This document shows positions 1 to 64,000 of a DNA stretch of 64,000 nucleotides, piece after piece. The stretch lies in assembly GCA_001664505.1 (NCBI GenBank), contig CP011806.1, forward strand, positions 1,030,400-1,094,399, written 5' to 3'. A model generated the notes under the pieces. It saw only the letters and a program-made list of their open reading frames with translations, made no database searches and had not been told where the DNA came from. The DNA comes from Acidobacteria bacterium Mor1 (GTDB lineage: Bacteria > Acidobacteriota > Polarisedimenticolia > Polarisedimenticolales > Polarisedimenticolaceae). Each line of letters begins with the position of its first letter. Within the stretch, counting starts at the first letter, position 1. The position numbers and the translations under genes are program-made.

Positions 1-1477
1 CCTGCCGCCGGAGTTCCTCCTCGGAGCGGCGGTGCTCGGTGCGGTCGCGGCAGATCACCATGCGGCCGACGATCCGTCCGGTGCGATCGCGCAACGGGCC
101 CACCAGCAGCTCGGCGTCCCGCCCGTCGGGGAAGCTGACCGGAACCTCGCTGGAACAGGCGATCGGTTGCTCAAGCGCTTCGGCCAGCAGCTCGCCGGAT
201 TCGCCGCGCCCGCGCAGCCAGCTACGCAGGCGGCGGCCGTCGAGCCCGAGCAGCTCGACCTCCCGGCAGCCGTAGCGCGCGGCGAAGGCCCGGTTGGTCA
301 ACTGCACGATGCCTTCGCCGGCATCGTTGAGGACCAGCACGCCGTCGTCGTTGGACTCGAGGATCGCATCGAGCCGCAGCTCGTTGCGCCGCAGATCGGC
401 GGCAATGCGCCGGCGCTGGGTCTCGTCGCGGATCATCCCCAGCACCGCCGGCCCGCCGTGGTAGTCGATGCGGGTGGCTCGGACGGTCACGTCGGTGTGT
501 CCGTCGGCGAGCCCCACCGGAATCTCGATCTCCTGCTCTTCGCCGGACTCCAGGCGGCGCAAGCCGTCGCGAACCACGAGCAGGTCCCGGGCGCGAACCA
601 GGTCTTCGAGGCCTCGCTCGAGCAGTCCGTCGGCGGAGATCCCACAGAGCCCCGACAGCACCGGGTTGCTGTAGACGAAGCGGCCGGCCTTGGAGACGAA
701 GACCCCCTCTTCCAGCCGGTCGACCAGGGTGCGGTAGCGCTTGTCGGCGTCGGCGACCTCCTGCTCGAGACCGAGCCGCGCCGTGACGTCCCGTACGATC
801 ATCAGGAAGCCTGCGAAGTGGCCGCCGGAATCATGGGTCATCCGCACGGCCAGCTGGGCTTCGAAGCGATCCCCGTCGCCGCGGCGCATCCGGGCCCGGG
901 CGTCGAGCCCCCCTTCCCGCTGTTTGCGACGCATCAGCAGGGGCAGCAGGTCCTTCCAGGCCTGCTCCTCGAACAGGGTCGCCGCCGACTTGCCGAACAG
1001 CGCATCCTCGTCCCAGCCGAAGAGTTCGCGCCCCGAGGGGCTGATGCGCACCACGTCCCCGTCGGCATCGGTCCAGACCACCGCCGCGTCCCGGGTCGCC
1101 TCGAGCAGCGCCCGCAACTCGTTGTCGGTGCCCTCGGTCTCGTGAGAGCGGACCTCCAGATCCTCGCCGAGCCGGGAAACGGCGTCGGCCAGGGCGGCGA
1201 CCGGTGAACGATCGTCGACCTGGGGCCGGTGGTCGAGTTGTCCGGCGCGGAGATCTTCCACCGCCTGGACGATCTGGCGAATGTCCCGCCCCTGCTGGCG
1301 CCGGTGGAGCAGCAGCATGGCGAACAACAGCGCGACCAGCAGCACCATCCCGACCGCCATGACCACGATCAACGCCTCGGGGTTGTCGTCCCAGAAGGCG
1401 GACAGCGGCGGCGGCCCGGCCGCGACCACGGCGGGCATCGCCCGCAACCGGGCGTTCCGTTGGCGCATGGGCCGCAT
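1..1477 (-). CDS. Membrane-anchored multi-PAS sensor protein (C-terminus beyond the window)
   Basis: Reading the minus strand from an ATG at 1477 gives an uninterrupted frame of 492 codons that leaves the window at base 1, so the output domain is missing. One membrane segment is visible at about residues 36-57 (IVVMAVGMVLLVALLFAMLL), followed by a short HAMP-like linker. Three PAS-type repeats follow, at about 105-225, 230-350 and 355-485. The second begins YRTLVDRLEEGVFV and the first ends FLMIVRDVTAR, both typical PAS/PAC signatures. The start lies one base beyond the stop of the GGDEF/EAL gene, so the two are probably translated together; a second ATG three codons in is also possible. A kinase or GGDEF output is expected but not seen. 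The frame is certain, the exact class is open. Confidence 0.85.
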   Translation of the reverse strand, partial: MRPMRQRNARLRAMPAVVAAGPPPLSAFWDDNPEALIVVMAVGMVLLVALLFAMLLLHRRQQGRDIRQIVQAVEDLRAGQLDHRPQVDDRSPVAALADAVSRLGEDLEVRSHETEGTDNELRALLEATRDAAVVWTDADGDVVRISPSGRELFGWDEDALFGKSAATLFEEQAWKDLLPLLMRRKQREGGLDARARMRRGDGDRFEAQLAVRMTHDSGGHFAGFLMIVRDVTARLGLEQEVADADKRYRTLVDRLEEGVFVSKAGRFVYSNPVLSGLCGISADGLLERGLEDLVRARDLLVVRDGLRRLESGEEQEIEIPVGLADGHTDVTVRATRIDYHGGPAVLGMIRDETQRRRIAADLRRNELRLDAILESNDDGVLVLNDAGEGIVQLTNRAFAARYGCREVELLGLDGRRLRSWLRGRGESGELLAEALEQPIACSSEVPVSFPDGRDAELLVGPLRDRTGRIVGRMVICRDRTEHRRSEEELRRQ

Positions 1478-1478
1478 G

Positions 1479-2783
1479 TCAGTGATCCCGGCTCTTCTTG
1501 CCGCCGAAGGAGGCCATCGGCCCCGGTCCGGCGAAGTGATAACCCTGAGCCAGCCCCGCCCCCATGGCACGCAGCGCGTCGGCCTCGGCGGCGGATTCGA
1601 CCCCCTCGGCGACCACCTGGGCATCGAGGCGCTCGGCCACCTGGATCAGCGAGGCGAAGATCTCCTGCTTGATGGCGTTGGACTCGATGCCCCGAACCAG
1701 GCTGGCGTCCGCCTTGAGATAGTCGGGGCGCACCTTCTCGGCGGCGGCCAGGCCGGCGTAGCCGGTGCCGATGTCGTCGAGGGCCAGGGCGAAGCCGAGC
1801 TCCTTGAGCCGCTCCATCCGCTCGACCAGTCGCGCCGGATCCTCGGTCCCGCGATCGGATACCTCGAGCACCAGACGAGAGCGATCGATCCCGTTGCGGG
1901 AGATCAGGCCGTCGTCGAGGGCCCATTCCGGATCGTCGAGGCTCTCGGGAAGCACGTTGAGGAACAGCTTGCCGTCGTAGGAGGCCACGGCGGGCTCGCC
2001 CAGGGCCACCTCGCGGCAGAGACGGTCGAGGGCCGCATCGACCCCGACCCGGCCGGACCAGGCGAACATCGTCGAGGGCATCTCGAACATCGAGTCCTGG
2101 GGACCGCGGGCCAGCGCCTCGTAGCCGTGGATCTCTTCGGTTTCGAGGTCGACCACCGGCTGGAACAGCATGCGCACCGCCGAGTCGTCGATGATCCGCC
2201 GCAGCTCCTCACCGTTGGAGCGTTCTCGCCGCTCGCGCACCCGCTGTTCCCGGGAGCGGGACTCGGCGACCGCCGTGTAGACCCGGCGTTCGAAGCGGTG
2301 GTAGGGGCTTAGGGACAGCACCGCGTAGCCCCGCTGGAAGTCCAGGGTGGCGGCCATGTCGTCGAAATCACTGTCGGCGACCTCGCTACGCAGCCGCTCC
2401 AGGATGCGATCTCCCAGATCGGCCAGGAAGCCGCCGTCGACCTCGTGCTGTTCGAAGGTCTCGGGCACGAAGGCCAGGAACTCGTCGCCGGCGACCCGGT
2501 CGAGGGCCAGCACCGACCCTTCGGGTAGGGTCGAGGCGCACTGGTCCCGCAGCACCTCGGCGGTGCGCCGAAGCACCTGGTCGAGTACCTGCCAGCCGTA
2601 GAGCGATTCGACCATCTCGATTCCGTCGATGCCGAAATGCAGCACGCCGATGAAGCGGCGCTGATCCAGCATCCTGCGAAGCTCGTCCAGGACCATGGGA
2701 AACGCCGGCAGCGACGTCGCCCGATCATGCAGCACGCTGCGCATCTTCAGGTAGCCGGTGCGGTAGTCCTCGGGGCGCTTCAC
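1479..2783 (-). CDS. GGDEF/EAL-domain c-di-GMP signalling protein
   Basis: A 434-residue protein with an N-terminal GGDEF-type domain (about 30-180) and a C-terminal EAL domain (about 195-425). The GGDEF signature reads AGDEF (in DRVAGDEFLAF), a variant found in some active cyclases. The EAL domain keeps the residues expected for metal and c-di-GMP binding: YEALARG, LFLNV, LVLEVSD, LDDIGTGY, DYLKAD, VAEGVE and a Q in LAQGYHF. It is therefore plausibly an active phosphodiesterase. There is no signal peptide or membrane segment, so it should be cytoplasmic. It starts with GTG inside a GTGA overlap with the upstream receiver gene and ends one base before the PAS sensor gene. The three genes look like one c-di-GMP circuit; whether the GGDEF half is catalytic or only regulatory cannot be told. 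Confidence 0.9.
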   Translation of the reverse strand: MKRPEDYRTGYLKMRSVLHDRATSLPAFPMVLDELRRMLDQRRFIGVLHFGIDGIEMVESLYGWQVLDQVLRRTAEVLRDQCASTLPEGSVLALDRVAGDEFLAFVPETFEQHEVDGGFLADLGDRILERLRSEVADSDFDDMAATLDFQRGYAVLSLSPYHRFERRVYTAVAESRSREQRVRERRERSNGEELRRIIDDSAVRMLFQPVVDLETEEIHGYEALARGPQDSMFEMPSTMFAWSGRVGVDAALDRLCREVALGEPAVASYDGKLFLNVLPESLDDPEWALDDGLISRNGIDRSRLVLEVSDRGTEDPARLVERMERLKELGFALALDDIGTGYAGLAAAEKVRPDYLKADASLVRGIESNAIKQEIFASLIQVAERLDAQVVAEGVESAAEADALRAMGAGLAQGYHFAGPGPMASFGGKKSRDH

Positions 2784-3169
2784 GCTTGCCCCTCGAGCAC
2801 GCGGCCGACCCTCGACGCCAGCACGTCGACTTCGAAAGGCTTGGGGATGTAGTCCACCGCGCCTTCCTGCATCGCCTGCATCTTGTCGACGACCTGACCC
2901 TTGACCGAGAACATCACCACCGGCATGTGATCGAGATCCACGTCGGCCCGGATGAGCCGCAGCGTCTCCCAGCCGTCCATGCCGGGCATGTTGATGTCGA
3001 GCAGGACGAGGTCGTAGGGCATCAGGGCGATCCGGTCCAACGCCTCGGAACCGTGGGTCGCGAGATCGACGTCGTACCCGCTGCCGGTCAGGACCAGTCG
3101 GGTCAACTCTCGAATCTCCGAGTCGTCATCGACGACCAGGATCCGGGCCTTGCTCTCCGTTTCGCTCAT
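2780..3169 (-). CDS. Single-domain response regulator (CheY-like receiver)
   Basis: A 129-residue stand-alone receiver. The acidic pair is in RILVVDDDSE (about residues 13-15), the phospho-acceptor Asp in LVLLDINMPGMDG (about 58), the switch residue in VVMFSVKGQ (a Ser in place of the usual Thr), and the conserved Lys in YIPKPFE. All key positions are filled, so it should be phosphorylatable. I chose the ATG at 3169 because the frame upstream of it lies antisense to the DUF488 gene and has no receiver homology. The stop overlaps the GTG of the GGDEF/EAL gene by four bases. It may pass phosphorylation input to that protein, but no kinase is complete in this operon inside the window. Confidence 0.93.
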   Translation of the reverse strand: MSETESKARILVVDDDSEIRELTRLVLTGSGYDVDLATHGSEALDRIALMPYDLVLLDINMPGMDGWETLRLIRADVDLDHMPVVMFSVKGQVVDKMQAMQEGAVDYIPKPFEVDVLASRVGRVLEGQA

Positions 3170-3346
3170 GCCCCCTTCGTAGAGATACGGAATGAGCCAG
3201 AAGTTACCATGCAGATTCTTCACCCGGCAACGGAATAGGCGCTGCTGGCGCGGGTTTCCGGCAATCCCCGCGGTGAATTGAAGGTATTCTCCGGAATCGC
3301 CCTCGGTCGCGGAGACCGTTGCGAATTCGTCAGTGGATGAGGACCC

Positions 3347-3889
3347 ATGCGACTCTGGACCATCGGCCACTCCAATCGGCCCATCGCGACCCTGCTCGAC
3401 CTGCTCGCAGCCCACGCCATCGAGGTCCTGGCCGACGTGCGCACGGTGCCCCGCTCCAAGCGGCACCCCCAGTTCGACGGGGACAACCTGGCCTGGGAAC
3501 TGGAGCAGAGCGGACGGATCTACCGCCACGAAAAGGGGTTGGGCGGGCTGCGCAAGCCTCGGGCGGATTCGATCAACACCGCACTTCCCGACGGTGGGTT
3601 CCGTGGGTATGCCGACCACATGCAAAGCGAGAGCTTCTCCCGGGCGGTGGCGGAGCTGCTGCAGGTCGCCGAGAGCCGGCACGTGGCCCTGATGTGCGCC
3701 GAGGCGTCTCCGGTGAACTGCCACCGCTCGCTGCTCAGCGATGCACTGGTCGCCCGCGGCGTCGAGGTGCGGCACATCCTCGACGCGGACCGGGTCGAGC
3801 TTCACCGGCGCTCTCCCCTGGCGCGGGTCGAGCCCGGGTCCGGTGCCGGCCGGCCCGCCACGGTGACCTATCCCGGGCTCCTGTTTTGA
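3347..3889 (+). CDS. DUF488 family protein
   Basis: A 180-residue DUF488 protein. It opens with LWTIGHSNR, carries ADVRTVPRS after the first strand, and has the C-terminal signature ALMCAEASPVNCHRSLL with the conserved Cys, Glu and CHR residues. DUF488 members are small cytoplasmic alpha/beta proteins of unsettled function; some are discussed as nucleic-acid or thiol-related enzymes. A GAGG at about 3336-3340 precedes the ATG. It is followed after 32 bases by the FAD oxidoreductase gene on the same strand, so the two may be cotranscribed. The family call is firm, the biochemical role unknown. Confidence 0.9.
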   Translation: MRLWTIGHSNRPIATLLDLLAAHAIEVLADVRTVPRSKRHPQFDGDNLAWELEQSGRIYRHEKGLGGLRKPRADSINTALPDGGFRGYADHMQSESFSRAVAELLQVAESRHVALMCAEASPVNCHRSLLSDALVARGVEVRHILDADRVELHRRSPLARVEPGSGAGRPATVTYPGLLF

Positions 3890-3921
3890 GCCGGGCTGGA
3901 AGCGGGGACTATGCTCCCTTC

Positions 3922-4950
3922 ATGCACGAGACGTTGATCGTAGGAGCCGGCATCGCGGGCCTCGCCTGTGCCCGCCGGCTTCAGGAGGCGGGTCAGAGCA
4001 CGATGGTCGTGGATAAGGGGCGCGGTGTCGGCGGCCGCTGCGCGACCCGGCGGGTTGACGGCCAGTCGGTAGACCACGGCCCTGCGTTCCTCCACGGTTC
4101 CGCCCCGGGCTTCGTCTCTGCGCTCAGGGAAACCCCCGGACGGCGGCTGGAGCCCTGGCCCGCGAAGGTCCACGGGTCCGGCCGGCCGTGCCAGCCGAGC
4201 GCCTTCGCCCCCGGGCAGGTGCGGCTCGCCTTCGGTGACGGCGTGAATGCCTTCGCCAAGCATCTCGCCCGGGACCTCGACGTCGAACGTGAGTGCCGGG
4301 TCGACGCCCTGGCATTCGACGGAGACCGTTTCCGTGTCGTCACGGCCGACGGAGAACGGCGCCCCTCGACGTTGATCCTTTCGCTACCCCTCGAACAGAC
4401 CCGCGGATTGCTCGATACCCTGGGTGAAGACTCTCCGGAGATCCGCGGAGTCAGACAGCTGCTCTCGATGGTCTCGACGGTTCCGAGCCTGACCATCCTG
4501 TCCGGATACGCCGCAGATCAGGCTGCTCCGGACTGGGACGTGTGCTACCCGGAAGACTCCCCTGTCCTGCAGATGATCGCCCACGACTCCGCCAAGCGAG
4601 CAACTCCCCGGAGCCATGTGCTGGTCGCCCAGGCCCACCCCCGCTGGTCCCGCAGGGAACTCGAAAACGACCCCGACGGCTGGAAGCAGGCGATGCTCGT
4701 CGAGCTTGAGCGGGTCACCGGCCTCCCCGAATCGTCACGCCTCTGGTGCCAGGCCCATCGCTGGCGCTACGCCCGTCTGGACGCCGGCAGCGAACTGGCG
4801 CAGCCGCTGATGGTTCAGGTAGCGGGCGCGCGGCTGGGACTTTGCGGGGAGCTCTTCTCGCCGGGTAACGGCGTCGAAGCCGCCTGGCTCTCGGGGACAC
4901 GGCTCGCCGAGCGCATCATCGGTGAGCGGGATTGGACCGCTACTCGCTGA
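3922..4950 (+). CDS. Renalase-like NAD(P)/FAD-dependent oxidoreductase
   Basis: A 342-residue flavoprotein. The N-terminus has the dinucleotide-binding motif VGAGIAGLACARRL followed by VVDKGRGVGGRCATRR, the GR-x-GGR pattern of amine-oxidase/renalase relatives. A second flavin contact is likely in the C-terminal segment GLCGELFSPGNGVEAAWLSG. Bacterial renalase-type enzymes oxidise isomeric dihydro-NAD(P) forms, but the substrate of this one is not evident. The ATG at 3922 places the Rossmann motif at residue 6, as usual; the longer upstream frame only shadows DUF488. The 3' end overlaps the convergent ribA gene by 11 bases. No signal peptide, so cytoplasmic. Confidence 0.88.
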   Translation: MHETLIVGAGIAGLACARRLQEAGQSTMVVDKGRGVGGRCATRRVDGQSVDHGPAFLHGSAPGFVSALRETPGRRLEPWPAKVHGSGRPCQPSAFAPGQVRLAFGDGVNAFAKHLARDLDVERECRVDALAFDGDRFRVVTADGERRPSTLILSLPLEQTRGLLDTLGEDSPEIRGVRQLLSMVSTVPSLTILSGYAADQAAPDWDVCYPEDSPVLQMIAHDSAKRATPRSHVLVAQAHPRWSRRELENDPDGWKQAMLVELERVTGLPESSRLWCQAHRWRYARLDAGSELAQPLMVQVAGARLGLCGELFSPGNGVEAAWLSGTRLAERIIGERDWTATR

Positions 4951-5674
4951 CCTGTCCTTCGACCACCACCTCGTCGCTCTGCTCACTCACTCGCTGGCGG
5001 CGCGAGAAGTCGATGTGGTGTCCCGAGCGATTGGCCTTGGTCTCGAGATAGAAGCGGTTGTGGTGGTTCGGCGGGATGGTGTGGGGCAACCGCCGCGAGA
5101 CGGTCACGCCGTACTGGGTCAGCTGGGAGACCTTCTCGGGGTTGTTGGTCATCAACTGCACCGACTTCACCCCCAGGCTACGGATCATGTGGGCGGCGAC
5201 GGCGTAGTCCCGCTCGTCGTCCCGGAAGCCCAGGGCGAGGTTTGCCTCGACGGTGTCCATTCCCGTGTCCTGCAGCGAGTAGGCGCGGATCTTGTTGGTC
5301 AGACCGATTCCCCGGCCTTCCTGCCGCAGGTACAGCAGCAAGCCCCGCTCATGCTCGGCGATCTTCTTCAGCCCGGCCTCGAGCTGATCCCGGCAATCGC
5401 AGCGGAGGGATCCGAGAGCGTCCCCGGTCAGGCACTCGGAGTGCAAGCGGGTCGTCACGTCCTCTTCGCCGATGACGTCTCCGTGGACGATGGCGACGTG
5501 CTCTTTCTGATCGCGGTTGTTGTAGAACGCAACGATGCGGAAGTCGCCGAAGCGGGTGGGAAGCTCGGCTACGGCCACGACCCGTACGCATACCTGATGG
5601 GTTCCGAAACCGTCGCAGTCGTGCTCGCGGTCCCGTTCCACCAGATCGTCGAGGGTCCGAATCGATTCGTGCAT
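4940..5674 (-). CDS. ribA: GTP cyclohydrolase II
   Basis: Converts GTP to 2,5-diamino-6-ribosylamino-4(3H)-pyrimidinone 5'-phosphate, the first committed step of riboflavin synthesis. The diagnostic zinc motif is complete: HSECLTGDALGSLRCDCRDQL (written here with its three Cys in SEC, RCDC), followed by RQEGRGIGL, the GTP-binding and catalytic loop. The protein is 244 residues from the ATG at 5674 and has a stand-alone RibA layout, without the fused DHBP synthase (RibB) seen in many bacteria. I prefer this start because GGGAG precedes it at good spacing; an in-frame ATG at 5737 would add 21 residues. It converges with the FAD oxidoreductase gene (11-base overlap). A C-terminal acidic tail of about 20 residues is unusual but harmless. 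Confidence 0.93.
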   Translation of the reverse strand: MHESIRTLDDLVERDREHDCDGFGTHQVCVRVVAVAELPTRFGDFRIVAFYNNRDQKEHVAIVHGDVIGEEDVTTRLHSECLTGDALGSLRCDCRDQLEAGLKKIAEHERGLLLYLRQEGRGIGLTNKIRAYSLQDTGMDTVEANLALGFRDDERDYAVAAHMIRSLGVKSVQLMTNNPEKVSQLTQYGVTVSRRLPHTIPPNHHNRFYLETKANRSGHHIDFSRRQRVSEQSDEVVVEGQVSE

Positions 5675-5885
5675 GTCGTTCTCCCGAACCAAACCAGTCA
5701 AGAGCATAGCCTTTTTTGCAAGGCCCGACACCCGCACAGGCCCACCGGGGACCGGGCGGAATCCCGGGATTCACCGCCGATAACGGCCGTGCGGCTCGCG
5801 GTATTCCGCTGTGACGGACAGGCCCCGGCGTTGCGCGGCCGGCGTCCTGGAAGTACCGTGGACAGCAAGGGGCGAGGAGGTTGTC

Positions 5886-7262
5886 GTGAGAGTCGCGCTC
5901 TTTCTGATTGCCGCGCTCTTTTGCTCCGTTGCCGGAGCCGCCGAGTCCTGGCCCACCGGGGAAATCATCCCCGAGGTCCCCTGTACCGAAACACCCGAAC
6001 AGAGCTACTCCCTGTACCTGCCGTCGAACTACGACGGGGCCCGGGAGTGGCCGACGCTGATCGTGCTCGACCCGCGAGGTCAGGGCCCCGCCGCCGCGGA
6101 GCTCTTTCGCGAGGCCGCCGAACGGCTCGGCTGGATCGTGGTCAGCTCGAACAACTCCCGTAGCGACACCGTCGAACCCCTCAACGACGCCGCGATGCGG
6201 GCACTGGCCACCGACGTGCCGAACCGGTTCGCCGTCGACTCCAACCGGGTCTACCTGGCCGGATTCTCCGGCACGGCGCGCTTCGCCTGGTACACCGCCC
6301 GGGCGCTGGACGGCGCCATCGCCGGGGTCATCGCCTGCGGAGCCGGTCTCCCCGAGGCGGGACCCGGTGATTTCGAGACCTCCTTCGCCCTGTTCGGAGC
6401 CGCCGGCGACACCGACTTCAACCATCGGGAGATGTTTCTGCTGGACGAGGGTCTACGCGCGACCGACACCCCGCACTGGATCCGCACCTTCGAGGGCCGC
6501 CATCAGTGGTTCCCTCCCGAACTCGCCGCCGACGCCCTGACCTGGTTCGAGATCCTGCACGGCCGCGGCGATCCGGACCCGGCCCTGGGCCGCCGGCTGG
6601 CCGAATGGCGAAATGCGGCCGAGCGGCACGAGGCCGCCGGGCGCCTGCTGGTGGCGGAGCGTTACTACCGCATGCTCTCGCGGGTCGTGGCCGAACCCGC
6701 AGCGACGCCGCTACGGGAGAATCACGCACGGCTCGACCGCTCTGCGGCGGTCGCCGCGCGCCGGGAGTCGGCGACAAAGGCCGGCGCCCGACAACTGGAG
6801 TACCTGATGGGACCGGTCAGCAACGTGGCGCGCACGATCCGCACCAGCGAAACCACCCCGGCGGTGCCCCGCCTGGTTCAGCAGTTGCGGGTCAAGTCCC
6901 TGCGTGCCGAAGCCCGCAAGGAGGGAGCGGCGGGGCTGACCGCCCGGCGCATGCTGTCCCACGCCTACGTGCAGCTCGGCTCCTACGTCCCGACCGACCT
7001 CTGGAGCCAGGGGGAGTACCTGCGAGCGGCAATCAGCCTCGACCTTGCCGCGGAACTGCGGCCGGAGCTGCCCCTGGTTCATGTGCGGCGGGCCCAGGCC
7101 TACAGCCGCGCCGGCTACGTGAAGAAGTCGATCAAGGCGCTGGAGCGCGCCCTGGAGCTGGGCTTCGACGACCGGGCCTTCCTCGAACAGGACGCCGAGC
7201 TGGCCCGGGTGCGCAAGGACAAGCGATTCGCCCGGGTACTCGAACTGCTCACAACCGGCTGA
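5886..7262 (+). CDS. Secreted alpha/beta-hydrolase with C-terminal helical/TPR-like region
   Basis: A 458-residue exported protein. The GTG at 5886 follows a perfect AGGAGG (5875-5880) by five bases and gives a clean signal peptide ending in SVAGAA, so this start is firm; the frame upstream has no such signal. Residues 25-225 form an alpha/beta hydrolase of the esterase/PHB-depolymerase kind: TLIVLDPRGQG, nucleophile elbow GFSGT with Ser128, and a likely catalytic His in FEGRHQWFPPE. Residues 240-458 are Arg/Ala-rich helices that resemble TPR repeats near the end (HVRRAQAYSRAGYVKKSIKALERALELG). A role in periplasmic ester or peptide hydrolysis is likely. The substrate is unknown. Confidence 0.85.
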   Translation: MRVALFLIAALFCSVAGAAESWPTGEIIPEVPCTETPEQSYSLYLPSNYDGAREWPTLIVLDPRGQGPAAAELFREAAERLGWIVVSSNNSRSDTVEPLNDAAMRALATDVPNRFAVDSNRVYLAGFSGTARFAWYTARALDGAIAGVIACGAGLPEAGPGDFETSFALFGAAGDTDFNHREMFLLDEGLRATDTPHWIRTFEGRHQWFPPELAADALTWFEILHGRGDPDPALGRRLAEWRNAAERHEAAGRLLVAERYYRMLSRVVAEPAATPLRENHARLDRSAAVAARRESATKAGARQLEYLMGPVSNVARTIRTSETTPAVPRLVQQLRVKSLRAEARKEGAAGLTARRMLSHAYVQLGSYVPTDLWSQGEYLRAAISLDLAAELRPELPLVHVRRAQAYSRAGYVKKSIKALERALELGFDDRAFLEQDAELARVRKDKRFARVLELLTTG

Positions 7263-7313
7263 GGGACCGAAACGGTCTCGATCCGGCTGGCGCGGGCGGG
7301 CTAGAATCGCCCC

Positions 7314-8699
7314 ATGAGTTCCATCGAGAAACTACCGGTTGCGGTCGTCGGCGGCGGCCTGGTCGGGTCGCTGCTGGCCCTGGTACTGCGCAAACGCGGC
7401 TACGACGTATCGCTCTTCGAACGGCGGGGAAGCCTGCAGGAGATCGAGGAGCAGGCGGGCCGCTCGATCAACCTGGTGGTCACCCGGCGAGGCATCGACG
7501 CCCTGGAGCGGGTCGGCCTCGGTGAGGCGGTGCTGGAATTCACCGTTCCGGTCACCGGCCGCATGATGCACGACCGGGACGGCGAGCTGGCCTACCAGCC
7601 CTACGGCCGCGACGACAAGGAATGCAACTACTCGGTCTCCCGGGCGGGATTGAACGCGTTCCTGATTCGCCAGGCCCTGGAGCGGGGCATCGATGTGCGG
7701 TTCGACATGCGCCTGGCCGAGGCCGACCTCGATAGCGGCCGGCTGCGCTTCGACAACACCGACGGTGAAACGACCGTCGAGGCGGAGACGATCTTCGGCG
7801 CCGACGGCGTGGCCTCGGCGGTGCGTAAGGCCTTCGAAGCCCGGGACGACTTCCAGCTCTCGATCGACATGCTGAGCCACGGCTACAAGGAGCTCTACCT
7901 CCCGCCGGCAGAAGACGGCGGGTACCGGGTCGAGCGCAACGCCCTGCATATCTGGCCCCGGGGCCATTTCATGATGATGGCTTTGCCCAACACCGACGGC
8001 AGCTTCACCGGCACCCTGTACATGCCCAACCAGGGCAAGGACAGCTTCGGGCAATACGCCGACGCCGATGCGGTGCGCGAGCTGTTCCGGCGGGAGTTCG
8101 CCGACTCGATCCCGCTGATGCCCGAATACGTCGAGGACTATCTGCAGAACCCGACCGGCGAGCTGGGCACGGTCCGTTGCGCCCCCTGGCACCACGAGGA
8201 CCGGGTGCTGCTTCTCGGAGACGCCTCCCACGGCATCGTTCCCTTCTTCGGCCAGGGCATGAACTCCGGATTCGAGGATTGCTCGGTGCTGGGCGATCTG
8301 CTCGATCAGCACGGCCGGGGCGAATGGGGCTCGGTGTTCGCCGAGATGTCCCGGCGGCGCAAACCGAACTGCGACGCCATCGCCGACCTGGCCCTCGAGA
8401 ACTTCGTCGAGATGAGCGACAAGGTCGGCGACGACGCCTTCCTGCTGCGCAAGGCAGTCGAGCACCGGATCGAGGTCGCCATGCCCGAGCTCTACCGCTC
8501 CCGCTACTCGATGGTGATGTACAGCACCATCCCCTTCCGCGACGCCTTCGACGCGGGGGTGGTGCAGCGAGAGATCCTCGATGAGCTTTGCGCCGATATC
8601 GACGACGCCGAGCAGGTCGACCTGGAGCACGCCCGCCGACTGATCGACGCCAGGCTCACCCCCTTCCTCGCCACGAGAAACATCTCGTTCGACTATTGA
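7314..8699 (+). CDS. kmo: Kynurenine 3-monooxygenase
   Basis: An FAD-dependent aromatic hydroxylase that converts L-kynurenine to 3-hydroxykynurenine with NADPH and O2 (tryptophan catabolism or de novo NAD synthesis). The 461-residue length is normal. The Rossmann motif is VAVVGGGLVGSLLAL (about 9-23), the KMO-type segment GRSINLVVTRRG follows at about 48, and the second FAD motif reads GDASHGIVPFFGQG, then MNSGFEDC, which separates KMO from generic salicylate-type hydroxylases. The C-terminus lacks an obvious membrane anchor. No other kynurenine-pathway gene (formamidase, kynureninase, haaO) lies next to it. A strong bidirectional terminator follows 35 bases after the stop. Confidence 0.95.
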   Translation: MSSIEKLPVAVVGGGLVGSLLALVLRKRGYDVSLFERRGSLQEIEEQAGRSINLVVTRRGIDALERVGLGEAVLEFTVPVTGRMMHDRDGELAYQPYGRDDKECNYSVSRAGLNAFLIRQALERGIDVRFDMRLAEADLDSGRLRFDNTDGETTVEAETIFGADGVASAVRKAFEARDDFQLSIDMLSHGYKELYLPPAEDGGYRVERNALHIWPRGHFMMMALPNTDGSFTGTLYMPNQGKDSFGQYADADAVRELFRREFADSIPLMPEYVEDYLQNPTGELGTVRCAPWHHEDRVLLLGDASHGIVPFFGQGMNSGFEDCSVLGDLLDQHGRGEWGSVFAEMSRRRKPNCDAIADLALENFVEMSDKVGDDAFLLRKAVEHRIEVAMPELYRSRYSMVMYSTIPFRDAFDAGVVQREILDELCADIDDAEQVDLEHARRLIDARLTPFLATRNISFDY

Positions 8700-8734
8700 A
8701 CCGCGGCACCGGCCGGCGAGAGGGACGCGCAACA

Positions 8735-8762
8735 AAAGCCCCGCGGCGAACCGCGGGGCTTT
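8735..8762. terminator. Bidirectional rho-independent terminator
   Basis: A perfect 12-bp stem (AAAGCCCCGCGG / CCGCGGGGCTTT) closes a CGAA tetraloop. A-rich bases on the left and T-rich bases on the right allow it to work in both directions. It sits between the convergent kmo gene and the FN3/PNGase F-like gene. Confidence 0.9.
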
Positions 8763-8787
8763 GGTTTACTCGAACTGATTCCCGTGA

Positions 8788-10542
8788 CTAGTTGATGTAC
8801 CAGTAGGCCACGAGGCTGACGCTCCAGCTTCCGTTGAGCGGCGTCACGTTGTAGTCCAGGTTGTAGCTGGCACCGGGCGCCAGCGTGCTGGTCATGTCCA
8901 GGTCGTTGTCGCAGGGCGCGTTCTCGTGACAGGCGACGTAGCCCGGGCACCAGCCGGCGCGGGAGAACGTGCAGGAAGGCCAGCCGCAGGCGTTCCAGTT
9001 CTGGCAGTCGAAGATCGATGCCGGGGAACAATCGGTACGCCAGGGAATCGCCGACCAGGCCACGCTGCTGTCGACGAGGATCTGGTTGGTGCGCTGACAG
9101 AACTCGTCGCAGTTCTGGCAGGAACCGCCCGGGCAGCCGGTGTCGCAACTCTGGCCGTCGGCGGACCCGCCGTCGCAGGCCTGGTTTCCGCCGTGACCCG
9201 AGGTGAACAGGCGGGTGAACACCTGCGTAGCGTCCGCCGGGATCGAGAGCGCGGCCGTCGGCGGGCTCTGGTTGCCGAAGAACAGTGTCTGGATGCCGTC
9301 GGCCGGCGGCTTGGGCGAGACCTCGTCGGGTCGCTTGCTGAACTCGAACTCGGTAGTCACATGCCAGCCGCCCTGGACGAAGTGTCCGATGTAGGCGCCG
9401 AGGTAACGCTCGCCGGTGAACAGCGAGGTGAACGGGGTCACATCCATCTCGAGCACCCGGCCCGGGATCACTCCGGTGCCGTCCGGCGGCGCGGCGTCGG
9501 ACCCGAAGGGGGTCACCCCGTGGATCAACTCGATGTTGTTGTGGGTCCGGCAGCCACCGCCCTGCTCGATGCAGTCATCCAGCACCATGTAGAGGAACGC
9601 CGTGCGATCCCAGGGGTCACCGCAGGTGTTGTAGCCGCCGTTACAGGGCGGGTGCAGGCAGGGGTTCCCGGTGCCGCACTTGCTGGTGTTCTGCTGGGCC
9701 GGCGGGTTGCAGAGCTTGGAGTCCATGGTGAACCGGACCAGCACCCGGCTCCAGTCCCCTTCGGGGAAGGTGGCCGGCACCATCAGCTCCCAGCCGTTGC
9801 TGCGCTGAACGTGGGAGGGATCGGTCGGGGTGCACTTCTCGGCGCCCCAGCAGAGCTTGTCGTCGTCGTGAGCCCGCACGCGAACGCGGCCGGCCACGGC
9901 GTCGATGTGCTCGTTGGAGAACAGCGACTCGTTGCCCTGGTCATCGACGGCGGTCACCGCGATGTACCAGTTGACCCACAGCTCCAGCCCGCTCAGAACG
10001 TGCGACGTGGCCGAACCGACATCGTCGACCGACTCGTACACCCCGGGCTCGCGGCCGTAGTAGACCTTGTAGTTCACCACGCCGGGCACGTCGGTCCAGT
10101 TGACGTCGATGGTGGTCTCGGTCCAGTCACCGGAAAGCACGGGAGCCGCAAGCGACGAAGCGCGGGTGCGTCCCTCGTTGCCGTCGCCGTCCACGGCGCT
10201 GACCAGGTAGAAACCGGGGTTCGGATCGATCCGCGCTCCGGCGTCCACGAAGGAGGTCGAAGCGCTGGTGCCGACCAGGTTGGACCCGCCGGTCTTGTCC
10301 GGCACGAAGTCCTTGGTCGCACCCTTGTAGATGTTGTACTGGGTGACGGTCTCGGCGTTGCCGGCGGCGTCGACGGTCACGGCGGGCCAGCTCAACTCGA
10401 CATCGTTGGGGTCGGCGCCGGGGTTCGCGACCAGTCCGGTCACGTCCGCAGGCGCGGTCACATCGGCCGCCCAGATCGGGCAAACCAGCAGAATGGCGCC
10501 CAGCGCCGCGACGGCGGCCCGGGATCCAGCAATCGTTCGCAT
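8788..10542 (-). CDS. Exported fibronectin type III protein with PNGase F-like C-terminal domain
   Basis: A 584-residue secreted protein. The ATG at 10542 follows a G6 tract and opens a classical signal peptide ending in LLVCPIWAAD. Two FN3-type domains follow (about 28-125 and 130-215; markers WTDVPGVVNYKVYYG and WYIAVTAVDDQGNES). The remaining 370 residues are rich in Cys and Trp. The last part contains FSRAGWCPGY, then HENAPCDND and GASYNLDYNV, a pattern I associate with the jelly-roll domains of peptide-N-glycosidase F relatives. Many Cys are spaced for disulfides (GTGNPCLHPPCNGGYNTCG). It could bind or deglycosylate extracellular glycoproteins. Catalytic residues of PNGase F were not confirmed, so a purely binding or structural role remains possible. 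Confidence 0.7.
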   Translation of the reverse strand: MRTIAGSRAAVAALGAILLVCPIWAADVTAPADVTGLVANPGADPNDVELSWPAVTVDAAGNAETVTQYNIYKGATKDFVPDKTGGSNLVGTSASTSFVDAGARIDPNPGFYLVSAVDGDGNEGRTRASSLAAPVLSGDWTETTIDVNWTDVPGVVNYKVYYGREPGVYESVDDVGSATSHVLSGLELWVNWYIAVTAVDDQGNESLFSNEHIDAVAGRVRVRAHDDDKLCWGAEKCTPTDPSHVQRSNGWELMVPATFPEGDWSRVLVRFTMDSKLCNPPAQQNTSKCGTGNPCLHPPCNGGYNTCGDPWDRTAFLYMVLDDCIEQGGGCRTHNNIELIHGVTPFGSDAAPPDGTGVIPGRVLEMDVTPFTSLFTGERYLGAYIGHFVQGGWHVTTEFEFSKRPDEVSPKPPADGIQTLFFGNQSPPTAALSIPADATQVFTRLFTSGHGGNQACDGGSADGQSCDTGCPGGSCQNCDEFCQRTNQILVDSSVAWSAIPWRTDCSPASIFDCQNWNACGWPSCTFSRAGWCPGYVACHENAPCDNDLDMTSTLAPGASYNLDYNVTPLNGSWSVSLVAYWYIN

Positions 10543-10606
10543 CGAATTCCCCCCTGACAAGGTTCGTTTCGCCGGCCGACGCACCTGTCGGCAGTCCAGC
10601 GAGAGT

Positions 10607-10635
10607 TATTTACCCCGATTTTCATCGACTTCCAA
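10607..10635 (-). promoter_or_regulatory. Possible sigma-70-type promoter for the FN3/PNGase F-like gene
   Basis: On the minus strand TTGGAA, a 17-base spacer and TAAATA lie about 65 bases upstream of the ATG at 10542. The spacing is ideal but the hexamers are only partial matches, so this is a weak call. Confidence 0.3.
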
Positions 10636-10690
10636 GCCTGCGGCCGAAAGCAAGCCCGGTTTCGAACGCCGGCGAACAACTAACGTGAAC

Positions 10691-10702
10691 AGCGTTAACG
10701 CT
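10691..10702. promoter_or_regulatory. Palindrome AGCGTTAACGCT in the divergent promoter region
   Basis: A perfect 12-bp palindrome lies 70 bases upstream of the TonB-receptor start and 149 bases upstream of the divergent FN3 gene. The core GTTAACGC recurs at about 13486-13494, upstream of the next exported-protein gene. It could be an operator shared by this export locus. No regulator is encoded nearby. Confidence 0.35.
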
Positions 10703-10772
10703 TTACATAAGAAAAAGGGGCTATACGGCAAGGCCGGGATTCGGTTAATCTCCCCTGATGGGGGTGCTTGAT

Positions 10773-13400
10773 ATGGGGTCTAGAGGGCGTCGCGCCGCGG
10801 CGTTGGTGCTGTTGTCTGCGCTCATGTGGCTGCCCGTGGCCGCTCAGGAGACCGGCGGCCGCATCGAGGGCCGGGTCCAGAACGACGGCAAGGGCATCGC
10901 CAACGTCGTCGTAATGATCCAGCAGACCAGGGCGGTGGAGCTCACCGACGACAAGGGTGACTTCGCCTTCGCCTCGGTCCCCCCGGGCACCTATACCCTG
11001 GTGTTCACCCTGGGCGACAACAACACCGTCCGCGAGGGGGTCGTCGTCCAGGAAGGCCTCGTCGAGGAACTGGACATCGCCGTCGACTGGAAGGGCGGCA
11101 TCGTCGAGAAGGTCAAGGTCTTCGCCGCCGCCGAGCGTGCGGCCAAGATCGTCGACGCCCCGGCCGCCGTCACCGAGATCACCGAGGAAGAGATCAGCCG
11201 GGAAGCGGCCCACGGCCAGGCGCCGAAGCTCCTGGAGTTCAGCCCCGGCGCCGAGGTAACCCAGAGCGGCCTCTACGACTTCAACTTCAACACCCGCGGG
11301 TTCAACAGCTCGTTGAACCGCCGGGTCGCGACCTACATCGACGGCCGCGACGTCAGCGTCATCCTGCTCGGCGCCCAGGAATGGGCGGCGCTCTCCGGCC
11401 TGATGGACGACATCGGATCCCTCGAGTTCGTCCGCGGGCCGAGCGCCGCGCTTTACGGGGCCAACGCCTCCAGTGGCGTGATCAACATCACGACCAAGTC
11501 CCCGCGCAACAGCCTCGGCACCTCGGTACGGATGGTCGGTGGCCAGATCGGCACCCGCGCCATGGTGCTGCGCCACGCCAACCACCTGGGCGGCGACTGG
11601 TACGCCAAGGTCGTGGCCAGCATCGAGAACTCCGGCGACTTCGCCATCTCCCGCAACCCCGACGGCCCCGACAACGTCTCGGGCACGGGCGACGATCTCC
11701 TCGATCCGGAGTATTCCGAGTTCTGCATGCTGATCGGTGAAGTCGACTGCCTTCCCGAAGAGAAGACCCTGTTCCGCAGCCAGGACAACGACATCATGTC
11801 CGGCTCCCTGCGGATCGACCGCTACTTCAACGACGACGAGGGGCTGCTGACCCTCGAGTACGGCGTCTCGGATATCGAGGGCCCGGTGTTCCAGACCGGC
11901 ATCGGCCGGGTCCAGGTGCTCAACGCCAAGCGCCCGTTCTACCGCGCCTCCTACTCCACCGATCGCTGGAACGTCCAGGCCCACTACGCCGAGCGCCAGG
12001 GGGACCAGGTCAACCTGACCCAGGACCTGATCGTCAACTTCGAGCTGGTCTCCGACACCAAGCGCTACGGGATCGAAGGCCAGGGCAACTGGAAGTTTGC
12101 CGGCGACCGCGGCCGTTTCGTCATCGGCGCCGCCCACACCGAAGAACGGGTCGACACCACCGGCCCCGACGGCGACCAGACGGTGGTCTACACGCCGATC
12201 TCCACCGACCGGCAGGCGATCTTCAGCCAGTTCGATTGGAAGCTCAACGACAAGCTCGAGTTGGTGCTGGCCGGGCGCTTCGACCAGAACACCCTCCACG
12301 ACACCCAGTTCTCCCCCAAGGCGGCGCTTGTCTGGGAGATGCTCCAGAACCACTCGTTCCGCTTCACGTACAACGAAGCGTTCCAGGTGGCGAATTACTC
12401 GGAGTTCTTCCTCAACACCCGCATCTCGGCCTTTCCCATGGGCGGCTTCGTCCAGACGATCTGCAATGCTCCGGTGCCGACCCTGCCGCCGGAGGGGGTG
12501 GACTGCGGCATTCCGCCGACCCAGCCCGACGGCAGCCCGACCTTCATTCCGATCATCGCCGTGGGCAACGACGACCTGAAGCTCGAGCAAACCCAGGCCT
12601 GGGAAGTCGGCTACAGCGGGCTGTTCGCCCGGCGCCTGTTCGTGACCCTGGACTACTACAACAACCGCAACCGGGACTTCATCACCGACCTGATTCCCCA
12701 GGTCGGCACGATCCTCGGTCAGTGCCCCGACGACGATCCGATCGGCGACCCGACCCTCTGTCCGGTCAACCCGGATTTCCTGCCCTGGGTTTCCACCGAC
12801 GAGGCGGAGACTACCTTCCTGGTTCCCCCCCGTCCGCCGGGCTTCCCCGGGCTCACCGTGGCCCAGGCGCTGCGCAACGCGGTCGACAACTCGGTCGGCG
12901 GCCAGAGCCTCGGCTTCCGCCTGGGGCAGAACCTGGACGGCAGCCCGGTGGTCGTCGCGCGCACCTACTCGAACATCGGCCTGGTCGATACCCAGGGTGT
13001 CGACTTCGGCGCCCAGTACTTCCTCACCGACAACCTGAACCTGCAGGCCAGCTACTCCTGGTTCGACTTCGACATCCTCGACGACGACCCGCGCATCCGG
13101 GACATCCTGCTGCCCAACTCCCCCGAGCACAAAGCCAGCCTCTCGCTGAGCTACGCCGGCGACAAGTTCGACGCCCGGGTCTCGGGCCGCTGGGTCGATG
13201 ACTTCCGCTGGTCCGCCGGCGTGTTCCAGGGAGATGTCGAGTCATACACCTCCGTCGACCTGGGCATGAACTACAAGATCGATGAAACGTTCAGCGTCGG
13301 GTTGAACGTCACCAATGCACTGAACAACGAGGTCTTTCAAGCCTTCGGTGGTACGCTTCTGAATCGCCGGGCGCTGGTCAACCTGACGTATAGGAATTAG
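10773..13400 (+). CDS. TonB-dependent receptor with carboxypeptidase-regulatory-like N-terminal domain
   Basis: An 875-residue outer-membrane receptor that should take up a substrate using TonB energy. After the signal peptide (cleavage near VAAQ) comes a carboxypeptidase-regulatory-like beta-sandwich (about 22-85, GRIEGRVQNDGKGIANVVV), then the plug (about 120-240, with LEFVRGPSAALYGANASSG followed by VINITTKSP), then the beta-barrel to the C-terminus. The last strand ends LVNLTYRN, without the usual final Phe. Three predicted surface loops each carry a Cys pair (CMLIGEVDC, CNAPVPTLPPEGVDC, CPDDDPIGDPTLC), suggesting disulfide-stapled loops. The ATG at 10773 sits eight bases after a G5 tract; ATG 10758 would add five residues. 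The substrate is unknown; the neighbours suggest peptide or glycoprotein products. Confidence 0.92.
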   Translation: MGSRGRRAAALVLLSALMWLPVAAQETGGRIEGRVQNDGKGIANVVVMIQQTRAVELTDDKGDFAFASVPPGTYTLVFTLGDNNTVREGVVVQEGLVEELDIAVDWKGGIVEKVKVFAAAERAAKIVDAPAAVTEITEEEISREAAHGQAPKLLEFSPGAEVTQSGLYDFNFNTRGFNSSLNRRVATYIDGRDVSVILLGAQEWAALSGLMDDIGSLEFVRGPSAALYGANASSGVINITTKSPRNSLGTSVRMVGGQIGTRAMVLRHANHLGGDWYAKVVASIENSGDFAISRNPDGPDNVSGTGDDLLDPEYSEFCMLIGEVDCLPEEKTLFRSQDNDIMSGSLRIDRYFNDDEGLLTLEYGVSDIEGPVFQTGIGRVQVLNAKRPFYRASYSTDRWNVQAHYAERQGDQVNLTQDLIVNFELVSDTKRYGIEGQGNWKFAGDRGRFVIGAAHTEERVDTTGPDGDQTVVYTPISTDRQAIFSQFDWKLNDKLELVLAGRFDQNTLHDTQFSPKAALVWEMLQNHSFRFTYNEAFQVANYSEFFLNTRISAFPMGGFVQTICNAPVPTLPPEGVDCGIPPTQPDGSPTFIPIIAVGNDDLKLEQTQAWEVGYSGLFARRLFVTLDYYNNRNRDFITDLIPQVGTILGQCPDDDPIGDPTLCPVNPDFLPWVSTDEAETTFLVPPRPPGFPGLTVAQALRNAVDNSVGGQSLGFRLGQNLDGSPVVVARTYSNIGLVDTQGVDFGAQYFLTDNLNLQASYSWFDFDILDDDPRIRDILLPNSPEHKASLSLSYAGDKFDARVSGRWVDDFRWSAGVFQGDVESYTSVDLGMNYKIDETFSVGLNVTNALNNEVFQAFGGTLLNRRALVNLTYRN

Positions 13401-13593
13401 AAGCAGAGGTAATCACTCCCCCACCCCATCCGGGCTCGAGCGCAATCGCCGGGGTCCAGGGGGAAGTTTGTCCCGAGTACGGCCCGTTAACGCCGTAAAC
13501 CCCTCACAACAAACGCTTTAGCACGACCATTCTCCCCGGAATGGGTGTACGCTTCCGGGGATGAGTTTGCGTGTTTTCTTGGGGGTTTTTTGC

Positions 13594-15150
13594 ATGCTTC
13601 GAATCCGCACCCTTCTTATGATTCTCGCCCTACTGCTCGCATGCAGCGCAGCGGTAGCACACAGCCCGACCGTCGATGCCGACCTCTCGGACTGGTGCCT
13701 CGGCGCCACGTCCAACGGCGTAGGCGGGGCTCGCGTCGAGGACTCCTCGGCCGAGCTGACCTGCGGTAACTGTTCCACCTCGACCAACCAGGCCTGCTCC
13801 CTCGACACCGATTGCCCCGGAGCGGAGACCTGCGTCAACCTGACCAGCAAGGTCGAGACGGTCTGGTGGGATAACCGGACCGACGGAGCCGTGAACGACC
13901 TCGGCACCGTGGCCGTTACCCAGGACAACGAGTTCCTGTACATCTCCGCCGAGCTCTGGGTCGACCCCGATCCGGTCTCGCTGCCCTTCGGTCAGTTCGT
14001 GATCGACTACACCGAAGGGGGTCTGAACGAGTTCGACGATCCGCTGAACAACCTCGTCGCGCCGGGTAACTGCAGCGTGTCCACCGACCGCAACTGCACC
14101 TCCGACGCCGACTGCCACTTCTGCGCGATCTCCACCGAACCGTTCCCCTCGACCCGCGTCCGCGCCTGCGGCTCCGGCTGCAACCCGGACATCCCGGCCG
14201 ACGTCTGCGACCAGTCCCAGACCTGCGTCAACCTGGGCGCCGGCGGACTGAAGCGCCGCATGGGCGCCAACGCCGGTCCGGCCTTCGACGCCGACTACCT
14301 GCTGCTGTTCGACTTCAGCTTCTGGCTGGTCAGCGCCGGCGACTCGGTGCTGCTCAAGGAACCCGGCACCCTGGATCCGAGCACCCCGTGGGACACGGTC
14401 TTCGGCTGCACCCCGGACTTCCTCGGCGACGACACCGCCTGTGACTTCGAGCCTGCGGTCAACCCGGGCGCCAGCGGCGGCTCCGGTGGACCTCCGGGAG
14501 GCATCGAGGTCGCGATCCCGTGGAGCGCGTTCGGCTGCACCGGTTGCCCCGGCGCCTGCAGCTGCCCCGGCTTCGGCCCGGGCCAGGACTTCCGCTTCTC
14601 GCTGATGGTCGCTCGCGGCACCACCTCCCTGGACTTCCGGGTGGACGGCGCCATCGAGGACGTCCTCTCCGAGTCCGCCGGCGGCACGACCACCACGTCG
14701 ACCCAGGACTGCCCGGGCATGGGCACCATGACCACCGCGTGCGAGCTGGCCGACGGCAGCCATGACGCGATGGTTCCGCGGGATGCGGTGCTGGCCAACG
14801 AGGTCGCCACCGGCGGCCGCCTGCGCGGCCTGACCGTGGACAAGTCCGGCGGCGACGTCATCCTCGAGTGGGGCGCGTCCTGCTCGGACGGTGACGACGA
14901 CTACGGCGTGTACGAAGGCACCCTGGCCAGCCTCAGCGGCGGCGTCTACGACCATCTGGTGGTGGCCGGCCTGTGCAGCACCGGCGGTACGACCAGCGCG
15001 ACCTTCGCGCCCGGGGCCAGCAGCCACTACTACCTGGTGGTGCCCAACAGCGCCGCTTCGGAAGGTTCCTACGGCCTCGACAGCGGCGGCGCCCAGCGTC
15101 CCGCCAGTACGTCGCCCTGCGAACCGCAGTCGGTGGGCAACTGCCCGTAA
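13594..15150 (+). CDS. Exported Cys-rich protein of unknown function with FN3-like C-terminal tail
   Basis: A 518-residue protein with a signal peptide ending LLACSAAVAHSP. The ATG at 13594 follows a G5 tract by eight bases; an upstream in-frame ATG at 13561 would add 11 residues but has no spaced ribosome site. The body (about 25-400) begins TVDADLSDWCLG, resembling proteins whose first domain describes a surface beta-sandwich (DOMON/CBM9-like is a guess). It has Cys clusters such as CSVSTDRNCTSDADC. The last 100 residues form a module (GDVILEWGASC, DYGVYEGTL, HYYLVVPN, EGSYGLDSGG and a terminal Cys) that recurs at the ends of the penicillin acylase and cytochrome proteins in this window. 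The enzymatic role, if any, is unknown; it probably acts at or outside the cell surface with its neighbours. Confidence 0.75.
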   Translation: MLRIRTLLMILALLLACSAAVAHSPTVDADLSDWCLGATSNGVGGARVEDSSAELTCGNCSTSTNQACSLDTDCPGAETCVNLTSKVETVWWDNRTDGAVNDLGTVAVTQDNEFLYISAELWVDPDPVSLPFGQFVIDYTEGGLNEFDDPLNNLVAPGNCSVSTDRNCTSDADCHFCAISTEPFPSTRVRACGSGCNPDIPADVCDQSQTCVNLGAGGLKRRMGANAGPAFDADYLLLFDFSFWLVSAGDSVLLKEPGTLDPSTPWDTVFGCTPDFLGDDTACDFEPAVNPGASGGSGGPPGGIEVAIPWSAFGCTGCPGACSCPGFGPGQDFRFSLMVARGTTSLDFRVDGAIEDVLSESAGGTTTTSTQDCPGMGTMTTACELADGSHDAMVPRDAVLANEVATGGRLRGLTVDKSGGDVILEWGASCSDGDDDYGVYEGTLASLSGGVYDHLVVAGLCSTGGTTSATFAPGASSHYYLVVPNSAASEGSYGLDSGGAQRPASTSPCEPQSVGNCP

Positions 15151-15200
15151 GCCGCGTCGCGGCCCACAGGGCCCGACCCTTCGCACGAATCGAACAAGGA

Positions 15201-15231
15201 GCCTCCCGGCGTGGTGAGAGCGCCGGGAGGC
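15201..15231 (+). terminator. Hairpin between two exported-protein genes (weak terminator or processing site)
   Basis: An 11-bp perfect stem (GCCTCCCGGCG / CGCCGGGAGGC) with a nine-base loop. No T tract follows, so it may stabilise or attenuate the transcript rather than end it. The next ATG is 20 bases downstream. Confidence 0.5.
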
Positions 15232-15251
15232 ATCCCAACCGGGGGAGAGAT

Positions 15252-18200
15252 ATGAAACATTCAGCCAGCAAGCTGGCGGTCCTGCTCGCCGTCGCGGCTC
15301 TGGTCCTTCCGACCGCCGCGACCGCGGTCACGCTGGATCAGCCGGTGACGGTCTACTTCGACGAGTTCGAGGTACCGACCGTCCACGCTCAGACCGAGCA
15401 TGACGCGATCTACATGCAGGGGTTCATGCATGCCAAGGATCGCTTCTTCCAGATGGACTTCCAGCGCCGCCAGTTCTCGGGCACCCTGTCCGAACTGGTC
15501 GGCCCCGGCGCGATCGCGACCGACGTGCAGCTCCGCACCCTCGGCCTGCGCCGCGCCGCCGAAGCGAGCCTCGCGGCCCAGACGCCGGAAACCATGGCCT
15601 GGCTGCAGGCCTACTCCGACGGCGTCAACGCCTTCATCCAGAGCCCGGTCGAGCCGCTGCCGATCGAGTACACCGCCCTCGAGATCGACCGCGGCGGTAT
15701 CGCGCCCTGGACCCCGACCGACACCCTGGTGATGGTCAAGGGTCTGGCCTTCGGCCTCTCGTTCAGCCTGGCCGACATCGACCGCACCCTCGCGCTGCTG
15801 ACCTTCCTCGGCACCTGCGAGGTGTTGGGATGTAACGGCCTGCAGCTGTTCCAGGACGACCTCTACCGGGTCGCGCCCTTCGCCGCCGCCCTCTCGGTCC
15901 CGCCGCCGCCGCCTCCGCCGGGAGCCCCGCCGGCCGACAGCGATCCGCCGGAGGATGAGGAGCATCCGGACTTCTACGGCGATGCCGGCTTCGAGACCCT
16001 TGTCCAGAGCTACCGGGACGCGATCTCCGAGATTCCGATGCTCGACGCCATGGCCGAAGAGGACCTGACCGAGCGCGGCTCCAACTGGTGGATCGCCTCA
16101 GGCGCCCTGACCGATTCCGGTTACCCGATGCTGGCCAACGACCCGCATCTGGCGCTGGGCACCCCGGCGACCTTCTACGAATTCCACATGATCGTCGAGA
16201 ACGGCATCAACGCCACCGGCATCAGCTTCCCCGGCGCGCCCGGCCTGGTCCAGGGTTGTAACGAGACCATCTGCTGGGGCTCGACCAACAACGCCATCGA
16301 CGTCACCGACGTCTACCAGGAAGTGCTGCTGGCCCTCGACCCGAGCCAGCCGACGACTCCGACCCACACCCTGTTCCAGGGCCAGCCGGAGCCGCTGCAG
16401 TTCATCCCGCAAGCCTTCTACTTCAACAACATCGGGGATGGCTTCAACAACACGATCTTCCAGGCGGACGTACCGGCCGATTCCGGCGGCGTGACCTTCG
16501 TCGTCCCCCGCCGCAACAACGGCCCGATCGTCCAGGTCCAGTTCGACCCCACGGCCAACCCGCCGTTCACCGGCATCTCCGTGCAGTACGCCGGCTGGGG
16601 ACCGACCCAGGAGCTCGAGGCGTTCCGCCAGTTCACCCGGGCCGCGAGCCCGACCGACTTCAAAAACGCGCTCCAGTACTTCGACGTCGGCTCCCAGAAC
16701 TGGGCTTACGCCGACATCAACGGCAACATCGCCTACTACACCTCGGGTGAGCTGCCGATCCGCGAGGATCTCCAGTTCCTGTTCTTCCCCGACGGCCTGA
16801 TCTCGCCGCAGCTGATTCGTGACGGCACCAACACCAGCCGCCACGAGTGGGCTCCGCTGCAAAACCCGCAGCCGAACCAGTCGCTGCCCTACGAGATCCT
16901 GCCCTTCAGCGAGATGCCGCAGATCGAGAATCCCGCGGCGGGCTACATCATCAACGCCAACAACGATCCCGTCGGCGACACCTTCAACAACGTCGCCTGG
17001 GACCAGTTCCGCGCCTTCTTCAACGGCCGGAAATACCTGAGCTCCCAGTACGCACCGGGCTTCCGCTCCAAGCAGCTCCAGAATCAGATGGATGCGCTGC
17101 TTGGTGGCGGCGGCACCGTCTCCGAGGCGGAGTTCATCGCGCTTCAGGGCAACAACCAGCTCCTCGACGCCGAGGTGTTCCTGCCCTACATCCAGACCGC
17201 CTACGACAACGCCATCGCTCCCGGCGCCGCGCCGGAGCTGGCCGCCATCGTCGCCGATCCCCGGATCGGTGAAGCGGTCTCCCGTCTGTCGGCCTGGAGC
17301 TTCGGGACGCCGACCGGCATCGACCAGGGCTTCGACCCCGGTGATCCTCCGGGCGTGCCGGGACCGGCTCAGGCCAGCGACGCCGATGCCTCCGCCGCCG
17401 CCACGATCTACGCCATGTGGCGTAGCCAGGTGGTCAAGCGGGTTATCGACGGCACCCTGGCCAACCTGCCGGTTCCGCTGGACTCCTTCGCCCCGGGTAC
17501 CTCCCAGGCGATGTCGGCGCTGCGTGAACTGCTCGAGAACTACGATCTGACCGGCGGCACCGGCCGCTCGCTGATCAACTTCTTCCAGGTTCCGGGAGTC
17601 GCCGACCAGGAGGTCGCTCGCGACATCATCCTGCTGCAGGCGATCGGCAACGGTCTCGACCTGCTGGCCTCCCCCGAGTTCGCTCCGGCGTTCGGGCAGT
17701 CGACGGACATGTCGACCTACAACTGGGGCAAGCTACACCGCATCGTGTTCCGCCACCCGCTGGGCGGCTCCTTCGACATCCCGCCGCCGGGCTCCCCGGA
17801 CAACCTGGCTGCCGATCTTCCGGGTATCTCCCGGGCCGGCGGTCTGGGCGCGCTGGATGCTTCGGCCCACAGTGCCCGGGCCGACGGACTCAACGAGTTC
17901 ATGTTCGGTTCCGGTCCGTCGCGGCGCGTGGTCGCGACCATGACCCCCGACGGCCCGATGGTCAAACAGATCATCCCGGGTGGTCAGAGCGGCGCTCCCG
18001 GTAGCCCGCAACAGACCGACCAGCTCAACCTGTGGCTGGTCAACGAGTACAAGAACCTGCCGGTCTCCCTGGAAGATGTCGCCAACAACGCCGAGCGCGC
18101 CTGGAACATCGACTGCGGTAACGGCAGCGTGGATCCGGGCGAGCAGTGCGACGACGGCAACATCAACGGCAACGACGGCTGCAACACCGTCTGCCGCGTG

Positions 18201-19121
18201 ACCGCCATCGTGACCTGCAGCCGCCCGACCATCGCCGCCTCGGCGGATACCTGCACCGCCACCCCCGATGACTGCAACGTGGTGGCGACCTGCTACGACC
18301 CGGACAAGGGTGCAGTGGAGATGATCTGTGCCTCCGACGAGCAAGGACTCGGCGAGGCGGACATCAACGTCACCTGCACCGACGACGACGCCGACGTGAC
18401 CCAGGTGACCTGTTTCGCCGACATCGTCGACGTGACCGGTCCCAACATCAACGTGGTCATGGCCGACAGCGTCTGGCCGCCGAACCATCGGATGACCCAC
18501 ATCGCGCCGATCGTCACCTCCGACGACGCCTGCGGTCTCTCGACGGTGACCATGGACTCGGTGATCAGCGGTGAAGCCGACGACATGCCGGGCATGTCCG
18601 ACGGTGAGACCACCGACGACGTCTCCATCAACCCGCCGGGACCGGGCACCCCGCCGAGCTTCAGCGTCCGCGCTGAGCGGGACGCGCAGGGTTCGGGCCG
18701 GCAGTACGCGATCACCTTCTCGGCGGTGGATGCCGCAGGCAACACCAGCGAGCTGATCGAGTACATCGACGTCGCCATCGAGCAGAACGGCATGACCGAT
18801 CCGCTGGCGCTGTCGGTGGGCAAGTCCCCCGCCGGCACCGTGCTGGATTGGAGCGCCGTCGACGGCGCCGAGGGCTACCACGCCATCCGTGGCGATCTCT
18901 CGGCCATCGGCACCATCGGTCAGACCTACGACCTGGGCGCCGTCTCCTGCCTGGAGGCGGGCTCTCTCGACACCACCACCGCCGGATTCGAGGATTCCGC
19001 GAACCCGGCGCCCGGCGAGGCGTTCTTCTACCTCGTCGAGTACATCGCGGGTGAAGGCAGCGGCTACGGCACCGAATCGGCGGCCAAGCCGCGGGTCCCG
19101 GCTGCCGGCGCCTGCCAGTAG
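15252..19121 (+). CDS. Exported penicillin acylase-family (Ntn) hydrolase with Cys-rich repeat and FN3-like tail
   Basis: A 1289-residue protein, well above the roughly 750-850 of typical acylases. The ATG at 15252 follows GGGGGAGAG and gives a signal peptide ending TAATAV. The N-nucleophile is Ser277 in ERGSNWWIASG, followed by LANDPHLALGTPATFYEFH, the family hallmark; self-cleavage should release a beta chain starting at this Ser. Homologues hydrolyse penicillins, acyl-homoserine lactones or other amides. A linker rich in Pro (PPPPPPPGAPP) sits in the alpha/spacer part. After the catalytic region comes a DUF4215/myxococcal-type Cys-rich repeat (about 952-980, CGNGSVDPGEQCDDGN), an Ig-like part, and a C-terminal module (LDWSAVDGAEGYHAIRGDL ... 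FFYLVEY ... terminal CQ) shared with two other proteins here. The natural substrate is unknown. Confidence 0.88.
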   Translation: MKHSASKLAVLLAVAALVLPTAATAVTLDQPVTVYFDEFEVPTVHAQTEHDAIYMQGFMHAKDRFFQMDFQRRQFSGTLSELVGPGAIATDVQLRTLGLRRAAEASLAAQTPETMAWLQAYSDGVNAFIQSPVEPLPIEYTALEIDRGGIAPWTPTDTLVMVKGLAFGLSFSLADIDRTLALLTFLGTCEVLGCNGLQLFQDDLYRVAPFAAALSVPPPPPPPGAPPADSDPPEDEEHPDFYGDAGFETLVQSYRDAISEIPMLDAMAEEDLTERGSNWWIASGALTDSGYPMLANDPHLALGTPATFYEFHMIVENGINATGISFPGAPGLVQGCNETICWGSTNNAIDVTDVYQEVLLALDPSQPTTPTHTLFQGQPEPLQFIPQAFYFNNIGDGFNNTIFQADVPADSGGVTFVVPRRNNGPIVQVQFDPTANPPFTGISVQYAGWGPTQELEAFRQFTRAASPTDFKNALQYFDVGSQNWAYADINGNIAYYTSGELPIREDLQFLFFPDGLISPQLIRDGTNTSRHEWAPLQNPQPNQSLPYEILPFSEMPQIENPAAGYIINANNDPVGDTFNNVAWDQFRAFFNGRKYLSSQYAPGFRSKQLQNQMDALLGGGGTVSEAEFIALQGNNQLLDAEVFLPYIQTAYDNAIAPGAAPELAAIVADPRIGEAVSRLSAWSFGTPTGIDQGFDPGDPPGVPGPAQASDADASAAATIYAMWRSQVVKRVIDGTLANLPVPLDSFAPGTSQAMSALRELLENYDLTGGTGRSLINFFQVPGVADQEVARDIILLQAIGNGLDLLASPEFAPAFGQSTDMSTYNWGKLHRIVFRHPLGGSFDIPPPGSPDNLAADLPGISRAGGLGALDASAHSARADGLNEFMFGSGPSRRVVATMTPDGPMVKQIIPGGQSGAPGSPQQTDQLNLWLVNEYKNLPVSLEDVANNAERAWNIDCGNGSVDPGEQCDDGNINGNDGCNTVCRVTAIVTCSRPTIAASADTCTATPDDCNVVATCYDPDKGAVEMICASDEQGLGEADINVTCTDDDADVTQVTCFADIVDVTGPNINVVMADSVWPPNHRMTHIAPIVTSDDACGLSTVTMDSVISGEADDMPGMSDGETTDDVSINPPGPGTPPSFSVRAERDAQGSGRQYAITFSAVDAAGNTSELIEYIDVAIEQNGMTDPLALSVGKSPAGTVLDWSAVDGAEGYHAIRGDLSAIGTIGQTYDLGAVSCLEAGSLDTTTAGFEDSANPAPGEAFFYLVEYIAGEGSGYGTESAAKPRVPAAGACQ

Positions 19122-19146
19122 CCTCCGCACACACGTCCATCAGGCA

Positions 19147-19175
19147 AGGGCGGCCCTCCGGGGCCGCCCTTTTTC
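19147..19175 (+). terminator. Rho-independent terminator after the penicillin acylase gene
   Basis: A 10-bp stem (AGGGCGGCCC / GGGCCGCCCT) with loop TCCG is followed by a run of T (TTTTTC). It lies 25 bases after the stop and isolates gdhA from the upstream gene. Confidence 0.92.
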
Positions 19176-19254
19176 GTTCCAGGCATACAGAATCCGACCG
19201 GTCCGCTAAATCGTTGCTCCGATCGACCGAAAAAGTCTACGATTCCGGGCCTGA

Positions 19255-20655
<1,401 letters not shown>

Positions 20656-20671
20656 CGAAGACCGACTCCGA

Positions 20672-20698
20672 GCGGGGCCCGGTTCGTCCGGGCCCCGC
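20672..20698 (+). terminator. Strong hairpin after gdhA
   Basis: An 11-bp perfect stem (GCGGGGCCCGG / CCGGGCCCCGC) closes loop TTCGT. There is no T tract, so termination may be partial and the next gene (starting 34 bases later) may be read through. Confidence 0.6.
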
Positions 20699-20732
20699 GA
20701 TCCAGCCGTAACGCCGCGGCGAGAGGAGGATC

Positions 20733-23702
20733 GTGCAGCAACCTCCCGATCGGTCCCCCCTTCCCCAGGAAACCAACCTGCGCCGCTTCCAGGACCTGAT
20801 GCGCCACCGGGTGCGACACGTCCTGCTGGTCTCGAGCCTCTACGACTGCTTCATCCTCGTCGAGGACGGCCAGGTCAGCGAGGCGATCCACCAGGAATTC
20901 CGCGAGTTCAACATCATCGAGTACCCGGACATCACCCGGGTCTCCACCGGCAGCGACGCCCTCGAGCTGCTCGAACGTCACCACTTCGACCTGGTGATCA
21001 CCACCCTGCAGCTCCACGACATGGGGGCCGCCGAGTTCGCCGAGCGGGTCCGCGAGGCGGGCCACGAGACGCCGATCCTGCTGCTGGCCTTCGAGAACCG
21101 CCGGCTGACCGACTTCCTCGCCGTCCACCGGGACTCGCAGATCGACCGGGTGTTCCTCTGGCAGGGGGACGTGCGGATCCTGGTGGCGATGGTCAAGTCG
21201 GTGGAGGACCGGCTCAACCTGGACCACGACACCGGCACCCTGGGCGTGCCCCTGATCCTGGTGGTCGAGGACAATATCCGCTTCTACTCCTCGTTCCTGC
21301 CGGCGATCTACGCCGAGCTGCTGCAGCACACCCAGGGGCTGATCGCCGAGGGCCTCAACCCGTCCCAGAAGCAGCTCCGCAGCCGGGCGCGGCCCAAGGT
21401 GGTGCTGTGCCAGACCTACGAAGAGGCCCAGGAGATCTTCGACCGCTACGAGTCCCACGTGCTGGGGATCATCTCGGACATCGAGTTCCCGCGAAACGGA
21501 GTGATGCACAAGCAGGCCGGCAGCGACCTGGCCGCCCACGCCCGGGAACACCGCTTCGACATTCCGATCGTGCTGCAGTCCAGCATTCCCCAGAACGCCG
21601 AGCTGGCCCGGGAGCGGGATGCGCTGTTCCTGCTCAAGGGTTCGCCGGTGCTGCTGGATCAGCTGCGCAGCTACCTGCTGGAGCATTTCGGCTTCGGCGA
21701 GTTCGTCTTCCGGCTCCCCGACGGCAGCGAGGTAGGCAGGGCCCACGATCTACGCTCCCTGGTCGATCAGCTTGCGGTCGTGCCCCAGGAAAGCCTGATT
21801 TACCACGGCGAGCGCAACCACTTCTCGTTCTGGCTCAAGGCCCGGGCAGAGTTCACCCTGGCGGCCAACCTGCGGCCTCAGCGGGTGGCGGAGTTCGCCG
21901 ACAGCGAGGCGGTGCGGCAACGCCTGATCACCGCCATCGCCGATTACCGCAGCACCCGGGACCGCTCGGTGGTCGCCGACTTCAGCTCCGAGCGCCAGGA
22001 CGACTCGAGCCTGATGCGCATCGGCAGCGGCTCCCTGGGCGGCAAGGCGCGCGGGCTGGCCTTCATCAATCGGCTGCTCTACGTCTCCAACGTCGGCGCC
22101 GAATTTCCCGACATGCGGATCGTCGTGCCCCGGGCGGTGGTGCTGGCCACCGACGTGTTCGACGAGTTTCTCAAGCGCAACGGGCTGCGCCGCTTCGCGC
22201 TGGAATGCGAGGACAACGAGGAGACCCTCAAGCGCATCCTGGGCGCCCCCTTCAGCAAGGGGGTCGAAAACGACCTGCGCGCCTTCCTCGAGCAGACCAC
22301 CGTGCCGCTGGCGGTGCGCTCGTCGGGCCTGCTCGAGGACTCCCCCAACCAACCCTTCGCCGGCATCTACCGCACCTACATGCTGCCCAACAACGATCCC
22401 AGCATCGAGGTGCGGCTGGTCCAGCTGATCTCGGCGATCAAGCACGTCTACGCCTCGACCTTCTCCAACCAGGCCCGGGCCTTCCTCAAGATGACCCCCT
22501 ACCGGCTGGAGGAAGAACACATGGCGGTGATCGTCCAGCGGCTGGTCGGCCGGGACCATGGCGGCCGCTTCTATCCGGTGCTCTCGGGGGTCGGCCGCTC
22601 CCACAACTTCTACCCGCATCCGCCGCTGACCCAGGAAGACGGCATCGTCGCGGTGGCCCTGGGCCTCGGCCGCACGGTGGTCGAGGGGGGCAACTGCCTA
22701 CGCTTCAGCCCGCGGCACCCGAGCCACATCGTCGACTTCGGTTCTGTCGACGGGATGCTGCGCAACTCCCAGCGGCAGTTCTTCGGCCTGGACCTGACCC
22801 AGCCTCCCGGCGCAGGGGGCGACGAGGGGGCCGAGCTGACCTCCTACGACCTGACCGTCGCCGAGGAGGACGGCACCCTGGCCGCCGTCGGCTCGACCTA
22901 TTCGCCGGACAACGACCGGATCTACGACGGGATCCACCGGCCGGGCATCCGGCTGGTGAGCATGGCGCCGATGCTGCGCCACGGACTGTTCCCCCTGGCC
23001 GAGAGCCTGGACCGGCTGCTGGAGATCGGCTCCCGGGGTATCGGCGCTCCGGTGGAGATCGAGTTTGCCGTCGACCTGCCCGACGACAAGGATGACCGGC
23101 CGGAGCTGGGGTTCCTGCAGTTGCGGCCGCTGGCGGTAGCCCGGGAGAGCGAGGCGCTGGAGATCGGCGATCCGCCCCGGGAGAAAACCCTCTGCCACAG
23201 CTGCGCGGTGCTGGGGAACGGCCGGGTCGACAACCTGCGGGATCTGGTGATCGTCGAACCGAGAAGCTTCGATCGAACCCGCAGCGTCGAGGTCGCCGAC
23301 GAGATCGGACGCTTCAACGCGTGGCTCCTGCGCGAGAACCGGCCGTATCTGTTGATCGGGGTCGGCCGCTGGGGTTCCGCCGATCCCCACCTGGGAATCC
23401 CGGTGGCCTGGAACCAGATCGCCGGCGCCCGGGTGATCGTCGAGGCGGGGTTCGAGGACCTGTCGGTGGAACCCAGCCAGGGCAGCCACTTCTTCCAGAA
23501 CCTGACCTCATGCAACGTCGGCTACTTCACGGTGAATCCCCAGGCAGGCGCGGGCTTCGTCGACTGGGAATGGCTGGCGTCGCTCCCCACCGCCGACGAG
23601 GCACCCTTCGCCCGGCGGGTGGAGCTGGAGCAACCGGTGACCGTGATGATGAACGGCCACAAGGGTGAGGGTCTGATCCTCAAACCAGAGGCGGAGGGTT
23701 AG
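20733..23702 (+). CDS. PEP/pyruvate-binding (PPDK N-terminal-like) protein fused to two receiver-like domains
   Basis: A 989-residue cytoplasmic protein starting at GTG after GAGGAGG. Residues about 25-150 form a receiver-like domain (HVLLVSSLYDCF ... DLVITTLQLHDM) in which Thr (about 91) replaces the phospho-Asp. Residues about 170-320 form a second receiver (LILVVEDNIRF, ISDIEFPR with Asp249, LLKGSP) that keeps acidic residues, Asp and Lys. Residues about 430-830 are the PEP/pyruvate-binding ATP-grasp domain (GSLGGKARGLAFINRL; LAVRSSGLLEDSPNQPFAG; FLQLRPLAV). The phosphohistidine swivel and PEP-utilising TIM barrel of true PPDK or PEP synthase are missing. It may phosphorylate or bind a partner under receiver control. 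The location after gdhA hints at a nitrogen/carbon link, but this is inference. Confidence 0.85.
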   Translation: MQQPPDRSPLPQETNLRRFQDLMRHRVRHVLLVSSLYDCFILVEDGQVSEAIHQEFREFNIIEYPDITRVSTGSDALELLERHHFDLVITTLQLHDMGAAEFAERVREAGHETPILLLAFENRRLTDFLAVHRDSQIDRVFLWQGDVRILVAMVKSVEDRLNLDHDTGTLGVPLILVVEDNIRFYSSFLPAIYAELLQHTQGLIAEGLNPSQKQLRSRARPKVVLCQTYEEAQEIFDRYESHVLGIISDIEFPRNGVMHKQAGSDLAAHAREHRFDIPIVLQSSIPQNAELARERDALFLLKGSPVLLDQLRSYLLEHFGFGEFVFRLPDGSEVGRAHDLRSLVDQLAVVPQESLIYHGERNHFSFWLKARAEFTLAANLRPQRVAEFADSEAVRQRLITAIADYRSTRDRSVVADFSSERQDDSSLMRIGSGSLGGKARGLAFINRLLYVSNVGAEFPDMRIVVPRAVVLATDVFDEFLKRNGLRRFALECEDNEETLKRILGAPFSKGVENDLRAFLEQTTVPLAVRSSGLLEDSPNQPFAGIYRTYMLPNNDPSIEVRLVQLISAIKHVYASTFSNQARAFLKMTPYRLEEEHMAVIVQRLVGRDHGGRFYPVLSGVGRSHNFYPHPPLTQEDGIVAVALGLGRTVVEGGNCLRFSPRHPSHIVDFGSVDGMLRNSQRQFFGLDLTQPPGAGGDEGAELTSYDLTVAEEDGTLAAVGSTYSPDNDRIYDGIHRPGIRLVSMAPMLRHGLFPLAESLDRLLEIGSRGIGAPVEIEFAVDLPDDKDDRPELGFLQLRPLAVARESEALEIGDPPREKTLCHSCAVLGNGRVDNLRDLVIVEPRSFDRTRSVEVADEIGRFNAWLLRENRPYLLIGVGRWGSADPHLGIPVAWNQIAGARVIVEAGFEDLSVEPSQGSHFFQNLTSCNVGYFTVNPQAGAGFVDWEWLASLPTADEAPFARRVELEQPVTVMMNGHKGEGLILKPEAEG

Positions 23703-24445
23703 CCCTCGCCCGGCTCCGCGGTCGAGGCGGGAGCGCCCTGTTGGGCAGGCGCCTCCTCGCCGACCACATCCCGCGGCGCAGCCTTGCCCTCGGCGCCGGC
23801 GCCCGGAACCATCGACTCGTAGGACGCCCGCACCTCGGCCGTGATGTTCCGCGCCTGATCGAGGGCGCTCAGGGCGAACTCGTGCTCGGCCTGGGCCTTG
23901 GGGATGCGCAGATCGTACTTGCGCACCGGGTGCAGCGACGCGTGGCGCAATTGCTGCGTCTCGATGATCTCCGCCCGGGCCCGGTCGCGGTGAAGCAGGA
24001 TCACCTCGAGCTCGGTCTTGGCCGCCTCGATGCGCGCTTCGTGGAGCGCGACCTCACTCTGTAGCCACTCCCGCTGGCGCTGAGTCGCCGCCATGGCCGC
24101 CAGGTAGCGATCGACCTGGGCTTGGGCCTGGCGCCGCCCGGACTCGTCTCCGGCCGCCGTGGCGACCTTGAGCGCCCGCTCAGCCTTCTTGAAGTCGCCG
24201 CGGTCGAACTGGACGTCGGTGTGGGTGCGCTTGACCTCCGCCTTCTTCGGGCCGAGCTCCAGCTTGAGGGTCGCCAGCCGGACCTCGGCCAGCAAGACCT
24301 CCATCTCATGGTCCGCCAGGGTGCGGATCGACTCGGCGGTCGCTCCGGCCAGATGCTCGGATTCCACGTGACGGCTGCCGAAGGGGCCGGCCAAGGCCGG
24401 CAGTGCGGCGCAAATGAGTAGAGAGATGACGAGAACGTGCTTCAC
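23699..24445 (-). CDS. Exported coiled-coil protein of unknown function
   Basis: A 248-residue protein beginning with GTG after GGAGGCACC. The signal peptide ends ALPALAG. Residues about 35-205 are almost pure Ala/Glu/Arg/Gln helix (VEVRL-type heptads; LADHEMEVLLAEVRLATLKL; AERALKVATAAGDESGRR), which should form a long periplasmic coiled coil. The last 40 residues are low-complexity Ala/Pro/Gly/Glu. It resembles the helical hairpins of OmpH/Skp-like or TolC-partner proteins only in composition, not in motif. The stop overlaps the convergent PEP-binding gene by four bases. It lies downstream of the di-haem cytochrome gene on the same strand, but a hairpin separates them. Confidence 0.75.
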   Translation of the reverse strand: MKHVLVISLLICAALPALAGPFGSRHVESEHLAGATAESIRTLADHEMEVLLAEVRLATLKLELGPKKAEVKRTHTDVQFDRGDFKKAERALKVATAAGDESGRRQAQAQVDRYLAAMAATQRQREWLQSEVALHEARIEAAKTELEVILLHRDRARAEIIETQQLRHASLHPVRKYDLRIPKAQAEHEFALSALDQARNITAEVRASYESMVPGAGAEGKAAPRDVVGEEAPAQQGAPASTAEPGEG

Positions 24446-24537
24446 GGTGCCTCCGGGTGTCGCCGCCGTCGAGCGAAGCTCGCCGGCCGTGCGGGAATCC
24501 AGATTGGAATGTCGGTTCCCGGAGGCGCGGATTCAAA

Positions 24538-24570
24538 CCGGGCGCGGCGAGGGGTGCTCACCGCGCCCGG
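24538..24570 (-). terminator. Terminator-like hairpin after the di-haem propeller gene
   Basis: A 10-bp stem (CCGGGCGCGG / CCGCGCCCGG) with a 13-base loop lies 23 bases after the stop. On the minus strand it is followed by the short T stretch GGTTTGAAT, so termination is plausible but not strong. Confidence 0.6.
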
Positions 24571-24592
24571 ACAGGGCTCGAATCGAGGGAAA

Positions 24593-27500
24593 TCAGGGGC
24601 AGACCGCGGGTTCCAGGGCCTCCCGGCCGGCGCCGTAGTTGCCGTCGCCGCAGGCGTTGATCCCGCGGATCAGGTAGTAGTCCCCGTCGCCAACCGGCGG
24701 CAGCGGCCGGCTGTCCACGTAGGTGGCGTCGGCAAGCCCGCCGGCCAGACAGGTTCCGTTGGCGAACCCGCTGCCGAGCAGGTCCGACAGGCGGCCGCCG
24801 GCCACATCGAACAGGGTCGCGCTCCCCGCCTGATCGTCCAGGCGGTTCCAGATCAAGGCCCCGCCGGCGTCGAAGGCCAACCCGTCGACCACGCCGGGGA
24901 TCGCCTTGAGCGTAGGATCCGCCTCGGAACAATCGTCGAAGTCCCGGACGCCGTCGGCATCCCGGTCGCCGCCCAGGCGGGCGCCGGAACCCAGCGGCGC
25001 GCAGAGGAAGGTGATCTCCCCGTCGGCGTTCTCCCGCAGGGTCGTCAGACTGATCGCTGCCGCGTCCCGGTCCCGTTCCCACAGGCCGCCCGACAGGTGC
25101 GCCCGGGCCACCCGGCCCTCGTCCAGTCCGTAGGCGATCAACTCGCAGTGCCGGTTGGCGTCGGCGAGATCGCCCAGAGCGACCAGCGTCGAGATCACGT
25201 TCTCCTCGGCGGTGGTACCGGTCGGCGGCGTACCTGCCGGTACCGTCACCGACGCGCCCACCGACGGCTTGGTGCCGGTCTGGAAGTGCAGCATGAAGGC
25301 GCTGACATCCCTGACCTGCTGGGCGGTGAAGGTGATATCGAACGGGTTGCCGGCCAGGAAGTGGCGCATGGTCGGGATCGTGCCGTCGTGTGAAAACCCG
25401 AAGCCGGTCTTGGAATCCACCGGCGGGGTCACGTAGTCGCCGAAGGTCGGGCCGAGCTTCTCGTACATGTTGCGCAGGTGCGCGACCTTCATGTCCGAGT
25501 GGGGCACCTTGTCGCTGTCGCCGTTGAACAGGCCGGCGGTATCCAGCGAGGTCGGCTCCGTCGGCTCCACACCGCCCAGCACGCCGCCGGCGGTGCCGAA
25601 GGGCAGCGAGTGGCAGCCGGTGCAACGCAGGCCGCCCAGGCGGCCGTCCAGCTCCTCGGTCAGGAACAGGTTCTCCCCCACCTTCGGATTGCCGGTGAAG
25701 TTGCGGTCGGGGAAGAAGATCAGCTGGTTGGGGATCGAGTCGTCCAGGTCCCGGAAGGGGTTGGGCGGGAAGCGGATGCCCAGGGTGAATTCGCGGAACA
25801 GGTCCATCTGCTGGGCGGTAAGCCCCGCCGGAGCACCGTTGATCGGACCGATGTCTTCTGCGCCGAGCAGGCCGACGAAGGCCTTGTTGAAGTCCCGCAT
25901 GGTCGGCCGGTCGCCCCGCCAGTGCAGCGGCTCGAGCATGCCGCGGAAGGTCTGGGTCGTCATCGGCCCCTTCTCGGGATCGAAACCCAGCTCGTCGAAG
26001 CAGTCATCCTCCTCGACCGGGTCGCAGGGCCGGGAGGTGCCGTTGTTGGTGCCCTTGATGAAGCGCACGTTGTCCATGGTGTCGGTGTAGAACTGGTACT
26101 CCCCTTCCGGGTCGCCCAGGTCCCAGGCCAGCCCGTCCATGTCGCCGAACAGGTGGCAGGTGGCGCAGGAGGCGTCGCCATGGCCGGAGCTGAGGATGCC
26201 GTCGTAAAGCAGCCGGCGGCCGTTCTTGATCGTGTCCGAGCTCGGGTCGTGGAGGCTGTCCTCGCTCAGCACCGTCATGGTCTGGATGTCGACGGTGGCC
26301 ACCGAGTTGGAGAAGCGGTTCAGCACGTAGAGCCGCTGGTCCCCTTCGTTGAGGGCGACACCGGTCGGCCCCTCACCTGCCTCGACCACTGCCGGGGCGT
26401 TGCGGTCGGCGCCGAAGACGCAGTCGTCGGCACGGCAGGCGCCGTCCAGGCGGAACACCTTGCGGGAGCCGATGGCGGTCATGTAGGCCGCCGAACCGTC
26501 GGAGCGCCAGACCATCATCCCCGGCTGGGAGACGCTGGCTTCCCGTTCGGCCAGGTTGGTCGCGGGGTCGCTGTTGCGGTCGATGTGATCGTTGAGGTCG
26601 AGGATCGTGCTGGAACCGTCGCCGGGGGTCACGATGGCGATCCGGTTGTCGACCACGTGGCCACGCACGCCCAGTTCATGCTCGAAGCGGACCTCGTTGC
26701 GCGCCTCGGTGTGCGGCACGTAGATCTCGCCGGTGCCCGGACGGACCGATACGTCGAACAACGACGTGCCCAGGTGCGAGACCGAGGTCACCGCCAGGGT
26801 TGCCACGTCGATGCGGAACAGATCCTGGTCGGGCAGCGAGATCGGCAGGCAGTTGTTCCAGGAGGTGCCGTTCTCGTCCTCCCAGTTGCCGGTCGCCCGG
26901 TTGTATTTCACGATCAGCCCGACGATCGGCAGGCCGCCGCCGTCGGGGGTCGGCAGCGCCGGGTTGCGGGTGATGCCGGTGGGCAAGCCGGGATAGGCCG
27001 GAGGGTTGCCGTCGCACTCGATGTCGTTGAGCCCGCCGAGGCGGAAGGAATCCAGCTCCGACTCGTTGTTGGCGATCACGTTGGCGCTGATCACCGTGGT
27101 CTCGTTACCCGAACGAAGGGCCACCGCGTAGACTTCGGTGCCGTCGAGAGAGACCGCCAGGGCCCTGGGGTCGTCGGTGAAGAGATCGACCCGCTGGGGC
27201 GCCGCGGTGAGGTCCGCCAGATCGAAGACCACCACCGCGTCCTCACCGGCCAGAGCGACGAACGCCTTGCCGCCGGCGAAGACCGCGTCGACCGGCTCGT
27301 CGCCGGCATCCAGGGTCTCGACGGTGGTGCCGCTGACCAGATCGACGATGCTGATCGAATCCGACAGGTGGTTGACCACCCAGGCCTCGGTCTCCGAACG
27401 GACCACCACCGTCACCGGCTCGAGGCCCACCGGAATCGAACCGCTGTGGGTCAGGGACCCGTCGTTGCCGACGGAGAAGGTCTCGAGCCGGGCGTCCGGG

Positions 27501-27652
27501 GTGTTGACCGCCAGCAGGGTGCTGCCGCTGGGCGTCAGCGCGATCGGGTTGACATGGGCGCTCTCGTAGTTGGTGTAGGTGTCCTGAGCGATGGCGCTCA
27601 CGGCGCCCAGCAAAGCGACGCAGGCGAGGCAAACGGCCCCCAAGCGGTGCAT
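24593..27652 (-). CDS. Exported YVTN-type beta-propeller fused to a di-haem cytochrome c domain and FN3-like tail
   Basis: A 1019-residue protein with a signal peptide ending AVSAIAQ; the ATG at 27652 follows a G5 tract by seven bases. Residues about 25-470 are propeller repeats (GLEPVTVVVRSETEAWVVN; AVSLDGTEVYAVAL). Two haem-binding CXXCH motifs follow: C496-C499-H500 (CATCH) and C677-C680-H681 (CTGCH), as in MauG/cytochrome c peroxidase-like proteins. The spacing between the two haems (about 180 residues) is in the range of that superfamily. The C-terminus (about 920-1019; LIWNRLDDQAGSATLFDV, GDYYLIRGIN, GNYGAGR, final CP) belongs to the tail shared with two neighbours. It likely does periplasmic or surface redox chemistry, and the donor and acceptor are unknown. 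Confidence 0.85.
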   Translation of the reverse strand: MHRLGAVCLACVALLGAVSAIAQDTYTNYESAHVNPIALTPSGSTLLAVNTPDARLETFSVGNDGSLTHSGSIPVGLEPVTVVVRSETEAWVVNHLSDSISIVDLVSGTTVETLDAGDEPVDAVFAGGKAFVALAGEDAVVVFDLADLTAAPQRVDLFTDDPRALAVSLDGTEVYAVALRSGNETTVISANVIANNESELDSFRLGGLNDIECDGNPPAYPGLPTGITRNPALPTPDGGGLPIVGLIVKYNRATGNWEDENGTSWNNCLPISLPDQDLFRIDVATLAVTSVSHLGTSLFDVSVRPGTGEIYVPHTEARNEVRFEHELGVRGHVVDNRIAIVTPGDGSSTILDLNDHIDRNSDPATNLAEREASVSQPGMMVWRSDGSAAYMTAIGSRKVFRLDGACRADDCVFGADRNAPAVVEAGEGPTGVALNEGDQRLYVLNRFSNSVATVDIQTMTVLSEDSLHDPSSDTIKNGRRLLYDGILSSGHGDASCATCHLFGDMDGLAWDLGDPEGEYQFYTDTMDNVRFIKGTNNGTSRPCDPVEEDDCFDELGFDPEKGPMTTQTFRGMLEPLHWRGDRPTMRDFNKAFVGLLGAEDIGPINGAPAGLTAQQMDLFREFTLGIRFPPNPFRDLDDSIPNQLIFFPDRNFTGNPKVGENLFLTEELDGRLGGLRCTGCHSLPFGTAGGVLGGVEPTEPTSLDTAGLFNGDSDKVPHSDMKVAHLRNMYEKLGPTFGDYVTPPVDSKTGFGFSHDGTIPTMRHFLAGNPFDITFTAQQVRDVSAFMLHFQTGTKPSVGASVTVPAGTPPTGTTAEENVISTLVALGDLADANRHCELIAYGLDEGRVARAHLSGGLWERDRDAAAISLTTLRENADGEITFLCAPLGSGARLGGDRDADGVRDFDDCSEADPTLKAIPGVVDGLAFDAGGALIWNRLDDQAGSATLFDVAGGRLSDLLGSGFANGTCLAGGLADATYVDSRPLPPVGDGDYYLIRGINACGDGNYGAGREALEPAVCP

Positions 27653-27784
27653 ACGGTGTCCCCCTTTGACGAGCCGGCGCGACCCCGGCTCCGTTCAGCC
27701 CTTGGACCTCGTTATACGGCGCTTCGTTTAGCGCGTCAGCGAGGATAACCGGCGTCGAGGCCATGTCGAAAAAGAAACCGGGCT

Positions 27785-27820
27785 CAAAAAGAAACGGGGC
27801 GCCCGCGGAGGCGCCCCGTT
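27785..27820 (-). terminator. Rho-independent terminator for the small exported-protein gene
   Basis: An 11-bp perfect stem (27793-27803 with 27810-27820; AACGGGGCGCC / GGCGCCCCGTT) with a six-base loop, followed on the minus strand by TTTCTTTTT. It lies 25 bases after the stop at 27845. Confidence 0.9.
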
Positions 27821-27844
27821 GCCAAACTGCAATCTCTTGAAGGT

Positions 27845-28252
27845 CTAGTGGCTGAGTTCCATGGTGCCGAGCTCGCGGAGCTCGCCGTCGCGCATGGCGC
27901 CATGAGTCCCCTTGAACACACCGTCGGCGAACTCGCCGGTGAAGTTGAAGGTGGTCTTGCGCTCCTCGCTGTCGCTCTCGACCTCGCCACTCAGCTCGCC
28001 GGTCTTCAGGTTGCCCGAAGCGGTGCCGGCGTAGACGTGGGGCTTGCCTTCCCACTCGAAGTGGAAGGCCACGTTCCAGGCGTCATCCCCGTTGGGGGTG
28101 AAGACCGCCTTGAGGTCGCCGGTCTGGTCGCCGTCGTCGCGGGCCCAGACGAAGGAGCCCTCGAGGGTGACCTCGGTCTTTTCGGCGATCGCGCCGGTGC
28201 AGAAGATGGCCAGCACCGCCGCTGCCAGAATGATTTTCGCGGTTCGTTTCAT
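27845..28252 (-). CDS. Small exported beta-rich protein of unknown function
   Basis: A 135-residue protein. The ATG at 28252 lies seven bases after GGGAGG and opens a signal peptide ending CTGAIAEK. The mature part is made of short beta strands with alternating Gly and charged residues (TLEGSFVWARDDGDQTGDLKA, GTASGNLKTGELSGEV, TFNFTGEFADGVFKGTHG), typical of a small lipocalin- or jelly-roll-like barrel. No catalytic motif is visible. It ends in a proper terminator and appears monocistronic. It may be a periplasmic binding or storage protein; I do not recognise the family. Confidence 0.75.
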   Translation of the reverse strand: MKRTAKIILAAAVLAIFCTGAIAEKTEVTLEGSFVWARDDGDQTGDLKAVFTPNGDDAWNVAFHFEWEGKPHVYAGTASGNLKTGELSGEVESDSEERKTTFNFTGEFADGVFKGTHGAMRDGELRELGTMELSH

Positions 28253-28306
28253 CCGAAGTCCTCCCGATGGATGCCCAAAACGGGCACACCAAGGATACAC
28301 CGAATC

Positions 28307-28323
28307 TTGTAAACGGTTGTAAA
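28307..28323 (-). promoter_or_regulatory. Direct repeat of TTTACAA upstream of the small exported-protein gene
   Basis: On the minus strand TTTACAACCG is followed immediately by TTTACAAGAT, a 10-base-phased direct repeat ending about 55 bases before the ATG at 28252. One-helical-turn spacing suggests a regulator site or overlapping -35 elements. This is a weak call. Confidence 0.3.
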
Positions 28324-28364
28324 TAGGCGCGATTGATCCGATTCCCGGCCGGTTCGGACCCTGT

Positions 28365-29066
28365 TCAAGGGACTCGGGAGGCGTCAGGACTCGAAGGTTC
28401 CGGGTCCTGAGAGAAAACCGTGGTGATGTACTCCGCCACGCCCGCATCGAACAGGAAGTCCTCTATCTCTTGCTCCGAGTCCCCGGGATCCAGTAGCTCT
28501 GCGAACTGCCGTTGGTAGGACTGTGTTTGCTTCCACGCATCAAACTGCGCCTGTCGGAACCGCCGATACCGAGCTCGATCCATCTCGCGACGGGCATGGA
28601 GTTGCCCCGCCTTGATGGTCAGGACCGTGTAGCGCTCGTACTCAGAGGCGTACCCCATGTGGACATACTTCACCATCTCTCCGCGGGGAATGATGATGTG
28701 TCCGAAGAACCAACTGGCCGACACCCGATCCTCGTCGGGAAACATCTCGACCATGACCGAGCGCATCTGGGTATCGAACTGATCCCCAGGTTTGCGACTG
28801 AGGACCTCGACATCAGACAACCACAGCTGTTCGTCCTCGATGCGCCATTCGGCGACATAGCCGCGCCACAGACCCGACGAGATGACATTCCCGTGGGGGC
28901 GTTCATCGGGGTGCACCTCGAGGTAGGCCTCTAGAGGATTCGTCTGGATCGAGAGCTCTTCGCCGTCTAGCCAGAGGACATCCCCGGCCTGCGCCGTGGC
29001 TGACACCCGTGTAACGGCAAGAGCACAAAAAAGTGCGAGTACCGGAATAATCCTGCTGGGTCTCAT
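28365..29066 (-). CDS. Exported protein of unknown function (233 aa)
   Basis: The protein has a signal peptide ending SATAQA and then GDVLWLDGEELSIQTNPLEAYL, and WRGYVAEWRIEDEQLWLSDV, a beta-rich module I have seen as an uncharacterised domain in exported or housekeeping-adjacent small proteins. The second half is helical and strongly basic/Gln-rich (ARYRRFRQAQFDAWKQTQ). Base composition is visibly lower in G+C than the flanking genes, which suggests a different evolutionary age. No terminal motif or neighbour gives a function. The ATG at 29066 is the only reasonable start. Confidence 0.7.
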   Translation of the reverse strand: MRPSRIIPVLALFCALAVTRVSATAQAGDVLWLDGEELSIQTNPLEAYLEVHPDERPHGNVISSGLWRGYVAEWRIEDEQLWLSDVEVLSRKPGDQFDTQMRSVMVEMFPDEDRVSASWFFGHIIIPRGEMVKYVHMGYASEYERYTVLTIKAGQLHARREMDRARYRRFRQAQFDAWKQTQSYQRQFAELLDPGDSEQEIEDFLFDAGVAEYITTVFSQDPEPSSPDASRVP

Positions 29067-29171
29067 CGGTTCACCTCGACCGCAATGTTGGGACTAGCTG
29101 CCCTCATGCTACCCCGAAGGGTGGAGGCTGCCGAACTCTCGGGCCGATGGTGCAGTGACGCCGCAGCAAGT

Positions 29172-29216
29172 CCCCTCGGCAGTGACCGCCGGCCGGTGAG
29201 CGGCCCGGCCGAGGGG
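29172..29216 (-). terminator. Hairpin downstream of the thioredoxin-like gene
   Basis: A 9-bp stem (CCCCTCGGC 29172-29180 / GCCGAGGGG 29208-29216) encloses a GC-rich inner region that can also fold. There is no T tract. It lies 18 bases after the stop at 29234. Confidence 0.45.
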
Positions 29217-29233
29217 CCGTGCTTGCTTGCCTG

Positions 29234-29617
29234 CTACTGCAGCCTGGCGAGGATCTCCTTGCCGATCTCTTTGGTCGACTGCGCCTTGGTGAACCTGGCC
29301 ACCGGCTTCTTGCTCTCGGAATCAACGAGCAGGATGAACCCGGTGCCGGCGTTCTCCTCGTAGAGCTTGGACAGGCCCAGCGCACCGGCCAGCAGGATCG
29401 CCTCGTTGGAGCTGGTCTGGTTGGTCCGGTCGAGCTCCACGAACAGCACCGGCTTGCCGTCCAGTTTGTTGCGCAGCTCATCCACTACAGGCCCCATGGC
29501 CTTGCACGAGCCACACCAGTCCGCGTGGAACTTGACCGCGATCAGTTCGGGCTCCTTGGCCGAGGCACCCAGGGCGATCAGGGAAAGGAGGGCGAAGCAG
29601 AGAATCATGCGTTTCAT
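29234..29617 (-). CDS. Exported thioredoxin-like protein
   Basis: A 127-residue thioredoxin-fold protein with a signal peptide ending ALGASAKE. The redox motif is WCGSCK in VKFHADWCGSCKAMGP, close to the WCGPCK of thioredoxins. The cis-Pro region is altered (GFILLVDSESKKPV has no clear Pro in the usual place), so reductase activity is likely but not assured. It should act in the periplasm on disulfides, which fits the many Cys-rich exported proteins encoded around it. It is divergent from the SDR gene (134-base gap). Confidence 0.88.
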   Translation of the reverse strand: MKRMILCFALLSLIALGASAKEPELIAVKFHADWCGSCKAMGPVVDELRNKLDGKPVLFVELDRTNQTSSNEAILLAGALGLSKLYEENAGTGFILLVDSESKKPVARFTKAQSTKEIGKEILARLQ

Positions 29618-29751
29618 CGGTTTCTCCCAGGTAGACGGGCCGAGAGGCCCCTTGGTTGTCCGGTGGGAGGGAACGAATGGGAGGCAAACCTGATTGCGCC
29701 GACCCGGATTTTTCCCACAGCAATACCGAAACCGGCGCTAAGCTCCTGCCG

Positions 29752-30432
29752 ATGAAGCGCACCATCGTCATGACGGGGGTCTCCAGGGGCCTCGGACGGG
29801 CCTTGGCCGGCGAGTTCGTCCGGGCGGGCCACACGGTGTGCGGTTGCGCACGAAGCGCGGCAGCCCTCGCGCGCCTGACCGAAGAGCATTCCGGCGAGCA
29901 CCGGTTCGACCGGGTCGACGTGACCGACGACGATCAGGTCCGCGACTGGGCCGAGAGCCTGGCATCACAGGGCATCGTGCCCGACCTCCTGATCAACAAC
30001 GCCGCGCTGATCAATCGCAACGCCCGGCTCTGGGAAGTTCCGCCCGGCGAGATGGACCTGGTCCTCAGGAGCAACGTCCTGGGCACCTACCACGTCATCC
30101 GCCACTTCCTGCCGGCGATGATCGAGGCCGGCCGTGGCGTGATCGTGAACTTCAGTTCGACCTGGGGACGTTCGACCTCCCCTGAGGTGGCCCCCTACTG
30201 CGCGACCAAGTGGGCGATCGAGGGCATGACCCAGAGCCTGTCTCAGGAGCTACCCCGCGGCCTGGCGGCCGTGGCGCTCAACCCGGGAATCATTGACACT
30301 GACATGCTGCGGAGTTGCTTCGGACCATCGGCTGCGAGCTACAGCGGGCCCCGGCGTTGGGCTGCGACCGCCGCGCCCTTTCTGCTGGAGCTGGGCCCGG
30401 CGGAGAACGGCTGCTCGCTGGACGCCCCTTGA
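29752..30432 (+). CDS. Short-chain dehydrogenase/reductase
   Basis: A 226-residue SDR. The NAD(P)-binding motif is TGVSRGLGRAL (about 6-16), a catalytic Ser lies in NFSSTWG, and the active-site YxxxK reads YCATK. LINNAALINRN corresponds to the structural NNAG motif. The Arg in SRGLG favours NADP(H). The ATG at 29752 places the fold at residue 1 as usual; in-frame upstream starts (ATG 29677, TTG 29656) would add a tail unrelated to SDRs. The substrate is unknown. It is followed by the glycosyltransferase gene after 60 bases, probably cotranscribed. Confidence 0.88.
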   Translation: MKRTIVMTGVSRGLGRALAGEFVRAGHTVCGCARSAAALARLTEEHSGEHRFDRVDVTDDDQVRDWAESLASQGIVPDLLINNAALINRNARLWEVPPGEMDLVLRSNVLGTYHVIRHFLPAMIEAGRGVIVNFSSTWGRSTSPEVAPYCATKWAIEGMTQSLSQELPRGLAAVALNPGIIDTDMLRSCFGPSAASYSGPRRWAATAAPFLLELGPAENGCSLDAP

Positions 30433-30492
30433 AGAGCTCCGCCCGATGAGTCGGCTACCATCCGGGCAGCACCAGCGGGTTGGGAGGGCCGA

Positions 30493-31233
30493 ATGACCAC
30501 GATCGTCGTCCCGTGCTACAACGAAGAGAAGCGCCTCGACGAAGGCGCCTTCCTTGCGTATGCCCGGGCGCAACAAGACACACGGTTCCTGTTCGTCAAT
30601 GACGGCAGCACCGACGGCACCGCCCAGGTTCTCGACAGGCTTTGTCGGGAGAACCCCGAACGACTCGACGCCCTTCATCTGCCCCACAACTCAGGCAAGG
30701 CCGAGGCGGTACGCCGGGGCGTGCTCCATGCGCTGGACCTGGGTAGCCGGTACGTCGGCTATTGGGATGCGGACCTGGCCACGCCCCTCGAAGAGATCGC
30801 TCACTTCTCTCGTGTACTGGACCGACGCCCCGACATCGATCTCGTCATGGGGGCGAGGGTTCAGTTGCTAGGGCGATCAATCCAGCGGAAGGCGCTGCGC
30901 CACTACCTGGGCCGCGCCTGCGCCACAGCGGTTTCTCTGGCGCTCCACCTCGAGACCTACGACACCCAGTGCGGAGCGAAGCTCCTGCGGGATACGTCGG
31001 AGATCCGGCAAGTGTTCGAGGCACCCTTCATCGCCGGCTGGATCTTTGACGTGGAGATCATCGCCCGCATGATCGCGTTCCGTCGGCGGAAAGGCTTGCC
31101 GGATGTGAGCCGGGCGATCGTCGAGTGGCCGGTAGAGACGTGGAACGACGTTGCCGGCTCGAAGATCAAGCTGAGGGACTACGCGGTGGCCGCCTGGAAC
31201 CTGGGCCGGATCCGTCGCCGATACCTCCGCTAG
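30493..31233 (+). CDS. Glycosyltransferase family 2 protein
   Basis: A 246-residue GT-A fold enzyme. VPCYNEEKRLDEGAF and FVNDGSTDGTAQVL are the nucleotide-sugar loop, YWDADLATPLEEI is the DXD region, and FIAGWIFDVEIIAR resembles the acceptor-binding part of dolichyl/undecaprenyl-phosphate glucosyltransferases (DPG/DPM-like). No membrane segment is present, so it may work on a lipid carrier as a peripheral enzyme. The gene is somewhat lower in G+C than its neighbours. It starts 60 bases after the SDR gene. Confidence 0.88.
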   Translation: MTTIVVPCYNEEKRLDEGAFLAYARAQQDTRFLFVNDGSTDGTAQVLDRLCRENPERLDALHLPHNSGKAEAVRRGVLHALDLGSRYVGYWDADLATPLEEIAHFSRVLDRRPDIDLVMGARVQLLGRSIQRKALRHYLGRACATAVSLALHLETYDTQCGAKLLRDTSEIRQVFEAPFIAGWIFDVEIIARMIAFRRRKGLPDVSRAIVEWPVETWNDVAGSKIKLRDYAVAAWNLGRIRRRYLR

Positions 31234-31288
31234 GCAATCGGCCGCTTGCGGTCTCGACACCCCAGCGCTGACTGCTCGCACGAACCCA

Positions 31289-31798
31289 TCAACAAGGTCG
31301 GCGGCCGCCCTCCTCGACCCGGGCCACGGTCGGTGGGCTCCATGCGATCACATCCACAAGGTGATTCAAGCAAGCGATCATGTAATGCCTCAACTTACCC
31401 GGGTTGGGGAGATCGTCGGCGGCGAAGCTCACCCTGGAGCAGTAGTCGAGAAAGTGCGAGTCGGCCAGAACGTGGTACACCGCCTTGGGAAGCTTAGACT
31501 TCTCCGCCGACCAGTACGATTCGGAACGCACCGCGTAGGTCGCGAAGTGCGGAAACTCGATCTCGATGCAGACCCCGGGATCGGGAACCACCCGCTCGAC
31601 ATCCTCGAATAGACGTCCCGCGACCTCCAACTCCTCTCGGTAACCGGACCCGAGCGCCGGCCGCACACGGAGACGGAGGCCGCAATCGCAATCGTCGAGC
31701 AGTTCGAGGTGATCGAGGAACAACCGGTCGAACTGGTTCAGATCCTCGGGAGTCACGGGTTCAACCGGCGCATCTTGCTGGGGAGGGGCCCGGGACAT
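31289..31798 (-). CDS. Hypothetical protein (169 aa)
   Basis: A soluble protein without a signal peptide. It starts at ATG 31798 and overlaps the lipoprotein gene by 46 bases, which is unusually long. Its sequence is rich in Leu, Asp and Tyr (RLFLDHLELLDDCDCGLRLRV, IEIEFPHFATYAVRSESYW, HYMIACLNHLVDVIAW) with no recognised motif. Codon use is plausible for a real gene, and the absence of a competing frame supports it. It has no assignable function. The base composition is lower in G+C, like the adjacent lipoprotein gene. Confidence 0.55.
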   Translation of the reverse strand: MSRAPPQQDAPVEPVTPEDLNQFDRLFLDHLELLDDCDCGLRLRVRPALGSGYREELEVAGRLFEDVERVVPDPGVCIEIEFPHFATYAVRSESYWSAEKSKLPKAVYHVLADSHFLDYCSRVSFAADDLPNPGKLRHYMIACLNHLVDVIAWSPPTVARVEEGGRRPC

Positions 31799-32280
31799 TC
31801 CACCGCCGAGAGCGGATCAAGACCGATCACCTTGTCCTCGGCCAAATCGAAAACGATCCGGACATCGTACAAATCCGGGATCGTGGAACACCCCGGCGGT
31901 GGCGGCGGCGGAACGTAGCGGTAGGGCTTGGAGAGTTCGACCCGGTACATCAACGGATCTCCGACGTCTTTCCAGAGAACCAGGGTATCGACATAATCCG
32001 ATGGGCCGAGCAACTCGATCACGCCCGCTCGCGTCAACCCGTAAGCCCGCCCCCCGCAGATGAGATCGGTCAACATGGTCCCCCGTACCAGGGCGTTCCC
32101 TGAACGCCAACCGCTCCGATCGAACGGCAGGTCGTCCCCGCGTTGCCCTCGTTGGTCGTTGCAATAGACCTGGCGGTTGCCCTGCCAAACCAAGCGGAAA
32201 TGCTCCTCCTCCGACAGCGAGGACGGGTTCGAGCAGGATGCGACGAGCAACAGCATCGCGACCAAGATGCATTTCCTCAC
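31753..32280 (-). CDS. Lipoprotein with a BamE/SmpA-like domain
   Basis: A 175-residue protein. The GTG at 32280 is ten bases from the stop of the beta-propeller gene and opens a signal sequence (VRKCILVAMLLLVASC) ending in a lipobox LVASC, so Cys16 should be lipidated. A segment TMLTDLICGGRAYGLTRAGV and IELLGPSD fits the SmpA/BamE-like pattern of a Leu-Gly turn before a helix, as seen in small outer-membrane assembly lipoproteins. A Pro-rich stretch (YVPPPPPPG) follows. A role in envelope assembly is inference. It overlaps the hypothetical gene at 31753-31798. Confidence 0.65.
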   Translation of the reverse strand: MRKCILVAMLLLVASCSNPSSLSEEEHFRLVWQGNRQVYCNDQRGQRGDDLPFDRSGWRSGNALVRGTMLTDLICGGRAYGLTRAGVIELLGPSDYVDTLVLWKDVGDPLMYRVELSKPYRYVPPPPPPGCSTIPDLYDVRIVFDLAEDKVIGLDPLSAVECPGPLPSKMRRLNP

Positions 32281-32290
32281 GAGGCTGCCG

Positions 32291-34771
32291 CTAGCGACGG
32301 ATACGCGCCGGAGCGATCGCAGGATCGCGCAATACTGCGATGCCGTCGGGAGTTCCGAAGCCGTCGCGGACGGCGATGTATCCCGGCGCCAGCACCGAGG
32401 GGAACGACCAGCGACCGATCCCGTAGATCGAGTAATCCCCACCGGCGCTGCCCAGCAACACGCCCCCACCGACGAAGTCGTAGTACGCCTCGCCGTCGGC
32501 CCGGGGGATCTGCCACGGATCGCAGCAGTACGGATCGGACTGACCGATCACCTCCGGCGGATCCTTGGACAGGTCGTAGATCACCGAGCCCCAGGCCCGA
32601 AAAGTCCAGTGCCAGAAGCTGACCCGAGCACCTTCGCCGCTGCCGAAGGTCGTGCCGCTACCCCAGTGCCAGAAGATGGGCGCCTGCTCCCCGGGTTCGC
32701 TGAGCGGATCCCCGGTCTCGATGTCGAAGAGCTGCGGGGAGATCCACCAGATCGCGCCGCGGGTCGCCACCACCGCGTCGCCGTCAGGGGTGAACTGGGC
32801 GTAGGTGAAATGTTCCTCGTCGCTACGCCACATCTCACGGGGATTGGCGCGATCTACGATGTCGACCATCACCATCGGCGCGGCATTGAACAGGTAGTCA
32901 CCGCAGACCACCACGCGATCGCCGGCGGGACTGACGTCCATGCCGGTCACGTAGCGGTAGTTCGGGATGTGGAAATCGAGGCGGCCGCGGCGACCGTCGG
33001 GATGCCAGATCTCCAGGACCGAGTAGCGGGTGATGTAGCCGCGAAACCAGATCACCGAGCCGTCTTCGAGCACCTCTACGTCCGTCACGCCGGCGCCGTC
33101 GGAGGAGCTCCAGGCGAAGCGCTCCCTGTGCCGCAGCTCGCGGCCGTCGAACTGCAGGATCTCCAGCGAGTAGCGTCCGGCCACGGCGATGGTCGATCCT
33201 CCGGCCGCCATCAGCTCTAGATCGGGATCGTAGTAGCCTGCGGCGGCCGTACCGTCACCTTCGTCGGTCTCTCGCGGGATATCGGGACCGCCGACCAGGC
33301 CGCTGCCGGCCACCACCTCCCGCCGTAGAACATCAACCACGTTGAGCGCGTTGTGGGAGGCGTCGTAGGTCACCACGTAGCGACTGCCCAGGGTTACCAT
33401 CCGTTCGATCTCGACCGGCGCCACCTCGCGATAGCCGGCCACGTGCTCCGGCTCTTGGGGCACGGCGAAGGAGACCGTCTCGATCACCGCCTCACCGCCG
33501 GGCTCGTAGATCTGGGCGATGTTGAGCATGCGCCGGTTGATCACCGTGACCAGATCACCCGATTCCCGATCGACCGACACGCTCCACGGGCGCGCCTGGC
33601 CGGGTGTGGCGACGCGACCCACGATGGAGCCGTCACGAACGTCGATCAGCACCACCTCCCGGGCCTCACCCGCCGCTACCATCAGCAGCGGACGCGGGCT
33701 CAGGGACTCCATCACCCCGCTGCTGCGCTCGAACAGTCCTCCGACATCGAGGCCGGCGATCCGAGAGGGCGCCGCCGGGTCCGTAATGTCCCACAGCTCG
33801 ATGCCCTCTTCCTCGGCGATGGCCAGCACGATCTGATCTTCGGTCTCGACCAGCTCCAGTTGCTCCACGGCGTGCGGCCTGAGAGGCACGGCGCCGCGCG
33901 GCTCCCCGTCGCGGTTCAACAGCACGACCTGCTCGTGCTTCCGCATCAACAGCACGTCACGGGCCGAGGCAGGCAGCAGCTCTCCCGGATCCTCCACCAG
34001 CTGACGGGCCAGTTCCAGAGGGGCAGATGGATCGGTGACGTCCAGGGTGATCAGCGCCCACTGGTCGTAAGACAGCTCGGCGAGGAAGAGCAGCAGCGAG
34101 CGCGAGTCCTCGGTCAGCGAGATCGGCGATGCGATCCGCCGGAAGTCCAGCTCTCCCAGCGGCTCACCCGAGTCCAGGTCGATCAGCTCGCCGCAGTCCC
34201 GCCCGTAGGCAAACACGGCTCCGGTGCCGCGCAAGGCGACGAAGTTGCGGGAGCAAGCGTCGAACGCGGCCAGCACTCGCGGCTCGTCGGGAACCGACAG
34301 GTCGTAGACCTGGTCCGGGTGTCTCTCCTGGGGATAGAGCAGCCGCCGGTATCCCGGCTCGTCCACGATCACCGCGCGACCGCTGGCGTGGTAGTTGCGG
34401 CCGTTGATCACCTCCTGGTGGGCCAGGGTCCCGGTACGGGCATCGTAGATAAGCAGCAGGTTCTCACCGGGCAGCACCACGCTGTAGCCGGTCCCCTGAA
34501 GCGCATGCGCCTCCCCGGCCAGGATCGGCGGCGGGAAGCGCACCGTTCCCTCGACCACGAACCCCTCGGCTCCGGTCGCGACGCCGCCGCGAGTGCTCAG
34601 CGGACCGAGCCCCGAAGCCATGGCATGGGCGCGATGCTCCGCGGCCGACGGGGCGCCCACCGGCGGCTCCGAGACCTGCTCCGCCGACGGCGCCACCGTG
34701 TCCGCCGACAAAGGCAGGCAGACAAATACGGCAACCAGGATCAGATAGACAAGAGCGGCTTGACGACTCAT
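32291..34771 (-). CDS. Exported beta-propeller protein of unknown function
   Basis: An 826-residue protein. The ATG at 34771 follows a G6 tract by four bases and begins a signal peptide ending CLPLSADTV. The mature part consists of repeated blades with alternating D/G turns (WSVSVDRESGDLVTVINRR; MDVSPAGDRVVVCGDYLF; ARVSFWHWTFRAWGSVIYDL) like WD40/YVTN propellers, without a catalytic motif. The repeats suggest two propellers in tandem. The stop lies 10 bases before the lipoprotein gene on the same strand, so the three minus genes (34771 to 31289) may be one transcript. The function is unknown; extracellular recognition is plausible. Confidence 0.75.
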   Translation of the reverse strand: MSRQAALVYLILVAVFVCLPLSADTVAPSAEQVSEPPVGAPSAAEHRAHAMASGLGPLSTRGGVATGAEGFVVEGTVRFPPPILAGEAHALQGTGYSVVLPGENLLLIYDARTGTLAHQEVINGRNYHASGRAVIVDEPGYRRLLYPQERHPDQVYDLSVPDEPRVLAAFDACSRNFVALRGTGAVFAYGRDCGELIDLDSGEPLGELDFRRIASPISLTEDSRSLLLFLAELSYDQWALITLDVTDPSAPLELARQLVEDPGELLPASARDVLLMRKHEQVVLLNRDGEPRGAVPLRPHAVEQLELVETEDQIVLAIAEEEGIELWDITDPAAPSRIAGLDVGGLFERSSGVMESLSPRPLLMVAAGEAREVVLIDVRDGSIVGRVATPGQARPWSVSVDRESGDLVTVINRRMLNIAQIYEPGGEAVIETVSFAVPQEPEHVAGYREVAPVEIERMVTLGSRYVVTYDASHNALNVVDVLRREVVAGSGLVGGPDIPRETDEGDGTAAAGYYDPDLELMAAGGSTIAVAGRYSLEILQFDGRELRHRERFAWSSSDGAGVTDVEVLEDGSVIWFRGYITRYSVLEIWHPDGRRGRLDFHIPNYRYVTGMDVSPAGDRVVVCGDYLFNAAPMVMVDIVDRANPREMWRSDEEHFTYAQFTPDGDAVVATRGAIWWISPQLFDIETGDPLSEPGEQAPIFWHWGSGTTFGSGEGARVSFWHWTFRAWGSVIYDLSKDPPEVIGQSDPYCCDPWQIPRADGEAYYDFVGGGVLLGSAGGDYSIYGIGRWSFPSVLAPGYIAVRDGFGTPDGIAVLRDPAIAPARIRR

Positions 34772-34847
34772 GAATCCCCCCGGATCGTCGACTCTAGGAG
34801 TGATCCTACCGCGTTGGGGGTCCGGGGCGCGCGTCGCCGACACGAAA

Positions 34848-34985
34848 GTTCGAACCCGGAATCAGGCAGCCACCGTCGCAAGCAACCGGGTTCGCGGCCG
34901 AAGCGCGAGCAAAGCGAGCGCGCCGCCCCGGAACCCGGTTTGCCGCGACAGAGCGAAGCGATGGAGCGGGAAACCGGGTTCGAAC
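34848..34985. repeat. Alternating inverted repeats around the tRNA-Gly 3' end
   Basis: Four copies of a GAACCCGG(TT) core alternate in orientation at 34851-34859, 34884-34893, 34931-34940 and 34972-34981, the last being the T-arm of tRNA-Gly itself. Any two neighbouring copies could pair as a hairpin, and a further GCGAGC/GCTCGC element sits between copies two and three. No gene crosses this stretch. It may form the tRNA terminator/processing region or a REP-like element. Confidence 0.6.
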
Positions 34986-35037
34986 CGGCGACCCTCAGCT
35001 TGGGAAGCTGATGCTCTACCAACTGAGCTATTCCCGC
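34962..35037 (-). tRNA. tRNA-Gly (CCC)
   Basis: A 76-base tRNA including an encoded CCA. The acceptor stem is GCGGGAA / TTCCCGC, the D-arm is GCTCAGTTGGTAGAGC, and the anticodon loop is TTCCCAA (anticodon CCC, reading GGG). The T-arm is CCGGTTCGAACCCGG. All stems pair. A promoter-like TATAAT lies 64 bases upstream. Confidence 0.97.
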
Positions 35038-35100
35038 TCGCTTCCGAGGTCCATGGAAGATGGCTGCCGACCCGCGGCCCCTGCCTCCCACCTGCCCCGC

Positions 35101-35129
35101 ATTATAGCCCTACCCCACGCCCTGACGAA
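35101..35129 (-). promoter_or_regulatory. Likely promoter of tRNA-Gly
   Basis: On the minus strand a perfect TATAAT occupies 35101-35106. The -35 region (TTCGTC or TCGTCA, 16-17 bases upstream) is poor. The -10 alone, in the only AT-rich spot in front of the tRNA, makes it the best candidate. Confidence 0.55.
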
Positions 35130-35342
35130 ATCGTAATCCCCGTCGGAAACAACTACACGCGGAACGGCGCGAAGTTCCCGGTGCGATGTGACCCCACGTG
35201 ACGATTCTGCAGGTCACGATTACAGCTTCGCCACGACCCGGTGAAGCCCGACTCGCAAACCGGCCCGGAAAACGCATCTGGCCGCGTGGAACCAGCCTTG
35301 CAGTAGTGGACCGCGAACGAAGAAACGTTCGGAGGTCCACGC

Positions 35343-36998
35343 ATGCCAACAAAACAACGAAGACTACCCATTCTTAAAGCTCTGCTGGCTGCTTCGTTGC
35401 TCACGAGCCCGGTCCTGGCGACCGAGCTGTCTCGTACACCGGCCTCGGGGGGCACGGAAACACCGCAGAACGCGATCGCACCGCGGGAAGCGGCCCGATT
35501 CCTCTCCCACGCGACTCTTGGGGCCAACTGGGAGCAGATCCACGAAGTGGCGCGCATCGGCTACAGCGACTGGCTGGAAGACCAGTTCGACAAGCCGATC
35601 AGCTTTCACCAACCGATGTTCGACGAACGGGTTCGCCTCGGCGAGGACGAGAACTCGAACACCCGGCGCCACGTCTGGTGGCAGCAGGTCATGGAAGCCG
35701 ACGACCAGCTGCGGCAGCGGGTGGCCTACGCCCTGAGCGAGATCCTGGTGATCTCCGACGCCAACAACAACGTCAACGGCAATCCCCAGGCGTTTCTCAA
35801 CTACTACGACCTGCTGCTGACCCACTCGTTCGGGAACTACCGGGATCTGCTGCTCGACGTATCGCTCCATCCGCTGATGGGCGTCTACCTGAGCCACCTG
35901 CGCAACGAGCGCTCCGACCCCTCGCGCGGCCGCTTTCCCGATGAGAACTACGCCCGCGAGATCATGCAGCTCTTCTCCATCGGGCTGTTCGAACTGAACG
36001 GCGACGGCACCCTCAAGCTCGACGGCTCCGGTACGCCGATCGCGACCTACACCAACGAAGGCATCACCGAGCTGGCCAAGGTCTTCACCGGCCTGGGCTT
36101 CGCCAGCGCCGACCCGGACTTCCGCCGCGGCGAGGAGAACTGGCTGCGCCCGATGCGGATGTACGAGGAGTACCACGAGCCGGGACCGAAGTTCCTGATC
36201 AAGGGCCTCTACCTGCCCCCGGGCCAGACCGGCATGCAGGACATCGAGGATGCGGTCGACAACCTGTTCAACCACTCCAACGTCGGACCGTTCATCACCC
36301 GCCGCTTGATCCAGCGGATGGTGACCTCGAACCCGAGCCCGGCCTACATCGAGCGGGTCTCCGATGTGTTCAACGACAACGGCCAAGGGGTCCGCGGCGA
36401 TCTCAAGGCGGTCGTCCAGGCGATCCTGACCGATCCCGAAGCCCGGGATTGGCCCCGGCGCAACAACATCGACCGCGGCCGGCTGCGGGAGTCCTACCTG
36501 CGCCGGGTGCACCTGGCCAAGGCCTTCGATGCCCGCAGCCCCGCCGGCATGTTCCCGCTGGAAGACGGCAACGCCGTGACCACCTTCGGCCAACGCCCGC
36601 TGAGCTCGCCGACGGTGTTCAACTTCTTCCTGCCCGACTACCAGCCGCCGGGAGAGATCCAGCAGGCGGACCTGGTCGCGCCGGAGTTCCAGGTCCTGAA
36701 CGCCGTGACCACGATCTCGAGCGCCAACGAGCTCCAGACCCAGGTCGAACGGGTGATGAACAACGAGGGCAACGACTTCTACGAGGTGGCCCTCGACTTC
36801 AGCGACGAGATCGCCCTGGCCTGGAACTCCCGGGCGCTGGTCGATCGCCTCGATCTCTTGATGACCAACGGCACCATGAGCCTGCGCACGCGCCAGGTGA
36901 TCCTCGACGCCGTCGACCAGATCGACGACCCCGAAGACCGGGTCCACATGGCGGTCTATCTGCTGGCCGTTTCCCCCGAATACGCGGTCTTGAAGTAG
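35343..36998 (+). CDS. DUF1800 domain-containing exported protein
   Basis: A 551-residue protein with an N-terminal signal peptide (ends LLTSPVLAT). The DUF1800 region fills most of the length: AARFLSHATLGANWEQI, WEDQ-type motif YSDWLEDQFDKPI, REIMQLFSIGLFELN, and the C-terminal FGQRPLSSPTVFNFFLPDYQPP. GGAGG is seven bases upstream of the ATG. DUF1800 proteins are commonly encoded next to DUF1501 proteins, as here, and may form a secreted or surface complex of unknown role. It is the first gene of a three-gene cluster (to 40138) with 16 bases before the next. Confidence 0.93.
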   Translation: MPTKQRRLPILKALLAASLLTSPVLATELSRTPASGGTETPQNAIAPREAARFLSHATLGANWEQIHEVARIGYSDWLEDQFDKPISFHQPMFDERVRLGEDENSNTRRHVWWQQVMEADDQLRQRVAYALSEILVISDANNNVNGNPQAFLNYYDLLLTHSFGNYRDLLLDVSLHPLMGVYLSHLRNERSDPSRGRFPDENYAREIMQLFSIGLFELNGDGTLKLDGSGTPIATYTNEGITELAKVFTGLGFASADPDFRRGEENWLRPMRMYEEYHEPGPKFLIKGLYLPPGQTGMQDIEDAVDNLFNHSNVGPFITRRLIQRMVTSNPSPAYIERVSDVFNDNGQGVRGDLKAVVQAILTDPEARDWPRRNNIDRGRLRESYLRRVHLAKAFDARSPAGMFPLEDGNAVTTFGQRPLSSPTVFNFFLPDYQPPGEIQQADLVAPEFQVLNAVTTISSANELQTQVERVMNNEGNDFYEVALDFSDEIALAWNSRALVDRLDLLMTNGTMSLRTRQVILDAVDQIDDPEDRVHMAVYLLAVSPEYAVLK

Positions 36999-37014
36999 GC
37001 AGGGAGAGAACACC

Positions 37015-38574
37015 ATGAAGCGCAACCGCAAAGACAAGAAAGACGAACAGCAAGGCGTCAGCCGCCGCGCCTTTATGGGCCAGGCGAGCTGTGCCGCAGT
37101 CGGTACCACCGCGATGTTCTCGAGCATCCTGGACATGGGCATGTTCAACGCCGTGGCCCAGGCCCCTCCCGGCGACTACAAGGCGCTGGTCTGCCTGTTC
37201 CTCAACGGCGGAGCCGACTCCTACAACATCGTCGTCCCCCGGGGCGACGCCGAGTACGCCGACTACGCCGCGACTCGTGAAGACCTGGCCCTGCCCCAGG
37301 ACACGTTGCTGCCGATCAACCCGGCGACCAATCCCGACGGCCGGGAGTACGGCCTGCACCCGGGCATGCCGGAAATCCAGCAGCTGTTCGAACAGGGTAA
37401 CGCCGCCATCGTGGCCAACGTCGGCACGCTGATCGAGTACATGAACATGGAGCAGTACCGCAATCGCTCCGTGGCCCGCCCGGTGGGACTGTTCTCCCAC
37501 TCGGATCAGCAGATGCACTGGCAGACGTCGCTGCCGCAGTCGCGCAACGCGGCCACCGGCTGGATCGGCCGGATGGCGGACATCCTGGGTTCGCTCAACA
37601 CCAACCAGAACGTCTCGATGAACATCTCGCTCAACGGAAGCAACATCCTGCAGACCGGAGCGACCACGACCCACTACACGATCAACCAGAACGGCAGCAC
37701 CGGCCTGCGGGGCTACCAGGGCACTTCAGCCCTGGACCTGATCCGCACCGAGGCGCTGGACAACCTGATCGACTGGAACTACCAGAACCTGTTCGAGCGG
37801 ACCTACGCGGCCAAGATGCGCGGCGCCATCGACACCCATGTCGATTTCGGCGCGGCTCTCGACGCGGTCCCGCCGTTCCAGACCCAGTTCTCCGACACCG
37901 GGCTCTCCCGGCGTATGGAGCAGGTCGCCCGCACCATCGCGGCGCGCCAGGCGCTGGGCTTCAGCCGCCAGACCTTCTTCGTCAGCCGCGGCGGCTGGGA
38001 TCACCACGACGACGTGATCAACAACCAGGCGAACATGCTGCCCGAGATCAGTGCGGCCCTCAGCGAGTTCTACGCGGCCATGGTCGAGCTGGGACTCGAA
38101 AACGACGTGACCGCCTTCACCGCTACCGACTTCGCCCGCACCCTGACCTCCAACGGCCGGGGTTCGGACCACGCGTGGGGCGGGAACCAGATCGTGGTCG
38201 GCGGCGGCATCCAGGGCGGCGACATCTTCGGCACCTACCCGGACCTGGCTCTGGGTAGCGCCCTCGATACCGGCCGCGGCCGCCTGATTCCGACCACCGC
38301 CGCCGACGAGTACTTCGCTGAACTGGCGCTGTGGTACGGCGTTGCCCCGGGCGACCTGAGCCTGGTGCTGCCCAACATCGGCAACTTCTACTCGCCGACC
38401 GCATCCCGCGGCCCGATCGGGTTCCTCGACCCGGGGGCGGGTACCGGCGACACCGGCACTCCCGGAGATCCTCCGGGCGATCCGGGCGGCCCGGGCAACC
38501 CCGGCGGTCCGGCCGGCGAACGTCCGGATTCCCCGCTGCGGGAGATCCAGAAGTTCCGTCAGCGGTTCCGCTAG
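37015..38574 (+). CDS. DUF1501 domain-containing protein, Tat-exported
   Basis: A 519-residue protein with a Tat-like leader (SRRAFMGQASCAAVG; the twin-Arg pair is clear). DUF1501 proteins resemble sulfatase/alkaline-phosphatase folds: ALVCLFLNGGADSYNIVVP at the start, LFSHSDQQMHWQT, VSRGGWDHHDDVINN and TATDFARTLTSNGRGSDHAWGG. His and Asp residues in these could bind metal. The C-terminus is a collagen-like Pro/Gly stretch (GDPPGDPGGPGNPGGP). It sits directly after the DUF1800 gene, the standard partner. The role is unknown; a Tat-exported metal-dependent hydrolase or a structural partner is possible. Confidence 0.92.
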   Translation: MKRNRKDKKDEQQGVSRRAFMGQASCAAVGTTAMFSSILDMGMFNAVAQAPPGDYKALVCLFLNGGADSYNIVVPRGDAEYADYAATREDLALPQDTLLPINPATNPDGREYGLHPGMPEIQQLFEQGNAAIVANVGTLIEYMNMEQYRNRSVARPVGLFSHSDQQMHWQTSLPQSRNAATGWIGRMADILGSLNTNQNVSMNISLNGSNILQTGATTTHYTINQNGSTGLRGYQGTSALDLIRTEALDNLIDWNYQNLFERTYAAKMRGAIDTHVDFGAALDAVPPFQTQFSDTGLSRRMEQVARTIAARQALGFSRQTFFVSRGGWDHHDDVINNQANMLPEISAALSEFYAAMVELGLENDVTAFTATDFARTLTSNGRGSDHAWGGNQIVVGGGIQGGDIFGTYPDLALGSALDTGRGRLIPTTAADEYFAELALWYGVAPGDLSLVLPNIGNFYSPTASRGPIGFLDPGAGTGDTGTPGDPPGDPGGPGNPGGPAGERPDSPLREIQKFRQRFR

Positions 38575-38602
38575 AGGAACGCAGAACTCACCGAAACAGA
38601 CA

Positions 38603-38640
38603 GGCCGGGCGGTTCCGCTCAAGGGGCGGGCCGCCCGGCC
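38603..38640 (+). terminator. Hairpin after the DUF1501 gene
   Basis: A 10-bp perfect stem (GGCCGGGCGG / CCGCCCGGCC) with an 18-base loop and no T tract. It may be partial, allowing read-through to the beta-barrel gene. Confidence 0.45.
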
Positions 38641-38722
38641 GAATAGCAACACACACCGAACCCCCGGTCCGACTTGGCCTATCGCCGGGAGTTCACGTAT
38701 CCAAGGCCAGGGAGACGGGGAC

Positions 38723-40138
38723 GTGAAACGAGCAACGTGGTGGATCGCCGTGGCGATCGTGGGGCTCTTACTTCCGGGAACGCTTTCGGCGACCACGCGC
38801 GACGTGGCCAACACCCAGGGCTTCGCCCTGGCGCTGCCGAATTCGGTGCTGAACGAGATCTCCGGAGGGCTGCTGACGACGCCCTACGACGAGCTCCAGC
38901 AACGGCCGTTCAACCTGCTGTTCGTCAACCTCGACCGCAACATCAACCTGAGCCCCTGGAACGGCCAGGAGGGTGATCACCGGCGGTACGTCAACGCCCT
39001 GATCGGCAACAACGGCAACGTCAACGTGCGCGGCGATTCCGACGTCTGGCAAGGTGCCTTCATCCAGCGCCAGACCGATGACCTGACCTGGGCCGCCACC
39101 GTGGCCTACTTCGCCGACGAGATCGGCGACTCCCGCAACATTCCCGGCGTCGAGACCTTCAACGACACCGACGATCTCAACGGCTTCGACATCCGCGGCG
39201 CCGCGGCTTACCGCCTGAGCGACTCGATGGTCCTCGGCGGCGGCATCACCATCTGGGACCGCAGCGTCGAGGAGACCGAGCGCACCTTCCAGGTCGGCGC
39301 CGGCGGCTTCTTCGGTGCCGACACCGAGTCGTCCAGCGGGATCGCCATCGACGGCGGCGTGCGCAAGTTCATCGATGACTACCGTAGCTGGGAAGCCCTG
39401 ATGGTCTACAGCATGGGCGACATCGAAGCCGATGAATTCAGCGAGACCATCGACGCGACCGGTGCCACCACCGACCGCCTGGTGGTGCAGAACCTGGACA
39501 TCGGCACCCAGACCATCGCCCTGCGCGGCGGCTACAACCGCCTTTTCGACAACGAGAAGGGTGAGGTCCAGTTCCAGGCCGGCTACACCATGGCCGAGAA
39601 GAGCCTGGACAACAGCGACCTGGCGTTCTCCGAGACCGGCGGCGTGGTCACCCCCTCGCTGACCCTGCTCGGCGAAAGCCCGGTCAGCACCGACACCCTG
39701 TGGGGCCGCGCCTCGACGATCTTCCTCCAGGGCCCCACCGAGATCCTGCTGGGCGCCGGCCTGGCCCTTAGCGGCACCGATGGTTCGACTCGGGTCGACT
39801 CCGGCGGCGTGGTCGAGGTCAACGAGGCCATCGACGACTCCCAGACTCTGCTCGACCTCATCGTCGGGTTCCGCCAGCCGCTGTGGAGCGAGCGCATCTC
39901 GCTGGTCGCCAGCGCCCAGGGCAACTACGTCGACTGGGAAACCTCCGACATCATCGACGGCAGCGACGCCACCTCCAGCGCGACGACCACCACGACCCGC
40001 TACGCCATCGGCATCGAAGGGGTGTACTCCCACATCACCTTCGACCTGGCGTGGCTCTTCGGTGAGACCGCCTCGGCGGCCAACCGTCAGGTGATCGACT
40101 TCGACCGGATCGTGCTGTCGGCGACCATGGGCTGGTAG
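38723..40138 (+). CDS. Probable outer-membrane beta-barrel protein
   Basis: A 471-residue protein starting at GTG with a signal peptide ending LLPGTLSATT. It has alternating hydrophobic and polar strands (TDDLTWAATVAYFAD; AAYRLSDSMVLGGGITIWDRS; RISLVASAQGNYVDWE) and ends with LSATMGW, an aromatic C-terminus typical of barrel insertion. The N-terminal 100 residues (PNSVLNEISGG...) are less regular. It follows the DUF1800/DUF1501 pair by 148 bases and may transport or anchor their substrate. The exact family is not recognised. Confidence 0.78.
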   Translation: MKRATWWIAVAIVGLLLPGTLSATTRDVANTQGFALALPNSVLNEISGGLLTTPYDELQQRPFNLLFVNLDRNINLSPWNGQEGDHRRYVNALIGNNGNVNVRGDSDVWQGAFIQRQTDDLTWAATVAYFADEIGDSRNIPGVETFNDTDDLNGFDIRGAAAYRLSDSMVLGGGITIWDRSVEETERTFQVGAGGFFGADTESSSGIAIDGGVRKFIDDYRSWEALMVYSMGDIEADEFSETIDATGATTDRLVVQNLDIGTQTIALRGGYNRLFDNEKGEVQFQAGYTMAEKSLDNSDLAFSETGGVVTPSLTLLGESPVSTDTLWGRASTIFLQGPTEILLGAGLALSGTDGSTRVDSGGVVEVNEAIDDSQTLLDLIVGFRQPLWSERISLVASAQGNYVDWETSDIIDGSDATSSATTTTTRYAIGIEGVYSHITFDLAWLFGETASAANRQVIDFDRIVLSATMGW

Positions 40139-40163
40139 TCCGAGCCAATTCGCAAGAAAACCC

Positions 40164-40202
40164 ACCGGCAGGGAGCCTCCGCGGCTTCCTGCCGGTTTTT
40201 TG
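40164..40202 (+). terminator. Rho-independent terminator after the beta-barrel gene
   Basis: A 14-bp stem (40164-40177 / 40183-40196; ACCGGCAGGGAGCC with one G-T pair) with loop TCCGC and a T6 run. It ends the DUF1800 cluster. Confidence 0.93.
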
Positions 40203-40206
40203 TTGC

Positions 40207-40534
40207 CCCCTCGCTTGTTCCTTCCGCCCGGCGTGTGGTAAACATTCAGCGTCTTATGCACGCTGCCCTTGTCCAGTAAAGACGTTTCCCCTGGCGCCGG
40301 TCAGGGCTCCAGCCTGCGCGCCGGAGTCCCGGCTCCACGCGACACGTCTATCTCAACGTTCTCCCAATCCAGGACTCTGCCTGCGCGGCGCACCCGGTGC
40401 GTCCGGCGGCAGCACGGATTCGCTCCGCCGCCGGTCGGTGGGGCGAGTCGTCCGGTCATGACGGAGTTCCCTTTCACGGGCCCGGCGCCGCGACGCCTCT
40501 CAGGCGGCTGCCACGAGGCCTCGGAGACAGGACG
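40207..40534 (+). other. Long untranslated leader upstream of rsgA
   Basis: About 330 bases without a convincing gene. A possible promoter is TTGTTC (40215-40220), 18 bases, TAAACA (40239-40244), which would leave a 280-base leader. Short complementary G/C segments at 40290-40340 could fold. An in-frame opening upstream of the rsgA TTG reaches 40397 but shows no family similarity. I see no known riboswitch class. Confidence 0.35.
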
Positions 40535-41614
40535 TTGACCCTGGAACACACACTGGAAGACTGGGGCTATGGCCCCGAACGCAAGCAGCAGTTCGATGAC
40601 CTGAATCAGGACGGCTGGATGCCGGCTCGCGTCGTGCGAGCGGCCGGCCGCGAATTTCATATCCGCACCACCGAGGGTGAGTGGCTGGCCGAACCGAGCG
40701 GTGCCCTCTGGCGGGATGCCACCGAGGGAGGCGCCCGCCCGGCGGTCGGCGACTGGGTCGCCGTCGAGCCCCGGCCCGGCAACGACCGGGCGCGGATTCA
40801 CCTGGTACTCCCCCGCCGCAGCAAGATCTCCCGGCGAGCCCCGGGGCACGACGTGGTCGAGCAGGTCATCGCCGCCAACCTCGACACGGTGCTGATCGTC
40901 AGTGCGCTGGATCACGACTTCAACCTGCGCCGCATCGAGCGCTACCTGGCCGTGGTCTGGAACGGTGGGGCCACGCCGGTGCTCCTGCTGAACAAAGCGG
41001 ACGTCTGCGACGAGGCGGATCAGCGGCAGCTCGAGGTCGAGGCGATCGCACCGGGCGTGCCGGTGCACCGCACAAGCGCCAAACACGGCGACGGTATGGA
41101 GCTGCTCGAACCCTACCTGTTGCCGGCCAAGACCGTGGCGGTGGTCGGTTCCTCGGGAGTCGGTAAATCCACGCTGATCAACCGGCTGCTCGGCGAGGCG
41201 AAGTTCAAGACAGGCGAGATCCGCGAGTTCGACAGCAAGGGCCGGCACACCACGACCCACCGGGAACTGGTGCGGCTACCCGGCGGTGCGCTGTTCATCG
41301 ACACCCCGGGCATGCGCGAGTTGGCGCCCTGGGCCGATGAGGATGCGCTCAACGACGTGTTCACCGAGGTCGCCGAGCTGGCGGCGACGTGCAAGTTCAA
41401 CGACTGCACTCACGCCCACGAACCGGGCTGCGCCGTGCGCTCGGGGATCGAGTCCGGCGAGCTGGACGCCGCCCGGGTCGAGTCCTACCAGAAGCTACAG
41501 AAGGAACTGAGCCATCTGGCCAAGGACGAACGCACCAAGCGGGCCGAGGGCAAGAAGTTCGGCCGCTTCTACAAGCACGTGATCAAGACCCATCCGAAAG
41601 GACGGAAACGATAG
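40535..41614 (+). CDS. rsgA: Small ribosomal subunit biogenesis GTPase RsgA
   Basis: A 359-residue circularly permuted GTPase that helps late maturation of the 30S subunit. It has the permuted order: G4 (LLNKADVCD), then G1 (VVGSSGVGKSTLINRL) and G3 (LFIDTPGMREL). An N-terminal OB-fold-like segment (ARVVRAAGREFHI) precedes. The C-terminal zinc module is CKFNDCTHAHEPGC. I chose TTG at 40535, which is 9 bases after GGAG and begins with the family-typical short N-terminus (TLEHTLEDWGYG); the upstream extension in frame is unrelated. The last 32 bases overlap the convergent hypothetical gene at 41583. Confidence 0.95.
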   Translation: MTLEHTLEDWGYGPERKQQFDDLNQDGWMPARVVRAAGREFHIRTTEGEWLAEPSGALWRDATEGGARPAVGDWVAVEPRPGNDRARIHLVLPRRSKISRRAPGHDVVEQVIAANLDTVLIVSALDHDFNLRRIERYLAVVWNGGATPVLLLNKADVCDEADQRQLEVEAIAPGVPVHRTSAKHGDGMELLEPYLLPAKTVAVVGSSGVGKSTLINRLLGEAKFKTGEIREFDSKGRHTTTHRELVRLPGGALFIDTPGMRELAPWADEDALNDVFTEVAELAATCKFNDCTHAHEPGCAVRSGIESGELDAARVESYQKLQKELSHLAKDERTKRAEGKKFGRFYKHVIKTHPKGRKR

Positions 41615-42245
41615 CGCACTTGGTACGACGGGGGCCTCTCGCGCAGCGCTTCGGGCGCTCCTCGCGTTCCGACACCACGACGTGGACGTCAGAGCTGATC
41701 GCCTGGAAGGCGGTCGACTGTAACCTCAACGGGTCCAGCACCCCATTGTCGCGACTTAGCCAGCGATCATCGAGTAACTCGGGGACGTGTTCGTAGTAGA
41801 ACCGCAGCACGTACTCCCCGGGTTCCTCGATGGTCGGGCCCCACAGATACGAGGAGCTGAGGGCCACACTGCCTCCCGGCGGGATGACCACGTAGTCATC
41901 CACGGTGTAGGGGTTGAGGTTGCCGCACAAACGCCGATCGCTTCGTTTCGGCGTCGCTTCAGGGTGTGGAATGTTCGGTTCGAGCTTTGAGATGATCGAC
42001 CAACCGGTCCTGGGAGTTCTCCACCCCCACGCGCTGCCGTCACCCGGTAGAGGGACCACCCTTTTTTCGCTTCCGGTGTTGACCAGGCGCACCGAAAGCC
42101 GCACTTCTTCTCCAGCGCTCGCCCGCGCCGGATTCGGCTCGACAACGACCTCGAGGTCCGCGTAGGCGTCCGTCAGCGAAAGACAGAGCGCGAGAAGGAG
42201 CGACTCGGCAACACCGTGTAGGGAAAGCCGCGGCAATCGTCCCAT
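41583..42245 (-). CDS. Exported hypothetical protein (220 aa)
   Basis: The protein has a signal peptide (ends LSLTDAYAD) and an Ig-like first part (LEVVVEPNPARASAGEEVRL, SVRLVNTGSEKRVVPL), followed by FFYYEHVPELLDDRWLSRDN-like segments. No enzyme motif is visible. The C-terminal tail is basic and overlaps the 3' end of rsgA by 32 bases, and its composition may simply reflect that overlap. G+C is visibly lower than in the flanking genes. It probably encodes a periplasmic or surface protein. Confidence 0.65.
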   Translation of the reverse strand: MGRLPRLSLHGVAESLLLALCLSLTDAYADLEVVVEPNPARASAGEEVRLSVRLVNTGSEKRVVPLPGDGSAWGWRTPRTGWSIISKLEPNIPHPEATPKRSDRRLCGNLNPYTVDDYVVIPPGGSVALSSSYLWGPTIEEPGEYVLRFYYEHVPELLDDRWLSRDNGVLDPLRLQSTAFQAISSDVHVVVSEREERPKRCARGPRRTKCAIVSVLSDGS

Positions 42246-42312
42246 GAGCGAATCCTCCGTTCAGGGCATTCGGGTATAGCTGCCCTGAATACGGTGGCGG
42301 GACGCACGCTGT

Positions 42313-43416
42313 CTACTTCGTCGCGGACCCCGCAACGATCCAGCCGCCGCCCAGCACCAGGTCGCCGTCGTACAGCACCGCGGCCTGCCCCGGCGCGATC
42401 GCCCGCTGGGGCACGTCGAAGCGCACCTCGGCGCGGCCGTCGGGAAGCGGGGTGACGGTGGCCGGTGAACCGGTGTCGTTGGAGCGGATGCGCATGCTGC
42501 CGGAGATCGGGCCGTCGAGGATCTCGAAGGGGATCCAGCGGGTGCGTTCGATGACGCAGCGGTCGTTCAGCAGTTCATCGCCGCCGCCGACCACCACCCG
42601 CTTCTGCTCGGGCTCGATGCGCAGCACGTAGAGCTTGTCCTGGCTCGGCACCTGGATGCCCTTGCGCTGGCCCACGGTGTAGTCACCGATACTGCCGTGC
42701 TCGCCGAGAACCTCGCCGGAGCTGTTGACGATCTCCCCTGCCTCGCGCTGGGCCATCAAACCCTGGCGCTCGAGGAAGCCCCGGTAGTCCTCACCCTTGG
42801 CCACGAAGCAGAGGTCCATCGACTCCGGCTTGTCGGCGTTGTCGAGCCGGAACTCCCGGGCCAGTTCCCGCACCTCGTCCTTGGACAGCCGGCCCAGCGG
42901 GAACTCCGCCGCCGCCCGCTGTTCGTCGGAGAGATCGAACAGGAAGTAGGACTGATCCTTGGTCAGGTCCCTGGCCTTGCGCAACAGCGTGCGGCCTGTC
43001 TTGGGATCCCGTTCGAGAATCGCGTAGTGGCCGGTGGCCACCTTCTCGGCGCCCACCGCCCGGGAACGGGCGATCAGCGAATCGAACTTGATGAAGGTGT
43101 TGCAGTTGACGCAGGGGGACGGTGTGCGACCCGCCGCGTAGTCCCTGGCGAAGGGCAACACCACCCGGTCCATGAACTCCTGCTCCATGTCGATGATGTA
43201 GTGCGGGAAGCCCATGCGTTCGGCGACCCGGCGGGCATCCTTGAAGTCCTCGGGGGAGCAGCAACGGCCGTAGCGCTCGGCCTCGCCCGCGAGCTTGTCG
43301 ATCAGCTGCATCGAGAAGCCGACCAGACGCCGCCCCTCGCGGGCCAGCATCGCCGCCGCCACGGAGCTATCGACGCCGCCGCTCATGGCGGCTGCGGTGG
43401 TTCCCGAAGTGTTCAT
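42313..43416 (-). CDS. mnmA: tRNA-specific 2-thiouridylase MnmA
   Basis: Thiolates U34 of tRNA-Glu, -Lys and -Gln. The PP-loop is AAMSGGVDSSVAAAM, the catalytic Cys is in PSPCVNCNTFIKFD, and the second in DLCFVAKGEDYRGFL. IGDYTVGQRKGI and the C-terminal beta domain (PGQAAVLYDGDLVLGGG) are intact; 367 residues is normal. It is 15 bases downstream of the cysteine desulfurase gene, giving the sulfur source directly. tRNA-Glu and tRNA-Lys, two of its substrates, are encoded about 14 kb away in this window. Confidence 0.96.
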   Translation of the reverse strand: MNTSGTTAAAMSGGVDSSVAAAMLAREGRRLVGFSMQLIDKLAGEAERYGRCCSPEDFKDARRVAERMGFPHYIIDMEQEFMDRVVLPFARDYAAGRTPSPCVNCNTFIKFDSLIARSRAVGAEKVATGHYAILERDPKTGRTLLRKARDLTKDQSYFLFDLSDEQRAAAEFPLGRLSKDEVRELAREFRLDNADKPESMDLCFVAKGEDYRGFLERQGLMAQREAGEIVNSSGEVLGEHGSIGDYTVGQRKGIQVPSQDKLYVLRIEPEQKRVVVGGGDELLNDRCVIERTRWIPFEILDGPISGSMRIRSNDTGSPATVTPLPDGRAEVRFDVPQRAIAPGQAAVLYDGDLVLGGGWIVAGSATK

Positions 43417-43431
43417 GATCGCAAGAAGATA

Positions 43432-44604
43432 CTACCGGCCGAGGCCTTTCCGCACCTGCCCCACCACACGGGGCAGGACATCGAGGAATCGGTCGATGTC
43501 GTCGCCGGTGGTGCTCCAGCCGGTGGAGACCCGCAGCGACGAGCGCGCCTCCTCTTCGGACAGCCCCATGGCCAGCAGCACGTGTGAGGGCTCGACCGCC
43601 CCCGAGGCGCAGGCGGAGCCGGTGGAAACGGCGAATCCTTCGAGATCCAGGGCGATGACCAGGGTTTCGCCGGGGACCCCGGGGAGGGCGAAATTGGTGG
43701 TGTTCGGCAGCCGCTGAGAGGTCTGGGCGTGAAAGCGCACGTCGGGGAAGATCTCCCGCAGCCGGGTCTCGAGACGCGCCCGCAGCCGCACCAGCCGGCC
43801 GACCTCCTCCTTCATCCGCTGGGCGGTCAGGGCCGCGGCCACGCCGAATCCGGCGATGGCGCAGACCGCCTCGGTCCCGCCCCGGCGGCGCTTTTCCTGG
43901 GCGCCTCCGGAGACCAGCGGCGCCAGGGTGATGCCCTCCCGCACGATCAGGGCGCCGGTTCCCTGGGGCCCGCCGAGCTTGTGCCCGGAGATCGCCATCA
44001 TGTCGGCGAAGACCTCCCGGGGGTCGATGGGCATCTTGCCCGCCGCCTGGACCGCATCGACCAGGAACGGGATGCCCGCCAGCCGGCAGGCCCGGCCGAC
44101 CTCTTCCAGCGGCTGCAGCACCCCGGTCTCGTTGTTGGCCCAGTGCAGGGCCGCCAGGGCCACGTCGTCGCCGGAGAGCTGGGTCTTGAAGCGCTCTACG
44201 TCGACCCGGCCGTCGGGACCGCAGGGCACGGTGACCACCAGCATGCCCCGGCGGACGGCGTGCTTGGCCGCCTCGTGGACCGCCGAGTGCTCGGTGGCAG
44301 AGATCACGATCCGGCGCCGGTCCGTGGGTGCCCGGTCGCTGACCCCGCGCACCGCTGCCGAGATCGCCTCGGAGCCGCCGCTGGTGAAGACCACCTCGCT
44401 GGGCTTGGCCCCGGTGAGGCCGGCGACCTGGAGCCGGGCGTCCTCGATCTGCTTGCGCGCTGCGCGACCCTCGGAGTGCATGGACGAGGGATTCCCGCCG
44501 GGTCCGGCGAGGATCCGCTGCATGGTTTCCAGCACCTCCGGCCGCACGGGGCTGGTGGCGTTGTGGTCGAGGTAGACCCTCTGGGTGTCGGCGTGAATCA
44601 TCAT
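43432..44604 (-). CDS. Cysteine desulfurase (NifS/IscS family)
   Basis: A 390-residue PLP enzyme that moves sulfur from Cys to an enzyme persulfide. The start region YLDHNATSPVRPEV, the PLP site SGHKLGGPQGTGAL (Lys of HK), and the catalytic Cys loop STGSACASGAVEPSHVL all match class I enzymes. I chose ATG 44604; TTG 44652 would add 16 residues. It precedes mnmA by 15 bases, so the pair likely provides sulfur for tRNA 2-thiouridine. It is divergent from lspA across 41 bases. Confidence 0.93.
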   Translation of the reverse strand: MMIHADTQRVYLDHNATSPVRPEVLETMQRILAGPGGNPSSMHSEGRAARKQIEDARLQVAGLTGAKPSEVVFTSGGSEAISAAVRGVSDRAPTDRRRIVISATEHSAVHEAAKHAVRRGMLVVTVPCGPDGRVDVERFKTQLSGDDVALAALHWANNETGVLQPLEEVGRACRLAGIPFLVDAVQAAGKMPIDPREVFADMMAISGHKLGGPQGTGALIVREGITLAPLVSGGAQEKRRRGGTEAVCAIAGFGVAAALTAQRMKEEVGRLVRLRARLETRLREIFPDVRFHAQTSQRLPNTTNFALPGVPGETLVIALDLEGFAVSTGSACASGAVEPSHVLLAMGLSEEEARSSLRVSTGWSTTGDDIDRFLDVLPRVVGQVRKGLGR

Positions 44605-44645
44605 CGGCGTGTGGTAGAGTACCGGGCCTTCCGGGGAATAGCCAA

Positions 44646-45245
44646 GTGTCAAAGAACAGGGAACTTACCGAGGTGCAGCCCGCACCGGGCCTGGCGGCCG
44701 CCTTCATGCACCGCCGCTACTACTTTCTCGCCTCGATCATCGTGCTGGTCGTGGACCAGGCGTCCAAGATCGCGGCCCACGCCTACCTTCCGGGGAAGGG
44801 CCGGGTCGAGATCATCGCGGGCTTCTTCAACCTGACCTACTCCCGCAACCCCGGCGGCCTGTTCGGCTTTTTCGGCAGTGCCGGCGAACCCTGGCGCACG
44901 CTGCTGCTGACCGCCCTGCCGGTACTGGCCATCGTCGCCATCGCCATCTTTCTGGCCAAGACCGACGAACCGGACCGCAGCACCCTGTTCGGCCTTGCGA
45001 TGATCCTCGGCGGCGCCACGGGCAACGTGATCGACCGCATCGTTCGCGGCGAGGTGGTGGACTTCCTCGACGTCTACGCCTCCCACGAAGGCCTGGCGTC
45101 GTGGCTGATGGAAAAATTCGGCACCGTCCACTGGCCCACCTTCAACATCGCCGACTCGGCGATCGTCGTCGGAGTAACCCTGCTGTTGCTCGACGTCTTC
45201 CGCCCCGAGCCGAAGAAGGAAGCCGGCGGCGAGCCCGCGGGTTAG
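44646..45245 (+). CDS. lspA: Signal peptidase II (lipoprotein signal peptidase)
   Basis: A 199-residue inner-membrane aspartyl protease. The two catalytic Asp lie in GNVIDRIVRGEVVDFLDVY and FNIADSAIVV. Four membrane segments are visible (first LASIIVLVVDQASKI). GTG 44646 is preceded by GGGGAAT; an internal ATG at 44706 would give a more usual length (179). It begins the operon with lgt, the next step in lipoprotein maturation, after 10 bases. Confidence 0.95.
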   Translation: MSKNRELTEVQPAPGLAAAFMHRRYYFLASIIVLVVDQASKIAAHAYLPGKGRVEIIAGFFNLTYSRNPGGLFGFFGSAGEPWRTLLLTALPVLAIVAIAIFLAKTDEPDRSTLFGLAMILGGATGNVIDRIVRGEVVDFLDVYASHEGLASWLMEKFGTVHWPTFNIADSAIVVGVTLLLLDVFRPEPKKEAGGEPAG

Positions 45246-45255
45246 ACTCGAAGCG

Positions 45256-46098
45256 ATGTTCCCCCACTTCGATTTCGGCACCATCTCCCTGCCCTGGGGC
45301 GGCGAGTTCGAGTTCCAACTGCCGCTCTATGGGTTGATGTTCGCCCTCTCGGCGATCCTGGCCTGGATCTGGTTCATGGCCCGGGGCCGCAAGCTCGGCA
45401 TCGCCGAGGAACACCTGTTCAACCTCTGTTTCTACGCGCTGCTCGGCGGCATCGTCGGTGCGAAGCTGCTGTTGATCATCCTCGACTGGCGGGCCTACTT
45501 CAGCGGCAGCCCGAGCGATATCTTCTGGAACCTGTTCGGCACGTTGCGTTCGGCCGGGGTCCTGATCGGCGGGATCATTCTGGGGTCGCTGGTCTTCATC
45601 GCCTACTGCCGCAAGCATCGCCTGCCGCTGTTCGTGCTGGCCGACGCCATGGCGGCGCCCCTGGTGATGGCCCAGGCCATCGGCCGCCTGGGCTGCTTCT
45701 TCGCCGGCTGCTGCCACGGCGTCCACGTTCCGGCGGACCACCCGCTGGCGGTGGTGTTCACCCACCCGGCGGTACAACAGTATTCCGGCGTGCCTCTGAA
45801 CACCCCGGTGGCGGCGACCCAGCTGATGCAGTTTGCCAACGACATGCTCCTCGCCGGAGTGCTGACCATCCTCTGGCGCCGCGGCCTCAAGCCGGCGGGG
45901 TCGGTCTTCTGGTGGTACCTGATCCTCTACGGCATCGGCCGCTCGATCGTCGAGATCTGGCGGGGCGACACCGAACGGGGTCTGTTCTTCGGCGACCTGT
46001 TGTCGACCTCACAGATTCTCGGCCTGAGCGGCGTGGCCATCGGCGTGTTCATGCTGATCCGCGGCCGCACCCTCCAGGCGCGCGAGGCGACGGGATGA
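45256..46098 (+). CDS. lgt: Phosphatidylglycerol-prolipoprotein diacylglyceryl transferase
   Basis: A 280-residue inner-membrane enzyme that attaches diacylglycerol to the lipobox Cys. The active-site signature reads GRLGCFFAGCCHGVHVP, a known Cys-rich variant of GRxGNFxN. The start (FPHFDFGTISLP) and the end (WRGDTERGLFFGDLLSTSQ) are diagnostic. It has about seven membrane segments. The stop overlaps the ATG of the next gene (ATGA). Confidence 0.96.
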   Translation: MFPHFDFGTISLPWGGEFEFQLPLYGLMFALSAILAWIWFMARGRKLGIAEEHLFNLCFYALLGGIVGAKLLLIILDWRAYFSGSPSDIFWNLFGTLRSAGVLIGGIILGSLVFIAYCRKHRLPLFVLADAMAAPLVMAQAIGRLGCFFAGCCHGVHVPADHPLAVVFTHPAVQQYSGVPLNTPVAATQLMQFANDMLLAGVLTILWRRGLKPAGSVFWWYLILYGIGRSIVEIWRGDTERGLFFGDLLSTSQILGLSGVAIGVFMLIRGRTLQAREATG

Positions 46099-47057
46099 GC
46101 CCGGAGCTCGTAACCCTCTCGGTGCCCGACGACCGGGAAGGCGAGCGCCTCGATCACTTCCTGGTCGAACAACTCGACGGCTGCACCCGCTCGACGCTGC
46201 GGCGCTGGATCGAGCAGGGCCGGATCAAGGTCGACGGAGCCCCCCCTTCCAAACCGGGGCTCGCGCTGCGCCCGGGAATGTCCATCGAGGTCGAGCGCCC
46301 CGAGGAAGAGCCGGAGCACCCTGTCGCCGAGTCGATCGATCTCGACGTGCTCCACGAGGACGAACACCTGCTGGTGATCCTCAAGCCCGCGGGCATGATC
46401 GTTCACCCGGCACGAGGCGTCCCCGGCGGAACGGTAGTCAACGCGCTGCTTGGCCGGGGCACGCCGCTGGCGCCGGCCGGTGGACTGGCGCGGCCGGGCA
46501 TCGTGCACCGGTTGGATCAGGGAACATCCGGCCTGCTCTGCGTGGCCAAGACCGACGAGGCCTACCACGGCATGACCAAGGCCTTCGCCGCCCGGGAGGT
46601 CCACAAGATTTACCAGGCGCTGGTCTGGGGCCACCCGGATCCCGAGAGCGGCACCATCGACCGGGCCATCGGACGCAGCCGCACCGATCCGACCCGCATG
46701 GCGGTGCGCGGGTCCCGTACCCGCAAGGCGGCGCTCTCGCAATACCGGACGCTGCGGGCCATGCCCAGCTTCGCCCTGCTCGAGGTCACGCCGGTCACCG
46801 GGCGGACCCATCAGATCCGCGTGCACCTCCAGTCGATCAATCACTCGATCGTCGGCGATGACCGCTACGGCGGGATGGCCTGGCGCAGCCTCCAGGACCC
46901 GGCCAAGCGACGGGCGGTGCGCGACTTCAACCGCCTCGGCCTCCACGCGGCAAACCTGGCCTTCCGCCACCCGGTGGAGGACACCGAGCTCGAGTTCCAC
47001 GCGCCGCTGCCGGCGGACTTCGCGGCGCTTGTCGAACTGCTGAGCACCCAGCGATGA
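46095..47057 (+). CDS. RluA-family 23S rRNA pseudouridine synthase (RluD-like)
   Basis: A 320-residue enzyme with an N-terminal S4 domain (ERLDHFLVEQLDGCTRSTLRRW) and the RluA catalytic domain. The catalytic Asp is in IVHRLDQGTSGLLCVAK, and GRTHQIRVHLQSINH is the C-terminal signature. The start ATG overlaps the lgt stop (ATGA) and its own stop overlaps the following gene. A large-subunit rRNA target (such as 1911/1915/1917 for RluD) is likely but not certain. Confidence 0.93.
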   Translation: MSPELVTLSVPDDREGERLDHFLVEQLDGCTRSTLRRWIEQGRIKVDGAPPSKPGLALRPGMSIEVERPEEEPEHPVAESIDLDVLHEDEHLLVILKPAGMIVHPARGVPGGTVVNALLGRGTPLAPAGGLARPGIVHRLDQGTSGLLCVAKTDEAYHGMTKAFAAREVHKIYQALVWGHPDPESGTIDRAIGRSRTDPTRMAVRGSRTRKAALSQYRTLRAMPSFALLEVTPVTGRTHQIRVHLQSINHSIVGDDRYGGMAWRSLQDPAKRRAVRDFNRLGLHAANLAFRHPVEDTELEFHAPLPADFAALVELLSTQR

Positions 47058-47953
47058 AGTCCCTGGCCTTCATCGGCTGCGGACGTCTGGCGGGCGCGCT
47101 GGCCCCGCGGCTCGCCGAAGCCGGGTACCCGATTACGGCGCTTTCGTCCCGGGACGGTCGATCGGCGCGGCGGCTGCGCCGGCGGCTGGGAGGGGGCGAG
47201 GTGGTCTCGCCTCAGGACGCCGCCGCCCGGGCCGAGGTGTTGCTGCTGGCCGTTCCCGACGGACAAGTCCAACCGCTGGCGGCCTCGATTGCCGCGGCTC
47301 ACGCGTCCCTGGCCGGACGGGTCGCCCTGCACTTCGCCGGCGCCCTCGGGCCGGATCAACTGGCGCCGTTGAAACGCAAGGGAGCCGCCACCGGGGTCCT
47401 TCATCCGCTGCAGGCCTTCGGCGATCCGTCGGACACCGACGCCATCCTCGCCGACTGTCCGGCACGCATCGAGGGCGAAGGAGCCGGCTTGACCGTCGCC
47501 CGGCAGCTGCTGCGGCGGCTCGGCATGAAGCCGCTGGATCTGCCGGCACGGATGACCTCGAGACAGCGCCGTCTCTACCACGCCGCGGCATCCCTCGCGG
47601 CCAACGACCTGCTGGGATTGATCAAGCGCGCCGCCGGCCTGCTCGAATCCCTGGGGCTGGAAGCCGATGAGGCCGAGGCCGCGTTGATGCCGATCGCGGG
47701 CACGACGTTACGCCAGGCGTCCAGACGCGGAATCGGACCGGCGCTTACGGGGCCTGTGTCCCGCGGCGACGCCGAAACCGTCGCCGGCCATCTCGCCGCA
47801 ATGGAGCGCGGCCATCGCAGCGCCGCGGAGATCCACCGCCTGCTGTCGCGGGAGTTGATCGAGATCGCCGCCGAGGACGGCCGGCTGGATCGGGCGACCC
47901 GCCGGCGACTGCGCCGCGCCCTGGCCGAGCAGGAACGCACCCGCAGAGACTAG
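47054..47953 (+). CDS. Rossmann-fold DUF2520 protein
   Basis: A 299-residue protein with an N-terminal NAD(P)-binding fold (LAFIGCGRLAGALAPRLAEAG) and VLLLAVPDGQVQPLA, followed by the DUF2520 helical domain (LYHAAASLAANDLLGLIKRA; TTLRQASRRGIGPALTGPVSRGD). DUF2520 members are related to 2-dehydropantoate/pyrroline-5-carboxylate-like reductases; the true substrate is unknown. It starts within the previous gene's ATGA overlap and ends four bases into the convergent plsC gene. Confidence 0.9.
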   Translation: MKSLAFIGCGRLAGALAPRLAEAGYPITALSSRDGRSARRLRRRLGGGEVVSPQDAAARAEVLLLAVPDGQVQPLAASIAAAHASLAGRVALHFAGALGPDQLAPLKRKGAATGVLHPLQAFGDPSDTDAILADCPARIEGEGAGLTVARQLLRRLGMKPLDLPARMTSRQRRLYHAAASLAANDLLGLIKRAAGLLESLGLEADEAEAALMPIAGTTLRQASRRGIGPALTGPVSRGDAETVAGHLAAMERGHRSAAEIHRLLSRELIEIAAEDGRLDRATRRRLRRALAEQERTRRD

Positions 47954-48684
47954 GGCTCGCCCGCGCTATCGTTCGTTCCGGCGCCCCTCTCCACCGCTTC
48001 TCCTTCACCGGTCGCACCCGCGTCCCGTCGAGCCTTTCGGGGGCGTTTGCGGGCGCGCTCGATGGCGTCCTCCTGACCGGCCAACGTGCAGACCCGCTCG
48101 AACAGCTCCTGGTTGAAATCGGCGAGCGCCCGGCGCGGCACCCGGTCGGGATGCGGCGAGCCGGGGAAGACCATCGGTTCACCGATGTGGAAGCCGAGTC
48201 GTCCGGGGCGCGGGAACTTCTGCGTGCGGGGCAGCAGGTCGTAGTTGCCGCGCAACCCGACCGGCACCACCGGAACGCCGCTACGCGCAGCGATGTGAGC
48301 CAGACCCGGCCGGAACCTCCGGATCTTGCCGTCGTCGGAGATCCCCCCCTCGGGAAACACACCGACCACCTTGCCCTCGGAGAGATAGCCGCACACATCG
48401 GCGATGGTCTGACGCGGATCGGCGGCGCTGACCGGCAGGGTCCCGTTGGCGTCGAAGAAGAAACGCCACCCCCGTGACTTGTAGTACCAGGTGTCGGTGA
48501 TGAGGTAGTGCAGGCCCCGGGGAAAGATCATCGAGAGCCACCAGGGATCGAGAAACGACGCATGGTTGGGTGCGACCAAGAGCGGTCCCTCGGAAGGGAT
48601 GCGATCGAAGGCGCCGACGATGGTCGGACGCCAATAGAGTCGCAACAGCGGTGCAGTCCACACCGTCAACCGATTCAGCCACAC
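47950..48684 (-). CDS. plsC: 1-acyl-sn-glycerol-3-phosphate acyltransferase (PlsC-like)
   Basis: A 244-residue acyltransferase that makes phosphatidic acid from lysophosphatidic acid. The HX4D motif reads NHASFLDPW (about 37-45), the glycerophosphate-binding motif is VFPEGGISDDGKI, and VVPVGLRGNYDL follows. The C-terminal 50 residues are an Arg/Glu-rich low-complexity tail. GTG 48684 follows GGGGGAGGTAAGGAG. It has one N-terminal hydrophobic segment. Confidence 0.92.
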   Translation of the reverse strand: MWLNRLTVWTAPLLRLYWRPTIVGAFDRIPSEGPLLVAPNHASFLDPWWLSMIFPRGLHYLITDTWYYKSRGWRFFFDANGTLPVSAADPRQTIADVCGYLSEGKVVGVFPEGGISDDGKIRRFRPGLAHIAARSGVPVVPVGLRGNYDLLPRTQKFPRPGRLGFHIGEPMVFPGSPHPDRVPRRALADFNQELFERVCTLAGQEDAIERARKRPRKARRDAGATGEGEAVERGAGTNDSAGEP

Positions 48685-48855
48685 GCTCCTTACCTCCCCC
48701 GGCGATGATCCGCCCCGGCCCCAGCTTATCTCCTGCGCCGATTCCCTGCCGAGCCGCCGCGCCCCGAGGCCGCCGGCTTCCCCCCGAGGGCGCTGCTGGC
48801 CCCGCCGCGAAGGCCCGGATATATTGGTTCGGTCTCAGAAAACGGGGTGTTCGCC

Positions 48856-49428
48856 ATGGTTCGCAAGATTCTCCTGACCTTGGTCCTGATCGGCCTGCTG
48901 CCCAGCGCCGGAATCGCTCAGAGCGAGGTGATCCGCCGCGGGGGCAACGCCATCGCCTTTCCCGCCCGCACCACCGACGGGAACTTCGACGGAACCTGGT
49001 ACTACGCCAGCCGGGATCACCGCATGGGCCTCTTCATCCGGACCGTCGACGGCGAAGCCCAGCTCCAGATGATCTACCGCAGCAACCGCTTCCCCGAGTC
49101 TTTCGACACCGACTGGAACGGCCGCGCCGAGTACCTGGTCGCCGGCCGGCCCTGCGGCTTCGAGTTCAAGATGGTCAAGTCCGACGAGAACGCCATCCAC
49201 GGAGAGTGGCGTTGGATCACGACCTGGAGCGGCCGGGAGCGGGAGATCTTCGCCAACGCCGAGATCCACCGGACCGGCGACGGGCGCCAGTTGGTCATCC
49301 GCTTCCCCGACAAGACCCGCACCCTGCGGGAGGAATCGGGGGACGAGCGGGTCATCGACAGCCCCGAATCCTGGAGCTTCCGCAAGATTTCCCGCCGCAT
49401 CGTCCGGGTGGAAGAGCTCCCGTTCTGA
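48856..49428 (+). CDS. Exported hypothetical protein (190 aa)
   Basis: The ATG at 48856 follows GGGGTG by seven bases and gives a signal peptide ending SAGIAQS; an upstream GTG at 48847 would add three residues. The mature protein is beta-rich (DGNFDGTWYYASRDHRMGLF; GEWRWITTWSGREREIFANA; WSFRKISRRIVRVEELPF), with repeated Trp and Arg residues suggestive of a small lipocalin-like fold. I do not recognise a family. It is flanked by divergent plsC and the transporter gene. Confidence 0.72.
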   Translation: MVRKILLTLVLIGLLPSAGIAQSEVIRRGGNAIAFPARTTDGNFDGTWYYASRDHRMGLFIRTVDGEAQLQMIYRSNRFPESFDTDWNGRAEYLVAGRPCGFEFKMVKSDENAIHGEWRWITTWSGREREIFANAEIHRTGDGRQLVIRFPDKTRTLREESGDERVIDSPESWSFRKISRRIVRVEELPF

Positions 49429-49493
49429 TCGGTTGACCGCCCCCACGGCTCTCCCTATACTCGCGGATCGGGCCGCAACCGGCCTGACCACAA

Positions 49494-49523
49494 GGCTTTG
49501 AGGCCCTGGGCTTTGAGGCCCCG
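49494..49523 (+). repeat. Short tandem repeat, two 15-base units
   Basis: GGCTTTGAGGCCCTG is followed directly by GGCTTTGAGGCCCCG (one mismatch). It lies about 25 bases upstream of the transporter start and could pair internally (GGCC / GGCC). Its role is unclear; it may affect transporter translation. Confidence 0.6.
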
Positions 49524-49546
49524 GGAACTGATGCCAGGGGGGTAAC

Positions 49547-50947
49547 GTGGAGTCTCGCGGTCATTGGAGTTCACGGGTCGGGTTCGTCCTGGCCGCCGCC
49601 GGAAGCGCCATCGGCCTCGGCAACCTCTGGAAGTTCCCCTACATCACCTGGGACAACTCGGGCGGCGCGTTCGTCCTGATCTACCTGGCCTGCATCGCCG
49701 TCGTCGGTCTGCCGATCATGGTCTGCGAGCTGATGATCGGGCGCATGACCCAGAAGAGCCCCGTCGAAGCGTTGCGCGAGGCCGCCGGCCCCGCCTGGTC
49801 CTGGATCGGCGGCGCGGGGGTGCTGACCGGGTTCATCATCCTCGGCTACTACATCGTGATCGCCGGATGGACCCTGCGCTACGTCTGGCAGTGTCTGGTC
49901 TGGACCATCAACGGCTTCGATCCCGTGCAGGCCGGCGGTGACAAGTTCGCCGGCGAATTCCTGACCAACGGTCCCCTGCAGGTCTTGCTGACCGTCTCGT
50001 TCATGGCGCTGACCATGGCGGTGGTCTCCCGGGGCATCGGCGGCGGCATCGAAAAGGCCGCACGCATCCTGATGCCGATCCTGCTGGCGATCCTGGCGCT
50101 GCTCGTGGTGAGCGCCCTGACGATGGACGGCGCCGGCGAGGCGCTGGGCTTCCTGTTCACCCCCAACTTCGCCGAGGTCGAATCGATCGCGGTACTCGAA
50201 GCACTGGGGCATTCGTTCTTTACACTGTCCCTGGGCATGGGCGCGATGATCACCTACGGGTCGTACCTCAGCCGCAAAGACTCGGTGGTGCGCTCGGCCT
50301 CGACGGTGGCGATTCTCGACACCGTGATCGCCCTGGTCGCCTGCGTGATCATGTTCTCGGTCATCTTCTCGGTGCCGGAGATCAAGGAAGGGCTCTCGGG
50401 TTCGAAGTCGCCGGTCGGCATGCTGTTCGTGACCCTGCCGACGCTCTTCTACCAGCAGGTGCCCTTCGGCAACGTGCTGGCTCCCCTGTTCTACCTACTG
50501 GTCGCCTTCGCGGCACTGACCTCGACGATCTCGATGCTCGAGGTGGTGGTCGCCTACTTCATCGACAACAAGGGCATGGACCGGGTCAAGGCGACCCTGG
50601 TCGGCGGTGCGGGTGCGCTTGTGATCTCCCTGGCCTGCGCCGTCTCCCTGGGCGCGATGAACCTGCCGAGCCAGGTGACGCTGCCGCTGCTGGCACCGGG
50701 CAAGTCCGGCGTGTTGGGGGTCCTCGATCACGTCGCATCCAACTGGCTGCTTCCCGTGGGTGGTTTCTTCATCACCCTGGCAGCCGGCTGGGCCATCAGC
50801 CGCAAGGTCAGCGAGGCGGAGCTGGTCGACGAGAACACGCCGGGTTGGTTCAAGTACGGCGTGTGGAGCTTCTTCGTCCGCTTCATCTGCCCCATCGCCG
50901 TGGGCGCGATCATCGTCGCGGTCATCGTGGGCAAGGACTTCAGCTAG
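49547..50947 (+). CDS. Sodium-dependent transporter, neurotransmitter:sodium symporter family
   Basis: A 466-residue membrane protein with about 12 segments. The family start GFVLAAAGSAIGLGNLWKFPYITWDNSGGAF is clear (given here in two parts: GFVLAAAGSAIGLGNLWKFP and YITWDNSGGAF). LeuT-like TM1 and TM6 break regions (FFTLSLGMGAMITYGSYL) are present. Such carriers couple Na+ to uptake of amino acids or related amines. The GTG start follows a G6 tract by four bases. The next gene on the strand is 18 bases away. Confidence 0.95.
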   Translation: MESRGHWSSRVGFVLAAAGSAIGLGNLWKFPYITWDNSGGAFVLIYLACIAVVGLPIMVCELMIGRMTQKSPVEALREAAGPAWSWIGGAGVLTGFIILGYYIVIAGWTLRYVWQCLVWTINGFDPVQAGGDKFAGEFLTNGPLQVLLTVSFMALTMAVVSRGIGGGIEKAARILMPILLAILALLVVSALTMDGAGEALGFLFTPNFAEVESIAVLEALGHSFFTLSLGMGAMITYGSYLSRKDSVVRSASTVAILDTVIALVACVIMFSVIFSVPEIKEGLSGSKSPVGMLFVTLPTLFYQQVPFGNVLAPLFYLLVAFAALTSTISMLEVVVAYFIDNKGMDRVKATLVGGAGALVISLACAVSLGAMNLPSQVTLPLLAPGKSGVLGVLDHVASNWLLPVGGFFITLAAGWAISRKVSEAELVDENTPGWFKYGVWSFFVRFICPIAVGAIIVAVIVGKDFS

Positions 50948-50965
50948 GGTTATGCTGCTCGGGTG

Positions 50966-52339
50966 ATGCGCCGCGCACTCATCCTTCTGATCACGCTGCT
51001 TCTGGTCGCCGCGACCAACGCGGCAGCAAAAGAGCCGCTTTGGGGGCCGCTCAGCATCGTCGATGCAGGAGGGCCCCTGGACGATCCTGAGGTCGAGAAA
51101 CATCTGGCCTTCTCCGCGTCGATTTTCGATGCGGTTCGGATCCCCGCAGTGGAGGCCGGCGACTGGAGAACCGGCGAAATCCACAAGGGGCTGCGCTCCT
51201 TCATCAAGCGTCGTCGCCGCGAGGGCATGGAGGTCATCGTCGCGATCTCGCCCTGGTCCGAGCAGGTCGCCTACTCCGACAAAAGCACCGCCGAGCAACT
51301 AGCCCGATTCCTGCGCAAGCTCCGCAAGCGAGGCGTGAAGCGCGCGATCCTCGACTTTTCTCGTGCTCCCGACCGCCTGGTCGACCTCGAGGACGCTCTA
51401 CGATTCGGCACGCGATCTGAGCTGGCGCAGATCGCGCTGGCCAACGAAGTGGCGAGTGCGCGAACCGGGATTCAGCTGTGGCTTCACCCCTCGGCCTCCA
51501 CCGTCGAGGTCCTCGCCGCTCAGCCCGCCTACATCCCTCCCATCGACAAGACCCGCGACTCCGAGAGGAGCCTGGCTCCAGGCATCGGCGTGGTGACCGT
51601 CGGAATGGATCTCACGGGGCGCACTATCCCCTCGGCTCCCCTAACAGAACTCCGCAATCACTGGGACGGACGGCCGCTGATGCTCCGTGACGGTTTCCCG
51701 CGCTCGGACAACAGCCGCGAGGAGGGTCTCGCCTTGCTCCTCGGCCCCCTGAAGGGCCGTGAACCGCTTGGCGCCACCCTGAGCGCATACTCGTGCCCCG
51801 TGCAGTCGGAACTGGCGGCTAACCGCCTCACCCTCGAGACCATCGGCAACTACCTGGATCGCGACACTGCCTACGATGCGGAGGCAAGCCGCAAGAGAGC
51901 CGTTCACCGGCTCGCCGGGGAAGACCGGGCCGTGCGGGCGGCGCTGGACGCCCAGTCCCTCGAGTGGGGCGGGTTCATCGGCGAGCTGAACTACCGCCCG
52001 GCGGAGGCCGACAACGTCGACGCTGCGGTGCGGCTGCTTCGCTCCCCGGCGGAGCGCATCGGCTGGGACTACGTGCGGAGGCGTTACCCCGAGCGCATCG
52101 AGGCGCTGCGGCGAGCCGAGGATCAGGAGTTTGCGGCGGTGGTGATTCGGCGGATGCAGAGCCGGCTGGCGATCGCCCGGGCCTTGCCTCTGGTGGACAC
52201 CCTGCGATCTGCCGGGAACGAGCAGGAACGTTCGGCGGCGCTTCAGGCGATCGACGCCCTCCGGCGCAAGACCGGCGCCGAGGAGGCCCGACGCCTGCTG
52301 GATCTGTTTCTCGAACGAGCCGGGGTGCCGGCGAAGTGA
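50966..52339 (+). CDS. Exported GH84-like (beta-N-acetylglucosaminidase-related) protein, probably catalytically degenerate
   Basis: A 457-residue protein with a signal peptide ending ATNAAAK. The second half resembles the GH84/NAGidase TIM barrel and its following helical region: RPLMLRDGFPRSDNSREEG, ALLLGPLKGREPLGATL, then ANRLTLETIGNYLDRDTAYD, which parallel the NPMxQxxxSKIAL/AxYLxxPxxYxP region of that family. The catalytic Asp-Asp pair expected after a beta strand reads LDFS (Asp130, Phe131), so the second acid is missing. This suggests a binding rather than hydrolytic protein. A GTG at 50963 would add one codon. It may be cotranscribed with the transporter. The family assignment is by eye and should be tested. 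Confidence 0.5.
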   Translation: MRRALILLITLLLVAATNAAAKEPLWGPLSIVDAGGPLDDPEVEKHLAFSASIFDAVRIPAVEAGDWRTGEIHKGLRSFIKRRRREGMEVIVAISPWSEQVAYSDKSTAEQLARFLRKLRKRGVKRAILDFSRAPDRLVDLEDALRFGTRSELAQIALANEVASARTGIQLWLHPSASTVEVLAAQPAYIPPIDKTRDSERSLAPGIGVVTVGMDLTGRTIPSAPLTELRNHWDGRPLMLRDGFPRSDNSREEGLALLLGPLKGREPLGATLSAYSCPVQSELAANRLTLETIGNYLDRDTAYDAEASRKRAVHRLAGEDRAVRAALDAQSLEWGGFIGELNYRPAEADNVDAAVRLLRSPAERIGWDYVRRRYPERIEALRRAEDQEFAAVVIRRMQSRLAIARALPLVDTLRSAGNEQERSAALQAIDALRRKTGAEEARRLLDLFLERAGVPAK

Positions 52340-52349
52340 GCGTCCGGCG

Positions 52350-53519
52350 CTAGCGTGCGGCCTCGGCACTCTCGGCGGCCTCTACCGCCTCGGACGCCGG
52401 CAGCAACGCCCGGAACATCGCGCCTCCGCTGGGTGCCGTCTCGACCCAGATGACTCCGCCGTGGGCCTCGACCGCCAGGCGGCAGAAGGTCAAACCCAGC
52501 CCGCGGTTGGCCGAGACGCCGGACTCCCGCAGGTTGAGACGGGCGAACTTCTCGAAGACCTGCTCCCGGTGCTCCTCGGGGATCCCCGGGCCCTCGTCGG
52601 CTACCGAGACCTCGATCCCCTCCTCACGCATACCGAGAGAGACGGTCACGACCCCTTCAGACGGCGAGTGTTCGACGGCGTTGGTCAGCAGGTTGTCCAT
52701 CACCCGGCGCAACACGGAGCTGTCCCCCTCGAGGCTGCAGTCATCCTCGGGAGGAGTGATCTCGACCTGCACCTTACGGGACTGGGCGGCGTACTCGACA
52801 TCGTCGATGGCCTTCTGCAGGAGCTCCAGGGCGTCGACGTTTTCCCGGTGCAGGGTCAGGCGGCCGTGCTCCAGGCCGGCAATGTCCAGCAGATCCATGA
52901 TCATGTGCTGAATGCGTGACGCCGACGTACGACAGCGGGAGACCAGCGGCTGGTTGACCTCGTCGACCCGGCGCTCCAGCAGGTCGAGGCTGCCCACCAC
53001 GGCGGTCAGCGGGTTTTTCAGGTCGTGGACCAGGGTCTGGGACAGGGTCTCCTTGAGGGCCTGAAGCTCCTCGAGCTCCCCGTTGCGTTCGGCGAGCTGG
53101 CTGCGAGCATCTTCGAGCTCCAGCAGCAGGCCGCGCACGCGGAGCAGCGAGCGCACCTTGGCCAGGAACGAGTTGCGGCGCACCGGCTTGGCCACGTAGT
53201 CGTCGGCCCCGTGGTCGAGGCCGAGGATGTGGTGCGGCTCGTCGCCGAGCGCGGTGACCAACATGACCTGGCTCAGACGGGTTCGCGGGTTGGCCTTGAG
53301 CTCCCGGCAGACCTCGAGCCCGTTCATCCCGGACATCATCACGTCCAGCAGCACCAGATCCGGGACCAACTCCTGGGCCAGGGCCAGGGCGGTCGGGCCG
53401 TCGTTGGCGCAGCGGACCCGGTACCCGGCGTTCTGCAGGTAGCCTTCCAGCAGCTTGACGTTGCGCGGATCGTCGTCGACGACCAGCAGATCGAACTGTC
53501 TCGTATTCTCGGCGCTCAT
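52350..53519 (-). CDS. Receiver-histidine kinase hybrid (REC-HisKA-HATPase)
   Basis: A 389-residue cytoplasmic protein. The receiver at the N-terminus is intact: LLVVDDDPRNVKLL, LVLLDVMMSGMNGLEV (phospho-Asp), LVTALGDE and DDYVAKPVRR. A coiled linker leads to HisKA (LVHDLKNPLTAVVGSLDLL, with the phospho-His) and HATPase (N-box VMDNLLTNAVEHS, G1 VADEGPGIP, G2 NRGLGLTFCR). Such REC-kinase fusions often serve as intermediates in phosphorelays. The ATG overlaps the upstream kinase stop (ATGA). It is the last gene of the module starting at 57173. Confidence 0.93.
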   Translation of the reverse strand: MSAENTRQFDLLVVDDDPRNVKLLEGYLQNAGYRVRCANDGPTALALAQELVPDLVLLDVMMSGMNGLEVCRELKANPRTRLSQVMLVTALGDEPHHILGLDHGADDYVAKPVRRNSFLAKVRSLLRVRGLLLELEDARSQLAERNGELEELQALKETLSQTLVHDLKNPLTAVVGSLDLLERRVDEVNQPLVSRCRTSASRIQHMIMDLLDIAGLEHGRLTLHRENVDALELLQKAIDDVEYAAQSRKVQVEITPPEDDCSLEGDSSVLRRVMDNLLTNAVEHSPSEGVVTVSLGMREEGIEVSVADEGPGIPEEHREQVFEKFARLNLRESGVSANRGLGLTFCRLAVEAHGGVIWVETAPSGGAMFRALLPASEAVEAAESAEAAR

Positions 53520-55558
53520 GAGACCTTCTCCTCCGCCATAAGCAGGGATTCCACTTGCTGGGGGAACTTCGAAAGGCTGACCGGCTTGGGAGCCACGGCG
53601 TGGATGCCGACCTCCCGCAACACGTTCTCAGGGGGTTGCCGCGCGCTCTTGGCGAGGAGGATCAGGGTCGTCCCCACCGAGGCGGTTCGCTCGGACAGGG
53701 TCTTCGCCAGACGCAGCACGTCGCAATCGGGTAGATCCTGATCGAGCACGATCAAGTCGGGGCGATGGAGTTCCACCGCCTGCAGGGTTTCTTCTTCGGA
53801 CCCGGTTTCCCGGGTGTCGAAGTTTCGCGAGCGCAGGGCGCTCCCGGCCAGGCGGCGATCCAGGGAGCCGGCGGCCACCGCCAGCAACACCACGGGACCC
53901 GACTCCGGATCTCTCGGAGCAGGTGCCGGAGCGGCTGCGGGGGGCTCTTCCTGGGGCGCCGGCTCGTCGACGGGGGCCTCGGAGACGATCCCGGAGCCGA
54001 TCAGTGAGGGCACCTCGAGGGGGCCCTCGATCAGGCAGTCGGGGTAGACACAGGTGAAGGTGGCGCCCTTCCCCTGTTCCGATACCACCGAGACCCGACC
54101 GTCGTGGAGCGACACCATCTTCTTGACCAGGGCCAGGCCGAGGCCAGTGCCTTCGTACTCCCGCGAATAGGAACCGTCGACCTGATAGAACTCCTGGAAC
54201 ACCCGGGCCGCATCTTCCTCGGAGATCCCGATCCCGGTGTCCTCGACGTCGACGACGAGATCGTTGCCCACGGTGCGAACCCGGGCGGTGATCCGGCCGC
54301 CGTCGGGAGTGAACTTCACGCCGTTGCTCAGCAGGTTGACCAGGACCGCCCGGAACATGCCCGGGTCGATATCCGCCACCACCCCCTCGGGATCGACGTC
54401 CAGCTCGACGGTCAGGGACTTCTTGTCCGCCTGGGGCCGGATCATGGTGGTCGACCGTTCGATCATGTCTTTGATCGGCGTGGGGCTGCGGCGGATCTCG
54501 AGTTTGCCCGCCTCGATCTTGGACAGGTCGAGGATGTCATTGATCAGGCTCAACAGGTGCTCGCCGCTGGAATGGATATCGCCGAGCAGTTCGCGCTGCC
54601 GCGGCAGCAGGTCGCCGACGCTGGGCTCGGCCAGTAGCTCGGAGAAGCCGATGATCGAGTTGAGCGGGGTGCGCAGCTCATGGGAGACGTTGGCCAGGAA
54701 CGCGCTCTTGGCCCGGCTGGCCTCGGTCAGGCGGGTGTTGGCCTCGCGAAGCTGACGGTTGGTCTGGGCCACCCGTCCCAGGGCGTCCTGCAACTCCCGG
54801 GTACGCTCGGCGACCTTCAGCTCCAGCTCCGCGTTGAGCGCCTCGATTTCCTCGATCCGTCGCTGGTGCTCTTCCAGACGCTCCTTGTGGCTTCGATAGA
54901 ACTCGACCAGCAGCCAGCAGGGCGGGATCGCCAGCAGCAGGCCCCAGGGGCCCATGCCGACGTAGATCACCATCATGACCGCGGCGACGGTCAGCCCCAT
55001 CAGGTACGAGACGCCGGTCCAGAGGAAGGACTCCTTCCAGACGTCGGTCAGCTTGAGGTTCCGCTCGAGGGCGATCGCCACGCTGACCAGGCCGGTGTTG
55101 GACAGGAAGAACACCGCGGTCGCCAGGGCCAGCGGCCCGAGGATCGCGGTCACCGCCTGGCCGTCCCCGCCCCCTGCCCAGAAGAAGACCCAACCGGCGA
55201 GACCCGCCGCCAGCGGCTGCACACCCAAGTTGAACAACGCACGAATCGGGCGCTGCCGATTCGACCTCTCGGTGAATGCGCCGAACACCGTGGCGATGGA
55301 GGTGATCATCGCCGGAATCGTGCCCAGGGCACCCAGGGCGAAGATGACGAAGGGGTGACTGGCGGTCAGCTGAACCCGCAGGGCCGAGATGCGCACCGGC
55401 TTCGAGCCGGTCAACGCAGCGAGCACCACCAACAAAGCGAGCATCAACCAGTTGCGTTCGTAGACCTCCGGCGGCGGGAAGACACAGCACGCCACCGCCA
55501 TCGCATCGACAGCGAGGACGTACAGCCAAAGCGCCGTGGATCTACGGGTCGAACTCAA
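53516..55558 (-). CDS. Membrane sensor histidine kinase with degenerate C-terminal receiver
   Basis: A 680-residue protein that starts with TTG 55558, nine bases after GGGAGG. About seven membrane segments occupy residues 1-220 (LWLYVLAVDAMAVACCVF onward), followed by a coiled coil (EALNAELELKVAERTRELQ), HisKA (FLANVSHELRTPLNSIIGF), and HATPase (N-box NLLSNGVKFTPDGG, G1 VEDTGIGISEEDA, G2 EGTGLGLALVKKM). A Pro/Ala/Glu-rich linker leads to a receiver-like domain (PDLIVLDQDLPDCD, VAPKPVS) that lacks the N-terminal acidic pair (VLLAVAAGSLD). The kinase is likely active, the receiver doubtful. The stop overlaps the following kinase gene. Confidence 0.92.
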   Translation of the reverse strand: MSSTRRSTALWLYVLAVDAMAVACCVFPPPEVYERNWLMLALLVVLAALTGSKPVRISALRVQLTASHPFVIFALGALGTIPAMITSIATVFGAFTERSNRQRPIRALFNLGVQPLAAGLAGWVFFWAGGGDGQAVTAILGPLALATAVFFLSNTGLVSVAIALERNLKLTDVWKESFLWTGVSYLMGLTVAAVMMVIYVGMGPWGLLLAIPPCWLLVEFYRSHKERLEEHQRRIEEIEALNAELELKVAERTRELQDALGRVAQTNRQLREANTRLTEASRAKSAFLANVSHELRTPLNSIIGFSELLAEPSVGDLLPRQRELLGDIHSSGEHLLSLINDILDLSKIEAGKLEIRRSPTPIKDMIERSTTMIRPQADKKSLTVELDVDPEGVVADIDPGMFRAVLVNLLSNGVKFTPDGGRITARVRTVGNDLVVDVEDTGIGISEEDAARVFQEFYQVDGSYSREYEGTGLGLALVKKMVSLHDGRVSVVSEQGKGATFTCVYPDCLIEGPLEVPSLIGSGIVSEAPVDEPAPQEEPPAAAPAPAPRDPESGPVVLLAVAAGSLDRRLAGSALRSRNFDTRETGSEEETLQAVELHRPDLIVLDQDLPDCDVLRLAKTLSERTASVGTTLILLAKSARQPPENVLREVGIHAVAPKPVSLSKFPQQVESLLMAEEKVS

Positions 55559-55590
55559 CGCCTACCGCCTCCCGAACGGTCGCGCCGGGC

Positions 55591-55752
55591 CTAGGGCCGG
55601 GCTGCTGCTGCCTGGAGGGTCAGGTCGCCCTGGCCTCCGGCAGGTTGTCCGTCGATCGGTGCGGTCCACCAGCAAAGCGCCACCAGCACCGCCGCCGCCA
55701 ACCACAGGCCGGGGCGAAGAACCTGCCTCGGCTCATTCTCGAAGTTCCTCAC
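55591..55752 (-). CDS. Small single-pass membrane protein (53 aa), not previously obvious
   Basis: GTG at 55752 overlaps the stop of the sigma-54 activator gene by four bases (GTGA), and the frame runs 53 codons to TAG at 55591. The product has a charged N-terminus (VRNFENEPRQVLRPG), one hydrophobic segment (LWLAAAVLVALCWW, about 15-28), and a polar tail (TAPIDGQPAGGQGDLTLQ then Ala-rich). It fits a small regulatory membrane protein. The next gene starts 32 bases later on the same strand. The overlap and the length of the hydrophobic stretch argue for a real gene; it is too short for routine calling. The function is unknown; it may tune the kinase beside it. Confidence 0.55.
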   Translation of the reverse strand: MRNFENEPRQVLRPGLWLAAAVLVALCWWTAPIDGQPAGGQGDLTLQAAAARP

Positions 55753-57173
55753 GAGACACCTCCCATGGCGGCGGCCGCCGGCGCCGTCTCGGTCTCGCCG
55801 TCGAGGCCGTACTTCTTCAACTTCGCGTAGAGGGTGCTGCGGTGAATCCCGAGCCGCTGGGCCGCGAGCTTCTTGTTGCCGTCGGCGGCGCGCAGCACCT
55901 CGACGATGCGCTCCCGCTCGAGGTCCTGGAGGGATCCGCTGCTCGAGCCCTTGGTGTCCTTGCGGCGCATCCCGTCGGGCAGATCCTGTTCCTCGATCAC
56001 CGGGCCGCGGCTGAGTACGACCAGGCGCTCGACCACGTTCTCCAGTTCACGGATGTTTCCGGGCCAGGCGTAGCCGCAGAGACCGTCCATGGCCTCGGGG
56101 GTCACCCCACGCACCTCGCGGCCCAACTTCTCGGCGCTGCGCAGCACGAAGTGCTGGGCCAGGGCCGGGATGTCGTCGGCACGATCGCGCAGAGGCGGCA
56201 GGTGCACCGGGATGACGTTGAGCCGGTAGAACAGATCGCTGCGGAACTCGCCGCGGAGCATCGCATCCTGGAGGTTCCGGTTGGTCGCGGCGATCAGCCG
56301 CACGTCGGTCTCGAAGGTTTCCTCGCCGCCGACCCGCTCGTAGACCCGTTCCTGCAGCACACGCAGCAGCAGTAGCTGAGTCGCCGGGGAAATGTCTCCG
56401 ATCTCGTCCAGCATCAGGGTGCCCCCCTGCGCCAGCTCGAAGCGGCCGCGCTTGAGCTTGGCGGCGCCGGTGAACGCGCCCTTTTCGTGACCGAAGAGTT
56501 CGCTGTGCAGGACCCCTTCGGAATAGACCACGCAGTTGGCGGTGACGAAGGGGCCGCCCTTGCGCATCGACGCTTCATGGATCGCCTGGGCGGCCAGGCC
56601 CTTGCCGGTACCGCTCTCCCCCGTGAGCAGAACCGTCGAATCGGTGCGGGCGACCTCGCGCAGGGTCTCGACCACTCCGCGCAGGGTGGTCGACACACCG
56701 ACGAACTTGTCGAAGGGATCGACGCCGTCCAGGCGCCGCCGCAACTCCTCGACCTGTTGCCGCTGGCTTTCGAGCTGCTCGGAGAGCCGACGTCTCTCGG
56801 CGCCCTGCTCGCGAACCCGGCGGGCCCGCTCGGCGAGCTCGGCCAGGCGCTGGGGCTCGACGGGCTCCAGGAGGAAATCCCAGGCACCCTCGCGGAAGGT
56901 CTCGATGATGGCCTGGGCGGGGACCTGGTATCCGACCATGGTCACCAAAAGCGACCGGTGGCGTTCCTTGACCCGTCGCAGGGCATCGGGACCGCCTCCC
57001 TCGAACAGATGGTCCAGCACCAGCAGATCGTGGACATCCCGGGCGAGCTGCTCGTAGAGCACACCGGTGTCCCGGACCCATTGGGCGGAACAGCCGGCAT
57101 CCTCCAGGGTCCGAACAAGGCGCTGTCCGCGCTCCTCGACGGGGGATGCAATCAGGATATTCGGAAGACTCAA
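55749..57173 (-). CDS. Sigma-54-dependent transcriptional activator with degenerate receiver domain
   Basis: A 474-residue NtrC-like protein. Residues about 5-120 fold like a receiver but lack the acidic pair (ILIASPVEERG) and the usual Lys (FLLEPVEPQRL), although LLVLDHLFEGG keeps an Asp. The AAA+ domain is complete: Walker A GESGTGKG, the sigma-54-contacting loop HEKGAFTGA, Walker B LMLDEIGD, and FYRLNVIPVHLPPLRDR. A Fis-type helix-turn-helix (KKLAAQRLGIHRSTLYAKL) is near the C-terminus. I chose TTG 57173 (after GAGAGG) because a -24/-12 promoter lies just upstream and a longer ATG start at 57287 would be in front of it. Confidence 0.92.
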   Translation of the reverse strand: MSLPNILIASPVEERGQRLVRTLEDAGCSAQWVRDTGVLYEQLARDVHDLLVLDHLFEGGGPDALRRVKERHRSLLVTMVGYQVPAQAIIETFREGAWDFLLEPVEPQRLAELAERARRVREQGAERRRLSEQLESQRQQVEELRRRLDGVDPFDKFVGVSTTLRGVVETLREVARTDSTVLLTGESGTGKGLAAQAIHEASMRKGGPFVTANCVVYSEGVLHSELFGHEKGAFTGAAKLKRGRFELAQGGTLMLDEIGDISPATQLLLLRVLQERVYERVGGEETFETDVRLIAATNRNLQDAMLRGEFRSDLFYRLNVIPVHLPPLRDRADDIPALAQHFVLRSAEKLGREVRGVTPEAMDGLCGYAWPGNIRELENVVERLVVLSRGPVIEEQDLPDGMRRKDTKGSSSGSLQDLERERIVEVLRAADGNKKLAAQRLGIHRSTLYAKLKKYGLDGETETAPAAAAMGGVS

Positions 57174-57237
57174 GGCACACCTCTCCAGCCGGCCGCGGTG
57201 GTGTCGTATGTGTCGGGCGGTGGTGTCGCGAAATCCT

Positions 57238-57251
57238 GCAAGAACGGTTCC
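57238..57251 (-). promoter_or_regulatory. Candidate sigma-54 (-24/-12) promoter of the activator operon
   Basis: On the minus strand GGAAC, five bases, TTGC (GG at 57250-57251 and GC at 57238-57239, ten bases apart) differ from the GGCAC-N5-TTGC consensus at one position. It is 65 bases upstream of the activator TTG. A sigma-54 promoter would allow autoregulation. The rest of the 57174-57476 gap holds no other gene-like feature. Confidence 0.45.
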
Positions 57252-57476
57252 CGCGAAAAGGGCGTCGAAAACCCCGAGAGACCTCATTTATCCGGGGGCT
57301 TGCGCAAACCGCTGTCACTCGGGGCCCGGAGCGACGCCACTGGGCGTCATGGCCGGTTTCGTAACCACCGATTCGGCGGGTGGAAAGGCCCGACAACGGG
57401 CCGGCGGGACCGCCCCGGACGCACCAGGGCCCGGAACGTGTACAGGATCAGGTCAGTGGAGCAAGGGAGGGAGAGA

Positions 57477-57553
57477 TGGCGTCCCCAACGGGATTCGAAC
57501 CCGTGTCGCCACCTTGAAAGGGTGGTGTCCTAGGCCGACTAGACGATGGGGAC
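57477..57553 (-). tRNA. tRNA-Glu (TTC)
   Basis: A 77-base tRNA with encoded CCA. The acceptor stem GTCCCCA/TGGGGAC, the D-arm GTCTAGTCGGCCTAGGAC, the anticodon loop CTTTCAA (TTC) with stems CCACC/GGTGG, and the T-arm ACGGGTTCGAATCCCGT all pair correctly. Confidence 0.97.
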
Positions 57554-57604
57554 GCACTGTTTTTTCGCCGCGACCCGGCGGATGCCGCACCGCAACGAGC
57601 CGGG

Positions 57605-57633
57605 AGTGTAGCGAAAACCCACCCCCTGTTCAA
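57605..57633 (-). promoter_or_regulatory. Promoter of tRNA-Glu
   Basis: On the minus strand TTGAAC (57628-57633), a 17-base spacer and TACACT (57605-57610) lie 52 bases upstream of the tRNA 5' end. Spacing is ideal and both hexamers are good matches. Confidence 0.65.
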
Positions 57634-57652
57634 GCTCATCCGGTTCCAGGGG

Positions 57653-57728
57653 TGGTGAGCCGTGCTGGGCTCGAACCAGCGACCCTCAGCTTAAAAGGCT
57701 GGTGCTCTACCAACTGAGCTAACGGCCC
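57653..57728 (-). tRNA. tRNA-Lys (TTT)
   Basis: A 76-base tRNA with encoded CCA. The acceptor stem is GGGCCGT/ACGGCTC with one G-T pair, and the D-arm is GCTCAGTTGGTAGAGC. The anticodon loop is CTTTTAA (TTT), and the anticodon stem has a C-A mismatch at its outermost pair. The T-arm GCTGGTTCGAGCCCAGC pairs fully. Confidence 0.96.
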
Positions 57729-57748
57729 ACATATCCCGGAAAAGCCGC

Positions 57749-57777
57749 ATGCTAGTCGCCCGGACGGACGTTCGCAA
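57749..57777 (-). promoter_or_regulatory. Promoter of tRNA-Lys
   Basis: On the minus strand TTGCGA (57772-57777), 17 bases and TAGCAT (57749-57754) lie about 20 bases upstream of the tRNA 5' end. Each hexamer matches consensus at four positions. Confidence 0.6.
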
Positions 57778-57805
57778 GGGGTCTCGGCCATGGATTCGCC
57801 GGCGG

Positions 57806-58966
57806 CTAGCGCTTGCCCGCGTTCTCGTGCTTGATCAGGTCGCGGACCTCCTGGACGCTCTTGGCCCAGCCCCGCGCGTAGCGCACGTAGAAGATGGCGT
57901 TCTTGCGCTCCATCTCGGCACGCTCGGTATCCCCGTCAGCCTCGTAGGCCTTCCACAGCCAGTAGTGGACGTAGAACTCGGTCGACCGGTGCCCCAGCAG
58001 CACGGCGTTGCCCAGTGCCTCCCGGAGCTCCTTGATCGCATCCGCCGGGCGGCCGAGGCCGATCATCAACTCGGCGTAGAGATTGCGGAAGTGTCCGAGC
58101 AGCGGGCTGGAGCTCTCGCGGCACTCATCCATCATCCGGGTGCACAGCTCCAGCGCCTCATCGCTCCGCCCCAGCAGATTGAGGCACTCGGCCCGGGCTC
58201 CCAGTGCCTTTTGCCGGTTCTGTCCGTCGTTGGAGTCGCCGTAGAGCTCGATCGCCCGATCGAGCTCGGCCATGGTCCCGTCGTAATCGCCCATATGCGT
58301 GAGGGACTGGGCGAGCTGGTGACGTGCCCGGGCCTCGAGCTTGCGATCTTCCCTTTCGGTCGCCAGCCGGACCGCCTCACGGGCCAGCGCGGCACTGAAG
58401 AAGCTGGCTCCGTCGCAGAGCCACAGGTTGGCCGCCAGGATCATCATGTTGGGGTGCCGCTCGGCGTCCGGGTCGTCCCGGGCGACCTGCTCCATCACGA
58501 AGCGCCCCAGATCCCGATAACCCATGCTCATGCTGTGGATGGCGAAATCGAGCATCGCCCCGTGGTACGCGTCCCGGTCATCGCTGGCCGGGTCGTACTG
58601 CATGATCGCCGCGAGAGCGTAGGCGACCCCTTGACCGTAGTCCCCGGCTTGAAAGACCCGCAGGCCCTCTTCCCGGAGTTGCTCGATGCTCTGCCCTTCA
58701 GGGAGCTTGCCGCAAAGCCGCTCGACCTCGACCAGTTGGGAGACCAGCGCCGGCGAGACGTCATACAGGGAGAGCAGGCTTTGGAGCCGGCGGACGCCGG
58801 GATCCAGCTTGCCCTGCTCGACCCGGGCCAGGGTCGAGGCCGGGAAGGGCTCGCCCCGCTGGGTCATCGTCTCGGATACCTGTCGCAAGGTATAGCCGTG
58901 CCGGGTGCGCTCCTTGCGCAGCAGCTGGCCCACGAGAACGGACGGTCTTGTCGGTGCAGTTCCCAT
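57806..58966 (-). CDS. XRE-type helix-turn-helix protein with TPR-like repeats
   Basis: A 386-residue cytoplasmic regulator. The HTH is at about 10-65 (VGQLLRKERTRHGYTLRQV, STLARVEQGKLDPGVRRLQ). The remainder is helical repeats (LGRFVMEQVARDDPDAERH, ALGARAECLNLLGRSDEALELC, YAELMIGLGRPADAIKELREAL). The layout (N-terminal HTH plus TPR) is that of peptide-sensing or quorum regulators of the Rgg/PlcR type, but no sensor peptide gene is visible. I chose ATG 58966 (after AAGGGAAG); upstream codons in frame lie in the divergent promoter. It is divergent from the S9 peptidase gene, which it may control. Confidence 0.88.
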   Translation of the reverse strand: MGTAPTRPSVLVGQLLRKERTRHGYTLRQVSETMTQRGEPFPASTLARVEQGKLDPGVRRLQSLLSLYDVSPALVSQLVEVERLCGKLPEGQSIEQLREEGLRVFQAGDYGQGVAYALAAIMQYDPASDDRDAYHGAMLDFAIHSMSMGYRDLGRFVMEQVARDDPDAERHPNMMILAANLWLCDGASFFSAALAREAVRLATEREDRKLEARARHQLAQSLTHMGDYDGTMAELDRAIELYGDSNDGQNRQKALGARAECLNLLGRSDEALELCTRMMDECRESSSPLLGHFRNLYAELMIGLGRPADAIKELREALGNAVLLGHRSTEFYVHYWLWKAYEADGDTERAEMERKNAIFYVRYARGWAKSVQEVRDLIKHENAGKR

Positions 58967-58988
58967 ATTTCTTCCCTTGAAGCTACAG

Positions 58989-58999
58989 GGCGAATCGCC
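58989..58999. promoter_or_regulatory. Palindrome GGCGAATCGCC in the regulator promoter region
   Basis: An 11-base near-perfect palindrome (odd central base) lies 23 bases upstream of the XRE-TPR start, in a good position for autoregulation. Confidence 0.3.
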
Positions 59000-59140
59000 A
59001 AATAGCAATCATTTCTGGACACGAGGGAACTTTGAACGTATGATCGCACGTAGCCGGAGGGCACCCGGGGCTGCAGGCGAGGTGGACATTCGAACCTGCA
59101 GCTCCGGGGCTAGCCCCTTCTGGGTCACGCCCATAACTTT

Positions 59141-59165
59141 TGCAACTACCCCTCTACTAGTTGCA
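59141..59165. promoter_or_regulatory. Inverted repeat TGCAACTA-N9-TAGTTGCA, candidate operator
   Basis: A perfect 8-bp dyad with a nine-base spacer lies in the 314-base gap between the XRE-TPR regulator (start 58966) and the S9 peptidase (start 59281). Arm spacing fits a dimeric DNA-binding protein. The region also has a longer inverted repeat (59206-59285) and otherwise no gene. Confidence 0.45.
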
Positions 59166-59205
59166 CCTTTCATGGGCGAGCGCGGCCCATACTAACGCAT
59201 CCCGT

Positions 59206-59285
59206 GACATTTTGAGAGCCAGGGGCGATAATTCGCACCTTTTTCGGTTTTGCCGACTACACCCCGCTCGGAGACTCAAAATGTC
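59206..59285 (+). promoter_or_regulatory. Inverted repeat whose right arm contains the S9 peptidase start codon
   Basis: GACATTTTGAG (59206-59216) and CTCAAAATGTC (59275-59285) are perfect 11-bp complements 58 bases apart. The second arm includes the ATG at 59281 and lies just after GGAG. If transcribed, the two arms could form a hairpin that hides the start codon, or they could be two half-sites for a regulator. Confidence 0.5.
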
Positions 59286-61089
59286 CCGCATTCCCCTGGA
59301 AACATTCTTCAGAAAACCCGCCCGCAGCCAGGTTCGGCTGTCGCCCGATGGCACCGCCGTGGCCTATCTCGCGCCGTACGAGCGCCGAATGAATGTCTTC
59401 GTTCGCGATTTGACCTCGGGCGAGGATACGCGCATCACCTCGGCCACCGAGAGGGATATCGGCGGCCACGCGTGGGCCGATCCGCAACGGATCGTGTTCC
59501 TCCAGGACACCGGAGGGGACGAGAACTACCGGCTGTACGCCGTAGGGCGGGACGGCTCTTCGCCCATGGAGCTGACGCCCTTTCCCGAGGTCAAGTGCGG
59601 ACTGGTCGATGACCTGCCCGACCGGGATGACGAGATCCTGATCCAGATGAACAGGCGAGACCCCCAACTCTTCGACGTCTATCGGGTCAACGTCTCCAGC
59701 GGGTCGATGGAATGCATCGCGGAGAACCCGGGAAACGTCCAGCGCTGGATCACCGATCACGACGGGCGCCTGCGGGTCGCCGAGACAACCGACGGCGTGC
59801 GCACCGGCGTGCTCTACCGCGAGGACGAGGCAGCACCCTGGCGGGGCATCCTCGACCTCTCCTACCGCGAGACGGTCACTCCCCTGTTCTTTTGCTACGA
59901 CCGGGAGGCGCTCTACGTCTCCTCCAACGTCGGCCGGGACAAGGCGGCCATTTTCGAGTTCGACCCGGTCCGCGCCGAGACGACCGAACTGATCTTCGAG
60001 CACGAACGGGTCGATGTGTCGCACCTGCTCCATTCCCGGGCACGGCGCCTGATCACCGGAGTCGCCTTCGAAGAGGATCGGGTGGACTACCACTTCTTCG
60101 ACGCCGAGCGTGAGCGGCGGCAGCAGCGGATCGATCAGGCCCTGCCGGAAACCGACAACTCGATCATCTCCACCAGCCGGGACGAGTCCCGGGCGGTAGT
60201 CCACGCCGGGGGCGATCGCTCCCGAGGCACGTACTACCTCTACGATGTCGAGGAAGACACCCTCGAAGAGCTGTTCCCCTCTTCTCCCTGGCTCGAGCCC
60301 CAGGACATGTCGCCGATGAAACCGGTGCGCATCCCGACCTCCGACGGGTTCGTGATGCAGGGCTATCTGACCCTGCCGCAAGGGGGCTCGGACCGACCGG
60401 GACCGCTGGTGATGAATCCCCACGGCGGCCCCTGGGCGCGGGACTCCTGGGGCTTCAACCCGGAGGTGCAGTTCCTGGCCAACCGGGGCTACGCGGTGTT
60501 GCAGGTCAACTTCCGGGGATCGGTCGGCTTCGGCCGCAAGTTCTGGGAGGCGAGTTTCGGCCAGTGGGGCCTCTCGATGCAGGACGACATCACCCGCGCG
60601 GTCCGCTGGGCCATCGACGAGGGCATCGCCGACCCGAAGCGGGTCGCGATCTACGGCGGCAGCTACGGCGGCTACGCGGCGCTCAGCGGCCTGACCCGCA
60701 CCCCCGAACTCTACGCTTGCGGGGTGAGCTACGTCGGTGTCTCCAACCTGTTCACCTGGATCGAAGCGTTCCCGCCCTACTGGAAGCCGTTCCTCGAGAT
60801 GATCTACGAGATGGTCGGGCACCCGGAACGGGATGCCGAACGCTGGCGGGAGACCTCCCCCTTCTTCCAGGCCGACAAGATCCAGGTGCCGCTGCTGGTG
60901 GCTCAGGGATCGAACGACCCCCGGGTGCGCAAGGAGGAGTCGGACCAGATCGTCTCCGCCTTGCGAGGCCGCGGCGTGGACGTCGAATACCTGGTCAAGG
61001 ACAACGAAGGGCACGGGTTCCACAACGAGGAGAACCAGTTCGAGTTCTACCGCGCCCTGGAGGCGTTCCTGGAGAAGAATCTGGCCTGA
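59281..61089 (+). CDS. S9 family (prolyl oligopeptidase-type) peptidase
   Basis: A 602-residue peptidase. The N-terminal beta-propeller (about 10-340) carries repeated blades (RLSPDGTAVAYLAPYE; GRDKAAIFEFDPV), and the C-terminal alpha/beta hydrolase (about 345-602) has the triad Ser461 (IYGGSYGGYA), Asp546 (QGSNDPRV) and His578 (NEGHGFHNE). No signal peptide is visible, so it probably acts inside the cell on short peptides. I chose ATG 59281, after GGAG; upstream frame extension lacks homology. It is convergent with purA (21-base gap) and divergent from the XRE-TPR regulator. Confidence 0.94.
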   Translation: MSRIPLETFFRKPARSQVRLSPDGTAVAYLAPYERRMNVFVRDLTSGEDTRITSATERDIGGHAWADPQRIVFLQDTGGDENYRLYAVGRDGSSPMELTPFPEVKCGLVDDLPDRDDEILIQMNRRDPQLFDVYRVNVSSGSMECIAENPGNVQRWITDHDGRLRVAETTDGVRTGVLYREDEAAPWRGILDLSYRETVTPLFFCYDREALYVSSNVGRDKAAIFEFDPVRAETTELIFEHERVDVSHLLHSRARRLITGVAFEEDRVDYHFFDAERERRQQRIDQALPETDNSIISTSRDESRAVVHAGGDRSRGTYYLYDVEEDTLEELFPSSPWLEPQDMSPMKPVRIPTSDGFVMQGYLTLPQGGSDRPGPLVMNPHGGPWARDSWGFNPEVQFLANRGYAVLQVNFRGSVGFGRKFWEASFGQWGLSMQDDITRAVRWAIDEGIADPKRVAIYGGSYGGYAALSGLTRTPELYACGVSYVGVSNLFTWIEAFPPYWKPFLEMIYEMVGHPERDAERWRETSPFFQADKIQVPLLVAQGSNDPRVRKEESDQIVSALRGRGVDVEYLVKDNEGHGFHNEENQFEFYRALEAFLEKNLA

Positions 61090-61110
61090 TGCCCCGGCGG
61101 AGGATACGGG

Positions 61111-62424
61111 CTAGGCGACGACTTCCGACGCCAACCAGGAACCGGGCTTGACGATGCTCTGTTCGCGATCGGGGCCGACGCCGATCATCGAGACTTCGGC
61201 ACCGATGACCTCGCCCAGGCGATCGAGGTAGCGCCTGGCGTTTTCCGGCAGGTCTTCCCAGTGGCGGACACCGGTAGTGTCGGTGGCCCAACCGGGGAGA
61301 GTCTCGTACACCGGTTCGATCCGGTCACCCGCCGCGGCGGACGCCGGCGGCGTCTCGATGGTCTTGCCGTCCAGCCGATAGCCGACGCAGATGTGCAGTT
61401 CGTCAAAAGCGTCGAGTACGTCCATCAGCGAGATGCAGACCCCGTCGAATCGGTTCAGGCGATTCGAGTAGCGCGCCGCGATGCCGTCGAACCAACCGCA
61501 CCGCCGGGGCCGGCCGGTCGTGGTCCCGAACTCCTTGCCCCGCTCGCGGATCAGGTCGCCCAGCGGGTCGTCGATCAACTCGGTGGGCATCGGCCCGCTG
61601 CCGACGCGGGTGGCGTAGGCCTTGAAGATGCCGAGGGTGCCGTGAACACAGGTCGGCGCGATACCGAGCCCGCTGCAGAGAGAACCGGCCAGGGTCGACG
61701 AAGAGGTGACGAACGGGTAGTAGCCGTGGTCCAGGTCGAGCAACGTCCCCTGGGCGCCTTCGAACAGAACGTCGGCGCCCTCGTCGATCCACTGGTTGAG
61801 CAGCATCGCCGTGTCGGCGATGTAGGGACGAAGTTGCTGTCCGTGATCCCAGGCGGCGTCGACGAGTTCGTCGAGATTCGCAGGCGCCTCACCGGCGGCC
61901 CGCAGCCGCTGTCCGGCAGCGCCGTCCAGCATGCATCCGACCAGCCGCCGCAACTCGTCGCGATCGAGCAGGTCGCCCATGCGCAGGCCCCAGCGAGCGG
62001 CCTTGGCCTCGTAGGTCGGTCCGACACCCCGCTGGGTCGTGCCGATGCGCCGTCCCTCCTCGGCCGCGGACTCGGTCAACGCGTCGAGCCGGGTCATCAG
62101 TGGCAGGATCACGTGGGCGCGGTCGCTGATGAAAAAGCGGCCGTCAAGCCCGACATCCGCCGAGCGCAGGCTCTCGATCTCCTGCAGTAGCGTGCGCGGG
62201 TCGATCACCGTCCCGTTGCCGATGACGCAACGGGTGTCCGGCCGGAACACCCCCGAAGCCACGTGATGCAGCGCGTGGCGTTTGCCGTCGAAGGTCACCG
62301 TGTGCCCGGCGTTGGGCCCCCCTTGAAAGCGGGCCACCACGTCGAAGCGGTCGGAGAGGAGATCGACGATCTTCCCCTTCCCCTCGTCGCCCCACTGAGC
62401 ACCAACTACCGCAATGTTCGGCAT
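61111..62424 (-). CDS. purA: Adenylosuccinate synthase
   Basis: Joins IMP and aspartate using GTP, the first step from IMP to AMP. The 437-residue protein has VVGAQWGDEGKGKIVDLLS, FQGGPNAGHTVTFDGKRHAL, the IMP loop GTTQRGVGPTYEAKAAR, and GTTTGRPRRCGWFD, all diagnostic. It starts at ATG 62424, where the motif begins at residue 8 as usual. It is divergent from the DUF2065 gene, a combination often seen with purA. Confidence 0.97.
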   Translation of the reverse strand: MPNIAVVGAQWGDEGKGKIVDLLSDRFDVVARFQGGPNAGHTVTFDGKRHALHHVASGVFRPDTRCVIGNGTVIDPRTLLQEIESLRSADVGLDGRFFISDRAHVILPLMTRLDALTESAAEEGRRIGTTQRGVGPTYEAKAARWGLRMGDLLDRDELRRLVGCMLDGAAGQRLRAAGEAPANLDELVDAAWDHGQQLRPYIADTAMLLNQWIDEGADVLFEGAQGTLLDLDHGYYPFVTSSSTLAGSLCSGLGIAPTCVHGTLGIFKAYATRVGSGPMPTELIDDPLGDLIRERGKEFGTTTGRPRRCGWFDGIAARYSNRLNRFDGVCISLMDVLDAFDELHICVGYRLDGKTIETPPASAAAGDRIEPVYETLPGWATDTTGVRHWEDLPENARRYLDRLGEVIGAEVSMIGVGPDREQSIVKPGSWLASEVVA

Positions 62425-62546
62425 GCTTCTGAACCATTGTCCGGGATGCGAGATCCAGGCGGGAAATCGCGGCCGTCCCGTCCGGTGATCCGGGGATCCG
62501 CCGCTTCTTGAACCGGGAGTATACCACCTGTTAGCATCTCGGCCCC

Positions 62547-62741
62547 GTGAGCACCTGGACCTTGCTGTTGGCAGCGCTGGGCTTGGCGATGTTCCTCGAA
62601 GGGCTGCCCTACTTCGTGTCTCCCGCGGGGGTTCGTCGGTACCTCGAGGAGATTTCCGGCTTCCGCGACGCGGCCCTGCGACTCATGGGACTGACCCTGA
62701 TGGCGGGCGGCCTCGGGTTGGCCTACCTCGCCCTGCACTAG
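62547..62741 (+). CDS. DUF2065 small membrane protein (YjeT-like)
   Basis: A 64-residue protein with two hydrophobic segments (WTLLLAALGLAMFLEGLPYF and LRLMGLTLMAGGLGLAYLAL), and the DUF2065 pattern FLEGLPYFVSPAGVRRYL. It starts at GTG. Proteins of this family are encoded beside purA in many proteobacteria; the function is unknown. Confidence 0.88.
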   Translation: MSTWTLLLAALGLAMFLEGLPYFVSPAGVRRYLEEISGFRDAALRLMGLTLMAGGLGLAYLALH

Positions 62742-62781
62742 TGCGTTTCACGGCGGCTTTCCCCGCCCTGGAGATCGTCCC

Positions 62782-64000
62782 ATGCCGCGTCGCAGCGTCA
62801 CTCTCGACGGCGAGTCCCTGACCCTCGAACAACTGGAGCAGATCGCGGACGGCGCGCCCTGCAAGCTGTCGGCGGCCGCGCTCAAACGGGGTGACCGCTC
62901 CCGGGCCGTGGTCGATCGCGCCGCCGCCGGCGACGATCAGGTCTACGGAGTCAATACCGGCTTCGGCCGTCTCTCGCGGATCCGCATCGACGCTCGGAGC
63001 CTCGACGACCTTCAACTCAACCTGATCCGCAGCCACGCCGCCGGCGTCGGCAATCCGCTGCCGGAACGGGTCGTCCGCGCGATCCTGGCGCTGCGGGCCA
63101 ACTGCCTCTGCCGGGGGCATTCGGGCATTCGCCGGGGAGTCCTGGGACGCATGATCGAGTTGCTCAACGCCGGTATCCATCCGGTGATCCCCGAGCAGGG
63201 CTCCGTCGGCGCCTCGGGAGACCTCGCCCCTCTCGCCCACATCGCGCTATGCGTGATCGGTGAAGGAGAGGTCCACTACCAGGGGCGGCGGATGAAGGCG
63301 GCTACGGCGCTCAAACGAGCCGGCCTCGCGCCCATTCGCCTCGAGGCCAAGGAAGGGCTGGCCCTGATCAACGGCACCCAGGTCATGAGCGCCATCGGCA
63401 GCCTGGCGCTGCTGCGTGCCGAGCGCCTCGCGGTCAGCGCCGACATCACCGGCGCCATGAGCCTGGAGGCCATGCTGGGCAGTGCACGCGCCTTCGACTC
63501 GCGCATCCATGACGCCCGCCCCCATCCGGGCCAGCTGGCGTCGGCCTCGAACCTGCGCCGGCTACTCGACGAGAGCAAGATCGCCGAGTCCCACGCCGAT
63601 TGCGACAGGGTCCAGGACGCCTACTCCCTGCGCTGCATGCCCCAGGTCCACGGGGCCGCCCGGGATACCCTGGCCCACGTCCGCCGGGTCCTCGAGACCG
63701 AGATCAACTCCAGCACCGACAACCCGATGGTCTTCATCGACGAGGATGAGTTGATGAGCGGGGGCAACTTCCACGGCCAACCGGTCTCGGTGGCCCTGGA
63801 CCTGATGGGAATCGCCGTCTGCTCGCTGGGAACCATCAGCGAACGCCGGATCGACCGGATGCTGAACCCCGACCTCTCCCGGGAACTCCCGGCGTTTCTG
63901 ACCCGCGAACCCGGCCTCAACTCCGGTTTCATGATGGCCCAGGTGACCGCCGCGGCGCTGGTCTCCGAGAACAAGGTCCTGGCCCATCCCGCCAGCGTGG
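62782..64000 (+). CDS. hutH: Histidine ammonia-lyase (3' end beyond the window)
   Basis: Deaminates histidine to urocanate. The frame from ATG 62782 is open to the right edge (406 codons). YGVNTGFGRLSRI, the MIO-forming Ala-Ser-Gly in GSVGASGDLAPLAH (self-cyclising cofactor), and NSSTDNPMVFIDE are all present. The C-terminal part (about 100 residues) is missing. No other hut gene is visible before the edge. It suits the amino-acid-catabolic character of the window. Confidence 0.95.
   Translation, partial: MPRRSVTLDGESLTLEQLEQIADGAPCKLSAAALKRGDRSRAVVDRAAAGDDQVYGVNTGFGRLSRIRIDARSLDDLQLNLIRSHAAGVGNPLPERVVRAILALRANCLCRGHSGIRRGVLGRMIELLNAGIHPVIPEQGSVGASGDLAPLAHIALCVIGEGEVHYQGRRMKAATALKRAGLAPIRLEAKEGLALINGTQVMSAIGSLALLRAERLAVSADITGAMSLEAMLGSARAFDSRIHDARPHPGQLASASNLRRLLDESKIAESHADCDRVQDAYSLRCMPQVHGAARDTLAHVRRVLETEINSSTDNPMVFIDEDELMSGGNFHGQPVSVALDLMGIAVCSLGTISERRIDRMLNPDLSRELPAFLTREPGLNSGFMMAQVTAAALVSENKVLAHPASV

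Follow-up and report, generated by a model that had tools for sequence, protein, structure and literature searches.

Is the GH84-like protein encoded here still a glycosidase and, if it is not, why would its gene persist? The stretch of DNA that we analysed, referred to as the window, comprises 64,000 nucleotides of Acidobacteria bacterium Mor1 (genome G000 below), and a Pfam-based annotation would name the protein in question (the window protein) a beta-N-acetylglucosaminidase, although cutting by that mechanism is very improbable. The reading that we prefer, and hold to be rather probable, is that it is a probably secreted pseudoenzyme, derived from a GH84-type beta-N-acetylglucosaminidase and still maintained in a non-catalytic role.

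Results

A GH84 fold followed by a helical domain

The coding region and its landmarks are given in Table 1. The GC content of the gene by codon position is 0.72/0.50/0.81. Residues are counted from the GTG codon; the original prediction counted from the ATG, so that its numbers are one lower. The two segments on which it drew, LLLGPLKGREP and NRLTLETIGNYL, are both present in the reading frame. Judging by its N-terminus, the window protein is probably exported, and the N-termini of its orthologues are hydrophobic as well.

Table 1. Features in and around the GH84-like gene (positions in the window)
Feature	Position	Strand	Basis or remark
Small, probably exported protein, no Pfam match	48847..49428	+	Orthologue adjoins the GH84-like gene in G003 and G008
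Sodium:neurotransmitter symporter family (SNF) transporter	49547..50947	+	15 bp upstream of the GH84-like gene
GH84-like gene, 458 aa	50963..52339	+	Open reading frame, PF07555 E 2.1e-14; GTG start, ATG at 50966 possible too
Likely Sec signal peptide, about residues 1-23	50963..51031	+	Charged start, hydrophobic run and Ala-X-Ala, read by eye
TIM-barrel domain, residues 28-300	51044..51862	+	AF2 model, Foldseek, VIA-align
D131-F132, immediately preceding the catalytic pair	51353..51358	+	Alignments
S133 (tct) and R134 (cgt), in the columns of the TtOGA catalytic pair Asp119-Asp120	51359..51364	+	Pairwise and orthologue alignments
D249, kept, aligned with TtOGA Asp228 (O4/O6 contact)	51707..51709	+	Pairwise alignment with 5diy
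LLLGPLKGREP segment, residues 258-268	51734..51766	+	
NRLTLETIGNYL segment, residues 287-298	51821..51856	+	
C-terminal helical domain, residues 301-458	51863..52336	+	Best-kept part in the window protein and G003
Two sensor-kinase/receiver genes (52350-53519 and 53516-55558)	52350..55558	-	Found at the locus in relatives too

The GH84-like fold proposed at the outset was borne out by sequence and structure searches alike. The Pfam family NAGidase (PF07555) matched residues 75-322 over profile positions 56-284 of 295, with 54 bits against a cut-off of 25 (E 2.1e-14). This was the one PF07555 match in the genome, on which ground a compensating paralogue was rejected, and no further Pfam family scored better than E 0.078 in any of the eight orthologues described below. 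Among the five PDB sequences returned by phmmer at a threshold of E up to 10, 5diy (TtOGA, from Thermobaculum terrenum) was the sole significant match (E 4.6e-7), the remaining four being at chance level (E 0.78-0.88). A profile of the eight orthologues (A1), run against the PDB at E up to 0.001, retrieved 37 distinct sequences, with 5diy as the best (5.7e-30); all 37 are named as O-GlcNAcase, hyaluronidase/hyaluronoglucosaminidase or glucosaminidase.

An AF2 model of the window protein, built from four sequences, was of middling quality (pLDDT 70, pTM 0.50; for the G001 orthologue, pLDDT 73 and pTM 0.57). When it was submitted to Foldseek, 43 of the 50 matches listed, out of 153 at E <= 0.001, were titled GH84, OGA or O-GlcNAc hydrolase and the other seven just 'hydrolase' or 'glycosylhydrolase', with TM-scores of about 0.4. 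VIA-align gave its best Z, 16.2, for human OGA (rmsd 8.8), and for 5diy a Z of 16.0 at an rmsd of 9.1, with 345 aligned residues, model residues 28-457 lying on chain positions 4-452. As the TM-scores are low, the rmsd large and the model middling, the fold assignment rests on the sequence matches and the Foldseek and VIA-align matches jointly. With that model confidence, the predicted architecture is a TIM barrel followed by a helical bundle, closest to O-GlcNAcases; in TtOGA, the best sequence match, the same two parts likewise extend over nearly the whole protein. The reservation that the similarity might be too remote to hold can be dropped in view of the Pfam, phmmer, A1, Foldseek and VIA-align results.

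Both catalytic aspartates are replaced

In the pairwise alignment with 5diy, S133 falls on Asp119 and R134 on position 120, an Asp that is mutated to Asn in this entry. D131-F132 align with Phe117-Phe118 of 5diy and with the Ser-Phe that precedes the pair in intact orthologues, the motif reading LSFDD in six of the eight orthologues, LDFSR in the window protein and LSFRG in G003. Since S133 and R134 occupy the columns of the pair, both catalytic aspartates are missing. The original prediction had set Asp130-Phe131 (D131-F132 here) on the pair and concluded that one catalytic acid was lost; this placement was off by two, the pair columns being 132 and 133 in its numbering, and while the acid is indeed missing, two aspartates are gone rather than one. 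According to the TtOGA study (PMC4683255), D120 is the acid, D119 stabilises the 2-acetamido group and D228 contacts O4/O6. The same study describes TtOGA, with Asp119/Asp120, as cytoplasmic and active on O-GlcNAc proteins, whereas the window protein carries Ser-Arg and is probably exported. On these alignments, GH84-type catalysis by the window protein can very probably be discounted.

A search for an intact Asp pair at another position yielded only D40-D41, the sole other Asp-Asp of the window protein, which lies in an N-terminal loop and is paralleled in none of the seven other orthologues; we therefore rejected it as a relocated pair. The codons tct and cgt differ from the GA(C/T) GA(C/T) of intact orthologues by at least two changes each, in a genome assembled as one contig. 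Several base changes in two adjacent codons, together with a second orthologue in which both residues are lost, rule out a sequencing error.

Intact orthologues at the same locus

Within its order, acidobacterial kin of Candidatus Polarisedimenticola, the gene is present in eight of ten genomes, and the seven other orthologues are 28-35% identical to the window protein. Six of them (G001 and G005-G009) have its length, its domain order and, G005 excepted, its locus, at 31-35% identity; they retain LSFDD, Tyr, Trp-Thr-Gly and Y-D-N, which the window protein does not. The seventh, in G003 of the same family, resembles the window protein in having lost both aspartates, in its fast branch and in its retained helical domain, and differs from it in its replacement residues (LSFRG) and in an identity of just 28%. 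Six of the seven have neighbours in common with the window, in varying subsets of lspA, lgt, rluD, DUF2520, the small gene and the kinases; on the G005 contig, which has just 15,962 bases and extends largely downstream of the gene, no common neighbour was found. Sequence and gene order thus make the window protein a positional orthologue of GH84-like proteins in which the Asp pair is intact. With two acids lost and intact orthologues at the same locus, the case is better founded than the original prediction held.

The genome contigs gave no match when scanned with a single protein; querying them with the six intact orthologues together (A2) returned three named loci (L056-L058). In G004, 7 bases separate the transporter from the kinase gene, and a tblastn search of 15 kb at this locus with all eight orthologues detected no GH84-like gene (lowest E 0.031), from which we conclude that the gene is missing there; its absence from the same locus makes it dispensable. 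The other genome without it, G002, is 81% complete and has no match to lgt or rpoB either, so that its absence is uninformative.

A functional link to the SNF transporter is unsupported. The adjacency is unconserved in the order: the transporter lies about 9 kb from the GH84-like gene in G001, none was found in the 19 kb around the GH84-like gene of G003, and G004 has the transporter at the locus without that gene. The small-protein gene at 48847-49428 is conserved at the locus in G003, G004 and G008, at 29-36% identity. In G007, the GH84-like gene and an LspA-like sequence share one open reading frame of 810 aa (L003:445-2877), either as a fusion or through a start inside a common frame.

Across 396 genomes of the phylum, 23 proteins match PF07555; 20 keep Asp-Asp, three lack both residues and none lacks just one. 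The three are the window protein, the G003 orthologue and a protein of G188, from another acidobacterial family (L035, C127:16434-17330). The latter is an otherwise ordinary GH84 protein with Gly-Lys for Asp-Asp, reading LLFGKAP where its congener G135 reads LLFDDAP, and comes from a fragmented assembly that is 82% complete. G183, with a short-stretch A1 match alone and no PF07555 match, was excluded from the alignment of the 23. A profile of the C-terminal domain (A5), with at most nine candidates scored per genome, matched the eight known orthologues alone in the 396 genomes. The GH84 gene of G207 (L044, C4:85-888) has one in-frame TGA, near the contig end.

Accelerated evolution with a retained helical domain

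A gene that has lost its catalytic function may simply be on its way out, catalysis having gone first and the frame staying open by chance or through weak residual constraint, with G004 as the end point of this process. We regard such a slow decay, the chief alternative to our reading, as unlikely, although several observations agree with it. Both degenerate proteins have accelerated terminal branches in the eight-orthologue tree, at 1.20 for the window protein and 1.62 for G003, against 0.51 for G007 and 0.56 for G009, and 0.11-0.34 in the four intact sequences for which the tree includes a close relative. In a tree with outgroups, the corresponding values are 0.93 and 1.49 against 0.11-0.52. 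The marker tree, made from neighbouring genes and excluding G005, whose contig carries no marker, gives 0.70 for G000 and 0.66 for G003 against 0.46-0.55 in the other six genomes; the marker branches of G007 and G009 (0.55 and 0.54) are thus not much shorter than those of the two genomes with degenerate proteins. The absence of the gene between SNF transporter and kinase gene in G004 points the same way.

The distribution of the retained residues leads away from decay. The six intact orthologues have 125 invariant columns, 68 of which are kept in the window protein and 64 in G003; an intact orthologue left out of the set matches the other five at 84-97% of their invariant columns, with higher values where a close relative is present. 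When the single signal-peptide column is excluded, the window protein keeps 40/85 barrel columns versus 28/39 C-terminal ones (Fisher p 0.012), and G003 keeps 33/85 versus 30/39 (p 9e-5). Each of the six intact orthologues conserves its barrel better than its C-terminal part, by 0.05-0.10, and the bootstrap interval excludes zero in two of them. For the window protein, the difference has the opposite sign, with an interval that touches zero (-0.14 to 0.01); for G003, the interval is -0.25 to -0.10 and excludes zero. These alignment-based comparisons suggest that conservation has shifted away from the barrel and towards the C-terminal helical domain, clearly in G003 and as a borderline effect in the window protein. 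On the active-site face, defined as strand ends plus the eight residues after each, columns were not lost significantly faster than in the rest of the barrel, neither in the window protein (12/30 kept vs 28/55, p 0.37) nor in G003 (9/30 vs 24/55, p 0.25), indicating that the whole barrel is relaxed and not the pocket alone, which decay would also accommodate.

Decay would further have to account for two full-length, stop-free frames at the end of long branches. In a neutral simulation from the window frame (2000 runs per setting, indels left out), the share of stop-free frames was 7.7% at 0.1 substitutions per site and 0.9% at 0.2, so that a neutral frame is expected to gain stops; the window frame has stayed open along a branch measuring 0.93-1.20 changes per site. 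The third-position GC of the gene, 0.81, is slightly under that of the eight nearest genes (0.82-0.92), and this, the modest contrast in the window protein, the relaxation of the whole barrel and the absence from G004 are the points that speak against a maintained pseudoenzyme. On balance, the window protein appears to be maintained rather than decaying, and it is likely to be still under selection and at work.

Little is left of the sugar pocket

Besides the Asp pair, we compared the Tyr, W-T-G, W/Y-D-N and G-F-Y-G motifs, the P-K-D-D lysine and the N-P-M Asn, all of which we take to have roles in the GH84 pocket. The Tyr, Trp-Thr-Gly and Tyr-Asp-Asn positions are kept in all six intact orthologues and read S179, T212-V-G and R242-D-G in the window protein. 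In the alignment, the Asn of N-P-M, the G-F-Y-G loop and the P-K-D-D lysine are absent from all eight orthologues of the order. Among the 15 further GH84 proteins in the phylum, the Tyr occurs in 13, W-T-G in 11, W-D-N in 12 and the N-P-M Asn in 12, against five each for the G-F-Y-G loop and the P-K-D-D Lys; as they occur in just five of 15, loop and Lys discriminate little. Among the pocket residues compared, the window protein retains only D249, the Asp aligned with TtOGA D228, in a column that holds Tyr in G003 and Glu in the intact G006 and G008.

These replacements bear on the idea, put forward in the original prediction, that the protein binds GlcNAc-containing ligands without cutting them. 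It would then be lectin-like, comparable to Asp-to-Asn mutants of GH84 enzymes or to the GH18 chi-lectins. The retained fold and D249 would suit such a protein, and the missing G-F-Y-G loop and P-K-D-D lysine count little against it, as most of the 15 other GH84 proteins lack them too; moreover, PMC4683255 states that the acid mutant of CpOGA, Asp298 to Asn, still binds substrate. However, such Asp-to-Asn mutants of GH84 enzymes keep the remaining pocket, whereas the window protein has also replaced the Tyr, Trp-Thr-Gly and Y-D-N residues and is without the N-P-M Asn, and in G003 even the O4/O6 Asp column is Tyr. With the further pocket residues of the six intact orthologues gone, retained GlcNAc binding is unsupported; judged by the alignment, it is unlikely in the window protein, and we consider a lectin-like role improbable.

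Hardly to be expected is surviving glycosidase activity on another substrate, using an acid at a new position such as D131 or D249. D131, on the same strand as the lost Asp and two residues before it, is indeed new, the six intact orthologues and G003 all having Ser at this point of strand 4, but this leaves G003 (LSFRG) without an acid in the column, and near it there is no new acidic pair common to both degenerate orthologues.

One loss or two

The protein tree groups the window protein with G003 (94/89 and 92/97), both being long branches, and the alternative of G003 with G001 and G005 is not clearly rejected (p-AU 0.059). In the rpoB tree, G000 stands outside (G003,G004)+(G001,G005) with 82/84, and the intact G001 is nearer to G003 than the window's genome is. 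With the markers combined, G000 comes to lie next to the other two families, though at low support (61/50), and a clade of G000, G003 and G004 is disfavoured at p-AU 0.046. The tests are thus borderline in both directions as to whether the pair was lost once or twice.

The window protein and G003 have 25 residues exclusively in common, compared with 3-14 for either of them with an intact orthologue, and 39 invariant columns have changed in both, nine of them to the same new residue. In terms of sequence, these exclusive residues favour either a degenerate ancestor in common or the same new constraint on both. One could speculate, and we would not put it higher than a possibility on the unlikely side, that acidobacterial envelope GH84 enzymes were made non-catalytic more than once, in the lineages of the window protein and G003 and independently in G188 with its Gly-Lys, and that in the former two selection moved away from the barrel to the helical stalk as a scaffold now used in binding or signalling.

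Discussion

According to the maintained-pseudoenzyme reading, a GH84-type enzyme would have lost its Asp pair, replaced by Ser-Arg, along with further pocket residues, while selection would have persisted on the fold and, above all, on the C-terminal helical domain; the protein would now act by binding a partner, a protein or a polymer, in the cell envelope. If fold and helical domain are still selected, action through partner binding is the most likely mode. That the helical domain itself serves in binding or scaffolding is an idea suggested by the conservation pattern, which we advance tentatively.

Chi-lectins of GH18 keep their sugar cleft, whereas the window protein has lost further pocket residues. 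Other families are also reported to contain glycosidase pseudoenzymes, such as heparanase 2 and those among beetle pectinases. Like the chi-lectins, and like the window protein, these retain a glycosidase fold without its catalytic residues, although the families differ. Among the matches listed in a search of the open-access literature, there was no report of a naturally dead GH84 protein. Intact and dead orthologues at one locus in neighbouring genera offer a natural comparison for a non-catalytic role of the O-GlcNAcase helical stalk.

One further difference between the genomes concerns the vicinity of lspA, which in several relatives is adjoined by a type of isoleucyl-tRNA synthetase (named from sequence). 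Seven other genomes have this type at 64-68% identity to the G004 protein, and the incomplete G002 gives weak matches alone. The window's genome is without it; its best match (C1:2833767-2836352; versus L085-L092) shares just 31% identity and is located elsewhere, which would suit a replacement of the enzyme.
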